Assembly: GCF_033568475.1 (NCBI RefSeq)
Contig: NC_133121.1
Coordinates: 192,474,664 to 192,538,663 of the forward strand
Reading direction: 5' to 3'
Length of the DNA: 64,000 bases
Source: Henckelia pumila
Taxonomy: Eukaryota > Streptophyta > Magnoliopsida > Lamiales > Gesneriaceae
The notes beneath the pieces were generated by a model that saw nothing but the letters and a program-made list of their open reading frames with translations, had not been told where the DNA came from and made no database searches. Positions 1 through 64,000 of the stretch are shown piece by piece. Made by a program: the position numbers and the translations under genes. How positions within the stretch are numbered: position 1 is the stretch's first letter; each line of letters starts with the position of its first letter.

Positions 1-1115
1 TGAGGCCATAGAATGGAAATATTTGGAGATACGGTCACCATCTTTCAACCACATCACTTGGCTTCTCTGCCTCCAATAAATTTCATCCTGAGTTTCAAGA
101 TTTTCTGTTTCAGCTTCCAAACTTTTAATTTCATTTGCAGCGGCTTCCCAATTCCGACTAGTTCGAAGGTTATTAAGCTTCTCGAGCTTTTTATTCAATT
201 GTTTAGGGATGTGTTGGAAACGTTTAGCAGCCCAACTACGCAATGCACTCTTGCAAGATGATATTAGATCAAGCAAATTCCGATTAGGATCCCTAGGACC
301 CCATCCGATTTTCACAATCTCTGTACAATCCTCCTCAGTCAACCAACAACGTTCAAAACGAAAGAAGTCTCTGATATTCCGAAATTCACTCCTGGTACTG
401 GACTGATGATGTTTTAATTCCAAATAAATCGGACGATGGTCCGAGTGATAAAAATCCAAAGAGGATGTCAATGCTGCCGGATACATAAGTCTCCAATTCA
501 TGTTCCCGACGAACTTATCAAGTCGTTCAAAAATTAGACAATCTTGTTCCCTTCGATTAGCCCAGGTGAATAAATCACCATGACAATGTAGATCTTGTAG
601 CTCACATAACTGAAGACAGTTTCTGAAAGTCTGCATTTGTGATGATGCCCGCTTGGTCCCTCCCAATTTCTCATTGTCATAGCATATTTCATTGAAATCA
701 CCCCCCACAAGCCACGGTAAAGAACTGAATTCAACCATACTTTTGAGACGTTGTAACAGCTCCCATGAAAAATGAAGCAAAGATGCATTCGGTTGGCCAT
801 AAAATCCCGTAAATCTCCATATTTTATCTGCTTCCTTGAGAACCACATCTATATGTCCTTGTGATTATGATTTAATCGACACCTCCAGAGGGTCCTTCCA
901 AAATAGCGCCAGCCCCCTCGCTCTTCCCTTGGTAATCAACAAAGAAACCACCATAGAAGACAAAAATGAAATTTCCACATTTTACATCTATCCTCTCTCA
1001 TTTTAGTCTCACTCAAAAATAAGAGAGTTGGGTCCTTCTCGGCTATGAGCCGTTTAAGTTCACGGAATTCTCTTGGGTTCCCAAGCCCCCGAGCATTCCA
1101 AATAATAATACTCAT
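1..1115 (-). pseudogene. LINE ORF2: endonuclease domain and start of reverse-transcriptase region, broken and cut by window edge
   Basis: ORF2 nicks target DNA and copies LINE RNA. The start is the ATG at 1115. In order I read WNARGLG (asparagine motif, about 1085-1105), LFLSETK (catalytic glutamate, about 1000-1018), GGDFNEI (about 690-710) and SDHRP (catalytic Asp-His, about 425-445). These are the landmarks of the apurinic-like endonuclease/exonuclease/phosphatase fold. Near position 1-60 it reads WLKDGDRISKYFH, the linker just before the reverse transcriptase in plant LINEs. A frame change lies between the second and third motifs (about 930-980). The polymerase itself is outside the window. 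Confidence 0.85.
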
Positions 1116-2431
1116 ATTGATCGGCGGGGTTGCGTCGCAACCACCGCCGTAGTATTATTTGTCTCGACGACTCCACCTTGCATTTTTGATCTTTTAACTG
1201 CCTGCTCATCACTTTCCTCAGCTAAACAACCATCAATAAATTTTCTGAATGGTCTCTTAGCCCCTAGAGATGTTTTGGTATCAACACTAATCCCCTTGCC
1301 TTTTCCCACTTCTCGAGCCAGTCGTTTCCATTGCTTGGATGATTTTTTTTGAGATTCGGCACCCATACCCACAACTTGCATGTGTATTGTTGGTTCAGAG
1401 ATTGAGAGTGAGTGCTTCGAAGGTGGGGTTGCAACATCTATCTTTTTGGTCAGAGATGAACAAGAGCTAGTTTCCAGCATAGACACCTTAACAAGTTCCA
1501 GACCAGTAATTCGATTATGACTAGAATCCTGTCTGCCTAACCTTGAATCATCCAACTGCATATAAACTTGGTCTGCTAACTCATGGAAATCTGAGGGGCT
1601 TCTCACCTGAGTTCCCTCTACGTCTGAAGATGTGTTGGTTTTCTGTGATTGGGCATGATGACGTTCATTGTATCTGTTACCCCTCCCATTTCCAACATGA
1701 GCAGAAGCTCGCAGCCAAGCACCATATTGAAAATGAGATTTGTCAGCCTTATCATCGACACAATCCCTAAAAGTGTGTCCTAGTTTACCACAAGCAAAGA
1801 AAAAGTCTGGTAATCACTCATAGACAAGTAGAACGATCACATCTTATTCACCTCCAATAGCCTTTATACAGATATATTTCTTCAAAGACTTCAAAATATT
1901 GATCCGCACTCGGATTCTGGAAAAACGTCCCAGATAGGCTCCATTGTCACCTGGATCTATCTCCTTCGCGTACCCAATTAGCATCCCCAGTTTTGATAAA
2001 ATCTCCTGTTGCATGAGCTCTAGAGGCAAAATATGACATTGGATCCATACAAAAATTTCATCAAAGGGCATAGCAGTTGGATTAGTCCATCCTCGTGTTT
2101 CCTGGAAGACCACCAAATTGCGAAAGAAGTTCCAAGGACCATCCGACAACGCCCGTTTACGATCCCCTTGAGAGGAAAATTCACAAACAAACATATTATC
2201 CCCCAGAGATTCGATGATTACCTTCCTTGTTGCTTGCAAAATGCGAGGCATTTGTTGTCTAAATGTCTCTCAATTCACAGCTCAAGGCGAATGCACTTTC
2301 GCCACTAAACAAATGGCCAGTTTTTCTTCTCCAATTTTTGTGTCTTTCATGTCTAGGGTTAGGGTTTCTTGCGGTCCCGAGGAAGATAGTTTCATCACCT
2401 CTACCAAGCGAGCCACCTCATCTGGATCCAT
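1112..2431 (-). pseudogene. LINE ORF1 (DUF4283-like RNA-binding protein with zinc knuckle), broken
   Basis: In related elements this protein binds the element's RNA to form the retrotransposition particle. The likely start is the ATG at 2431 (MDPDEVARLV), which runs 49 codons to a stop at 2282. After a disrupted join of about 30 bases the main domain resumes at the ATG at 2251 (MPRILQATRKV) and runs to 1844. It has the DUF4283 pattern of an early alternating strand region, a central DGPWNFF and a following V-FQE. A zinc knuckle follows near 1760-1800, but its first cysteine is phenylalanine (FFACGKLGHTFRDC). A Ser/Lys-rich tail runs to the stop at 1112. At least two stops and one frame change interrupt it. 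Confidence 0.8.
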
Positions 2432-2540
2432 GTCTCAAGGGAAGAATTAAACCAACACTCAAATCCAAAAATATTGAGCGAGACAATCCTGTAGATAGCA
2501 GGTCACCAACCTTTATTAGAGTTCACAAACCCTAGAGAGA

Positions 2541-3300
2541 ATTAAAAGCAATACCACGTGACTTTTAAATTCTAAAAAAGTCTATTTTGAATGCCACTAG
2601 ATTTCTATAGAGTATTTAAAAGTCATGATAGAATACCCATAGACTTTTAAAATCCACAAAAGTAATTAAATGTCATCAATTCTCCTCCATTTAGAGAAAC
2701 TACATGCTCTCTGGATATAACACTTAACTTTGAAATTTCAAATTATTTGAAAAAAAGAGTGAAAAATAAATAATAAAATCCATTATGTTTTAACTACTCC
2801 TTATGGTTAATATTTTAACCCAAAAAATATTCATTTTTTGTTCCCATAAATTTATTAGATTTTTTTGTGAAATTAATTTTAATAAAATAATCAACTTTTT
2901 CGTCAAACACAACAGGTGTGCAAATACACTAGTATATAGAAAGATAGCACTTACAGTATCTCATGTCATGAAAAAAATAAAATATTTTTTTATTTATATC
3001 ACTTTTTTGTGTTCACGGAACAAAAATATTGGTGTCATAGACCTTTCTCGACAGAGAAACTAGAAGACAACACGTGCATTTTCTAATTATAAAACCTCCA
3101 CACCCAATATAATTACAAGTGATCAATGTTTTTTCAAATTTGTGTAATGATTTTCTAGATATATTAATCGGATTTAGGGTGCTTAGTTTTTTTTCCCTTC
3201 TTTTTGGTTGTCATTCTTATTAGTTTAGTTAAAGTAGGAAGATTATAAGTGTATATTTATATTGGTATCATATTAATGAACTAAGTTGGTTAGTATACTC
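2541..3300. other. AT-rich spacer without a recognised gene
   Basis: This stretch is very AT-rich, with short poly-T and poly-A runs. The 86-codon open frame at 2803-3063 is low-complexity Phe/Ile/Lys-rich and matches no family I know. I see no clear element ends. Confidence 0.6.
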
Positions 3301-4380
3301 AGCTCAAGTTTAGTTATACTAGAAAAATGGGCACACCCATTATGTGTGTGATGAAGAACACTTATTAATTTTGGTGATGACTAAAGCAGATCAAAAGAAC
3401 GAAACAAAACCAAAAACAAAGTAAAATCAGAGTGATATCAAATTGATACATTGATATGGACATATTAAAAAGCTTATGGATATCTCTTTTTAACATGCTC
3501 GTTGATCGGACAATACAAGTGAGAACAGATCAATACCAGATCAAATCAAACTCTACAACAAGTCAATATATCGATTGATAAGACAAAACAAAGCAGCACG
3601 AGATCAGATCAAAGCTACACAACAATGTTGTTAAACTAAAAGACAAGGAAAGTTGTTGGAGATATAGACGTTAACGTCCGTACTCGACAATGATTCAAAT
3701 GTTCCACTATATTTGGAAATGTACGAGGACACGTGTCATCTTCTGGTTCAATGTCAGATGAAACAGAGACAAACATTCTACTGACTACTTTTGAATAAGA
3801 GCGTCTATAAATACTTGATGATACTCAAAGATTAATAATTTTTACCAACTTTTTCTCTTGATGATACTCAAAGATTAATAATTTTTACCAATTTTGCTTT
3901 CGTGATTTTAAGCTTAAAGATTATCAAGATTTCATTTGCGAATATTCACGCAGTCAGACAAGTATCAGATCAAAGTTCAATACACAGAGTTCAAGATTAT
4001 TGCTTATATCAGATCAATTGATTGAGATCACTCTGTGATACTCAGACCAGCTTGTCGAAGCATATCTCACTTAGAATTCAAATTGTAACTCAGTTAGATA
4101 GTGATCTGAATTGAGAATTTGATACTAAGAGTTCCTTTCAAGGGTTGATCGAATCGGATTTTTACAATTTTTTGTGTAAATCAAACTCTTCTAGTGAAAA
4201 TTCTTCTAGAAACTTAAGAAAGAGATCCGTAGAAGTTTTAACTTCGAACTTCCATAAAAATCTCGGGTTCCTTATCTTTACTTACTGTATTTACATATTC
4301 GATCTGCCTTAAACTTTGTAGTTCAATTTTTCAAAGAAGATATTCCACTTGATTGGATCAGTTCTTTCGAGAAAAACTGT
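3301..4380 (+). repeat. LTR-like or promoter-bearing repeat with a duplicated 37-bp stretch
   Basis: A TATA-type motif (TCTATAAATA, 3804-3813) is followed directly by two near-identical copies of a 37-bp sequence beginning CTTGATGATACTC, at 3814-3850 and 3857-3893 (period 43). The downstream part resembles R/U5-type leader sequence. No open frame is convincing and I could not find matching ends, so its class is open. It abuts the minus-strand LTR that begins at 4381. Confidence 0.4.
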
Positions 4381-5436
4381 TGTTAGGATAAAATATGTGT
4401 GTAGGGGAGGGGGGGGAGGGGGAGGGGGTGAATACACACTTAAAATATTTCAAATTATTTTCTAAAACTTTTCGCGAGAAGTCTTGATAGTGTTAATTAT
4501 CGAGACTATTTCCTGTGTTATCAAAAGCAGTTTGGACTACTGAAATAGTGCGGATAAACAGTCCAAGTGCCTTTGTGATATCTATATATATATATATTAG
4601 AGTAAGAATAACTTGTGCAGATAGAATAAAATAAGAGAAGATATTATGGAAGTTTGAAGAAAACTGCTTCTACGTCTCCCCTTCTTCCACTTAGAAAGGA
4701 ATTCACTAGAAGACTTTGGTTTATACATTTCTTTTGTATACAACCCACTTTAATCGTAGGAATTATCCTTCGCCTAGATCGAAACTCCTAGTACACCATA
4801 CCAAATAAGACACAAAGTCTTAACAGCAACGAGCGAAACAAAATGGGGTTTGAATGAATCCATAGATTCAATCTATTGAGAAACTCTTCTTCAACATTTC
4901 GTGAATGAGCAGTTTGAGAGTTTTCTTGATGCCCTTGATAATCCTTAAGATGATCTGATGAATGACTTGAATATGTAGGCTTTTTGAGCAAATAAGATTT
5001 GTAGTTTCAAAGTGATCGGAGAGATAACTTTTTTGTATATTTCTTCACTAACTTTTTTCTGAAGCTTTCTCTCTAGTATTTATTGTCATCTTTTGCAAGG
5101 ATTAAATCTCACTCATCTTGGATCTCTCTAGTTGAGTGAGATTTAATCCTTGCGTTTTATTAATGTGTTCAATAAATTCTCTCCCGGAAATCTTCAAATA
5201 TAAGGAAGAGTCTACTTGAGCTGACGAGAAGACTTTAATGATTTGAGCATTTCAAGTAATCATGTGAGCACTTCAAGTTTTGAGCAGTTCAGGCAATTCG
5301 AGCAGTTGAGGCAATTCAAGCAGTTCAAACTCCTGTTGAGTAGTCCGAATATTCATTTGAGCAGTTCAAGCTTTTTACCTATTTTACAAGACTTGGCAGT
5401 TCAATTTTTTGATCACCAAAACTAAGAGTCCAACAA
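4381..5436 (-). repeat. LTR (probable 3' LTR of the element carrying the 5.6-8.3 kb gene)
   Basis: On the minus strand it starts TGTTGGACTC and ends CTAACA, so it has TG...CA ends and is about 1056 bp long. A purine-rich tract lies directly upstream of its start, as expected for a 3' LTR. At its far end is a G-run (plus strand 4403-4429) followed by GTGAATACACAC, a motif I recall from other plant LTR flanks. No second copy was seen upstream of the gene, so the 5' LTR is missing or too diverged. Confidence 0.6.
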
Positions 5437-5452
5437 ATTTCCCCTTTTGGGT
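5437..5452 (-). other. Polypurine tract
   Basis: The minus strand reads CACCCAAAAGGGGAAATT immediately before the LTR start TGTTGG. Such a tract primes plus-strand DNA synthesis in LTR retrotransposons. It supports the minus-strand direction of this element. Confidence 0.6.
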
Positions 5453-5573
5453 GATGACATAACCTGTGAACTCTTTCTAAAAAATCAAGAGATAAAAAAA
5501 TTTAAGATAATAATATATGTAAGTATTTTAAGAACAGTTATACAAGATATCAATCAGTTTGTTATGCAAATAA

Positions 5574-6885
5574 CTACTTCTGAAACCACGAAGCTCCAGT
5601 TCTTCCAGAGCTACTTACAACACCATTTTTTGTCTTATCTTCTTTCTTTTTCTTTGATTCTTTCACTTCCCCCTTTTTGACATCACCCCGCTGTAAATGA
5701 AGTACAATTTCATGCAGCTGAGCAACCAAATTTGCTTCCATTTGATTTATCTTTGCTTCAATTCTTTTCTCTAATTGGTTAATATGAGAAGATAAATCAT
5801 CAGCAGTGACAACCGTCTGGTGTGCAAGATTTGCAACTTGAGCTTTTTGATCAATTCCCATTTGCACTATCTTGGATAACTCTCTCTCAACTATACGTCG
5901 AAAATTGGTCATAGAATAAGAATCAACAACATTTCTGGTTTTTGTATCCTTCACCAACAGTCTTATGGTTTCCAATTGAGAGTAAACAACATCATTTGAA
6001 ATTGGGATATCTTCTCGTGGAGTGTCATATTCTCGAAAAATATGATGAGAAATCAATTTTTTTCCTTTTAATTGAGGTACCTTATCTTGCTGTTCTTCTG
6101 AATCATGATCTTCTGATTGGTGAGAAGAAGATACCAACTCTTTATTAATCATTTTAGGTGTTTGAACCTGTTGCTCTGAAGTTTGTGGGATATCTGATTG
6201 TGGAGACTTAGGGAGGGATGGTATTTTCGGAGAAGGATACCTAGTCATTTCAATCTTTGGAGAAGGATCGCAGATAAATTCAATTATTGGATATTGAACA
6301 ATCATAGAATCATCAATTTTCATGGTTGGACTGGTTGGAGATTTAAGAATTTCTTCCTCAATATTTGTGTCCATGTGGTCAAAATGTTGTAAAGGAAGTT
6401 CAAGTTCAAATAAAGATCTAACAACATCATCAACCGAAGCCATTGAAACTTCTGGAATAGAAATTTCAGCAGTTGAAGGACTAACAGTTGATTAGTCAGG
6501 AATTGGAACTTCAATCTTTGAAGAGCTTTCTTTAACAATTTGAGCAGATGAAATATCTTGCTGTTATTTAGAAGGTGCAATTTGTTGTTCAACTGATTTA
6601 ATAGTATCATCATTTCTTGGTGGAGACATGTCTGATTAAGTTTCTTCAGATTCAGAAACTTCTTCTTCAAATTCTTTCAACATATCTCCCCTTCAGTATT
6701 GATAGTATGAAGATGTTCATCAATTTCAATGTTGGTAAACTCAAGTCACTTCTCAACATTTGAATTACCATGGAAATATGATGAGCATCCATCTCCAACT
6801 GAGAAATCACAGCTGCATCATCAACAACAGTCGGATCAGTTGAAACAAAATTTTCCCTCTTTCTTTGAATGACCATTCGTAACAA
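5574..6885 (-). pseudogene. C-terminal part of a plant-specific transposon-associated protein, broken
   Basis: Three overlapping frames (6885-6667, 6670-6320 and 6443-5574) carry what was once one protein tail. The last is 289 codons: a Pro/Ser/Gln-rich low-complexity half, then a likely coiled coil (a run with INQLEKRIEAKINQMEANL) and a Lys-rich end. The frame jumps show small insertions or deletions. I do not know a biochemical function; position and strand make it the continuation of the 7.3-8.3 kb fragment. Confidence 0.5.
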
Positions 6886-7275
6886 ACTTTCCCTCAGTTG
6901 TTGCTGAATAAAATCTCTTCTAGTGATAAATTCAGTTATTTTCTAGTTTCAGCCCAATTAAGAATTGTTTCTTCACTTTTTCTCAATCGATTTAGAAGTC
7001 TTTCCTTTTGAATTGTGGAAAACATGGTATTTTGCCTATGATCCACCTACTGATAAAAAAATAATCATCCTCTTTTCAATAGTTTTATCAATTATTGAAA
7101 TGGTTAGATCAATAGCTGACTGGATGACAGATTGTTTGGTGGGAGACTCTAAAACTTTCTCCTTTCCTTTTCGTTTAAGTTCTGGAAGGCCTGAAGTCAT
7201 GTGAGTGACATTGAGTTCAAGAATCTTAAATCCCGATTGAGTTGTAGATGCAGGAATTTGAGCAAGTAGGAGAGG

Positions 7276-8301
7276 TTATCTAAGATTCTTAACCAATTTC
7301 AACCTCTTAACAGATGACGTTTTGTAAACTAGTTTAGCAGTTGAATCAACAATAGAATCCTTTGATAGAATATCCAGAGTGGATGTAGTTTTGGAAAGAT
7401 ACTTTTGCTTTGTAAAAACATGAATAAGAGGATTTTCATCTGCAGATGTCTCATCCTCAGATTCATCAATAACTAATTTCCTTTTGACTGACCCCTTCTG
7501 CTTCTTAAGGGATTTGGTTTTACTAGTTATGACAATAGACTGTTTTTCACCTTCTTCAATCTTTACTTGTTGCAATTCATCATCAGTCAAGATATTTTTC
7601 TTAATGAAACTAGTTATAAAAACATCATCCATGACCTTGGAGTGAGGAAGCGGTTCGTCCATAATGACAGTTCCACCCAAATTTTTAACATAAATTTGAA
7701 TAGCAAAGCCTTGAGATTGATGCTTACCTCGCACCAGTTCAGTGAAAATATGAAAGTGAATGTCTGACCAGTTGACCTCTAGTTTGGAAGCGATGAGCAC
7801 CATGGCTTGAAATTTCTCCAGTGTGATCTTTTCAAAGGTGCCAGATTTTGCCAGTAAGAATTTGGAAACAATATTTGCGAGCCACCTGTACTCCATGTTT
7901 AGATCCATCTTATAGTCTGGAGCTTTAAAAGGAGCACCCGTAATGGAGAATGTTTCTATCCAAATAGCAATGTAGCCATCGAGAACATCCGAAAATTTCT
8001 AAGCACCAGCAGTGGTCAGTGCTAGAGAATCACCAAAGAATTTATGAGAATTTGAATAGTTCTCTCCCTTAACAATATTGCAAATACATCCATGTATCAA
8101 GGATGCATTCTTGAAAAATTCAGTGATTATCTCCGTAGAATAATTTGGCGCACATGAAAGAAAATGACGGAGTCCTGAGGCATCAAGCATATCCAAAATG
8201 CAGTTTATAGATTCATTGTTCACACTTCTGATGACCTCAAAGTCGAAGGATAATGCATTTGAGTGGAAATCCATTTGAGTGAAATTATACAGCCGAAACA
8301 A
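7276..8301 (-). pseudogene. N-terminal part of a 'putative plant transposon protein'-like gene (Transposase_32-like), broken
   Basis: The frame at 8301-7999 contains LRHFLSCAPNYSTEIITEFF and the frame at 7908-7276 contains MDLNMEYRWLANIVSKFLLA followed by a Lys/Ser-rich tail. From memory this order matches a family of plant proteins annotated as putative plant transposon proteins (Pfam Transposase_32) that is multicopy in Lamiales. The family's activity is not established to my knowledge. A frame break separates the two halves at about 7910-7998. The second ATG, at 8274, may be the true start. With an LTR and polypurine tract downstream, the gene seems to be cargo of an LTR element. Confidence 0.5.
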
Positions 8302-8398
8302 TAGAATGAACCTAATGTGTTTGATAGAATGATGTTTCGAATATTATAACTGAAAAGAGAGTTTGTGAGTGTGAAAGAAGAGCGATATTGTGTTTTAG

Positions 8399-8406
8399 TA
8401 TATATA
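8399..8406 (-). promoter_or_regulatory. TATA box for the broken 5.6-8.3 kb gene
   Basis: The minus strand reads CACTATATATAC about 100 bases upstream of the first ATG of the gene. The leader between them has no long frame. Position and sequence fit a plant TATA box; no transcription evidence is available. Confidence 0.4.
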
Positions 8407-8799
8407 GTGTGAAGACCTAGAAATTCTACATGCATGCATGACCACTTCATCTAAATAACTACATGTAATTCAAATCGCCAATAGGACTTAGCAAACATAC
8501 AAGATTGTATTTGTCACTCTCCCTACAATTAAGATACTTTGACCACACCAATAAAGCCAAATCAATTCGACTTTTAAGGCTGAATTTGAAAAGGAATGAA
8601 GACCCTTTGGAACGCCCATATTCACCATTATGATCAGCCATTAGGAGACTATTAATGGACCATAAAACCAAGGCTAATGACACCAATTATTCAGCCATGA
8701 AACCCCCATCATAAAGGGTCATTATGACCATGATTAAAGAAGGTTTATGACCACTTAATGGGCTAGAAATGTGTGCTCCTTCAGCTGCCCAAAGACCAC

Positions 8800-8807
8800 T
8801 ATATAAG
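8800..8807 (+). promoter_or_regulatory. TATA box in LTR-like stretch
   Basis: The sequence CCACTATATAAGC is a good plant TATA match. It is followed by an untranslated leader and a donor-like AAGGTAAGT about 275 bases later. It is likely the promoter of the retrotransposon LTR-like region. Confidence 0.45.
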
Positions 8808-9485
8808 CACATCTACCTTGAAGAAAAATGACATACCAAACACTCCACACCTTCAAGTTTTCGAGCAAGAGAAAGAGTTGTGATTCTTGTGCATTTCAGT
8901 AGCTTTTTAGTGGAGTTATTATTCACTAGTTTCAAAACTAGAGTAGCCTGTGCAAGTAGTTGAGCAAAGAGTGTTGTCTGAAGTATTATCCGAATCGAGC
9001 CAAAGTTTCACGAAAGCACTACTAGGCTTGAAGTAGAAATTCTGTCCATAGCATTCACTCACATTCTCATAGGATTCAAGGTAAGTGGGCTTATGTTTCT
9101 GAAGCAATTTTTCATCCTATGCTTCGTTTGTTATCCTTTCCTTTCGTCTCATATCTCTTCTCGTATTTTCTAAAAGTAGACTTTTGTACGTATAATTCTT
9201 GATATAAATTTTGCACACTTATACTTCTTCATAAGTGGGCTTTTATATATGTTTTGAAATGATGATGTTCCTGTTTTCGAGAATCCGATTGTACACCGAT
9301 TATTTTGTGTCTTTGATAAGTACCAAATTTATGTTTTAAGAGTTTCGTTTCATTTGATCGTATTTCATTTGTTCCGTGTCCTTTGAACTATATATGTTTC
9401 TTTTGAATGATTCGTTATACTTTGAGGTTTTTGAAATAACACTGTTATGATTTGATTTTGAAGTGGAAAGAAAATATAATATGAT

Positions 9486-9577
9486 ATATGGCCCTACACG
9501 GTGGGTATAAAACCGTTATATGGCCCCTACACGGTGGGTATAAAACCGTTATATGGCCCCCTTCGGTGGGTATAAAT
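9486..9577 (+). repeat. Three tandem copies of a 32-33 bp repeat
   Basis: Copies begin ATATGGCCC at 9486, 9518 and 9551, and each contains CGGTGGGTATAAA. The first two are nearly identical; the third is shortened. Similar TGG-CC repeats occur in the solo LTR around 52950-53080, suggesting a common LTR design. Confidence 0.75.
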
Positions 9578-9860
9578 CCAAAACAATGGTCTCGCCCCTT
9601 AGAGAAGTAACATATAGGGGACAGAAAAATGAACCATGAATAATGAAATGAAGTTTCAGTGCCTTATGTATGTTGACCTTTTGTTTTTCTTGATACGATT
9701 CCTTGATCTGTTTCAAATAATTTTGGTCTAATTGAAAGAGTGGGTGCCCTACTAGCCAACTTGTGGCTGAGAGCTTTGATGACTCTTATTGTAAACAATC
9801 TTTGTTTAATGTAATTTACACTCTTTATTGGCATTTACTTTATCTTTTGTCATATTTCTA

Positions 9861-11935
9861 TGTTGTGACGTACTATACGAAGTTTAGATAAAGACCTTGA
9901 ATATACTAGAGTGCATGTAAGATGTGATAGTGGATATGGATGACAATCATGAAACACATCTTATAATCACTATATATTCCAAACTGTTCCTAGTCAATTG
10001 AGCCGTCTGTAATTAGGATAAAGATCGCTCGAGATTGAGACTAGCATTTGCGATGCCGAGTATCACGTTTCATTGGTATGGAACATGGAGATGATAAAAG
10101 CATGCAAATGAATATTCATTGAATGGATGATCGAACTACCCTATTCGGACTTTCCAATTGGTTCTCACTTTTCGAGTGGATGAGTCCGTGGTTTTGGTTG
10201 TACAGCATTAGTCCTTACTACTTGAAATATCATGGAGACTCTATATGCTAGTACTGTACTTTGACTCGTTTACCGGCTCCATGAGGGTCATCATGTGTCG
10301 AGATTGGGTGCAGTTACGACGCATATAGGAGTAAATGTTTTGTTGTCAAGGATTCACCACACACGTGCAAGCGTGGATATCCTATGCGATATGAGGAGAT
10401 ATTAGTGTGACAAATCTCTGGCCAGAGTACATGATGTGCTTTAGGATACATGGTTTCCTGGATGCACATGCGATGTCACTATTTGATCTTCAAGATGTAT
10501 TGCATAGTTATCGAATCTCGAACGACTCTAGATATACCAATGGTTGTTGATTCAATCGGGATATTTGGATGAAGGGACCGTACTGTACTCTAACCGAAAC
10601 CCACTAGTTCTTGCAAGCACTATTAGTGATACCTAGGGAATCATGGGGCGATGTTGCTAGGCGCTCTTACCATGATTCGATGGGCTAGTCGAAAATTGTT
10701 ATTTCGAGTCACAAGGAGTTGTGAGCCCACGACTAGTAATATCCCTGGACCATTGAGGGTAACACAAGTAATGGATTTCTAATCCCCGTTGATATAGTTA
10801 AATTTAATAAGTTAAATTTAGCGAACGAGAAGTAGGACTTCTTATTGTAGAATAGAGAGAGTGAGGTTTCCTAAAATGACATGAAGATGCTATTTTTGAA
10901 AACCACTGAATTTGGATTCAGAAAATTTATCTTGACTTTAATGTATGCAGAAAAGGTTTCTGTACACATTGGTGAAATTGGTTTATCAATTGGAGTCACG
11001 ATGAATTTTATATTAATTTCTGAACATACGGGCTTTGCTTGTCAGGCTTGAACTTATGACTAACGGGCCCTAAGCTGTTAGCAGCCCATGTTATAAATAA
11101 GTTCTTCCAGTACAGAAATTACACACAACACTTCATAATTTTTGAAAACCTAGAGAGCTCCTCTCTAGGGTTGGCCGAAATTCCCCTCTCCCCTGTTCGA
11201 AAATTCCAGTCTCAATTTTCGAAATTGCAGTCTGGTTTAACAGATCAAATCTGTTAATCTCTTCGAAGAAACTTCTGATAGACTTTCTAGTGCAGTCTGT
11301 CAGAGGGTTTAGAATTCTGTTCATGGACTTGATTCGGGAGTTGATCGATGCATCGGTTCCTGGGATATACAAGAAAAGCAGATTTATCTGTTGGTGTCCA
11401 TAATCTCAAGCAAAACCTTGAGAGGTAAAATTTAACTTTTTTTTATTTTACGCAATTATTTTAATCGTACAAATATGGTACCCAATGATCTGGAATCGTT
11501 TCAGATCTGAAAATAAAATTTTTAAAACTTCTGCTGCCTTGGGTATCAGATCTAACAGATCCGAGAACGTGTTCCAATACTAATGTCTCGATTCCTGTTG
11601 TGACATGTTTTGCGACATGTCACTTTTGAACTCATTATATTTCGATATTTTATTTCACGATCAACCTCCACTTGCTGAGTGTTTTCCAAAACGCTCACCC
11701 CTTCCCTCCCCAGATAAGAATGAAGATCAAGTGGACGAGGCTGAACAAGACATGTTTTGGGGATGGTGATGAAGTTTCAAGAAAAAAAGACCTCTAAAAT
11801 TTTCTTTAATCTAGTTTCCTTTATATTATCGCTTCCGCACTCATGTTTCGTATTGTAAAGACAATCCTGTTTTATGAAATATACTTGTTTTGGCAAGAAT
11901 TGTGCTACGAAGCTTGTTGTTTCAATGTTAAATTG
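9861..11935. repeat. LTR-derived debris without coding frame
   Basis: No frame here is convincing. A site GGGTATCAGATC at 11541-11552 resembles the initiator-Met primer site TGGTATCAGAGC, so the DNA before it may be the end of a 5' LTR. At about 11690 there is TTGCTGAGTG...CTCACC followed by a purine-rich stretch, a feature also seen near the end of the solo LTR at 53400. The 79-codon minus-strand frame at 11133-11372 is judged accidental. Confidence 0.35.
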
Positions 11936-11939
11936 TTAA

Positions 11940-12214
11940 ACAATGCCGGTAAACTTTTTTGATACAAGTTTAACCTTCTTAGCTTCAGAAAAATAACGAC
12001 CTTAAAATATAGACTCTACTCTTTTTTTCCAACTCAGATTCGACTCCGAATTCGAATATCCATCGAACGAAGGAATCCCATTTTTCTTAAACCAATCCAA
12101 ATAATAATAAAAATCTCTCATATCTCCTTCATCATATCTCTTTTCATCTCCATACTCATCAACTCTTCTCTCTCCCCTATTACTATCATACTCATAGAAT
12201 CTCCTTTCAAACAT
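11940..12214 (-). pseudogene. gag fragment of element G
   Basis: From the ATG at 12214 the 70-codon frame ends in GIPSFDGYSNSESNLSWKKR, the start of a retrotransposon gag domain (plant families read I-P-F-G...W...VE.VF). After a stop at 12002 the same family continues in short pieces to about 11940 (SEAKKVKLVSKKFTG), then homology ends abruptly. TTTCTTGCAG just upstream of the ATG looks like a splice acceptor. The rest of gag and all of pol are missing. Confidence 0.55.
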
Positions 12215-12760
12215 TGTACCTGCAAGAAAAAATTAGTAATAAAATATCATCACCCAAATTCTCACAAGTCACTCCAAAGAAATCGCTCAAACACTCCTTT
12301 TTTCACTCAAAATATGGAATAGCTTTATGCTTTGTGGTTTTGTGTGTATCAAACTCACAAGTTCAAAACTTTTAAACACTTGCCAATCGACTCACATAGA
12401 TTGCACAAAAACAAGGAATTGACTTTATGAAGATTTAAAAACTTGGCACCTAAGGATGAACAAGACACAAGAAAATTGACCACAAGTTATTTTGCTTCCT
12501 TTTTTTTGACAATTTCGGTCTCTACTTTTTTTTTGGCCGATTTCAAATCTTTTTTTTTAATTTTCAATTTTTCTCTTTTTTTTGAATAACTTGTAGCACA
12601 AGACACAAAACTTGGGCAACAATATTGACAGAACGAAGAACAACGAACGAAGAACGACGAACAACAAACGAAGAACACAAAGAACGGATAAGAAGAACGA
12701 AGAATAGATAAGAAGAATAAATAGAAAGATACGACTTACTTGAGTCAATGAAACCTTAAT

Positions 12761-12773
12761 ATTTGATAACAAA
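12761..12773 (-). other. Degenerate primer-binding site of element G
   Basis: The minus strand reads TTGTTATCAAAT, close to TTGGTATCAGAG, the plant initiator-tRNA-Met primer site. It sits between the LTR-like part and the gag leader, where a primer site belongs. Two or three mismatches make this tentative. Confidence 0.35.
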
Positions 12774-13775
12774 TGATGTGAATTCTTAATGTATGGAAGG
12801 CAAACACGAATATATTAAAATCGTACCCTCAATCCAATAGACAATAAGATTCAATTGTGTTGTCCCGATATTTTGAACAAGTAAGTTTCGGATATTCACC
12901 TCTAGTTTACAACGAAACTAGCAACAGATAATCACGAGGATAAACAATTAATCACAACGAAACCTTCAAAAAACTTGTTTCTGACAATCCACGAAGATAA
13001 TCAATCGAAAAATGCCACCAAGTTTATGAAACTTTGATAAGTTTTATTTGATATAAACAAAGCAAAGCTTTGGAAAAATTCTAGAAAGAATTTTAAGAAT
13101 TGATAAAAATCAATAATTTAATAACTTCAATAATCTATTCAATAATGAATGTATATGTTGTATTTATAATACAACTACAATATAACGCTAAATAATGCAA
13201 AATATATCAAAATATATCACCAAAAGTTATCTAATAGGATTAAAAGACTCAAAAAAATAGGAATAATATCAAAAATATCACAAATCACTCAAAACACACA
13301 CAAACATGCCGCACTGTCTGTGTGCACAGACCCTGGATAAGGGTCCGGACATAGGTCCGTGTGCCCATGGCGATCCGAGCTTAAAATTGACTATGAAGAG
13401 CTTCAGGTGCACAGAATCCATGCCTAGGTCCGTGCCTAGGTGCAGGGCTGGTCCAAAGTTGGTTTGAAACTAAACGTATTTCCTTGAAAAAATCATATCT
13501 CAAGTTTTAGCCGTCGGATCGAGCTGAAATTTTAACTGTAGCTTTATAAAATCCTAAACTACATTATGAATGGTGGAGATTGGATTTGTATGCCTCTAAA
13601 TTCTCCAAATAATTTCAGTCCTCCAACTCGAGCTCCATGCATTCTAACTTGGCTCCCATGCTCTCCAACTTGATTCCCATGAATTCCAAACCCTTCAACT
13701 CTCGAATGTAAATCACTGAGAAAATCTTGGAATAATATGAATCTTCGAGCGCTTTCTAGATTCATATCACTATCA

Positions 13776-15345
13776 GAAAAACACAACAATCCGTCTGTCT
13801 GAAAGTGAAAACCGGATGTGTTGTCTCCCTGAACAAGTATTGTTAATTTCTGCGTCTTCAAATAAAAAAACTGCACTTCTCGGATACGAACAAACAAGGA
13901 TGGCTCAGTTATCACAGAGAAAACTCGGATTTCCTATTGTCCTTTCTTATGCCGAAACATAAACCCTGAAGAACAACATTCTTGAATGGTACTAGCTCTT
14001 GCACTAATACTGAGAGCACTGATACTCATTTTCTGGCTAAGTGTGTCCGCCACTGGGTTCGAAGTACCTGGATGGTACTTAATCTCGCAATAATAATCTT
14101 TGAGAAGATCTAACCATCGACGATGTTGCATGTTCAGCTCTGCTTGAGTGAACAAGTATTTCAAACTCTTATGGTCCGAAAAGATTTCGAACCTCTCGCC
14201 ATACAGATAATGACACCAAATCTTCAGTGCAACACGATTGTTGCGAGCTCTGAATCGTCTACTAGGTAATTCCCTTCGTGGGTCTTCAATTATCTAGAAG
14301 CATTAGGCAATCACATGTCCATTCTATGTCAACACATATCCCAACCCTTGAAGAGATGCATCTGTTAAAACTACATAGCCTCCGGGTCCAGATGGTAATG
14401 CAAGAACAGGTGTAGTAGTCAATCGTCCTTTTAACTCGTCAAAGCTCTGCTCGCACTCACTTGACCAGAAAAAAGCAACATCTTTTCTTGTCAGCTGTGT
14501 CAACGGTATAGCAATTCACATTAAATTCTTGATAAACCGTCAATAATACCCAGCCAAACCCAAAAAGCTATGAATCTCTGAAGCTGTAGTCGGATGCGAC
14601 CAATTCAAAATAGCTTCAGTCTTACTTGGGTCAATTGATACTCCTTCTTGAGAGATAACATGACCAAGAAACACCACTCGGTCAATCCAAAACTCGCACT
14701 TGCTGAACTTGGCATATAACTGCTTCTCACGGAGAATCTGCAGTACAAGTCTCAAGTGTTGTGCATGTTCATCAACACTGCGCGAGTAGATCAAAATGTC
14801 GTCAATGAAGACAACGACAAACTTGTCTAGGTAATCACGGAATACCATGTTAATCAAATCCATGAAGACCGCAGGCGCATTTGTCAACCCAAAAGGCATC
14901 ACTAAAAACTCATAGTGACCATAACGGGTATGAAATGCTGTTTTTGAGAGATCCACATCTCGAACACGCAACTGATGATACCCTGACCTCAAGTCAATTT
15001 TATAGTACACAGAGGTACCCTGGAGTTGGTCGAACAAATCATCAATCAGTGGCAAAGGATATTTTTTCTTAACCATCGAGTGACTAAACTTTCTGTAATC
15101 GATACAGAGACGCATAGAACCATCCTTTTTCTTGACGAAAAGAACTAGCGCTCCCCAAGGTGAAACACTCGGTCGGATATATCCCTTATCCAACAAATCC
15201 TGCAACTACTGTTGCAACTCTCTCATCTCTACTGGTGCTAGACGATAACGCGCATGAGAAATCGGTGTTGTCGCACAAGTTCAATCCCGAACTCGACCTC
15301 TCTGACTGGAGGAAACCTTGGAATCTTATCTGGAAAGACATCTAG
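13776..15345 (-). pseudogene. Element A pol: reverse transcriptase, RNase H and start of integrase
   Basis: The reverse transcriptase (long frame 15205-14540) copies element RNA. It shows [36 protein letters not shown] and the catalytic FIDDILIYS. Upstream, the conserved approach FPPVREVEFGIEL is readable with a frame slip and a CAG-to-TAG stop at 15206. RNase H follows with a TDAS motif near 14350 but contains stops, and ends in a frame with [18 protein letters not shown] (14164-13934). The next frame (13915 on) begins like the integrase linker and then departs from the family at about 13775, so no integrase catalytic core remains. Confidence 0.85.
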
Positions 15346-15706
15346 TGTAATGCACCGGGCCCTCACCCTCTGCTCTGGAGGTGCAAGGTTCTATCCATGG
15401 GGAGGGCAAAAACTCTCCTTTCCAGGTGGGGAGAAAACCATGAGTATGGGTCTGGACCGCCCAGAGCAGAAGGCCAGATGAGCCAGAAGCAGAGGGTGAG
15501 GGCCCAGCCCATTACATAAAAAAGCTCAAGTGATACCAGGGATGATAAAAACTTGTACTTATGCCTGAAGGTGCAAGGTTCTATCCCCGAAAAGGGCAAA
15601 AACTCCCCTTTTCAGGTGGGGAGAAAACCATTAGTATGGGCCTGGGCCGCTCAGAGCAGAAGGTCAGATGAGCCAGAAGCAGAGGGTGAGGGCCCAGTCC
15701 ATTACA
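15346..15706 (+). mobile_element. Composite SINE-like insert with inverted ends, in element A pol
   Basis: The insert starts TGTAATGCACC and ends GGTCCATTACA-like (CAGTCCATTACA), flanked by TCTAG on the left and TCTGG on the right; the uninterrupted family sequence predicts TCTGG. Left to right it holds an inverted stub of about 30 bases, a first unit lacking its 5' part (15376-15516), then a fuller unit (15522-15706) of the same orientation. Each unit has GGTTCTATCC, a near match to the pol III B box. The second begins AAGCTCAAGTGATACC, a weakened A-box region. It is related to the insert at 60258-61391. Confidence 0.7.
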
Positions 15707-16477
15707 TCTGGGTACTCACAAACTACTGGTAACTCCTCTACAGACCTGCTACCTACGGATCTATCAACCACATGGATAAGGTAGCCTTCCCCACCTGCAT
15801 CTAAAGCCTAACAAGCCCTCAAAGCGGAAACCAGAGGCATAAGGGGTCGTGCTCCCTCACCATAGAAAAACCAATTATCGCCCTCAACCGAACGAAACTG
15901 AATAATCTTTTGATAACAATCCACCGTATCTCTATAAGAGAAAAAAAAATCAATACCCAAAATACATTCAAAATCTTCCATCGCTAGAATCATAAGGTTT
16001 GCTAACAACTCAAAGCCCTCAAACTCTAAAGTACATCCCAAGACTAAACGCCTGGCCAAAGCTGAATGACTAGTCAGGTAGAAACGAATAAAACCACGTC
16101 TAGAGGTATGTACGGAAATCTATAGCGCTTAGCAAATCTTGCTGAAACAAACGAATGAGATGCACCAGTATCTATATGAACAAAAGCAAGAATTCCGCAC
16201 AATCTAAATGTACTTGCAATAACTTTCTCATTCTCTTTCTGAACCTGATCATGGCTCAGGGCATAGATTTGTACTGGAATACGTGGTCTCTGGTTGGTGC
16301 TTCCAACTGACTATCCCGATGTCCTCTGCAGGACTGATGCTTGTGAACCGGAACCAGATGTTGATCCCCCAACATTCTGCGGTCAATCCCTCTTCATGTG
16401 CCCCATCTGGCCATAACGGAAACAGGCGCCACTGGCTACACGACATCTGTATGTAGGATGATGTCCTCCACACTTCT
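15707..16477 (-). pseudogene. Element A zinc knuckles and aspartic protease
   Basis: The nucleocapsid part has two cysteine-histidine knuckles near 16400-16477. In the second, tyrosine replaces a cysteine (CFRYGQMGHMKRD), and a stop follows. The protease motif DTGAS lies near 16160 and the fold continues in the frame 16059-15808 with LGIDFFFSYRDTVDC, the counterpart of the usual LGMDWL...DC. This protease would cleave the polyprotein. The solo LTR lies exactly inside the first knuckle; taking it out with one target duplication restores the frame across the join. Confidence 0.8.
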
Positions 16478-16528
16478 TGAAATGACTCGATCCTACTACT
16501 ACAAATTTTTTTTAAATAAATATTTATT

Positions 16529-16575
<47 letters not shown>

Positions 16576-19319
16576 AGAGTAATAGTAGTGAAACTTATAA
16601 TAAGACATAAATATTGAAACTTAGAAAATAAACTTACACAAATTATTTTACAATAAATTTAATAATTCTGCATGCAAATAATTATCTTTAAAAATAAACA
16701 TAAATCCATGCATAAAAATATCACCACTCGAACTCTCGTAAAATCTTTAACATAAAATCCATAAATTCATAAATAAATTATAATACTTGTGCGGAAAAAT
16801 ATAGTTTTCTTCAAGATCACTGAAAACATAAACTGAGCATAGGTCACGGGCTAGCCAACTGTCGGGATCTCATACGTTCTCACCGCCAGTCGGGGTAATA
16901 TACTCTACATCAGTGTCTCCCTGCTCACCTGCACCATTTAAGTCTAGTGAGCCAAGAGGCTCAGAACGTTCTATCTCATAATAACAACATGATTAAAATA
17001 ATGCATCACATAACACATGCACGATACATAATAAATAATATATAAACATGCATGTCATAAAATATATAACTCATGATCATCTCATAACATAGCATACATA
17101 TTCATATCATAATCATCATGCATCATAATAAGGGAATATCATCATTTAAAACTCTGAAGATTATATTCATGTTGTGTGACCGTAAAAGTGATTGATCAAT
17201 AAAAAAACCAACGTACGTGGCGATGGGATCTCCACCTCTTGGCCCCTTCACCAGGCTCACCCCGGATCCATAGGCAAATCATCATAACATATGGAAAGGC
17301 AATCGGGCCCCAGTATCCCAACTCTCAGTCCCATACTCTATGGAAAGGGCTCCGGGCCTAGGTATCCATCCCCAATCCCGTATTTGTCACACATTCATTT
17401 CAAATTCCTTAAAATATCTTATTTTTTTATGCCCAACATCATACATATACATACATTATCATGCACATCATAAAAAATTCATTCATGATCTTATTTTTCA
17501 TAAAATATTGCCCGTAAATATATATTAAATTAATTAATAATATAACTATAAAAACATCTTCTTTTTTATATATATATTTACTTAAAATATTAATGCAATA
17601 ATTTAATATATATTTACGGACCATGCATATTTTTCATGGATTGATTCAGGCTGCTGACTCCTTAAACTTAGGCCCATTAACTTCTAAACTGGCCCAATAT
17701 TTCATCTTAAGCCCATTAACTTACGTTTAAGCTCAAATAAATTATTCAATCCCAATAAGACATATATGGCCCAATTATAAAGCCCAAGCCCACTAATAAT
17801 CTAAACTAGCCTAATGGGCCCAAAAAAATTAAATTGGCCCAATAACTTTCATGGGCCCTAAGCCCATAAAATTTAATGTATTAACTTAAATAATTATTTA
17901 AGCCCAAAATATTATCCCAAATAGCCCATTTAAATTCATTAATTCAACTTAGGCTTAATTTAACACTTAAACTAATAATAAATCCTAAAATAAAAATACC
18001 CGAGCCCGACTAACACAACCCCGACCCAAAACCAACCAACATGACCCGTGACCCCTCGGACCCGACTCGAACCACCCAGCCCGAGCCCAGCCCGAAGCAA
18101 ACCTAGAACCCGATCCCCTTTTTCCAGCTGCTGCGTGGCAGCGAGCAGCCTTAAAGAAGGCCGGCGTCCGGCCAAATCCGGCCACCACCGGCCGTAGAAC
18201 CACCTCTAAACCTAGCCCACATCCAGACATTTCCATCAAGCCAAGAACCAGCCCAAATCGTGACCTGAGCAGCTCACACGAAGACTTGCACTCATACACT
18301 TTCCCAGCTCGCGCGCCAGTATGAGCAGCTGCCGTATTTTTGATCGTACGGCCTGCTCCGATAACCAATGACCATGAAACCACTACTCAATCTTATCCAA
18401 CATCTAGATGGTTCCAATGAAACTGATCTTACATCAAACCCTGGCCTGAGGATGGAGAACGAGCCTCTCTTCCACAAAACCTTTGCACTGCGCAGCTGGT
18501 GCATCAGAAATGATATGCCATGGTTCCAGCCTATTCCACCTTGAAACTCTGACCCAGCTCAATCCTAAGGACTCTTAGACACCCCTTAACCATGAGCCAA
18601 CAAACCTTGAACGTTCCAAGCAAGAAAAACGTGAGGAAAAGATGTAAGGAAACGAATCTGCTTAACATAATAATGCAAATTTCATATCTAAGCCATATCC
18701 AACATACATGGTTAAATATTTCATGATGAAAGCAGAATAATAGAACTTAAATGGTGAGAAAATAAGAGAATTCAAACGTGCCTTTGTTAATATTTCAATC
18801 AAAATACGATACCGATGCGTATTGGTTCTCCGGGATGAACGAAACTTAAAACCTTGCTTGAACCTTCCAAAAGATCGTGTATGGTATGTGTTGAGAAGAA
18901 AGTGTCGGCAGCTAAATGTAAAGGAAGGAAGAAGAAAAGATGGTGGATGAGTGATTCATGTGGTGCAAAAGAAAACAAAATGGGATGGCCCAAGTTCTAC
19001 ATATTGAATGCATGCATGTAGATAGTTGTCTCCTAGCCTTCACGTGCATGGGTTGTGAATTATTGGGTTCAATCATAGCATTTGTTTAGTGATTTTTAAA
19101 TGGTCTCTTTAATATTAATATGCTTAATTTTCGTCCAAAAAGTTACTTAAATTTTAAAAGTGTACTAAAAGCTCTTAAAATGGACTTAGTAGGTGAAAAA
19201 TAGGTTTCCAATAATATGTACTTATCAAACAACTATTTTTCTATAAATTAAGTCTTTAAATTAATTATTTTTCCTAATTATGCATGCGAAATCACGTAAA
19301 AAAAATTTCGGACGTTACA
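16478..19319 (-). mobile_element. Solo LTR (2842 bp) inserted in element A gag
   Basis: It is flanked by the perfect 5-bp duplication CTTCT (16473-16477 and 19320-19324) and has TG...CA ends. On the minus strand it begins TGTAACGTCCGAAAT. There is no coding region, primer site or second LTR inside, so it is a solo LTR left by LTR-LTR recombination. Its minus-strand start resembles the solo LTR at 31785 (TGTGACGCCTAAAAT). It holds a TA-rich microsatellite and GC-rich Pro-codon-like DNA at 18000-18130. The frames at 17972-18504 are judged accidental. Confidence 0.88.
16531..16571. repeat. (TA)n microsatellite
   Basis: An almost pure TA run inside the solo LTR, interrupted once by TG. Expected to be length-variable. 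Confidence 0.9.
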
Positions 19320-19324
19320 CTTCT

Positions 19325-20130
19325 CACACTGACCCTTATTCTTTCCAAAACTATACATACCTTTACCGGATCCCAAACCTAACCTAGATCCTGAATAAGA
19401 AGGTGTACCTGATTTCTTGAAATATTGGCCTCGCGAACCCAAGGAATTTCCTGGTCGGAAAGAAGAATAAAAGTTTCGGTTTTCTCTTGAGGGTATTCTC
19501 GGCTTGGCAGCAACGGTTCACCAATACTTCATACGACGCCGGATCGTCGTTGATAGACACTAGAGAATAAATCTCTGGATTGAGACCTAGCAAAAAAATA
19601 TCATACTTGACCTCCAAGATGCTGGCAACATACGGACAGTAAGGCAAAAGCTCAAAGAACTTCAATTGGTACTCATCAATAGACATGCTGCCTTGTTTCA
19701 GATTCATCAGTTCATTCGTCTTCGCCTGACGTAGAGCTGCAGGAAAGTAAAATTCTCGGAATGCTGTATGGAATTATTCCCAAGTAGCCGAGCCTCGCGC
19801 TGCTATGATCGGTGCGGAAGTAGATTTCCACCACTTACGAGCATTCCCATGAAGAAAGAATTTAACATCCTGCATTTTTTGCTCATCAGTGCAACGATAC
19901 ACCTCGAAGCAGGTTTCCATTTCTTCCATCCAATTCTCATCCGCATCCAGATTCTCGCCTCCCTCTAATGGCTTTGGAGACATCTGCACGAATCTGCGCA
20001 AATCAAACTTGTCTCTATCATCCCTGGGGAGATGATGCCTCCGACGTGGTTCCCTGACCTCGTCATCTCCCCATCGACCACCGATGCTCCCATGACTTTC
20101 ATCATCTCAACCAACCATCTAGCATGAGTA
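19325..20130 (-). pseudogene. Element A gag (capsid region)
   Basis: The frame at 20001-19774 reads LRRFV-type lead, then SPKPLEGGENLDADENWMEE, FEVYRC and a W-W core (NARKWWKSTS). After one stop at about 19770 it continues at 19707 with LKQGSMSIDEYQLKFFELL and LGLNPEIYSLVS. These are the hallmarks of the plant chromovirus gag domain, which packs element RNA into particles. It continues, in another frame, to the knuckle interrupted at 19325. Start codon not fixed; one stop and at least two frame shifts. Confidence 0.8.
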
Positions 20131-20176
20131 GCAAAATTAAACCTCAAAACTGTATACCTATGTACCAATTATGCAT

Positions 20177-20188
20177 GCTCTGATACCA
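20177..20188 (-). other. Primer-binding site of element A (initiator tRNA-Met)
   Basis: The minus strand reads TGGTATCAGAGC, a perfect 12-base match to the plant initiator-tRNA-Met primer site. It lies five bases after the 5' LTR. Confidence 0.9.
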
Positions 20189-20193
20189 ATAAA

Positions 20194-21688
20194 TGTAGTG
20201 ACTCAACCCATATCACTTCTGGCTCAAAGCTTAAGCATGCAATTTAATTAATCCAATTAAAAATGACAGATACATCGAAAACATTTAAATAAACAATCTT
20301 ACAATCTACCAGCAGAACATACGGTTTCTAAAATAATAATACAACTCAATCGAAAACTTAATTCTAAAATCTCAATACAAAAAACCTGGAACGATACAAT
20401 CCTCCCTGCAGATCAACGACCGCTACCACCCGGTCCGTCCAACCTAAGTCATGCCTCGTGGAATGGGGTGTACAGAACAAAACCATGAACATGAGTATAA
20501 AACGCCTAGTATAAAAATATGAGTATACAGGTACTATGAATGCAATGCAAGTGAAGGTGTAGGAAACCTATCCTCAAAAGAACTCTACTCAGTCAAAAGC
20601 GTCATGATATGTAGCACACTAGGCTGTTGCATCAAGAGGTACTCTCATACCATAAACCGTGGATATATCCGGGTTCAAAACTATGGTACTCATCCACAAA
20701 ATATAACGGGGCTGAGCGACCCCACTACTGGTAGTACCAATGAAATACAAGCTCAATGTGTCAATGCATGCATCATAATATCAGTGATATAATAGATGCA
20801 CATATAATTAATGTCACATAAAACATGCAAACATAGAACATGCATAATCAATCAGGATATCTCGGATAGTACGTCTGTACCTCTATCCAGACAAATCAAG
20901 AACCCTAGCAACCTAGCAGTCCAGGTACTCAAAGTCCAAGCCTATAAGCAAAAATCACCATATCACTTATAACTCTCTAAAAGTATTAACTAAGCTATTA
21001 CGTACTCCCTAATCTCTATAGGGATATAAAATTATACCTGCGTTCGTCGCCAGCCTGCTGATGGCGATTGCCTAAAAAACTCATGCACTGCTCCGCTGCT
21101 ACCCCTTCAGCGTTCCGCCACTCTCGGCCCTCCAGTAGGACGCCTAAAAACCCCTAAAACTCACTAGAAGAAGCTATGAATGAGATAGAGAAGGTGAATG
21201 GGCGAGTGAAAAGTGAGCCTCGGCAACCCTATAAATAGACAATGATCGGAACCTCCGATCGCACGATCAGAGCTTCCGATCCATGCTTCTGATCTCTCTC
21301 CGCCAACCACGTGTCTTCCTTCTAGAGGTTGCCTGCCGACAGTAGATCGGAGCATCCGATCCCACTTCGGAGTTTCCGATCTCACTGGCATCACTGCCTA
21401 CGTAATATTCCGAACAATTTACATTCGGAGCTTCCAATCCCACTTCGGAGCTTCCAAACTCCCCAGAGCTTCTGAACCCAAAAATATGGCTCCGATCACT
21501 TCGGAACTTCCGAATTCTATTCGGAGCTTCCGATCTTCCCAAAGCTCAAAGCTCTACCGGACCATTTTTGATCATTCTGGATCTATTCCTCAAGTCCTTA
21601 AACCCATTTCAGGATCCCTTAATCATGTCTTAGCCAATTAAACATAATTAGGCACTTGATTAACTTAATTTAGAGACGGGTTACTACA
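20194..21688 (-). repeat. 5' LTR of element A
   Basis: On the minus strand it starts TGTAGTAACCCG and ends GTCACTACA, 1495 bp, directly followed by the primer site. The beginning of the LTR holds a block of TCGGAGCTTCCGATC-like repeats (21240-21540). Open frames within it (for example 21267-21542) are by-products of that repeat. Confidence 0.88.
21240..21540. repeat. Dispersed TCGGAGCTTCCGATC-like repeats within LTR of A
   Basis: About ten degenerate copies of a short palindromic unit (TCGGA-N-CTTCCGATC and variants) are spread over 300 bases. The core CGGA...TCCG is self-complementary. Position is 150-450 bases into the LTR, the zone where other LTRs in this window hold their own short GC-rich repeats. 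Confidence 0.75.
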
Positions 21689-21739
21689 TCAGATTTGTAG
21701 GGGGCTTTCTCTGATATCTTCATTGGCTTTTAGATAGCG
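21689..21739 (-). pseudogene. Left fragment of copia element F gag
   Basis: This 51-base remnant lies between the LTR of A and the LTR of B. It continues, on the minus strand, the gag of element F that stops at 62278: the last codons on the right and the first here share one frame with a Ser/Lys-rich stretch before a TGA. This continuity and the near-duplication TAGCG/TAGAG show that B landed in F. Confidence 0.6.
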
Positions 21740-23218
21740 TGACGTGTCTATATTTTCTTATGTTTAATTGGAATAGTTTGTTATAATTCGATGCATTTTG
21801 AATGATAAATTTGGTTGTATAGCTCATAATCATTGTCTTTGATTTAATATAGGAATATAGGAGAAAAGATGATAAAAAGGAAGTTTAGAGCAGCTGCGTT
21901 TGTGAGATTATGGATGAAGAATGGAAAGGAAGCTGCTGCGCGATAGCGCATGTAATCAGCGCAAGCAGCGCTGTTGGGGAGTGCTAATGTTGGGGAGTGC
22001 TAACGCGCATGGAAAGAATTGGTTTGCACATGATTTGGTTGAAGAGCACTTGAAGTGTCTGTGCGTGTAGAAATTTAAAGCAGATTTTGGCCGCTCGATC
22101 CGCAGACTTCTACCGATCGAGCGGTTCCAAGAAATTGAAGAACAGTAGGGGTCAAGATTTTAGCTCGCTCGATTGGTCAATATTTACCGATCGAGCGCAC
22201 CAGCGTGCAGAGTTTTTAATTTTGGAAATTCTTTGGTCGAGTTAGGATTAATCTTTGGAAGATTTGGAGACTTTAAATACTGATATAACTCAAAAATTAG
22301 GGGGATTGATCAGACTTAGACGACATGGAACGTGAGAAACACATTGGCGGCTAGGTTTCTTCTCTATTTTCTTAGATTCAATTTTTCTTTCATTAAATTT
22401 TCTGTAGAATTCATGAATATTGTTGGCTAAGTTTTAGAACTTGATTGAGGAAGACAAGCTCTTGATTTTGTTTATTCATGAGATTCAAATTTTTCAATGT
22501 TTAATTTTTATTGAGTATCAAAAGTTGTTCTGTTTTATTTCATGCTTGTATGTGAGATTTTTGGATTGGCCATCTTAGGATTTCGCTATACAATCTAATG
22601 CTAAATTAGAATTCAAATCCGTAATTGTTTGAATCAACTAATTTGCGAAGCAACTGTGTTTAATATTTTCCGCTGGTGAATTTGTTAAATCGTAGGAACA
22701 ACAATTTACTAGATTAAATACAATCGCTGGTATTTGTGTTGCCTAGATTCGTCAGTTTTACTCATTTTAATGCTACCTTAAATTTAAATCTAGATTGCTG
22801 GTATCCGGGTTGATTTATTGGTAAGGGTTAATCTAGAACGCTGGTGTCTAATTAACTAAGATTAAGGTGAAACATGAATTTAATTTTCAATAATGAATAT
22901 TCGATAGAATTAATTATTTTTAGGCAATCAATGATTGAATGAATAAATATCAAGGGTGTAGTCGACCGATACCAAAGCTTGTTTCTCATTGATTTCTTCG
23001 TTATAATTTAATCTTGAATGATAGTTGATCGAAATCCATTAAATATTGCTTTTAAATTTTTAGTAGTTAATTCCAAACTCAAAAACCCCTTTTTATTTCA
23101 TTTTAGAACACATTAAATTTCCCTTTCCTCGTGGGAACGATCCCTACTCATACTACTACGTATTTTGTTTATCTGATTGAGTCGGGTAATTTGGGCATGA
23201 CACGATCAAGCGCTACCA
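21740..23218 (+). repeat. 5' LTR of element B
   Basis: It starts TGACGTGTCTA (the 3' copy has TGATGTGTCTA) and ends GCGCTACCA, 1479 bp. The 3' LTR is the same length once its insert is removed. It carries two CGATCGAGCG palindrome pairs. The last 850 bases or so match the LTRs of element C in reverse, whereas the first part does not. Confidence 0.9.
22091..22197. repeat. Two imperfect palindromes with CGATCGAGCG arms in LTR of B
   Basis: First pair 22091-22124 (CCGCTCGATCC...ACCGATCGAGCGG), second 22166-22197. Each has arms of about 10 bases around a 10-12 base centre and could form a hairpin. Copies occur in the 3' LTR at 60011-60044 and 60086-60117. Confidence 0.85.
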
Positions 23219-23223
23219 AATTT

Positions 23224-23241
23224 TGGCGCCGTTGCCGAGGA
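23224..23241 (+). other. Primer-binding site of element B (tRNA-Asp type)
   Basis: TGGCGCCGTTGCCGAGGA, complementary to the 3' end of plant tRNA-Asp except for one change (GAGGA for GGGGA). It starts five bases after the LTR. Confidence 0.85.
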
Positions 23242-23314
23242 ATCGGTGTTAAATTTATTGTGTTCTTTTTATTTTTATTTTTTTTCCGTTTAATCTCACT
23301 ATCTTCTCTTTTCT

Positions 23315-25068
23315 TTGTTTCTAGTTTTTTCTCTATCGTTCATTCTTTCAGATGACTCTTCTGACGAAGAATTCCCCTTTGACCAGGAGATTGAAAGAAC
23401 TCTGCACAAGCGAAGGAGAGAAGCTCGTAGAAAACATGAAGAGGAAGAAATTCGTACTGAAATTTCTGAGGAAGAGATGGCTGCTAACGCGAATATGAGC
23501 CTAAGACAACTGGGCACTCCTGATCCAAACCAACAACCTTTATGAATTACTTTTCCTAATCTAGAAAATAATGCTACTTTCGAGCTTAAATCTGGATTAA
23601 TTCATTTATTAACTTATTTTCATGGTCTTGCAGGTGAGGATCCTAACAAGCACTTGATGAAATTTCATGTGGTTTGCATAAGTATGAAACCCCATGAAGT
23701 GACAGAGAAGCAGATCCAACTGAGAGTCTTTCCTTTCTCTTTGAAGAGTGCTGCAAAGGATTGGCTGTATTATTTACCCTCTGGATCCATCATGACTTGG
23801 ACTGAGATGAAAATAATTTTTCTAGAGAAGTACTTCCCAGTTTCCAGAGCAGCGAATATCAGGAAGGAATTTATGGGATCAAGCAATTCACAAGGGAATC
23901 ATTTCATGAATACTTAGAGCGGTTCAAAAAGCTTTGTGCTACATGTCCGCAACATCAGATAAGTGAAAATTTATTAATTCAATATACCTATGAAGGTTTG
24001 TTACCTCATGATAGGAGTATGTTAGATGCGGCTAGTGGAGGAGTCTTTGTAGATAAAACTCCAGTGCAAGCAAGGAATTTGATTGAGAATATGGCTGCTA
24101 ATTCTCAGCAATTTGGCACCAATAGGAGTGACTCTGCACCTAGAAGGATTAACGAGGTAAAAGTTTCTTCCCTTGAAAGACAATTGATTGAACTGACGTC
24201 TCTTGTGCGTCAAATGACTGTAAGGAATGGACAGACTGCAAAAGCATGTGGAATTTGCGCTGCCGTGGGACATGCAACTGACATGTGTCTCACGCTTCAA
24301 GAGGGATTTACTAAACAAGTCAATGTAGCAGGAAGATTTCCCGGGCCACCACAACAAAAGTATGATCCTTACTCGAATACATTCAATTCAGGTTGGAAGG
24401 ATCATCCCAACTTTAGATATGAAAACCCTCAGACAAATCAACCTGGGCCTCAAGCACCACCGCACCATCAAACTTATTGGCCACCGTATCCTCCACAGCC
24501 ACAGCGTCCTCAAGTTCCAACGCCTGGTGAGTTTCTAGAAAACATTGTTAAGGATCTTGCAACTAATACTGTAACTTTTCAACAGGAAACGAGATCAAGT
24601 ATCCAACATTTGAACACTCAGGTGGGGCAGTTGGCAACCTCCATTAATAGGTTGGAGGAACAAATTTCTAGTAGTTTACCATCACAGACAGTGGTGAATC
24701 CAAAGGAGAATATGAGTGCAATCACCTTGAGGAGTGGAAGAGAGTTAAAAGTTCATGAAAAAGTGGTAAACAAGAAAGTACATAACGAAGATGAGGAGAA
24801 ATCCAAGGTAGAGGAGACTGAGCTTAATCATGAAGAAGCACCGAAAGGTAAGTTTCCTCCTCTTTATGAGTATAAACCTGTAGCCCCTTTTCCCTTAGCA
24901 TTAAAAGAGTCCAGGAAGGATGAAGGTATCAAGGGACTATATGAAACTTTTTGTAGATGTGAGGTGAATATTCCTTTATTAGATGATATAAAACAAGTAC
25001 CTCGCTATGCTAAATTTTTAAAAGAGTTGTGTACTGTGAAGAGAAAACACAAACTGAAGGGGTGTTAG
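23315..25068 (+). pseudogene. Element B gag (Athila-like), broken
   Basis: The protein packs element RNA. The frame holds an acidic/Arg-rich lead, then MAANANMSLRQLGTPDPNQQ (from 23476), a stop at 23543, the retro-gag domain (GEDPNKHLMKFHV, LRVFPFSLKSAAKDWLYYL, 23580-23900), a frameshift at about 23870 and the C-terminal part (23998-25068). An intact CCHC knuckle, CGICAAVGHATDMC, lies near 24250. It is followed by a Pro/Gln-rich linker and the conserved NMSAITLRSGREL. A stop at 25066 separates it from the protease. The copy in element C lacks several of these defects, so they are private to B. Confidence 0.88.
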
Positions 25069-25077
25069 AAAGTTGAA

Positions 25078-25452
25078 TTGGGAGAACAGGTCTCTGCTAT
25101 CATTCAAAGAAAGGTACCCACAAAATGCAAGGATCCAGGTATGTTTTCGATTCCCTGTAAAATAGGAGATGTTCAGCTTGAGACAACCATGTTAGATTTA
25201 GGAGCATGGATCAATGTCATGCCATACTCTGTTTATGCTTCTTTAAAACTTGGGACTTTGAATGAAACTGCAATTGTTATCTAGATGGCTGATAGATCTA
25301 CTATTTATTCTAGGGGTGTGTTAGAGGATGTTTTTTTTCAAGTTGGTAACTTGGTTTTTCCTGCTGATTTTTATGTGCTTGATATGAAAAATAATGATTT
25401 GAATAGTCCAATTTTTCTAAGAAGACCATTTTTGAAAACGTTGAAGTCCATT
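25078..25452 (+). pseudogene. Element B aspartic protease, interrupted by CACTA transposon
   Basis: Retropepsin-like domain with FSIPCKIGDVQLE, active-site motif DLGA (DTGA in most retropepsins; DLGA is common in this lineage), then MADRSTIYSRG and the LGRPFL box, here mutated (FLRRPFL). In the active-site loop tryptophan replaces the usual serine (DLGAWINV). A CAG-to-TAG stop lies at about 25283. The frame is broken at 25453 by the CACTA element and resumes at 29596. Confidence 0.85.
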
Positions 25453-28400
25453 CACTACAACAAAACTCCAAATACACAACACCTAAAAGACAACGGTTTT
25501 TTAAAACCGTTGTCTATGAGCGTTCTTTTTGTGAACAAAGACAACGGTTTTTAAAAACCGTTGTCTTTTAGCGGGTTTTTTTTAGGGCAACAACAACTGT
25601 TTTAAAAAATCGTTGTGGTAGTGCCTTTTATTTTAAGGTTTTGTATTTTTTTCCCCTCAATAACATCAATTTTGCAAAAAGACGTCTATTCTGATATATA
25701 TTACTCTCAAAACCACACGAACCACAAAAAGAAACCAAACGCCAAACCCTACCCTTTCCCGTCACCTCCCGACCAGCGCCAATCAGCCGCCATCACCGCT
25801 CTTACTCCAACGGAAACAAGCCGGAGACCACTAAATGTTAGCCCAAGATCTCATGAACTCGATTATGTTCTGAATCCTAGAAACTATGGGGTCAAATTGT
25901 GCGAGCCATCGTCCCTGTTTCGATCAAAATCTGCGAGTAGTTCTTCTTTGTTTGTTCCGGGTAATTTGCTCCGATTTATAGTTTTTTTGTGTTCTTATAG
26001 CTAGCCTTTGAAATTAGTATAATACTTGAGCAATCTCAGTCCTTTCCCGAAGAAATTTTCATCCGCGGTTACGCCGATTGGTGTGGCTTTTTTCATGAGT
26101 TTCCAGAATTTTATTGTGAATTTCGTTTCCGAGGTTCAAATGTTTCATTTTGTCGCAGCTTCTTGTTATCCATATGAATGAGTAATTTTTCATATGAAGG
26201 ATAATAATTAATTTTCCAAGGTGGACAAATTTTAAAGCTCAATATATTGAGTTTATGTCAACTGAGAGTGTTTGAAGCTTTGTACAACACCATAAACAAA
26301 CCATAAGTGAATATCCTCTTTTGATATATGTTTTATTATACAACACCATAAACAAACCATAAGCTCAAATTAATTTTTCTGTATCTGATATATGTTTTAT
26401 TATAAGTCATGTTTCCGATTTTCTAAATGCAGAATTTAGCTGATTGAAGCTTCAAGAAATTTGAGTCTGACATAGTAATATTTTCTCGGATCCAATGCTG
26501 GGCACCATACAAGTTTCAGGTATCAACAGATGACTACATTTCACTACAAATTTCTTACACTTTTTAACTCCACGTCGTGTTCTTGGTTTGGTATCATAGT
26601 TCTGGAATTTCAAGGGCTATGTGGAGGTCGAACCAAAGCATGCAAATCTTGTCCCTTGAAGTTGATGGGGAACAGAGAAGAACCCTAAGAACCAGAATCA
26701 AGAGACCAAAATTTGATACACTACAGAGGTTACTAATTTTTTACATATGTGCAATTACATTGAGGAAATGGTTTCTCTTAACTCGACAGTCTTTTTATTT
26801 TGCTTTGGAGCCTCTAGGGATGGAAAATGCAGGGGAATCATGTGTCTTTTTAATGATTAGAAACACACGACTATACAAAAATTTCAGAAACAATTTTTAA
26901 TTTTAGTATTGCTTAAAGTGGTTATTGATATATTGCATACAAGAAGTAAAATTTGTACCTTTCGAATTTTTGTTATATTACCTCATCTTCCCACATCTGT
27001 TATGTTTAGGTATTGGGCACTTGTCATTTATTCATCAATGGCAAAGCTAGGGGCTTCCTTTATTTTTCTTTTTTCAATAGTTGAAAGCTAGCTAGGGGTT
27101 TGAAATCTATTTCTTGAGTACCCAAAACATAGGAGTGATGGGATTGATTACTTCTCTGCAGCGAACACTGATGGGATTGATACTTTCACTTCCCACTATA
27201 TTATATTATTAATTTAAGGGCTTGTTTCTGAAAAATGGGTACAGTACAAAAGATTGTTTCAAATGCAAAAGAGACATTACAGAATCTTTGTTTCAGTAAT
27301 GGATGGAGTTATGCCCTTTTCTGGGGGTTTGATCACACAAATTATTTGTAAGAATGTTGAATATTCTGCATGTTTCTATTATATGTCCTAAAGTTTAATT
27401 TTTCATACATTTCTTTTATTATTCATGTGTCTTGAATCTTGATTCTGAGCTTAGGAGTATATATAAAATGGTGTTGGGTGTTTAGTTAGATGTTTTCTTC
27501 GTGTTTATCATTTAATTACAACTTCTTTTGCATGATTTTTTTTATTCCTCTAAAGAAAATCAGGATAAGTACTGCCTTTTTCAAATTTTTGTGTTTTATT
27601 AATTTATTCCTTTCATAACATCAAAATATGGTTTACAAAATTATGAAGTTTATTTTGGTAAATGAACTTTTCTCGGATCAATTATTACATGTCGTATTTA
27701 GGATGACAATATGTAATATTATGTATTAAAAGTCCTCCTTGAATATGATCATTTTATTGCATAAATAAATGCTTTGTCTTTACTCTACTTTGGAGATCTG
27801 ATATCAATAATTATTTACATTATATTGTTTTTATTTGCATTTATACTGTTTCTTTTTTAATTATTTTCTCCATCTTGTATAGATTACTTTAATCTTTTTT
27901 AATCTGTTTTGGGTCATTGCAGGTAGTTGACATTAAAAGATGCATATTACCAGGAACAAATGAGAGCTGTGATTGAATATGCTGCTACAAGTGCATGTTC
28001 TTGGAGAAGGGTAAGCTTTATTAATTCATATATATATGGATGTTTTCATAAGATCACAATGAGAGGCAAAGTTCTTTAGGATCATTCCAAAATCTTGAGG
28101 TTTTTCAGGTATAAATCATGTTGGCATTCCTTCCATACATGTTCTCTTAGAATTTTGAACATCATTTTATTTCAGCTGTATTATTAATCTTGTGGAAAAT
28201 GATTTCATGTCATTTTACGGGATGGTTCTGAATTGTATTGCCAATTCTCCTTGGGGATAGAGGCTCTGACTATTCTTTTAATTGAGAAAATTGTGACATT
28301 TTCAATTATATTGTTTCAATCTTGATGTATAAGCTAATCTTGTTGATCGCAAAACTTTATTTGCATACTATAGATAAATTTCAGTAGAACCATGGGGTGT

Positions 28401-29592
28401 GCAATTTGGTTCTACTCAAAAGGTTAGTATTCGTTTCAATATTACAATGGAATGCACCTTTGCCCAAAAATTTTGTTGTTCAGTTACTTTCAGGTGGAAA
28501 CCATAACATTGATGTTGATTATTTGAGAAAAAAATACTAAATATATATACTGGAGGTCATAGTGAAGGGAGCCAAACAGTTAAAATATTTTGGGAGGTAT
28601 GAGCACATGATAACACTCAATCCACCTAATTTTGATTGCTCTCCAGTTATTCTGCTGAAAAATATTTTCCATTTACACTCAATCCAAGTAATTTTTATTG
28701 CTCTCCACTTTATCTTCTTTTTGTGAATTTACCATGGTTGTGGAATTCTGATTCTGACTGATGTTTGGAGTGCACGTGTGTTCCATGTTTGACAAGGCAA
28801 ATGATGAGATCAATCATGGTAATTAAACTAAAAAAAATGGAAGTGCTCATTTTAGTTAACTGAATTTAAAGGTTAAGATTTCTTTGAAGTATGTTTATAT
28901 GTTAAATGATTCTTAGTGTTCTATCTTGGGTTTGAATCTTAAGCTAGTATTTGAGCCAATCCCATAAATTTCTACTCATTTCAGCTCTAATTTCAGTTTC
29001 TCTGACGAGCTACCACCACTCAATCACCATGGAATAGATGTTTGTTCGGTTCCAGCATGATCTAGCTCTAATTCTTGAAGTTTTTAGGCTATTCACAGTT
29101 GGGTTCCAGCGAGGGAGTTAGAAGACAGCATAACCAAGGACAATTTATAGTGTGATTGAATTAGATTGAATTAGTTCAATTTAGTGTGATTGGATTAGAT
29201 TCGAATTTCGAGTGATTTGTAATACTGTAAAATTGTATATTAAATTTTATTTTAAAAAATTTAAATTTTGATTGATTAATAATATTAAAAATTTGTATAT
29301 TAATTTTTTTTGTTTTTTATTTAAAAAACGACAACGGATTTAAACTGTTGCAGACCCGTTGTCGTATGCCTCCAAAGACAATGAATATAAACTGTTGCAA
29401 AATCGTTGTGGTATACCTCCAAAGACAACGGATATAAACTGTTGCAAAACTGTTGTTGTATGCCTCCAAAGACAACGGATATAAACTGTTGTCGTTGGGC
29501 ATGCTTTTTACAACACCAACAATTACAACGGTTTTAAACCCCCCTACGACAACGGATAAAATCCGTTGTCGTTTTCCGTTTTTCTTGTAGTG
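25453..29592 (+). mobile_element. Non-autonomous CACTA (En/Spm-type) DNA transposon, 4140 bp
   Basis: Ends are CACTACAACAAAA and TTTTTCTTGTAGTG, with the 3-bp duplication ATT on both sides (25450-25452 and 29593-29595). Subterminal repeats of GACAACGG...CCGTTGTC type fill about 120 bases at the left and 270 at the right. No transposase is seen. The interior is AT-rich, with a C-rich 5' piece (25700-25990) that looks like captured gene sequence, an exon-like piece at 27927-28010, and a direct repeat at about 26281-26400 (TACAACACCATAAACAAACC twice). The target frame of B is continuous once it is removed. Confidence 0.92.
27927..28010 (+). pseudogene. Possible captured exon inside the CACTA element
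   Basis: A run of 28 open codons is bounded by an acceptor-like GGTAG and a donor (AGAAGG|GTAAGC). A T-rich tract precedes it. It includes AYYQEQMRAVIEYAATSAC and ends SWRR. The spacing of the cysteine and the Arg pair is faintly like the zinc-binding part of RecQ helicases, but I do not claim that identity. CACTA elements often carry host gene pieces. Confidence 0.35.
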
Positions 29593-29947
29593 ATTATAGA
29601 TGTTAACAATGGCACTCTCACTATGGAGTTTAATGGGGGAGATTGTTAAGTTTCATATTTTTGATACCCTGAAAATTCGTGGTTGTAAAAGTGTTGTTAA
29701 TAATATTGATGCTAATGATTACTTGTCACAAACGCACAAGATAGTTGTGAATGAGGATAAGTTGAAGGAAGTTATTGGAAAACCTGTAAAAAATTATACT
29801 GCTGAAATTTTTCTTTCTGATTTGCAGGTACCTATAACTAAGTCAAAACTTCCTCCAGATCAAGAAAAAGGAATGCCTAAGGGAAAGGGAATAAGTAGTC
29901 AAGAAACGGGGATAAGCAAGATATCAAAGCAGAAAAAGCATAGATAG
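29593..29947 (+). pseudogene. Element B protease downstream region
   Basis: After the CACTA insertion the frame continues through the conserved FNGE-VKFHIFDTL stretch (29630-29670) to a Lys-rich tail and stop at 29945. The copy in element C ends similarly (55051-55269). A GGA-to-GGGGA slip may cause a frame change at 29633-29642. No polymerase follows. Confidence 0.75.
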
Positions 29948-30144
29948 AAAATAACTACAAAACTGTTCAGATGGGTGAAGGTGACAAGGGAACTAGATAT
30001 GAACCACCTTGATGAACTGAAGCATACAGTCGGGCCGACGACTGTAAACAGAGGCGATGCTTGGGAGGCAACCCAAGGGGAGTATTCCTTTTTATTCTTA
30101 GTATTTATTTATTTTTGTAATTTCATTTTTACTTACATTGGGAA
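29948..30144 (+). other. Element B 3' noncoding start with conserved hairpin
   Basis: Noncoding. A first inverted repeat (CAGTCGGGCCGACGACTG, about 30028-30045) and the stem TTGGGAGGCAACCCAA at 30061-30076 recur in elements C and E. At 30134-30139 the left arm of the second stem, ACATTG, is visible; element C then interrupts it. Confidence 0.75.
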
Positions 30145-31516
30145 TGGTAGCGCTAAGTCGTGTCATGTCCAAATTACCCAACTCAATCAGATAAACAAAT
30201 TATGCAGTAGTGTGAGTAGAGATCGTTCCCACGAGGAAAGTGAAATTTAAATAGTGTTCTTAAAATACTGAAAATAATAAAAGGGGTTTTTTTTTGGATT
30301 TTTAAAAACTACTATGCAAAAATTAAAATAAGAAAGATCAATAAACTAACGAGACTTGGTATCGGTCGACTACACCCTTGAAATTATTCATTCGATCATC
30401 GATTTCCTAAAAATAATTAATTCACATTGAATATTCATCATTGGAATTTAATTCCCGTTTCACCTTAATTTTAGTTAACTAGACATCAGCGTTCTAAGTT
30501 AACCCTTACCCCATAAAGTAACCCAATACCAGCGATTAGATTTAAATCCACGTTAGCATTCAAATGAGTAAAACAGATGAATTTAGACAACACAATACCA
30601 GCGATTGTATTTAATCTAGTCAATTTTTGTTCTTACGATTTAACAAATTCACCAGCGGAAAATATTAATCATAGTTGCTTCAAAAATCAGATGATTCAAA
30701 CAATTACAAATTTGAATTCTAATTTAGCAATAGATTGTATAGCAAAACCCTAAGGTGATCAATCCTAAAATCTCACATAAAAGCATGACAATCAATCCAA
30801 AACAACTCTTGATACGCAATTTGGAATTAAACAATGAAAAATTCGAATCTCATGAATAAAAAAAATCAAGGGTTTGTCTTCCTCAACCAAGTACTAAAGC
30901 TTAGCCACAAATATTCATGAATTCTCTAGAAAAATTCATGAAATAAAAAGTAAATCTAAGAAAAGAGAGAAGAAACCTAGCCGCCAAGAGATTTCTCTGC
31001 TTTCTGCCGTCTAAATCTGATAATTCTCCCTAAGAAAAACGGAATAAAGATCTAATAAAAGTCTCGAGTCCAAAATAAAAGAGTTTCCAAAATTAAAATT
31101 TCTTCTCCCGAACAGCGCCTCGCGCTCGATCGGTTAAAGTCTGCCGATCAAGCGCAGGCAAAAATGTGATCCTACTGTCCTTCAAATATAATGCGGCCGC
31201 TCGATCGGTATAATCTTGCAGATCGAGCGAGCCAAATTTCCAGCTCCTACTATTTTGCTTCTTCAAATGGCCGCTCGATCGGTTGAACATTGCAGATCGA
31301 GCGGTCCACTTTTTCTTCAAAACTTCTCAGCATTTCCTTTTGCTCCATAGTTCATTCATACGTCCTCCAAAACGCACAACCTACACACAAAACCGGGAAA
31401 TAAATCATGTAGACACACAAAATGCAATACGAACAAAATACGTAATTAAAACACATAAACGAATGCAAAACAACAACTAAATAACATTAAAATAAACAAC
31501 ACAAACATGACTATCA
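30145..31516 (-). repeat. 3' LTR of element C
   Basis: Minus-strand start TGATAGTCATG and end GCGCTACCA, 1372 bp. A purine-rich GTGTGAGGGTATT precedes the start. It has three CGATCGAGCG palindrome pairs at about 31123-31154, 31196-31228 and 31270-31305, compared with two in the LTR of B. Confidence 0.88.
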
Positions 31517-31784
31517 AATACCCTCACACTTAATCCTTGAGCAAGTATGCAAAAACAAAATGAAAACACAACAAAAACATAAGCAAGGATGAATCATGCA
31601 CAACATAGCCTCAGAGAAGTTATCCCACAAAAAACAAGTTCACAACTACTCTCGATCATCAATGATACAACTTCAGCCGAATGAGAACGTGCGTGTGTGA
31701 CATGTTACCCCAGCTACATGCAACTTCAAAAGACAAAGCTTCAAAACTATTCGCCGACCTAAGACAATTTAGTGCAAGTTTCAT
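31517..31784 (-). other. Element C noncoding stretch before its 3' LTR
   Basis: No frame. It contains the polypurine tract next to the LTR and joins directly to 53867 when the solo LTR is removed. Confidence 0.7.
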
Positions 31785-32022
31785 TGTGACGCCTAAAATT
31801 TCTTAATTTAATTTTCATGCCTAAATTAGTCTTTAATATTTATTATTTTAATTATTTTAATTATTTTAATTTTCTATGATTATTTGGCTAAATATTATAT
31901 TCTTCCGCGCATTAGAATTTATTATTTTTAACTTTTTGCGAAAAGTATCATGTTAATTCCCGGAACTAGTAAAATCAAATTTAATATTTTAAATTAGAAT
32001 TTTAAGCTTATATTTTTATTTA

Positions 32023-32612
32023 GAGGGTGTTTGGCTAAACTTATTAAAAAGAGCTTATAAGCTCTTAGAGCTTAAAAGCTGTTTTACGAGCTTATAAGTT
32101 GTTAGAGCTTATTTTAAAAATAAGCTGTTAAAGTGTTTGGATAAACTTATTTTAAATAACTTAAAGATATTGATATGTTTGGTATTATAAGATCTTTTAT
32201 TGTCAAAATTACCAAAAAGGGTATAATTCTATGAAAATAATATTTTGAGTTATACACATACGAAAATAGTTTTAGAATAAACCTATATTAAAAAATAAAA
32301 TTGTTTTAATATTTTATTTTTAGAAAAATTTATGTGATTTGTAATTTTTTTTAAATAATATTTAATATTTAATAAGTGGAGGATAAGATAGAGATTTATT
32401 AAAATATTCAATGATATTTTAGAGATATGGAATATTAAAATAAGATCTTTTTAAAAAAGTACATCTCCCTTTACTTTTTTAAAAACAGCTTATTTTGACA
32501 GCTTATAAGCTGTTTTTTTAAAAAAATTACCAAACACATTTTCAAAGCTTAAAAGCTCTAAAACAGCTTATAAGCTGTTTGAAAGAGCTTTTAAGCTCTG
32601 CCAAATACCCTC
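32023..32612. mobile_element. Tourist-like (PIF/Harbinger) MITE, 590 bp
   Basis: Ends GAGGGTGTTTGGC and GCCAAATACCCTC are inverted repeats, flanked by TTA on both sides (32020-32022 and 32613-32615). Subterminal copies of AGCTTATAAGCT-type palindromes extend the inverted repeat inward. There is no coding frame. A TTA duplication is diagnostic for PIF/Harbinger rather than hAT. Confidence 0.88.
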
Positions 32613-34291
32613 TTAGTACGATTTAAATTGTAATCCTAATTTTTTTATTGGTTTGACATTTTTTTTAGTGTATAGCACTTTTCCCTTAAATTTCTTAACA
32701 CTTCCATTTTTTCTAGGGTTACCTAATCTAGCACAAGGTTCAATCCTAGCCACACATTCACACACACAAAAAACTCACACAACTCATGCACACAAACACA
32801 CACAACAGCCGAGAACGCCCTGTTCTGTCCCAAGGAAGCATCGGCTTCACTCTCCATTTTCTCTTAGCATCTCCATCTTCAATTCTTCTCCAGTGGATCG
32901 ATCCTAGGCTAGCTGGTCGAGGTTTGGAGCTCGTTCCCAGCTCGATTCCAGCTCAATCGAGCAACGCCATTCCTCAGCTTGTTCGGCCGCAAGCTTCCCC
33001 ATATTCTTTTTATTTCTTGTTCTTCGAATTCCTTAGCTAGGAAAGGATATGCTTCTTCTTTTCCCCTTGTAGATTAGTATATATATTGTGTGTATTGTAC
33101 TCTCTGGAAATATTTTTTTTTTGAAATGCACTTACATGAACTGCCCTGTTTCGGTCATTGCACTTGCACAGAATTGATTTCTTCTCGTTAGTTTTGCTGG
33201 AAAAATTACATCGTTTGATGAGTTTTGGAATGGTTGTGAACTGGTAATATGATTATGTTTATGCCTTGAGTTTTCGATAATTTCCATAAATTATGTTCTT
33301 ACGATGCCAAAATTTCCAGAAAATTTGTCAATCATGTAAATGCTTGGTTCGGTCGGTTGTGTTTGGTGATGAGTTGGATGGTGATTTAGGACTACCATGG
33401 TTGTTATGTAGTTCACATGGTAGCTTCTAAGAAGGTTCGAAGTCGACTTGTAGGTTGGATGGGAGGGAGTTTCGAATGCGAGGGTAAGGATGGGCTCGGC
33501 TTTGAGGTCGGCTAGGGGCTACTGTAGTTGCTGAGTTTAGGAGGTTTGTGGGGTTAGATTGATGGTGATAGTGAGTCTAATGCAATGGTTGTGGTCCTAG
33601 TTCACTAGCTTGGGAGATGGGAGTCACTTAGCTAAGAATTTCAATGGATGTATAGCTAGGACATGAGCAGAATTTTTGGGCTTTGGGCAGGCTGTCCAGA
33701 AGCTGTTCGAGACAGGGTTTCAAACTCGGGTTTTGGGTAAGGGCTCGGGTTTGAAAATGGTCTAGGATGTTGGGAATACGTCGGTTCAAGCGAGAATCAA
33801 TTTGGATAAGTTTCGGTCGGGTTCTAGAGTTTTGTTTGGCTAGGTACAGAATTTTTGAAACCAATAGGGCTGCTGCCCGGAATTTAAATTTTGTAAAATG
33901 ATAGCTTAGGAAATAAATCCCAAGGATGATTTCCCTACTTATTTCTAAGTGACGAGGAGTCGTGGTTTCAAGCAAAATCCTTTTTGGGTAAGAATCAAGC
34001 GAGTTAAACATTTTACGGGCGAAACCCTCCGAGGAGTCCTAAGTGCAAATTTTGAGTTAAAATCTCCACCTTTTGGTTTGTTCCCTAAATCATCATCCCG
34101 ATCACCCTTGTGTGAGTCATATGCATGATTATCGTTTAATATTTACATAACATCATTTCTACATTTACGACATATTTTCTTTATGCATGCTAAGTCCCAT
34201 ATTCATGAATGAAAGAAAATTATCTTTTTCGAACGAAGTGAATTGGTTGTGACTATATTTATTTACGTGTATGTGTGGGGTTGGGAGACGT

Positions 34292-35727
34292 TGATAAGTG
34301 CATTTTATGCACTTAATTTATATATAATTTGACTTGGATTTTGTTATGTATGGAGTGGATTTTATGCGTGTTAGTTGTTATTTTTGTGAGATGCAAGGAA
34401 TGACGCAAAAGTAGAGAGAAGAAGCGGAAAGCCGAATTACAGGACAGCAAACTTCAGAAAATTATTGGGAATGTTATAAACCTTCAAATTCGATCTCCAC
34501 CGTTCAAATTGAAGATTAGGATGTTTTAAAGTTGCTGTCAAAATTTCAGCTTGTTCCGACGGCTAGAACTCAAATTATGATTTTTTCAAGAATGCTGCGC
34601 GAGTTGGATGCGTTGTAGCGCACCCGCGCCCGGAACCGGCGCTCCCGCGCCCTGTAACTTTTATTTTGAGACAATTATTGGTGATCAGTGCACCCGCGCC
34701 CTGGAACCCAAAAACGCGGCGCACCTGCGCCCGAGGGTGGCGCACCCACGCCTGACGTGTCTTATTTTTGGAAACTTTTAGTCTCAAACTTTAAAAGGAC
34801 TATTTGGCATATATCAGAGGAGAATCGAGGGTTTTCATCAGTTTTTGAAGGCTAGAGACGGCTAGAGACCAAGGAAAAGGGAGAAGAAGTATTCTTGGCA
34901 CGAAGACGGACGAAGCGACTACCGGAGACGGAGAAGCATCATCTACCTTCGTTTTTATTTCATTCTTTCTCATAATTTTTGAATGATGTTCAAGAACATG
35001 CTTTGTTTGATTTTTATTTTCATTATGAACTAATTCCATTGTCTAGAGGGACGACGTAGCTTGACTTGAAACCATGTTTTTGATATTTTGATTGATATAT
35101 TAGAATTATTCATTCGGTTTATTTGTGTTTTCCTGATTTGATTGCGTTCAATTTACTGGTCATAGATTGAATGATATTTTATTTAGAATCTATCACTCGA
35201 GAGAGGAGATTTTGAATACGACATAGGAAAATACATATTTGGTGTTCATATTGTTCGAAAGACATATAACTCCATAGAAGTCATTAGAAGAATTCTTGTG
35301 TTATTTACCGGATTTAATATTTAAACTTATATAGACATATTGAGTTTGCTATTGAATACGAATTTCTTCTTGACACTCGAGAGAGGTAGTAGAAAATAAT
35401 AGGAATTCTTGGCTAATAAACTAGAAGAAATTATAATTGAACAATCATTATAAATAAATTGTGGTGGACAGTCAAGTGAAGTCGAACCTCTAGCATTCAT
35501 CGCTTATTGATTTTTTCTCTCGTGAACTCGTGGTTATTTAGTTTTGTTTCTTGAAAATTTTAGTTTTATAAAATCAAACCATTTTCGTAGCTCTACATAG
35601 GATTAGGATTTGATTAGTCGCAAATATTTATTATAATATTATTTATTCATTCTCTGTGGGATCGACTTGGACTTAATTCCTATATTATAACTTGACATCG
35701 TGCGCTGCGAGCGAAAAACACGTAACA
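34292..35727 (+). repeat. LTR1 of array E
   Basis: Starts TGATAAGTGC, ends CACGTAACA, 1436 bp. The block of GCGCACCCGCGCCC-like repeats at about 34612-34755 is about 20 bases shorter than in the other three LTRs, a loss between repeats. Many substitutions make it the most diverged of the four. Confidence 0.92.
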
Positions 35728-35733
35728 AGTTTT

Positions 35734-35751
35734 TGGCGCCGTTGCCGGGGA
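35734..35751 (+). other. Primer-binding site of unit 1 (tRNA-Asp)
   Basis: TGGCGCCGTTGCCGGGGA, a perfect complement of the plant tRNA-Asp 3' end, six bases after LTR1. Confidence 0.92.
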
Positions 35752-36026
35752 TTGAATTTTATTTGATTTATATTAAATTGTGCTAATTAGTCTTAATTTT
35801 GATTTAGAGCATTTTATTTTATTTTGTTGGTTCTAATTTAAAAATTTTTCCTGTCTATGCAGTTTATGCGAAAAAGCCAAAGTTACGACTCACTGCTCTT
35901 TGATCCGAAAATCGAGAAAACTGCTAAAGCTTTGCGAAAAGCTAGAAGAGAAGAGTTGCAACAAATGGCTGAAGAAAGAGAAAGAGAACGTGTTGTCAAT
36001 AATGCTCCGATGCCTATCAGAGATCA

Positions 36027-37733
36027 TGTAACGCCCCGTTTTTATCTTAATTGATGTTATTTGAGATAAACAGTGATTTCAGAATTCAAGAGCTGACTTT
36101 TTAGAGAACAGGGTCTAATTTGTAGTTTTTGGAATTTTCAGGGACTGAAATGCAAATATGGGATTTGTTATATTATTAGACTTTGACTAAGTCTTTCCCT
36201 TCACTCCTTCATCCCCTCCAACCGTGTTCCATCCATTGAAGGCGAGAAAGCTTTCCCCCAAGCTTTGTGATTTCGATTCTAGCTCAATCTGTCCGATAGA
36301 ATTGATTTCTGACTTGATATCTACGATCACAACGACGAGTGCTCCGTTTGGAAGTAAGTTTATCTTAATTCTGAGAAGTTTGAATTTATCGATGTTGTCA
36401 GAATTTGTTTATATTCGGAGAGGATGATTATGAGTTAGCAGTGATCGTATATCTAAGACGGTTCGAAGATCTAACGATGATCGGAATTGTTATGATTTTT
36501 CTTGTCATTTTCGAAAATCTTGATTTTGAGATGTGTTGATATTGTGTTGGGTTTGATGTTTGAGGATTGGAATGAGTTTGTTGAGTTGTTGTTTTGCTGT
36601 CTGCATTTTCGGTTTGGTCAGTTTACAGCCGTTATGCCGTCAGTTTGAGTTTTGGATATCGTTTCGATGTTTTGAGTTATACCGAGCTTAGTATGAGTTT
36701 TGATATCGATTTTGATCACTATGACTTCTTCTGATAGATTGAATTGAAGTTCTTGGAGATTGTGAGCCTTGCAGTCTTGATCAGTTTGGAAGAGTTGAGC
36801 CGGTATAATATTGATGTCCTTCTTTATCGATTGATTTAACTTGACTTGGATATTGATTGAGGAATTGATGTTTTCAGATTGAAGTTTTGGAACGACAAAG
36901 AAGAGGTATAAGATGACTTTGGAATGGAGTAGGACGATTAACTCGAATCCGGATTGATTCGAGTGTCCTAGAAGAAATCACATATTGCATGTCTTGAATT
37001 CTTATTTGATTATATGATTGAATTTATATTGAGTGCATGAGATTACATATGCATTCATATTGAGCCTTGATTTATTCAGATTGAATTAGACAATCTAGGG
37101 ATTGTAGTCGAGTAGCTTGGTAGGCGATTTACTACCTTGTCGAGTAGCTCACTATAATGCTCTTGACTCTAGAGGATTAAAGCATGCCACGTCCACCTCG
37201 AGAGGGAAGTCGGTGTGATTGTAGGATGTTTTAACCTTGGGATCCCAAACCAAAGAAAGAAATAAGAATTCCAATTGATTATCTGAGTCTGATAATCCAG
37301 AAGTTTTTAAGACATGCATATCATTTTAATTCAGTACTTGAATGGATTAATTGATAATATGAGGAATGAATTCATAGTATGATTTGATAGGTTTATTTGA
37401 TTTCATGTTAGTCTCTTTTACTGGGAATATCATATTATCTCGCTCGATCGAAAGACTCTTACCGATCGAGCGAGCACCTTTCAGCGAGGCAGAGTCTGGG
37501 ACATTTTGTGCCCGCTCGATCGGTAAGATTTTACCGATCGAGCGGGGGTCCTGAATTTTGGGCAGAGAGTTGGATTGTTTTGGCCCTCTCGATCGGTAAG
37601 ATTTTACCGATCGAGCGAGCACCCCTTTTAATAATAATAAAAAAAAACATTGTTATGCCTTAATCCTTTTAATTAGATTGTCTTGATCTATTGCCTTATC
37701 TTAAGAATAGAAGATTAGAATCTAGGTCTCACA
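36027..37733 (+). mobile_element. Solo LTR (1707 bp) inserted in unit 1 gag
   Basis: Ends TGTAACGCCCCG and GGTCTCACA, with the perfect 5-bp duplication GATCA (36022-36026 and 37734-37738). Units 2 and 3 have the empty site. No coding frame. Three CGATCGAGCG palindrome pairs lie at 37439-37620, as in the unrelated LTRs of B and C. Confidence 0.92.
37439..37620. repeat. Three CGATCGAGCG palindrome pairs in solo LTR
   Basis: Pairs lie at about 37440-37475, 37512-37545 and 37585-37619, each (G)CTCGATCGGTAAGA...TTACCGATCGAG(C) or close. Arms reach about 16 bases in the second and third pairs (TCGGTAAGATTTTACCGA centre), giving strong hairpin potential. Confidence 0.88.
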
Positions 37734-39828
37734 GATCACTTTCGACCGGTGATCAATAATCATTATTCTGGGATAGCTCGGCAGAACATCACGGCAAATA
37801 ATTTTGAGTTGAAGCCAGCTCTGATTAATATGTTGCAGCAGAATCAGTTCAGGGGTGCAGCTACTGAAGATCCAAATCTGCATCTGCGTACTTTTCTGGA
37901 GATTGCTGACATAGTGAAGATTCATGGTCTTACTGAGGACACCATCAGACTACGATTGTTCCCGTTCTCTCTTAGGGACAATGCTCGTAGTTGGTTGCAG
38001 TCACTACCTCTTGGGAGTATCACTACATGGGAAGACATGGAATCCAAATTTCTGGCTAAGTACTTTCCTCCTGCCAAGTCTGCCCAGCTGAAAATTGAGA
38101 TCACTACTTTCAAACAGCAAGATTATGAGTTACTGTATGAAGCTTGGGAGCGGTACAAGGAATTGCTTAGGAAATGCCTGAACCATAATTTTCCGGACTG
38201 GGAACAGATTGAGTTATTCTACAATGGTTTGAATGGCCCAACGAGGATTTCTGTGGATGCTGCAGCTGGAGGTTCAATATTTTCTAAATTTCCTGAACAG
38301 GCTTATGAGATGCTTGAGCAAATGACTGTTAACAGTTATCAGTGGCCGAGTGAGAGATCTGCGATAAGGAATCCTGCTCGAATTCAAGAGGTTGATGCGT
38401 TCACTGCTTTGAATGCTCAGATGACTACTATTTCTACACAGTTGGCTGCACTGACCAAAGGCAATCAAGTTTCTATTAAGACAGCATCGCTGGCGACTGC
38501 CGTAAATTCTGCTGATGGATTTGAGAGTGTGGAGCAAGCTCAATATGTGAACAACAGAAATTACAACAACTATCGAGGTAATTCTGTACCCAATCAATAT
38601 CATCCTAGTTTGCGTAATCATGAGAATTTTTCATATGCAAATAATAATAATGTGTTGAATCCTCCTCCGGGATACAATACAAATAAGGGTGAGGGTAAGC
38701 CTCCTTTGGAGGATGTTGATGGTGAGGATTGAGACTCGCCTTGACAGCTTAGAGACGCATGTGGCCAACATGGGTGCTGTATTGCAATCCATGGAGACTA
38801 GCATTGGGCAGTTAGCGAATGCACTGAAAGATAATAACAGAGGCCAATTCCCAAGTAATACTGAGGTGAATCCCAAGGAGCATTGTAATGCTATCACGTT
38901 GAGGAGTGGGAAGCAGGTGGATAATGAAGAGGGCAAATCTGAGAGCAAGGCGTATGAAAAAGTTTCAGTTGACGAGAAGAAGGTCGAGGAGAAAGAGTCT
39001 GAACCTGAGCAGAAAGCGATGTACAAACCTCCTCTTCCATACCCCCAAAGGTTCAAAAAGAAGGCAGTGGACGAGCAGTTCTCAAAATTCTTGGAGATTT
39101 TCAAGAAAAAACATATCAACATCCCTTTTGCTGATGTTTTGGCACAAATGCCAAATTATGCGAAGTTTATTAAAGAGGTGATGTCCAAGAAAAGGAGACT
39201 GCAAGAGAATGAGGTGGTGAGCTTAACTAAAGAATGTAGTGCTGTGCTTCAAAAGAAGATGCCACAAAAGCTGAAAGATCCACGGTGTTTTACTATTCCT
39301 TGCACTATTGGTTCTTTTTATTTTAATAATGCACTTTGCGATCTAGGAGCTAGCATTAATCTGATGCCTTTGTCGGTTTTCAGGAGCTTAGGACTTGGCG
39401 AGGTGAATCCCACAATGATCGCATTGCAGCTAGCTGATAGATCTATCACATATCCGCTTGGAATCATTGAAGATGTTTTGGTAAAAATAGATAAATTTAT
39501 TTTTCCGACGAATTTTGTTGTGCTAGATATGGAGGAGGATGCAAATATGCCACTGATATTAGGGAGACCTTTCTTGGCCACTGCTGATGCCAAGATTGAG
39601 GTGAAGAATGGTGAGTTGTCGATGGGTGTGGACGGAGAAAAAGTTATTTTTAACATATTCAAGAAATCAAGTAATCCACTCATCTTGGAATTATGCATGA
39701 TTGAGCGATTTGTGAAGCTGGATGACCATCCCAAACTTGTTCATGAGGTAGATTCAAAGAAGAATGATCGAAGGTGCCAAAGAAAAATAAGAAAACGAAG
39801 AAGAAATCAAAGTTTAAAAGGTTGTTGA

Positions 39829-41142
39829 ATATATTTGGAGGGTGAAAGCGAAAGGGAAGACCCTCAACAAAGCGGAACCGGGCTAGAATTGGAATACAGT
39901 CGGGCTATGGACTATAAACTAAGCGCTTCTTGGGAGGCAACCCAAGCTAGTTTTTATGCGTTTTTTATTTTTTTTTAGTTGTTTTTGTTTTTATTTTTAT
40001 CATGAGAAATCTAGACATTAATAATGATTTTTTGAATTGTGTAGGTGAAAAATTATGGAGCTGAAAGAGTTTAGGAGCCACCCCTGAGAAGAGTTTTGAG
40101 TGTGCCGAGTACTGACGCTTGGTGCCTAAGGTATGTATCTCTTGTTTTTAATGAATACTGTACATTGAGGACAATGCACAATTTAAGTTTGGGGGGATGT
40201 TTAAAATTTGTGAAAATTTGAAATTTTTTATGAGTTAGTTGGAGTTAAAGGCATGATGTTGTAATTGTGTTGGCCTATGATGAAAATAATTTTTTTTTTC
40301 GCTAAAAAAGTTCATGTTAGCTATATTTAATCTTGAGTTCTCACATTTATGCACGAATGCCATGATTTTCGATACTCCTAAGAATTAGAGAAAAATTATG
40401 TGGATTTGTAATGTGGATTAGAGGAATTGATTCTTAACTCTTGTGATTTTTGCTTGAAACTGAGATAGATTTTTATGAACACAGAAGTGATTTAGGCATT
40501 TTTTTTCGAATCTATGGAGCTTTTTTTTAGCCATTTTATATTCATAAAAAATCCAAAACAAATTGAGTAGCTAAAAAGTTCAAAGAAAAGTAATGGTGGA
40601 GAAAGTAAGGTGAGGGGAGGCCTTGAAAAAAAAATGGATTGAAATTCTAGTCCAAATACAAGGCATAAAAATGGAGATGTATGGAGTAGAAGAAAGCCAA
40701 GACTAATGTCTGGCAATGCAAATAAAAAAAATTTAGCTACTCATAATCCTGCGCAAATTGAAAATATTCAATTTCCTTTGCTTTGAATTCGGAGTCCTTG
40801 TTTACATTGATATACATATGGATGCTTATCTCCTGCCGATTATACTTGAGAATAATGTTAACCGAAAAAGTCCTGTTGATCTGTGTGAGTAAAAGTTGAA
40901 CTTGGTTGAGTGTATTTTGAAACTTGAGGGCGGAGTTAATGATTTTATGAAGCTTACGGTTTGCATGATTTTACCGAAAGTTAGGTGGGTAGAGGAGATT
41001 GGCAAATCACACACACACGAGAACTCTTGAGAAAATTAGCCGACATGTGCATTGAATCTTGGAATGTATAAATTCGGAGGTCGACTTTATTGCTCATTAT
41101 TATTTTTCTCGGGACTAGCAAAAGTCTACGTTTGGGGGAATT
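39829..41142 (+). other. Unit 1 3' noncoding region with two conserved hairpins and polypurine tract
   Basis: No sense-strand coding frame. Stem 1 TTGGGAGGCAACCCAA is at 39930-39945; stem 2 CATTGAGGACAATG at 40163-40176 is followed by AAGTTTGGGGGG (40194-40205), a purine-rich tract. The final polypurine tract TTTGGGGGAA lies directly before LTR2 (about 41131-41140). Confidence 0.85.
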
Positions 41143-42599
41143 TGATAAGTGCATTTTATGCTCTTAATTTATATATGATTTGACTTGGCTTTTGTTATGT
41201 ATGGAGTGAATTTTATGCGTGTTAGTTGTTGTTTTTGTGAGATGCAAGGAATGACGCAAAAGTAGAGAGAAGAAGCGGAAAGCCGAATTACGGGACAGCA
41301 AACTTCAAAAAATTACTGGGAATGTTACAGACATCCAAATCCGATCTCCACTGTTCAAATTGAAGTTTAGGATGTCTTAAAGTTTCTGTCAAAATTTCAG
41401 CTTGATCCGACGGCTAGAACTTTATTTTGATTTTTTCAAGAATGCTGTGCGAGTTGGATGCACTGAAGCGAACCCGTGCCCGAAACCGGCGCACCCGCAC
41501 CCTGTAGCTTTTATTTTGAGAAAATTATCGGCGATCTGCGCCCCTGCACCCTAGGACAGCGCACCCGCGCCCTAGAACCCAAAAACGCGGCGCACATGCG
41601 CCCGAGGGTGGTGCACCCGTGCCTGACGTGTCTTATTTTCGGAAACTTTTAGTCTCAAACTTTAAAAGGACTATTTGGCATATATCAGAGGAGAATCGAG
41701 GGTTTTCATCAGTTTTTGAAGGCTAGAGACGGCTAGAGACCAAGGAAAATGGAGAAGAAGCATTCTTGGCACGAAGACGGACAAAGCGACTACCGGAGAC
41801 AGAGAAGCATCATCTACCTTCGTTTTTATTTCATTTTTTCTCCTAATTTTTGAATGATGTTCAAGAACATGATTTGTTTGATTATTATTTTCATTATGAA
41901 CTAATTCCATTGTCTAGAGGGACGACGTAGCTTGACTTGAAACCATGTTTTTGATATTTTGATTGATATATTAGAATTATTCATTCGGTTTATTTGTGTT
42001 TTCCTGAATTGATTGCGTTCAATTTACTGGCCATAGATTGAATGATATTATATTTAAAATCTATCACTCGAGAGAGGAGATTTTGAATACGACATAGGAA
42101 AATACATATTTGGTGTTTATATTGTTCTAAAGACATATAACTCCATAGAAGTCATTAGAAGAATTCTTGTGTTATTTACCAGATTTAATAGTTGAACTTA
42201 GATAGACATATTGAGTTTGCTATTGAATACGAATTTCTTCTTGACACTCGAGAGAGGTAGTAGAAAATAATAGGAATTCTTGGCTAATAAACTAGAAAAA
42301 ATTATAATTGAACAATAATTAGAAATAAATTGTGGTGGACAGTCAAGTGAAGTCGAACCTCTAGCATTCATCGCTTATTGATTTTTTCTCTCGTGAACTC
42401 GTGGTTATTTAGTTTTGTTTCTTGAAAATTTTAGTTTCATAAAATCAAACCATTTTCGTAGCTCTACATAGGATTAGGATTTGATTAGTCGCAAATATTT
42501 ATTATAATATAATTTATTCATTCTTCGTGGGATCGACTTGGACTTAATTCCTATATTATAACTTGACATCGTACGCTTGCAAGCAAAAAACGCGCAACA
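41143..42599 (+). repeat. LTR2 of array E
   Basis: Starts TGATAAGTGC, ends CGCGCAACA, 1457 bp. Acts as 3' LTR of unit 1 and 5' LTR of unit 2. GC-rich short repeats at about 41465-41625. Confidence 0.92.
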
Positions 42600-42605
42600 A
42601 GTTTT

Positions 42606-42623
42606 TGGCGCCGTTGCCGGGGA
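42606..42623 (+). other. Primer-binding site of unit 2 (tRNA-Asp)
   Basis: TGGCGCCGTTGCCGGGGA, perfect, six bases after LTR2. Confidence 0.92.
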
Positions 42624-42728
42624 TTGAATTTTTTTTGATTTATATTAAATTGTGCTAATTATTCTTAATTTTGATTTAGAGAATTTTATTTTATTTTGTT
42701 GGTTCTAATTTAGAAAATTTTCCTGTCT

Positions 42729-45080
42729 ATGCAGTTTATGCAAAAAAGCCAAAGTTACGACTCACTACTCTTTGATCCGGAAATCGAGAAAACTACTAAA
42801 GCTTTGCGAAAATCTAGAAGAGAAGAGTTGCAACAAATGGCTGAAGAAAGAGAAAGAAAACGAGTTGTCAATAATGCTCCGGTGCCAATCAGAGATCACT
42901 TTCGATCGATGATCAATAATCATTATTCTGGGATAGCTCGGTAGAACATCACGGCAAATAATTTCGAGTTGAAGCCAGATCTGATTAATATGGTGCAGCA
43001 TAATCAGTTCAGGGGTGCAGCTACTGAAGATCCAAATCTGCATCTGCGTACTTTTCTGGAGATTGCTGACACAATGAAGATTCATGGTCTTACTGAGGAC
43101 ACCATCAAACTACGATTGTTCCCGTTCTCTCTTAGGTACAATGCTCGTAGTTGGTTGCAGTCACTACCTCTTGGGAGTATCACTACATGGGAAGACATGG
43201 AATCCAAATTTCTGGCTAAGTACTTTCCTCATGCCAAGTCTGCCCAGCTGAAAATTGAGATCACTACTTTCAAACAGCAAGATTATGAGTTACTGTATGA
43301 AGCTTGGGAGCGGTACAAGGAATTGCTTAGGAAATTCCTGAACCATAATTTTTCGGACTGGGAACAGATTGAGTTATTCTAAAATGGTTTGAATGGCCCA
43401 ACGAGGATTTCTGTGGATGCTGCAGCTGGAGGTTCAATATTTTTTAAATTTCCTAAACAGGCTTATGAGATGCTTGAGCAAATGACTGTTAACAGTTATC
43501 AGTGGCCGAGTGAGAGATCTGCGATAAGGAAGCCTGCTCGAATTCATGAGGTTGATGCGTTCACTGCTTTGAATGCTCAGATGACTACTATTTCTATACA
43601 ATTGGCTGCACTGACCAAAGACAATCAAGTTTCTATTAAGACAGCATCACTGGCGACTGCCGTAAATTCTGCTGATGGATTTGAGAGTGTGGAGCAAGCT
43701 CAATATGTGAACAACATAAATTACAACAACTATCGAGGTAATCTTGTACCCAATCAATATCATCCTAGTTTGCGTAATCATGAGAATTTTTCATATGCAA
43801 ATAATAATAATGTGTTGAATCCTCCTCCGGGATACAATACAAATAAGGGTGAGGGTAAGCCTCCTTTGGAGGATGTTGTTAATGATTTTGTGCAGGAATC
43901 GAGCAAGAGGATGGTGAGGACTGAGACTCTCCTTGACAGCTTAGAGACGCATGTGGCCAACATGGGGTCTGTATTGCAATCCATGGAGACTAGCATTGGG
44001 CAGTTGGCAAACGCACTGAAAGATAATAACAGAGGCCAATTCCCAAGTAATACTGAGGTGAATCCCAAGGAGCATTGTAATGCTATCACATTGAGGAGTG
44101 GGAAGCAGGTGGATAATGAAGAGGGCAAATCTGAGAGCAAGGCGTCCGAAAAAGTTGCAGTTGACGAGAAGAAGGTCGAGGAGAAAGAGTCCGAACCTGA
44201 GTAGAAATCGATGTACAAACCTCCTCTTCTATACCCCCAAAGGTTCAAAAAGAAGGCAGTGGACGAGCAGTTCTCAAAATTCTTAGAGATTTTCAAGAAA
44301 ATACATATCAACATCCCTTTTGCTGATGCTTTGGCACAAATGCCAAATTATGCGAAGTTTATTAAAGAGGTGATGTCCAAGAAAAGTAGACTACAAGAGA
44401 ATGAGGTGGTGAGCTTAACTAAAGAATGTAGTGTTGTGCTTCAAATGAAGATGCCACAAAAACTGAAAGATCCAGGGAGTTTTACTATTCCTTGCACTAT
44501 TGGTTCTTCTTATTTTAATAATTTACTTTGCGATCTAGGAGCTAGCATTAATCTGATGCCTTTTTCTATTTTCAGGAGCTTAGGACTTGGCGAGGTGAAG
44601 CCCACAATGATCTCATTGCAGCTAGCTGATAGATCTATCACATATCCGCTTGGAATCATTAAAGATGTTTTGGTAAAAATAGATAAATTTATTTTTCCGA
44701 CGGATTTTGTTGTGCTAGATATGGAGGAGGATGCAAATATGCCACTGATATTGGGGAGACATTTCTTGGCCACTGCTGATGCCAAGATTGAGGTGAAGAA
44801 TGGTGAGTTGTCGATGGGTGTGGAAGGAGAAAGAGTTATTTTTAACATATTCAAGAAATCAAGTAATCCACTCATCGAAGAATTATGCATGATTGAGCGA
44901 GTTGTGAAACTGGATGGCCATCCCAAACTTTTTAATGAGGTATATTCAAAGAAGAATGATCCAAAGGTGCCAAAGAAAAAGAAGAAAACGAAGAAGAAAT
45001 CAAAGTTTAAAAAGGTTGTTGAATATATTTGGAGGGTGAAAGCGAAAGGGAAGACCCTCAAAAAAGCGGAACCGGGCTAG
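42729..45080 (+). pseudogene. Unit 2 gag-protease of array E, three stop codons
   Basis: Full-length counterpart without large insertions. Stops at 42942-42944 (CAG to TAG), 43379-43381 (TAC to TAA) and 44202-44204 (CAG to TAG); otherwise one frame throughout, so three point mutations inactivate it. It retains the gag domain (42969-43382), the central glutamine/asparagine-rich linker, the conserved TLRSGKQ motif, the protease DLGASINLMP (about 44540) and the LGR-FL box (first P of PFL changed to H). The Lys-rich tail ends at 45080. No CCHC knuckle and no polymerase. Confidence 0.88.
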
Positions 45081-46344
45081 AATTGGAATACAATTGGGCT
45101 ATGGACTATAAACTAAACGCTTCTTGGGAGGCAACCCAAGCTAGTTTTTATGCGTTTTTTATTTTCTTTTAGTTATTTTTGTTTTTATTTTTATCATGAG
45201 GAATCTAGACATTAATAATGATTTTTTGAATTGTGTAGGTGAAAAATTATGGAGCTGAAAGAGTTTAGGAGCCACCCCTGAGAAGAGTTTTGAGTGATTA
45301 AGATGGTGCCGAGTACTGACGCTTGGTGCCTAAGGTATGTGTTCCTTGTTTTTAATGAATACTGTACATTGAGGACAATGCACAATTTATGTTTGGGGGG
45401 ATGTTTAAAATTTGTGAAAATTTGAAATTTTTTATGAGTTACTTGGAGTTAAAGGCATGATGTTGTAATTGTGATGGCCTATGATGAAAATAAATTTTTT
45501 TTCGCTAAAAAAGTTCATGTTAGCTATATTTAATCTTGAGTTCTCACATTTATGCACGAATGCCATGATTTTTGATACTCCTAAGAATTAGAGAAAAATT
45601 ATATGGATTTGTGATGTGGATTAGAGGAATTGATTTTTAACTCTTATGAATTTTGCTTGAAACTGAGATAGATTTTTATGAACACAGAAGTGATTTAGGC
45701 ATTTTTTTCGAATCTATTGAGCTTTTTTTAGCCATTTTATATTCATGAAAAATCAAAAACAAATTGAGTAGCTAAAAATTTCAAAGAAAAGTAATGGTGG
45801 AGAAAGTAAGGTGAGGGGAGGCCTTGAAATAAAAAATGGATTGAAATTCTAGTCCAAATACAAGGCAGAAAAATTGAGATGTATGGAGTAGAAGAAAGCC
45901 AAGACTAATGTCTGGCAATGCAAATAAAAAAATTTTAGCTACTCATAATCCTGCACAAATTGAAAATATTCAATTCCCTTTGCTTTGAATTCTGAGTCCT
46001 TGTTTACATTGATATACATATGGATTCTTATCTCCTGCCGATTATACTTGAGAATAATGTTAACCGAAAAAGTCCTGTTGATCTGTGTGAGTAAAAGTTG
46101 AACTTGGTTGAGAGTATTTTGAAACTTGAGGGCGGAGTTAATGATTTTATGAAGCTTACGGATTGCATGATTTTATCGAAAGTTAGGTGGGTAGAGGAGA
46201 TTGGCAAATCAAACATACACGAGAACTCTTGAGAAAATTAGCCGACATGTGCATTGAATCTTGGAATGTATAAATTCGGAGGTCGACTATATTGCTCATT
46301 ATTATTTTGCTCGGGACTAGCAAAAGTCTAAGTTTGGGGGAATT
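45081..46344 (+). other. Unit 2 3' noncoding region with conserved hairpins
   Basis: Stem 1 at 45124-45139 and stem 2 at 45367-45380, both identical to unit 1. The polypurine tract TTTGGGGGAA directly precedes LTR3. Confidence 0.85.
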
Positions 46345-47790
46345 TGATAAGTGCATTTTATGCACTTAATTTATATATGATTTGACTTGGCTTTTATTAT
46401 GTATGGAGTGGATTTTATGCGTGTTAGTTGTTGTTTTTGTGAGATGCAAGGAATGATGCAAAAGTAGAGAGAAGAAGCAGAAAGCCGAATTACGGGACAG
46501 CAAACTTCAGAAAATTACTGGGAATGTTACATACATCCAAATCCAATCTCCATCGTTCAAACTGAAGTTTAAGTTGCTGTCAAAATTTCAGCTTGATCCG
46601 ACGGCTAGAACTCAATTTTGATTTTTTCTTAAATGCTGCGCGATTTGGATGCGCTGAAGCGCACCTGCGCCCGAAACCGGCGCACCCGCGCCCTGTAGCT
46701 TTTATTTTGAGAAAATTATCGGCGATCAGCGCCCCTGCACCCTAGGATAGCGCACCCGCGCCCTGGAACCCAAAAACGTGGTGCACCTACGCCCGAGGGT
46801 GGCGCACCCGCGCCTGACGTATCTTATTTTCGAAAACTTTTAGTCTCAAACTTTAAAAAGACTATTTGGAATATATCAGAGGAGAATCGAGGGTTTTCAT
46901 CAGTTTTTGAAGGCTAGAGACGGCTAGAGACCAAGGAAAAGGGTGAAGAAGCATTCTTGGCACGAAGACGGACGAAGCGACTACCGAAGATGGAGAAACA
47001 TCATCTACCTTTGTTTTTATTTCATTCTTTCTCCTAATTTTTGAATGATGTTCAAGAACATGATTTTTTTGATTTTTATTTTCATTATGAACTAATTCCA
47101 TTGTCTAGAGGGACGACGTAGCTTGACTTGAAACCATGTTTTTTATATTTTGATTGATATATTAGAATTATTCATTCGGTTTATTTGTGTTTTCCTGAAT
47201 TGATTGCGTTCAATTTACTGGCCATAGATTGAATGATATTTTATTTAGAATCTATCACTCGAGAGAGGAGATTTTGAATACGACATAGGAAAATACATAT
47301 TTGGTGTTTATATTGTTCGAAAGTCATATAACTCCATAGAAGTCATTAGAAAAATTCTTGTGTTATTTACCGGATTTAATAGTTGAACTTAGATAGACAT
47401 ATTGAGTTTGTTATTGAATACGAATTTCTTCTAGACACTCGAGAGAGGTAGTAAAAAATAATAGGAATTCTTGGATAATAAACTAGAAGAAATTATAATT
47501 GAACAATCATTAGAAATAAATTGTGGTGGACAGTCAAGTGAAGTCGAACCTCTAGCATTCATCGCTTATTGATTTTTTCTCTCGTGAACTCGTGGTTATT
47601 TAGTTTTGTTTCTTGAAAATTTTAGTTTTATAAAATCAAACCATTTTCGTAGCTCTACATAGGATTAGGATTTGATTAGTCGCAAATATTTATTATAATA
47701 TCATTTATTCATTCTCCGTGGGATCGACTTGGACTTAATTCCTATATTATAACTTGACATCGTGCGCTTGCGAGCGAAAAACATGCAACA
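46345..47790 (+). repeat. LTR3 of array E
   Basis: Starts TGATAAGTGC, ends CATGCAACA, 1446 bp. 3' LTR of unit 2 and 5' LTR of unit 3. GC-rich short repeats at about 46660-46815. Confidence 0.92.
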
Positions 47791-47796
47791 AGTTTT

Positions 47797-47814
47797 TGGC
47801 GCCGTTGCCCGGGA
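47797..47814 (+). other. Primer-binding site of unit 3 (tRNA-Asp, one mismatch)
   Basis: TGGCGCCGTTGCCCGGGA; one G-to-C change from the other two units. Confidence 0.88.
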
Positions 47815-47919
47815 TTGAATTTTATTTGATTTATATTAAATTGTGCTAATTAGTCTTAATTTTGATTTAGAGCATTTTATTTTATTTTGTTGGTTCTAAT
47901 TTAAAAAATTTTCCTGTCT

Positions 47920-50183
47920 ATGCAGTTTATGCGAAAAAGCCGAAGTTACGACTCACTGCTCTTTGATCCGGAAATCGAGAAAACTGCTAAAGCTTTGCGA
48001 AAAGCTAGAAGAGAAGAGTTGCAACAAATGGCTGAAGAAAGAGAAAGAGAACGAGTTATCAATAATGATCCGGTGCCTTTCAGAGATCACTTTCGACCGG
48101 TGATCAATAATCATTATTCTTGGATAGCTCGGCAGAACATCACGGAAAATAATTTTGAGTTGAAGCCAACTCTGATTAATATGGTGCAGCAGAATCAGTT
48201 CAGGGGTTCAGCTACTGAAGATCCAAATATGCATCTGCGTACTTTTTTGGAGATTGCTGACACAGTGAAGATTCATGGTCTTACTGAGGACACCATCAGA
48301 CTACGATTGTTCCCGTTCTTTCTTAGGGACAATGCTCGTAGTTGGTTGCAGTCACTACCTCTTGGGAGTATCACTACATGGGAAGACATGGAATCCAAAT
48401 TTCTGGCTAAGTACTTTCCTCCTGCCAAGTCTGCCCAGCTGAAAATTGAGATCAATACTTTCAAACAGCAAGATTATGAGTTACTGTTTGAAGCTTGGGA
48501 GCGGTACAAGGAATTGCTTAGGAAATTCCGGAACCATAATTTTCCGGACTGGGAACAGATTGAGTTATTCTACAATGGTTTGAATGGCCCAACGAGGATT
48601 TCTGTGGATGCTGCAGCTGGAGGTTCAATATTTTCTAAATTTCCTGAACAGGCTTATGAGATGCTTGAGCAAATGACTGTTAACAGTTATCAGTGGCCGA
48701 GTGAGAGATCTGCGATAAGGAAGCCTGCTGGAATTCATGAGGTTGATGCGTTCAATGCTTTGACTGCTCAGATGGCTATTATTTCTACACAGTTGGCTGC
48801 ACTGACCCAAGGCAATCAAGTTTCTATTAAGACAGCATCGCTGGCGACTGCCGTAAATTCTGCTGATGGATTTGAGAGTGTGGAGCAAGCTCAATATCTG
48901 AACAACAGAAATTACAACAACTATCAAGGTAATCCTGTACCCAATAAATATCATCCTAGTTTGCGTAATCATGAGAATTTTTCATATGCAAATAATAATA
49001 ATGTGTTGAATCCTCCTTTGGGATACAATACAAATAAGGGTGAGGGTAAGACTCCTTTGGAGGATGTTGTTAATGCTTTTGTGCAGGAATCGAGCAAGAG
49101 GATGGTGAGGACTGAAACTCTCCTTGACAGCTTAGAGATGCAAGTGGCCAACATGGGTGCTGTATTTCAATCCATGGAGACTAGCATTGGGCAGTTGGCG
49201 AACGCACTGAAAGATAATAACAGAGGCCAATTTCCAAGTAATACTGAGGTGAATCCCAAGGAACATTGTAATGCTATCACGTTGAGGAGTGGAAAGCAGG
49301 TGGATAATGAAGAGGGCAAATCTGAGAGCAAGGCATCTGAAAAGTTGCAGTTGACGAGAAGAAGGTCGAGGAGAAAGAGTCCGAACCTGAGCAGAAACCG
49401 ATGTACAAACCTCCTATTCCATACCCCCAAAGGTTCAAAAAGAAGGTAGTGGACGAGCAGTTCTCAAAATTCTTGGAGATTTTCAAGAAAATACATATCA
49501 ACATCCCTTTTGCTGATGCTTTGGAACAAATGCCAAATTATGCGAAGTTTATTAAAAAGGTGATGTCCAAGAAAAGGAGACTGCAAGAGAATGAGGTGGT
49601 GAGCTTAACTAAAGAATGTAGTGCTGCGCTCCAAAAGAAGATGCCACAAAAGCTGAAAGACCCAGGGATTTTTACTATTCCTTGCACTATTGGTTCTTCT
49701 TAATTTAATAATGCACTTTGCGATCTAGGAGCTTAGGACTTGGCGAGGTGAAGCCCACAATGATCGCATTGCAGCTAGCTGATAGATCTATAACATATCC
49801 GCTTGGAATCATTGAAGATGTTTTGGTAAAAATAGATAAATTTATTTTTCCGAAAAATTTTGTTGTGCTAGATATGGAGGAGGATGCAAATATGTCACTG
49901 ATATTGATGAGACCTTTCTTGGCCACTGCTGATGTCAAGATTGAGGTGAAGAATGGTGAGTTGTCGATGGGTGTGGACGGAGAAAGAGTTATATTTAACA
50001 TATTCAAGTATTCCACTCATCGAGGAATTATGCATGATTGAGCGAGTTGTGAAACTGGATGGCCATCCCAAACTTGTTCATGAGGTAGATTCAAAGAAGA
50101 ATAATCTGAAGGTGCCAAAGAAAAATAAGAAAACGAAGAAGAAATCAAAGTTTAAAAAGGTTTTTAAAATATTTGGAGGGTGA
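47920..50183 (+). pseudogene. Unit 3 gag-protease of array E, protease active site deleted
   Basis: The longest intact gag here: one frame of 509 codons from 47920. A single-base loss near 49340 throws it out of frame to a stop at 49449, and the protease side resumes in the frame at 49401. A TAT-to-TAA stop at about 49701 and a 37-bp deletion at about 49730, between two copies of AGGAGCT, remove the catalytic DLGA loop. The LGRPFL box is also altered (LMRPFL, about 49905). The unit is therefore protease-null whatever its frame. Confidence 0.9.
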
Positions 50184-51490
50184 AAGCGAAAGGGAAGACC
50201 CTCAACAAAGCGGAACCGGGCTAGAATTGGAATACAATCGGGCTATGGACTATAAACTAAGCGCTTCTTGGGAGGCAACCCAAGCTAGTTTTTATGCGTT
50301 TTTTATTTTCTTTTAGTTGTTTTTGTTTTTATTTTTATCATGAGGAATCTAGACATTAATAATGATTTTTTGAATTGTGTAGGTGAAAAATTATGGAGCT
50401 GAAAGAGTTTAGGAGCCACCCCTGAGAAGAGTTTTGAGTGATTAAGATGGTGCCGCGTAGTGACGCTTGGTGCCTAAGGTATGTGTCTCTTGTTTTTAAT
50501 GAATATTGTACATTGAGGACAATGCACAATTTATGTTTGGGGGGATGTTTAAAATTTGTGAAAATTTGAAATTTTTTATGAATTAGTTCGAGTTAAAGGC
50601 ATGATGTTGTAATTGTGTTGGCCTATGATGAAAATAAATTTTTTTTCGCTAAAAAAGTTCATGTTAGCTATATTTAATCTTGAGTTCTCACATTTATGCA
50701 CGAATGCCATGATTTTCGATACTCCTAAGAATTAGAGAAAAATTATGTGGATTTGTGATGTGGATTAGAGGAATTGATTCTTAACTCTTGTGATTTTTGC
50801 TTGAAACTGAGATAGATTTTTATGAACACAGAAGTGATTTAGGCATTTTTTTTCGAATCTATTGAGCTTTTTTTAGCCATTTTATATTCATGAAAAATCC
50901 AAAACAAATTGAGTAGCTAAAAAGTTCAAAGAAAAGTAATGGTGGAGAAAGTAAGGTGAGGGGAGGCCTTGAAAAAAAAAATGGATTAAAATTCTAGTCC
51001 AAATACAAGGCATAAAAATGGAGATGTATGGAGTAGAAGAAAGCCAAGACTAATGTCTGAAAATGCAAATAAAAAAAATTTTAGCTACTCGTAATCTTGC
51101 ACAAATTGAAAATATTCAATTCCCTTTGCTTTGAATTCTGAGTCCTTTTTTACATTGATATACATATGGATGCTTATCTCCTACCGATTATACTTGAGAA
51201 TAATGTTAACCGAAAAAGTCCTGTTGATCTGTGTGAGTAAAAGTTGAACTTGGTTGAGAGTATTTTGAAACTTGAGGGCGGAGTTAATGATTTTATGAAG
51301 CTTACGGATTGCATGATTTTACCAAAATTTAGGTGGGTACAGGAGATTGGCAAATCACACACACACGAGAACTCTTGAGAAAATTAGCCGACATGTGCAT
51401 TGAATCTTGGAATGTATAAATTCGGAGGTCGACTATATTGCTCATTATTATTTTGCTCGGAACTAGCAAAAGTCTAAGTTTGGGGGAATT
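50184..51490 (+). other. Unit 3 3' noncoding region with conserved hairpins
   Basis: Stem 1 at 50268-50283 and stem 2 at 50511-50524, same sequence as units 1 and 2. Polypurine tract TTTGGGGGAA just before LTR4. Confidence 0.85.
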
Positions 51491-52941
51491 TGATAAGTGC
51501 ATTTTATGCACTTAATTTATATATGATTTGACTTTGATTTTGTTATGTATGGAGTGGATTTTATGCGTGTTAGTTGTTGTTTTTGTGAGATGCAAGGAAT
51601 GACGCAAAAGTAGAGAGAAGAAGCGAAAAGCCGAATTACGGGATAGCAAACTTCAGAAAATTACTGGGAATGTTACGGACATCCAAATCCGATCTCCACC
51701 GTTCAAATTGAATTTTAGGATGTTTTAAAGTTGCTGTCAAAATTTCAGCTTGATCCGACGGCTATAACTCAATTTTGATTTTTTCAAGAATTCTGCGTGA
51801 GTTGGATGCGCTGAAGCGCACCCGCGCCCAAAACCGGCGCACCCGCGCCCTGTAGCTTTTATTTTGAGAAAATTATTGGCGATCAGTGCCCCTGAACCCT
51901 AGGACAGCACACCCGCGCCCTGGAACCCAAAAACGCGGCGCACCTGCGCCCGAGGGTGGCGCACCCGCGCCTGACGTGTCTTATTTTCGGAAACTTTTAG
52001 TCTCAAACTTTAAAAGGACGCTTTGGCATATATCAGAGGAGAATCGAGGGTTTTCATCAGTTTTTGAAGGCTAGAGACGGCATGAGACCAAGGAAAAGGG
52101 ATAAGAAGCATTCTTGGCACGAAGACGGACGAAGCGACTACCGAAGACGAAGAAGCATCATCTACCTTCATTTTTATTTTATTGTTTCTCCTAATTTTTA
52201 ATGATGTTCAAGAACATACTTTGTTTGATTTTTATTTTCATTATGAACTAATTCCTTTGTCTAGAGGGACGACGTAGCTTGACTTGAAACCATGTTTTTG
52301 ATATTTTGATTGATATATTAGAATTATTCATTCAGTTTATTTGTGTTTTCCTGAATTGATTGCGTTCAATTTACTTGCCATAGATTGAATGATATTTTAT
52401 TTAGAATCTATCACTTGAGAGAGGAGATTTTGAATACGACATAGGAAAATAAATATTTGGTGTTTATATTGTTCGAAAGACATATAACTCCATAGAAGTC
52501 ATTAGAAGAATTCTTGTGTTATTTACCGGATTTAATAGTTGAACTTAGATAGACATATTGAGTTTGCTATTGAATACGAATTTCTTCTTGACACTCGAGA
52601 GAGGTAGTAGAAAATAATAGGAATTCTTGGCTAATAAACTAGAAGAAATTATAATTGAACAATCATTAGAAATAAATTGTGGTGGACAGTCAAGTGAAGT
52701 CGAACCTCTAGCATTCATCGCTTATTGATTTTTTCTCTCGTGAAGGTTATTTAGTTTTGTTTCTTGAAAATTTTAGTTTTATAAAATCAAACCATTTTCG
52801 TAGCTCTACATAGGATTAGGATTTGATTAGTCGCAAATATTTATTATAATATCATTTATTCATTCTCAGTGGGATCGACTTGGAATTAATTCCTATATTA
52901 TAACTTGACATCGTGCGCTTGCAAGCGAAAAACACGTAACA
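51491..52941 (+). repeat. LTR4 of array E
   Basis: Starts TGATAAGTGC, ends CACGTAACA, 1451 bp. Its last bases match LTR1 rather than LTR2 or LTR3. It has a small private deletion near 52744. The GACGT duplication follows. Confidence 0.92.
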
Positions 52942-53866
52942 GACGTTCTGGCCTACCTTACCACCGACGTGTATATGTGGGGCTGAGAGACGTTTTGGCC
53001 TACCTTACCAAATATTTACTTATATGTGTGGGGTTGAGAGAAATCTTGGCCTCCCTTACCAAGTATGGGCAAGATGGGTTGGGTTTTACTTGACCTCCTT
53101 GCGGCATAATGCACTGCAACCATGATTATGATCGAAATCACAGAGTCACGACCCAAGGATCTAAGTTCAAATATTTATGTCAATATTCCGTATAGTTTAC
53201 TTAGCTTTATGCTTATGTTCGACTTAGCCATGTATTTGTTAATTCATGTTCATACCCTTGCATTTGTTAATTCATGTTCATACCCTTCATTTAAATTTCA
53301 CTCATTTTAAGTTAAGGGAACAAAATTATTTTATTACAAGCTATTTTTAATCTGCCTGTGTTTGTATTTATGTAGTACTCGTTATTCCCCCCATATTCTT
53401 GCTGAGTCTTTCGACTCACTCCACTTATTTGTTTTCAGGTGATGACTTTTATCTGGAGGCTGAGGGGCAGGATCCCCAGAGCGAGGTCGCCGGTGGTGCA
53501 GGCCGTTGACCGACGTGCTTTAGTTGTTCCGCAAACTCTGATGTTGCCTTTTTATTTATGAGTGGAATATTTTTCTTACGCTGTCTGTCGTTTGCAGGAG
53601 GTGTTTTTCCTGCTTTAAAACTTTTGGCATGTAAACTTAACATTTTTATTCCGCAACTGAGTGGGATAAACTTCCCCTTTCTAGATTTTATGATTACCGT
53701 ATTTGGATTAAATTTATCAGGCGTCTATTTCTTTTGCTGAATTGCTGTCTGTGAAAGGTTGGCTATGTAATAGTTTCAAACGGGTCATGGCAAAATTTTT
53801 GAAAAATCCCGTATTTTCTTTATTAAATTAAATAATTTTATTAGTGGTATCTTTCTAGACGTTTCA

Positions 53867-54945
53867 TTCACAATCAAGACTCTCCTCTCAAAAATCCATT
53901 AACACAACACAACTCTCTTGAGATATAATTACGCACCATTGGATTTTGCACCCGACATTTGTTAAAAGTCCCAATAATTACCCGCATACTTAGCTATAAC
54001 TAGATAGGATTCGAATTTCAATCCCCTTGTCTATAGCCCGGATGGAACTACAATCACATGAAATCCGCAAACTTAGCTATGAAATAGTGAATAGGATTTC
54101 ATTCACATTCCAAGCCCGAATGTAATTGTTATTTTAAAATTTTTTCAAGACTTAACCCCATTTTATCCGCATACTTAGCCACAAACAAGACGAATAGGAT
54201 TTCAAACATCTCGCTCGCAACCCGGATGAAGTTAATTGGATTTCCAAAAACATTACATAAAATAATTTAAAGATGCGCCCAAGATTGTATATGTTATATC
54301 AAAGAAATCATCAAGATTCAAGAACTATTAAGCTCCACAAACACCTATTATCGTGCAATGGTCCAAAATACATCCACAATATCTAATACATCATTATACT
54401 TCACCGGTTAAACATGCGTGCGTGAAATATTCAACACATAACCTACGGTTTCTCATATCTAATCAAGAGTAAAATTTTTCAAAAAATTCATTTTTTCACT
54501 TCCATCATCATAGGCTAACAAAATTTCATTTTTTCACTTCCATCATCATAGGCTAACAATCATCATCCTACTTATGCATACGAAACAAACAAAAACAAAA
54601 TGAATGCAATGAATGTAATGAATGCACCCCCCCCCTCCCCCCACACTTAAATGAAGCATTGCCCTCAATGCATCAAAACACAAAACACAAACAAACAACT
54701 AAACACAATGCAATGCAAAAATGTAAAACGAAACTCCCCTGGTTTAAGTGTTGTCGCTGTCCTCTTCAACGTCGGACAAAATCATGAAAGAATCATATTG
54801 AAACTTTGACTACGGAGGTGGCGGCATTCGGCTTCTGAAAACAAAAAAAATAAAAACGAAAAAACAAAATGAAAGATAAAAACTAACTAAAAGAAAAGAA
54901 CACTGGGTTGCCTCCCAGTCTGTGCCTCTTTTTACAGTCGTCGGC
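53867..54945 (-). other. Element C 3' noncoding region with conserved hairpins
   Basis: No coding frame. Stem 1 at 54903-54918 reads CTGGGAGGCAACCCAG on the minus strand; stem 2 at 54655-54670 reads GCATTGAGGGCAATGC. A C-run at 54627-54641 (G-run on the element strand) follows stem 2. A tandem copy of a 39-bp stretch with CACTTCCATCATCATAGGC lies at about 54490-54565. The region joins 31784 when solo LTR D is removed. Confidence 0.8.
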
Positions 54946-55050
54946 CCAACTGCATGCTTTTTTTGCTCATGGTCCATATCTAGTTTTTCTCACCACCTTC
55001 ACCCACTTGCACAGTTTTGCAGTAATGTTTGGTCTTTGCTTCCTCTGCTT

Positions 55051-56036
55051 CTATTTCCTGGGTACCTGCAGATCAGAACGAAAAATTTCAGCAGTAAAAT
55101 TCTCAATAGGTCTTGCAATAACCTCTTTAACTTTATCCTCATTCACAACCTTCTTGTGTTCTTGTGTCAAATGATTAATGACATCAAGATTATTAACAAC
55201 ACTTTCACAATCAGGAATTTGCAGGGTATCAAAAATATGAAACTTAACAACCTCCCTATCAAACTCCATAGTGATAGTTCCATTGTTAGCATCTATGATG
55301 GACTTTGAAGTTTAAGAAATGGTCGTCCTAACAAAATAGGACTATTCAAATCATTGCTTTTCATGTCAAGAACATAAAATTCAGCAGGAAAGACCAAATT
55401 GTTAACTTGCACAAGAACATCTTCTAACAGACCCCTAGGATAAATAGTAGATCGATCAGCCATCTGGATAACAATTTCAGTTTTATTTAAAGGCCCTAAG
55501 TTTAAGGAAGCATAAACAGAGTATGACATGACATTAATCGATGCTTCTAAATCTAGCATGGCCGTATCAAGATGAACATCTCCTATTTTACAAGGAATAG
55601 AAAACATACCTGGATACTTGCATTTTGTGGGTACCTTTATTTGAATTACAGCAGAAACCTGTTCTCCCAATTCAACTTTCTGACACCCCTTCAGTTTGTG
55701 TTTTCTCTTCAAAGTACAAAACTCTTTCAAAAAATTAGCATAACGAGGTACTTGTTTGATAGCATCTAACAAAGGAATATTTACCTCACATCTACGAAAA
55801 ATTTCATACATCCCCTTAATTCCTTCATCCCTCCAAGACTCTTTCAATGCTAAGGTAAAAGGGGGTATTGGTTTATACTCAAAAAGAGTAGGAAACTTAC
55901 CTCTCGGTGTCTCTTCCTGATTAAGCTCAGTTTCTTCCAACTTGGATTCCTCCACCTCTTCGTTCTGTACTGGCTCTTTCACCACTTCGTCATTAACCTT
56001 TAACTCTCTTCCACTCCTCAAGGTGATTGCACTCAC
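55051..56036 (-). pseudogene. Element C aspartic protease and downstream coding tail
   Basis: The main frame (56036-55293) starts at MSAITLRSGREL and contains FSIPCKIGDVHLD, an active site altered from DLGAS to DLEAS, QMADRSTIYPRG and an intact LGRPFLK. The Gly-to-Glu change beside the catalytic Asp is expected to inactivate it. A one-base loss just after the LGRPFL box shifts the frame; the tail continues at 55269-55051 (VKFHIFDTLQIPDC). It is the homologue of the interrupted protease of element B. Confidence 0.85.
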
Positions 56037-57351
56037 AACCTATTAATGGCGGTTGCCAACTGCCCCACCTGAGTGTTCAAATTTTGGATACTTTCTCTCG
56101 TTTCCTGTTGAAAAGTTACAGTATTAGTTTCAAGATCCTTAAAAATGTTTTCTAGAAACTCACCAGGCATTGGAACTTGAGGACGCTGTTGTTGTTGAGG
56201 ATACGATGACCTATAAGCTAGATTTTGCGGTTGTGCTTGAGGCCCAGGTTGATTTGTCTGAGGGTTTCCGTATCTAAAGTTGGGACGATCCTTCCAACCT
56301 GGATTGAATGTATTCGAGTAAGGATCATACTTTTGTTGTGGTGGCCCGGGAAATCCTCCTGCTGCATTGACTTGTTCAGTAAATTCCTCTTGAAGCGTGG
56401 GACACATGTCAGTTGCATGTCCCACGGCAGCACAAATTCCACATGATTTTGCAGTCTGTCCATTCCTTACAGCCATTTGACGCACAAAATACGTCAGTTA
56501 AATTAATTGTTGTTCAAGGGAAGAAACATTTACCTCGTTGCCCCGTCTGGGTGCATGATCATTACTGTTGGTGCCAAATTGTTGAGAATTGACAGCCATA
56601 TTCTCTATCAATTTCCTTGCTTGTACTGGAGTTTTATCCACAAAGACTCTTCCACTAGCCGCATCTAACATGCTCCTGTCATGAGGTAACAACCCTTCAT
56701 AAGTGTATTGAATTAACAAGTTTTCACTTATATGATGTTGCGGACAACTAGCACAAAACTTTTTGAACCGCTCCCAGTATTCATGAAGTGATTCCCCTAT
56801 GTATTGCTTTATCCCATAGATTTCCTTCCTGATGTTAGCAGCTCTAGAAGCTGGTAAGTGCTTCTCCAAAAAAACTCTTTTCATCTCAGTCCAAGTCGTG
56901 ATGGATTCAGAGGGGTAAATAATACAGCCAATCCTTAGCAGCACTCTTCAAAGAAAAAGGGAAGGCTCTCAGTTGGATCTACTCCCCGGTCACTCCATGG
57001 GGTTTCATACTTGTGCAAACCACATGGAATTCCATCAAGTGCTTGTTAGGGTCCTCACCTGCAAGACCATGAAATGAAGGCAATAAATGAATTAATCCAG
57101 ATGTAAGCCCAAAAGTAGCATTATTTTCTAGAGTAGGAAAAGTAATGCATAAAAGTTGTTGGTTTGGATCAGGAGTGCCCAATTGTCTCAGACTCAGATT
57201 TGCGTTGGCAGCCATTTCTTCCTCAGGAATTTCAGTCCGTAGCTCGTCCTCTTCTTGTTTCCTACGAGCCTACTTCCTTCTTCTATAGAGTGTTCTCTCT
57301 ATCTCTGAATCGTATAAGAATTCTTATTCAGAAGATTCTCCTGTAAGCATT
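56033..57351 (-). pseudogene. Element C gag (Athila-like)
   Basis: Three frames in order: 57215-56979 (MAANANLSLRQLGTPDPNQQ, GEDPNKHLMEFHV), 56944-56498 (RVFLEKHLPASRAANIRKE, YEGLLPHDRSMLDAA) and 56485-56033. The last has an intact CCHC knuckle, CGICAAVGHATDMC, then the Pro/Gln linker and a coiled-coil-like end. Stops or small indels separate the frames; the last ends at a stop at the MSAITLRSG junction. The lead before 57215 is acidic and Arg-rich, as in element B. Confidence 0.87.
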
Positions 57352-57426
57352 AACAAACCCGAGAAGCACTGGTGGAAATAATAGAAAATAAAAATAAAAA
57401 CAAGAACAAAAATAAACTAAACGCCT

Positions 57427-57444
57427 TCCCCGGCAACGACGCCA
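57427..57444 (-). other. Primer-binding site of element C (tRNA-Asp, one mismatch)
   Basis: Minus strand TGGCGTCGTTGCCGGGGA; one C-to-T change from the tRNA-Asp match. Five bases after the 5' LTR. Confidence 0.85.
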
Positions 57445-57449
57445 AAATT

Positions 57450-58812
57450 TGGTAGCGCTAAGTCATGTCACGCCCAAATTACCCAACTCAATCAGATAAA
57501 CAAATTATGCAGTAGTGTGAGTAGGGATCGTTCTCACGAGGAAAGTGAAATTTAAATAGTGTTCTTAAAGTACTGAAAATAATAAAAGGGGTTTTTTTTG
57601 GATTTACTACTATGCAAAAATTAAAATAAGAAAGATCAATAAACTAACGAGACTTGGTATCGGTCGACTACACCCTTGAAATTATTCATTCGATCATCGA
57701 TTCTCTAAAAATAATTAATTCACATTGAATATTCATCATTGGAAATTTAATTCATGTTTCACCTTAATTTTAGCTAACTAGACACCAGCATTCTAAGTTA
57801 ACCCTTACCCCATAAATTAACCCAATACCAGTGATTAGATTTAAATCCACGGTAGCATTCAAATGATTAAAACTGATGAATCTAGACAACACAATACCAA
57901 CGATTTTATTTAATCTAGTCAATTGTTGTTTCTACGATTTAACAAATTCACCAGCGGAAAATATTAATCATAGTTGCTTCAAAAATCAGATGATTCAAAC
58001 AATTACGGATTTGAATTCTAATTTAGCAATAGATTGTATAGCAAAATCCTAAGGTGATCAATCCTAAAATCTCACATACAAGCATGACAATCAATCCAAA
58101 ACAACTCTTGATACGCAATTTGGAATTAAACAATGAAAAATTTGAATCTCATGAATTAAAAAATCAAAGGTTTGTCTTCCTCAACCAAGTACTAAAGCTT
58201 AGCCACAAATATTCATGAATTCTCTAGAAAAATTCATGAAAGAAAAAGTAAATCTAAGAAAAGAGATAAGAAACCTAGCCGCCAAGAGAGTTCTCTGCTT
58301 TCTGCCGTCTAAATCTGATAATTCTCTCTAAGAAAAACGAAATAAAGATCTAATAAAAATCTCGAGTCCAAAATAAAAGAGTTTCCAAAATTAAAATTTC
58401 TTCTCCCGAACAGTGCCTCGCGCTCGATCGGTTAAAGTCTGCCGATCGAGCGCGAGCAAAAATGTGATCCTACTGTCCTTCAAATATAATGCGGCCGCTC
58501 GATCAGTATAATCTTGCAGATCGAGCGAGACAAATTTCCAGCTCCTACTGTTTTGCTTCTTCAGACGGCCGCTCGATCGGTTGAACATTGCAGATCGAGT
58601 GGTCCACTTTTTCGTCAAAACTTCTCAGCATTTTCTTTTGCTTCTTAGTTCATTAACGTCCTCCAAAACGCACAACCTACACACAAAACCGGGAAACAAA
58701 TCATGTAGACACACAAAATGCAATACGAACAAAATACGTAATTAAAACATATAAACGAATGCAAAACAACAACTAAATAACATTAAAATAAACAACACAA
58801 ACATGACTATCA
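57450..58812 (-). repeat. 5' LTR of element C
   Basis: Minus-strand start TGATAGTCATG, end GCGCTACCA, 1363 bp. Nearly identical to 30145-31516. Palindrome pairs at 58421-58452, about 58495-58527 and 58570-58601. Confidence 0.9.
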
Positions 58813-58817
58813 GGGGA

Positions 58818-59659
58818 CAATGTAAGATTTTAAGTATGGGGGAGAGGACTTAGCCAATCATTGAGAGAATTTAGCTGTGTTTTTGAAAAAAAAAATTAGA
58901 GCTCATAGTTTGTGATGAATTGTACTGTTGAAATTTAATAGCCCATGATGATATCTAATTGATGACGTGCATGCTTTTGAAAATAGATGATTTTCTAACC
59001 TTGGAACACTTTGATCTCCAATGCAAATTGGACTTTGATATGGTTCTTGAATATTCTTTAGCAAGCATGTGTCATGGCTTGTGAATTGTATATGACATAG
59101 TGAAGGTCGTGTGAACCTTGTGATAGTATTAGGAAGTCACTAGCCTATCAACCTCCCTTTTGAGCTTAATCGAAAAAAAAAGAGAAAAGAATGGAGTTAG
59201 TAAGGTGAGGGGAGACATTGGAATGAGGATTGAAATTCTAGTCCTACAAATTCCAAGAGCTAAATATGGAGGAGAATGTACGGAGTTGAGGATAATCGGG
59301 TGCAATTACTCGGACAAGTGAAAAGGCTATAAAACTTCTCAATGATTTAAATTGATTTGTTGGTGTGCAACTTGAGCTAATGTGGGGTTTGCATTGAATG
59401 GACCTGTAAAGTGTGCATGACACTTGCTAATGACCATACACACACACACACGTTCGGGGCTATATCTCAAGTTGAAATGTTTGGATATTGAACTTGTTCC
59501 GTTGTTAGAATTTTAACGTCTTTCTTGATCATGCATTGAGTTAATTCCTAAGGCACATATGTGTAAATCATGGTTATTTTTGTTATGGATTATGAGCTCA
59601 AGCTTATTTTTGATTTTGTGTTGCTCGAGGGCGAGCAAATGTTTAAGTATGGGGGAGTT
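58818..59659 (+). other. Element B 3' noncoding region, right part
   Basis: It begins CAATGT, the right arm of the stem whose left arm ACATTG is at 30134-30139. Then comes TTTAAGTATGGGGGAG (58832-58850), a purine-rich tract. A second such tract, TAAGTATGGGGGAGTT, lies directly before the 3' LTR (59644-59659). No coding frame is evident. Confidence 0.8.
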
Positions 59660-62277
59660 TGATGTGTCTATATTTTCTTATGTTTAATTGGAATAGTTTG
59701 TTATAATTCGATGCATTTTGAATGATAAATTTGGTTTTATAGCTCCTAATCATTGTCTTTGATTTAATATAGGAATAGAGGAGAAAAGATGATAAAGAGG
59801 AAGTTTAGAGCAGCTGTGTTTGTGATATTATGGATAAAGAATGGAAAGGAAGCTGCTGCGCGATAGCGCATGTAATCAACGCAAGCAGCGCTGTTGGGGA
59901 GTGCTAATGTTGGGGAGTGCAAACGCGCATGGAAAGAATTGGTTTGCGCATGATTTGGTTGAAAAGAACTTGAAGTGTCTGTGCGTGCAGAAATTTAAAG
60001 CAGAGTTTGGCCGCTCGATCCGCAGACTTCTACCGATCGAGCGGTTCCAAGAAATTGAAGAACAGTAGGGGTCAAGATTTTAGCTCGCTCGATCGGTCAA
60101 TCTTTACCGATCGAGCGACGCCAGCGTGCAGAGTTTTTAATTTTGGAAATTCTTTGGCCGAGTTAGGATTAATCTTTGGAAGATTTGGAGACTTTAAATA
60201 CTGATATAACTCAAAAATTAGGGGGATTGATCAGACTTAGACGACTTGGAACGTGAGTGTAACAACCCACGTCCTTCCACCGCATCCCTCCCCAGCCCGC
60301 AGCATGGGCTCGGACCACATGGTTCGACGGGCATTGCACTCATGACGTCCCCACTCCTGGAAGTGGGTTTTTGTCCTCCCCACGGATAGAACCTTGCACC
60401 TCCATGCTTAAGTTCAAGTTCTTATCATCCCTGGTACCAATTGATCTATTTTATGTAACGACCCACGTCATTCCACCGCATCCCTCCCCAGCCTATAGCA
60501 TGGGCTCGGACCGCATGGTTCGACGGGCATCGCACTCATGACCTCCCCACTCCTGGCAGTGGGTTTTTGCCCTCCCCAGGGATAGAACCTTGCACCTCTA
60601 GGCTTAAGTACAAGTTCTTATCATCCCTGGTACCAATTGAGCTATCCCTCCCTAGCCTATAGCATGGGCTCGGACCGCATGGTTCGACGGACATCGCACT
60701 CATAACCTCCCCACTCCTGGCAGTGGGTTTTTGCCCTCCCTAGGGATAGAACCTTGCACTTCCAGGCTTAAGTACAAGTTCTTATCATCCCTGGTACCAA
60801 TTAAGCTAGCTAACCATGCGGTCCGAGCCCATGCTATAGGCTGGGGAGGGATGCGGTGGAAGGACGTGGGTCGTTACATAAAAGGGCGCCCTTTTTTGTA
60901 ATGACCCACGTCCTTCCACCGCATCCTTTGCCAGCCCGTAGCATAGGATCGGACCGCATGGTTTGACGGACATCGCACTCATGACCTCCCCACTCTTGGC
61001 AGTGGGTTTTTTCCCTCCCCAGGGATAGAACCTTGCACCTCCAGGCTTAAGTACAAGTTCTTATCATCCCTGGTACCAATTGAGCTAGGGATGCGGTGGA
61101 AGGACGTGGGTCGTTACAAAAAAAAGGGCGCCTTTTTTTGTAACGATTCACGTCCTTCCACCGCATCCCTCCCCAGCCCGTAGCATGGGCTCGGACCGCA
61201 TGGTTCGACGGGCATCGCACTCATGACCTCCCCACTCCTGGCAGTGAGTGTTTGCCCTCCCTAGGGATAGAACCTTGCACCTCCAGGCTTAAGTACAAGT
61301 TCTTATCATCCCTGGTACCAATTGAGCCATGCGGTCCGAGCCCATGCTACGGTCTGGGGAGGGATGCGGTGGAAGTACGTGGGTCGTTACAGTGAGAAAC
61401 ACATTGGCGGCTAGGTTTCTTCTCTCTTTTCTTAGATTCAATTTTTCTTTCATTAAATTTTCTATAGAATTCATGAATATTGTTGGCTAAGTTTTAGAAC
61501 TTGGTTGAGGAAGACAAGCCCTTGATTTTGTTTATTCATGAGATTCGAATTTTTCAATATTTAATTTTTATTGAGTATCAAAAGTTGTTCTTTTTTATTT
61601 CATACTTGTATGTGAGATTTTCGGATTGGCCATCTTAGGATTTCGCCATACAATCTAATGCTAAATTAAAATTCAAATCCGTAATTGTTTGAATCAACTA
61701 ATTTGCGAAGCAACTGCGTTTAATATTTTCCGCTGGAGAATTTGTTAAATCGTAGGAACAACAATTGACTAGATTAAATACAATCGCTGGTATTTGTGTT
61801 GTCTAGATTCGTCAGTTTTACTCATTTGAATGATACCTTAAATTTAAATCTAGATCGCTGGTATCCGGGTTGATTTATTAGTAAGGGTTAATCTAGAATG
61901 CTGATGTCTAATTAACTAAGATTAAGGTGAAACGGGAATTTAATTTTCAATGATGAATATTCGATAGAATTAATTATTTTTAGGCAATCAATGATTGAAT
62001 AAATAAATATCAAGGGTGTAGTCGACCGATATCAAGGCTTGTTTCTCATTGATTTCTTCGTTATAACTTAATCTTGCATGATAGTTGATAGAAATCCATT
62101 AAATATTGCTTTTAAATTTTTAGTAGTTAATTACAAACTCAAAAACCCCATTTTCTTTCATTTTAGAACACATTAAATTTATCTTTACTCGTGGGAACGA
62201 TCCCTACTCACACTACTACGTATTTTGTTTATCTGATTGAGTATGGTAATTTGAGCGTGACATATTAAGCGCTACCA
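59660..62277 (+). repeat. 3' LTR of element B, interrupted
   Basis: Starts TGATGTGTCTA, ends GCGCTACCA. It is 2618 bp, of which 1134 bp is the composite insert at 60258-61391; the remainder equals the 5' LTR in length. Few differences from the 5' LTR are visible. Confidence 0.92.
60258..61391 (-). mobile_element. Composite SINE-like insert: five units and three inverted stubs, in B 3' LTR
   Basis: The whole insert runs TGTAAC...GTTACA with about 65-bp inverted ends and the perfect 5-bp duplication GTGAG (60253-60257 and 61392-61396). Units of about 190 bp start at 60258, 60454, 60646 (5' cut), 60897 and 61139, all in one direction. Inverted stubs of the unit end lie at 60814-60878, 61088-61118 and 61328-61391. 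Read on the minus strand, each unit starts near TAGCTCAATTGG, a full match to the pol III A-box consensus TRGYNNARNNGG. GGTTCTATCC follows about 44 bases later, one mismatch from a B box. This is a tRNA-like SINE promoter. No protein is encoded. Confidence 0.8.
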
Positions 62278-62925
62278 TAGAGACCTATACTTGTTTTCTC
62301 TATGATTTCTTTTATCATTCCTCCCTATGATAATCAAACTCTCCCCTTGTGATTCAGAGTTTGTATTTATCTTCCTTTGAAGTTCCTTTGATTGGATAGT
62401 AGATAACACTTCATCTAGTGTAATGGTTTGTTCTCTTCCATACAATAGAGCATCTCTGAAGTTTCCTAACTTCTTGGAAGAGCATTCAATAGAATGAGAG
62501 CCTTATCCTCATCCTCGAGTTTTACTTTGATGTTTTCTAGATCATCCATCATCTTTGTATATTCCTCGATTTGGTCATCAAGATTCTTTCTTCTCTGATT
62601 CTGAATGAGTATAGTCTCTGCTTCAAATATAATCGATTTGCCAGAGATTTTGTCATGTATAGGCTCTCAAGTTTGATCCACACAGCCGTAGCAGTCTTTT
62701 CTTTGGCTACTTCTCTTAGGGGTTTATCACCTAAGTATAAAATGATGGCACTGTGTGTCGCTCCAGAATTTCATACTTGTCCTTGATCGATGCTGACATC
62801 TCCTCCTTGATTTTGAGTGCTTCTATCAGACCTTGATGGATTAAGATGGCTCGCATCTTGATCCTCCATAGTGAGAAATCGTTCTCGCCAGTAAATCTTT
62901 CAATAACAAACTTCCAAGATCCCAT
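62278..62925 (-). pseudogene. Element F: Ty1/copia gag, interrupted by element B
   Basis: From the ATG at 62925 the frame reads MGSWKFVIERFTGENDFSLW, the start of the UBN2-type copia gag, then RIKMRAILIHQGLIEAL and an Lys/Glu segment. Frames later in the gene (toward 62278) carry the acidic and Ser/Arg-rich parts seen before the zinc knuckle in this family. Element B enters at 62278; the next 51 bases are at 21689-21739. The zinc knuckle and all of pol are not in the window. The first frame ends at 62731, showing at least one defect. Confidence 0.78.
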
Positions 62926-62944
62926 AATTCAGCATTCGATTCTT

Positions 62945-62960
62945 CCCACAGACGGCGCCA
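62945..62960 (-). other. Primer-binding-type site of element F
   Basis: The minus strand reads TGGCGCCGTCTGTGGG two bases after the LTR. The first nine bases equal a tRNA-Asp-like site; the rest differs. The position fits a primer site. Confidence 0.6.
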
Positions 62961-62962
62961 CT

Positions 62963-63519
62963 TGTTATGAAACCAAAGAAGTAATACCGATATTGATCCA
63001 AAACAACGCAATGCACTTGATACACAATATACCAATTTTTAGAACCAAGAAAATGATAGAACACTATGCAATCACCAATCTTTCGATCACCAACCAATTC
63101 ACTTGCAAAATGATTAATCAAATCAAGCACCAAAGCAATAACTAAAATCAAGACACAAGAATTACGTGGTTCAGCCTTTGAGGGCCTACATCCACAGGAG
63201 AGCAAGCTTCTGATTTTATTACTCAATCAAGGAGTATTTTCCTCAAGTTCTATACAAGCTGAAAACTAAACCAAGAACAATAACTAGATACAAGAAAGTC
63301 TCTGCTTATGAGATCTCTCTACACCGATCTTTATTTCCTTTCTGCACTTTTGATTCTCGAATCTTGGAGCTCTTCAGCTGGATTTTTTCTCGCTTGAGTT
63401 TCTGTTTATGTTAGTTAATCTCTTGGATTTGTTCTGATAACTTTCTTTTGTTTTTCTCGATGGACTCTGCCAACCTTGGTCCATTTCAGAGGCCCACAGG
63501 AGTTGAAGCCCAACTAACA
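62963..63519 (-). repeat. 5' LTR of copia element F
   Basis: Minus strand starts TGTTAGTTGGGC and ends TTTCATAACA, 557 bp, followed by the primer site and gag. The opposite LTR was not found; the element is lost left of 21689. Confidence 0.75.
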
Positions 63520-63910
63520 ACCATACTCTTCCGAGGCCCAAAAATGAGTTGAGACACTTGTTTTACAGTCGTTATTAGAGACAGTTTTTTATACAATAGT
63601 CGTTAAAATTAGGAACTAATAATTCAATTAGTCACTAATGAGATTACCTCATCAACAACGACGGTTTAAATCGTTTGAATTCCATCGTAATTAGCGACAA
63701 ATCATGTAACACAATCGTCGCATTAATTTATTTCGACAATTATATTTGTTAGTCTCAAATTAACGACATATAATTTGAAATTTGTCGCTAGATTTGGGGA
63801 CACATTATTATTTCGTCTGTAATTTTGCCGTACTTTTCAGCGACGATTTTTTATTAAACCGTCGCTAATTGCGATGGTTTTAGTTAAGCCGTCCATGTTT
63901 TCTTGTAGTG
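63520..63910 (+). mobile_element. Right end of a second CACTA transposon
   Basis: It ends TTTTCTTGTAGTG at 63910. Subterminal motifs such as CGTCGCTAATTGCGA and AAACCGTCGC occur in both directions over the last 350 bases, unlike the GACAACGG motif of the first CACTA, so the family is different. Its left part is not seen; the LTR of element F starts exactly where this begins, so F may have inserted into it. Confidence 0.6.
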
Positions 63911-63936
63911 CGCAATGAAAAATTTTGACTTTAATT

Positions 63937-63938
<2 letters not shown>

Positions 63939-63985
<47 letters not shown>
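63939..63985. repeat. (TA)n microsatellite
   Basis: Pure alternating TA run close to the end of the window; no other feature after 63910. Confidence 0.9.
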
Positions 63986-63988
<3 letters not shown>

Positions 63989-64000
63989 GTAGATATAGAT

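Follow-up and report, generated by a model that had tools for sequence, protein, structure and literature searches.

What kind of event placed a block of tRNA-like repeats, alternating with inverted stubs of their own ends, between two copies of GTGAG in the genome of Henckelia pumila? The block lies near the end of the window (the whole stretch of 64,000 nucleotides that was analysed), which is plant DNA and contains several reading frames resembling those of retrotransposons; one gag-like protein of the window has its best matches in Primulina and Henckelia. The sequence and a repeat search revealed five bodies of about 190 bp in the same direction, three inverted stubs and two spacers (Table 1), and the composite block with TG...CA ends and a perfect GTGAG duplication, as described in the first-pass annotation, was confirmed. 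The block starts with TGTAACAACC, which is the 3′ end of body 1 read on the plus strand, and ends with GGTCGTTACA; GTGAG abuts it on both sides. Its outer inverted ends extend over 68 nt with 91% complementarity, and the pol III-like boxes of its bodies are read on the minus strand. The window has 130 TGTAA/TTACA pairs at spacings of 60–2000 bp, and this GTGAG is the one exact 5-bp duplication among them. A second, diverged element follows the same plan, in the order short inverted arm, 5′-truncated body, TAAAAAA and body, with flanks differing by one mismatch (TCTAG/TCTGG).

Table 1. Positions of the block, its parts and related features in the window
Feature	Position	Strand	Remarks
Second, diverged element	15346..15706	+	ends TGTAATG...CATTACA
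Paralogous host copy lacking the block (empty site)	21740..23218	+	GTGAG once, at 22332-22336
Left copy of 5-bp target duplication	60253..60257	.	GTGAG
Whole composite block	60258-61391		1134 bp; TG...CA ends
Body 1	60258..60448	-	left TG end of insertion; tRNA-like A/B boxes on minus strand
Body 2	60454..60644	-	opens inverted unit U1
Body 3	60644..60808	-	without 3′-terminal 26 nt
Short inverted arm (stub) of U1	60812..60878	+	
Palindromic link	60879..60896	.	TAAAAGGGCGCCCTTTTT
Body 4	60897..61087	-	unit U2
Short inverted arm of U2	61087..61118	+	
Near-palindromic link	61119..61138	.	AAAAAAAGGGCGCCTTTTTT
Body 5	61139..61327	-	unit U3
Short inverted arm of U3	61324..61391	+	right CA end of insertion
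Right copy of target duplication	61392..61396	.	GTGAG

Some other features of the window were recorded. A gag-containing stretch of about 5.2 kb is present in nearly three tandem copies with about 95% identity (38718-52941). Three matches to snoR71 above the Rfam gathering score were found on the minus strand (38086-38191, 43246-43351 and 48437-48542), antisense within this repeated gag-like region, which may be due to chance or to a captured snoRNA. Short hairpins of the type GCTCGATC...GATCGAGC lie beside the block (60012-60043 and 60086-60117), and similar ones adjoin a body in the right flank of locus L035.

The way in which the block arrived can be read from the empty site. Positions 21740-22336 are 96.5% identical to the left flank of the block and 22332-23218 are 95% identical to the right flank, and the insert is absent between them. 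Since the empty site has a single GTGAG, the whole composite must have entered as one unit, with duplication of exactly 5 bp.

To place this insertion among its relatives, the genome was searched with one body as query, which gave at least 110 matches (with 40 of 657 candidates scored), and with a 24-base end motif, which gave 237 matches at no more than one mismatch (100 of them listed, loci obtained for 30) and none with the reversed control. The window and the loci from both searches made up 69 distinct clusters, a non-random sample, of which 28 were two-ended under a deliberately loose rule and 41 were not. The two-ended share is biased upward, as 10 of 33 further listed clusters were fetched for having motif matches on both sides; 2 of these 10 have an exact target duplication (TSD). 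The element found no match in viral and prokaryote contigs searched with one exact 27-letter pattern, or in plasmids and phages searched by blastn.

An exact 5-bp duplication flanks 12 of the 28 two-ended clusters (L005, L020, L027, L033, L040, L043, L060, L061, L064=L003, L082, L083 and the window block), and four more differ by one mismatch (L026, L056, L069 and the second window element). Shuffling the right flanks 20,000 times gave means of 0.67 exact and 1.68 one-mismatch duplications, with maxima of 5 and 7. No duplication of 6–9 bp was found among the 28, and 12 of them show no TSD within one mismatch. The set includes chance ends (L049, L059, probably L015 and L042) and arrays that continue into a link or tail (L018=L011, L052, L074 and L081). 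Two long insertions with one-mismatch flanks, L024 and L038, were split by the clustering rule, and L071 has one-mismatch flanks (CCAAG/CAAAG) at an outer GTTACA end which the two-ended rule missed. The flanks of L002 recur at a second place, L007/L057; the TSD count took in L002 and L057, L057 was left out of the joint, arm-divergence, breakpoint, promoter-box and free-5′-end counts, and L007 was also left out of the promoter-box and free-5′-end counts and of the comparison of near-full with short-arm divergence. The TSD-bearing two-ended insertions terminate in TG and CA (TA in L005). Relatives are thus abundant, and the A-tailed SINE ends named beforehand as evidence against an unusual element are absent from these insertions.

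Some loci have further peculiarities. L043 (2011-2562) and L060 (1501-2102) each carry termini from two families, GTTACA-type and CATTACA-type, within one exact TSD. In L005, L012, L017, L019 and L033 the arrays or bodies are found within or next to host repeats that are related (about 66–75% alike), perhaps through insertion preference or through the mere abundance of these repeats. An unrelated repeat is common to L014, L017, L022, L032 and L039, within about 1 kb of the arrays, and in L017 it directly adjoins the array (TGTTGGAACACGG).

The recurring unit had been read at first as a repeat plus a stub. Both parts are present, but judged by the sequence the unit is better parsed as an inverted dimer, in which two tRNA-like bodies lie head-in with their GTTACA ends outward and with a variable, off-centre deletion; sister families end in CATTACA instead. 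A lone inverted unit can be the entire insertion (L027, 289 bp; L082, 345 bp; L083, 201 bp). Complete dimers with breakpoints 1,1 account for seven of 64 inner junctions, five of the seven with GC between the arms, and those of L020 and L076 read exactly GAGCTAGCTAGCTC. The 64 junctions comprise 55 distinct breakpoint pairs. A neighbour within 3 nt was found for 38 of the 64 (all 19 near-full dimers and 19 of the 45 short-arm units), so that the breakpoints are in part dependent, through hot spots or shared descent. Bodies have 20 free 5′ ends in the sample; within the DNA retrieved, a TSD was found only for the insertions that hold those of L019, L021 and the two in L038.

Units are joined by a palindrome, (A/T)AAAAGGGCGCCCTTTT(A/T), or a diverged form of it, in all 33 joints in which both 3′ ends are complete; this count omits 24 same-direction joints and 14 opposed ones whose ends are incomplete. 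The link is 17–21 bp long, with one of 27 bp, and its core GGGCGCCC is exact in 20 of the 33. The exact link pattern occurs in 94 copies genome-wide (reversed control 0), and the outer ends of TSD-flanked insertions are without it. Units with different 3′ ends are connected at eight of the 33 joints. Among the first 50 of the 94 genomic links, a few of which are near neighbours and perhaps not independent, 19 join different end types, with 24 expected under independence (p 0.13); strict self-copying would predict near-zero mixed-end links.

Divergence between arms was compared over the last 72 columns. Within a unit the two arms are 5.1% divergent (n=51), versus 6.2% for random partners, with only 8 of 2000 draws as low, and the value is 5.5% on average in near-full dimers (n=11) and 5.2% in short-arm units (n=41). 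For arms on opposite sides of a link the figure is 7.3% (n=28), equal to random (1239 of 2000 draws as low), and for other arm pairs within an insertion it is 7.0% (n=117). Because arms within a unit are closer than random, and cross-link arms and end types are about random, a single unit would tend to stem from one RNA, and the units within one chain appear to come from different RNAs. A stub made by self-copying of the 3′ end of an RNA across the link was ruled out: the stub of U1 fits body 2 (1 mismatch in 67) and not body 4 (8 in 67), and the random-like divergence across links also contradicts it.

Further evidence on the integrating machinery comes from fusions. In three insertions (L011, L021 and L019) one exact 5-bp TSD encloses a TRIM-type LTR element together with the body or array fused to it. 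In L011 the array is followed by TAAAA, by TGGTATCAGAG, which we take to be a PBS for the initiator tRNA, by a TRIM interior and by an LTR ending in GGGGCATGACA, and the whole of 996 bp has TGAAC on both sides. In L021 the LTR of a TRIM starts with TGTGAGACCCC after ACAAC, and the end of a single body lies 808 bp on, followed by ACAAC; the flanks of L029 are those of L021, so that it is not independent. In L019 a TRIM-like far end, TGTAGCGTCCC, follows GTTTT, and a body end 1029 bp away is again followed by GTTTT, a TSD of low complexity. A scan for distant shared 5-mers gave 23 matches versus about seven expected by chance, of which 17 were A/T runs and some were duplicate places; of the six others, L011, L019 and L021 fall at LTR boundaries and L030, L039 and L059 do not. 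In L038 a whole TRIM lies between two arms, with both LTR termini joined to body 5′ ends and a one-mismatch TSD. TRIM sequence was found in L011, L012 and L038.

Bodies in L035 (1-1996) and L042 (2405-4396) abut the same LTR-like end (GGGATGTTACA and TGTAATGTCCC) at nearly the same base. The flanks of the two loci are 85% alike, and the two perhaps represent one chimeric element that moved. No second end or LTR partner of the L035 body was found within 7 kb.

In the first-pass annotation, the composite was proposed to have moved as a whole, through an integrase-like process with 5-bp staggering, and the empty site, the 12 exact and four one-mismatch duplications, and the TSD-flanked LTR fusions all bear this out. 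Taken together, one-piece insertion with a 5-bp stagger, TG...CA ends, varying centres, a conserved link and co-integration with LTR elements are what the sequences show, and we infer from them transcription, priming, co-packaging in particles and a helper element. We consider it probable, with some confidence, that the block represents a single insertion of a non-autonomous retroelement lacking LTRs, whose pol III-type RNA would be reverse transcribed and whose cDNA would be integrated in trans by the enzymes of LTR retrotransposons, without LTRs, PBS or PPT of its own. Among 83 arms that reach the 5′ end, a simple motif match found an A-box in 56, a B-box in 60 and both in 41; ARAGORN called no tRNA in any of six loci or in the window.

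The proposed cycle would begin with a body RNA of about 190 nt with a tRNA-like pol III promoter at its 5′ end and a 3′ end in ...GTTACA or CATTACA, followed by a self-complementary tail, (A/T)AAAAGGGCGCCCTTTT, which would also act as pol III terminator. Such an RNA would start just upstream of TAGCTCAAT and end in ...TTACA(T/A)AAAAGGGCGCCCUUUU. The tail palindrome is predicted by ViennaRNA to form a 16-bp RNA duplex (-27.3 kcal/mol) or a terminal hairpin. RNAs could pair through their tails or fold back, and in this way prime reverse transcription in LTR-retrotransposon particles; with tail priming the cDNA would start exactly at TG. The 3′ end of the cDNA, which in the longest copies is itself palindromic (TAGCTAGCT), would fold back on its own strand or join the end of another cDNA. 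This would leave an inverted unit whose two outer ends, TG and CA, are both competent for integrase. Such units would chain through the tail palindrome, and the integrase of an LTR retrotransposon would insert the chain with a 5-bp stagger. The inverted dimer would exist because a lone body has just one integrase-ready end; for a body without an inverted partner, a fused LTR element could supply the second one.

One possible reading, somewhat less likely than not, is a class of retroelement without LTRs, PBS and PPT that uses palindromes at its termini to build integrase-ready DNA for itself: the tail AAAAGGGCGCCCUUUU would pair RNAs and prime cDNA at TG, the cDNA 3′ end (TAGCTAGCT) would fold back or join, and concatemers of different RNAs would be integrated in trans. 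This reading is weakened because the palindromic sequence was found at only four of the 20 free 5′ ends. A further possibility, doubtful but to be taken seriously, keeps the same insertion by LTR integrase but has the inverted units arise when two independent cDNAs are resected and joined at their ends, instead of by snap-back or palindrome priming. It accounts for body 5′ ends that are joined to LTR ends as well (L010/L066, L019, L038, L035 and L042), for the 44 of 64 inner junctions that lie between 3 nt of overlap and 3 nt of insertion, and for some units whose arms differ as much as random copies; the greater average similarity of arms within a unit speaks against it, as do six of the 64 centres, which overlap by 8–18 nt as expected from fold-back on a self-complementary stretch. 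Because the excess of similarity within units over random partners is modest and the arms of U3 in the window differ at 5 of 66 positions, snap-back alone is insufficient for all units, and end joining of different cDNAs probably adds to their formation.

Other explanations were weighed as well. The units might be LTRs with a tRNA-like promoter, belonging to a Helenus/TRIMp3-type TRIM, with the links as very short internal regions and the arrays as tandem TRIMs or solo LTRs. The tRNA-like boxes, TG...CA ends, 5-bp TSD, small size and unit-wise integration of arrays are all known for TRIMs. The LTR pair of one element is identical at birth; here the bodies of one insertion are inverted and about as divergent from each other as random copies are, within insertions and across links, and the centres differ from unit to unit. 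No PPT-like run of 8 purines precedes TG in any of the 33 links, TGG lies near the start of one of the 33, and none of the loci fetched had a PBS and PPT between two direct LTRs that were nearly identical and contained bodies. The reading of the units as LTRs of a known miniature retrotransposon, raised at the outset as a possible refutation, is thus unlikely.

Still less likely is amplification by a transposase, with the element as a MITE or foldback DNA transposon containing a captured SINE; long terminal inverted repeats with short TSDs and the recurrence of some centres within 3 nt could be cited in favour of it. Copies of a MITE family share one internal structure, whereas the breakpoint pairs here are mostly distinct, and copying as one fixed DNA structure is disfavoured by this spread, despite the close neighbours of 19 of the 45 short-arm units. 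The fusions, moreover, end in LTR termini inside one TSD, and TG...CA with a 5-bp TSD fits an LTR integrase; no plant DNA transposon superfamily is known to have this combination. For the window block a retrozyme is not supported either: retrozymes carry a hammerhead ribozyme in their LTRs, and an Rfam scan of the window gave no hammerhead at the gathering score. Ordinary LINE-mobilised SINEs, nested and inverted by recombination and with a TSD from an unrelated element, are hardly credible in spite of the tRNA-like promoter part, the existence of single bodies and the TAAAA tails at internal joints, since in two-ended insertions a TSD of exactly 5 bp lies directly against the body 3′ ends, the empty site shows insertion as one block, and ten loci with single or leading bodies showed no SINE-type TSD, their direct repeats being 5–9 nt, none longer and none exactly flanking both body ends (the weak 6–9-nt matches TCATCT in L037 and GTTACAA in L035 included).

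SINEs are defined by their dependence on LINEs. In this one genome, at loci picked by similarity and in part for having two ends, the other class of retrotransposon appears to carry a SINE-like RNA, and to do so in the absence of the LTRs regarded as necessary. If true, this bears on the minimal needs of the reverse transcriptase and integrase of LTR retrotransposons, on the origin of TRIMp3 elements such as Helenus, and on the seeding of inverted-repeat loci as possible small-RNA sources; the palindromic tail gives specific, testable predictions. A literature search of a partial open library, covering titles and the starts of abstracts, turned up papers on TRIM, Cassandra and Helenus elements and found no description of an LTR-less, integrase-mobilised SINE.

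tRNA-derived plant SINEs have A and B boxes, a length of about 200 nt and differing 3′ parts on a shared 5′ part. The Henckelia element resembles them in its box-like motifs, its size and its 3′ parts that differ between families with one 5′ part; its outer ends, however, have neither an A-tail nor a long, variable TSD, but TG...CA and a 5-bp TSD. The label SINE given at first sight holds for the promoter-like part and fails for the ends and the insertion signature.

In TRIMp3 elements, namely Helenus, Ajax and Cassandra, the LTRs of a TRIM contain a promoter derived from a small RNA (Kojima 2024, PMC10886601). The same paper describes plant and fungal Helenus as having LTRs, PBS, PPT and a 5-bp TSD, and as non-coding, with tRNA-like pol III boxes and inferred mobilisation in trans by LTR retrotransposons; it names Selaginella as the only plant with a characterised Helenus. 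Like Helenus, the element is non-coding and has TG...CA ends, a 5-bp TSD and presumed mobilisation in trans, with motif matches to tRNA-like pol III boxes in part of its arms. Unlike Helenus, which has two direct LTRs around PBS and PPT, it has no LTR pairs, PBS or PPT, and its ends come from inverted copies. Because the defining features, paired direct near-identical LTRs and PBS/PPT, are absent in the loci examined, the element is set apart, and we file it, going by its sequence, as a putative variant among the trans-mobilised passengers of LTR retrotransposons, not as a Helenus.

Tandem TRIM arrays in maize, including an inverted pair, lie under one 5-bp TSD in the accessible part of PMC4717578, and Cassandra forms arrays and has a pol III promoter in that of PMC7215508. 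The Henckelia block shares with these the multi-unit array and, with the maize arrays, the single 5-bp TSD; it differs in that the arrays so described share LTRs between internal regions, whereas here inverted dimers with varying centres meet at palindromic joints of about 18 bp. In LTR-mediated retroposition, as set out in the available text of PMC5408686, a foreign RNA is joined to LTR-retrotransposon cDNA by template switching and inserted by integrase. The element would share with this process the association of a foreign RNA with LTR-retrotransposon cDNA and integrase, whereas its 12 exact-TSD two-ended insertions end in the TG and CA of the repeat itself (TA in L005), and not in LTRs.
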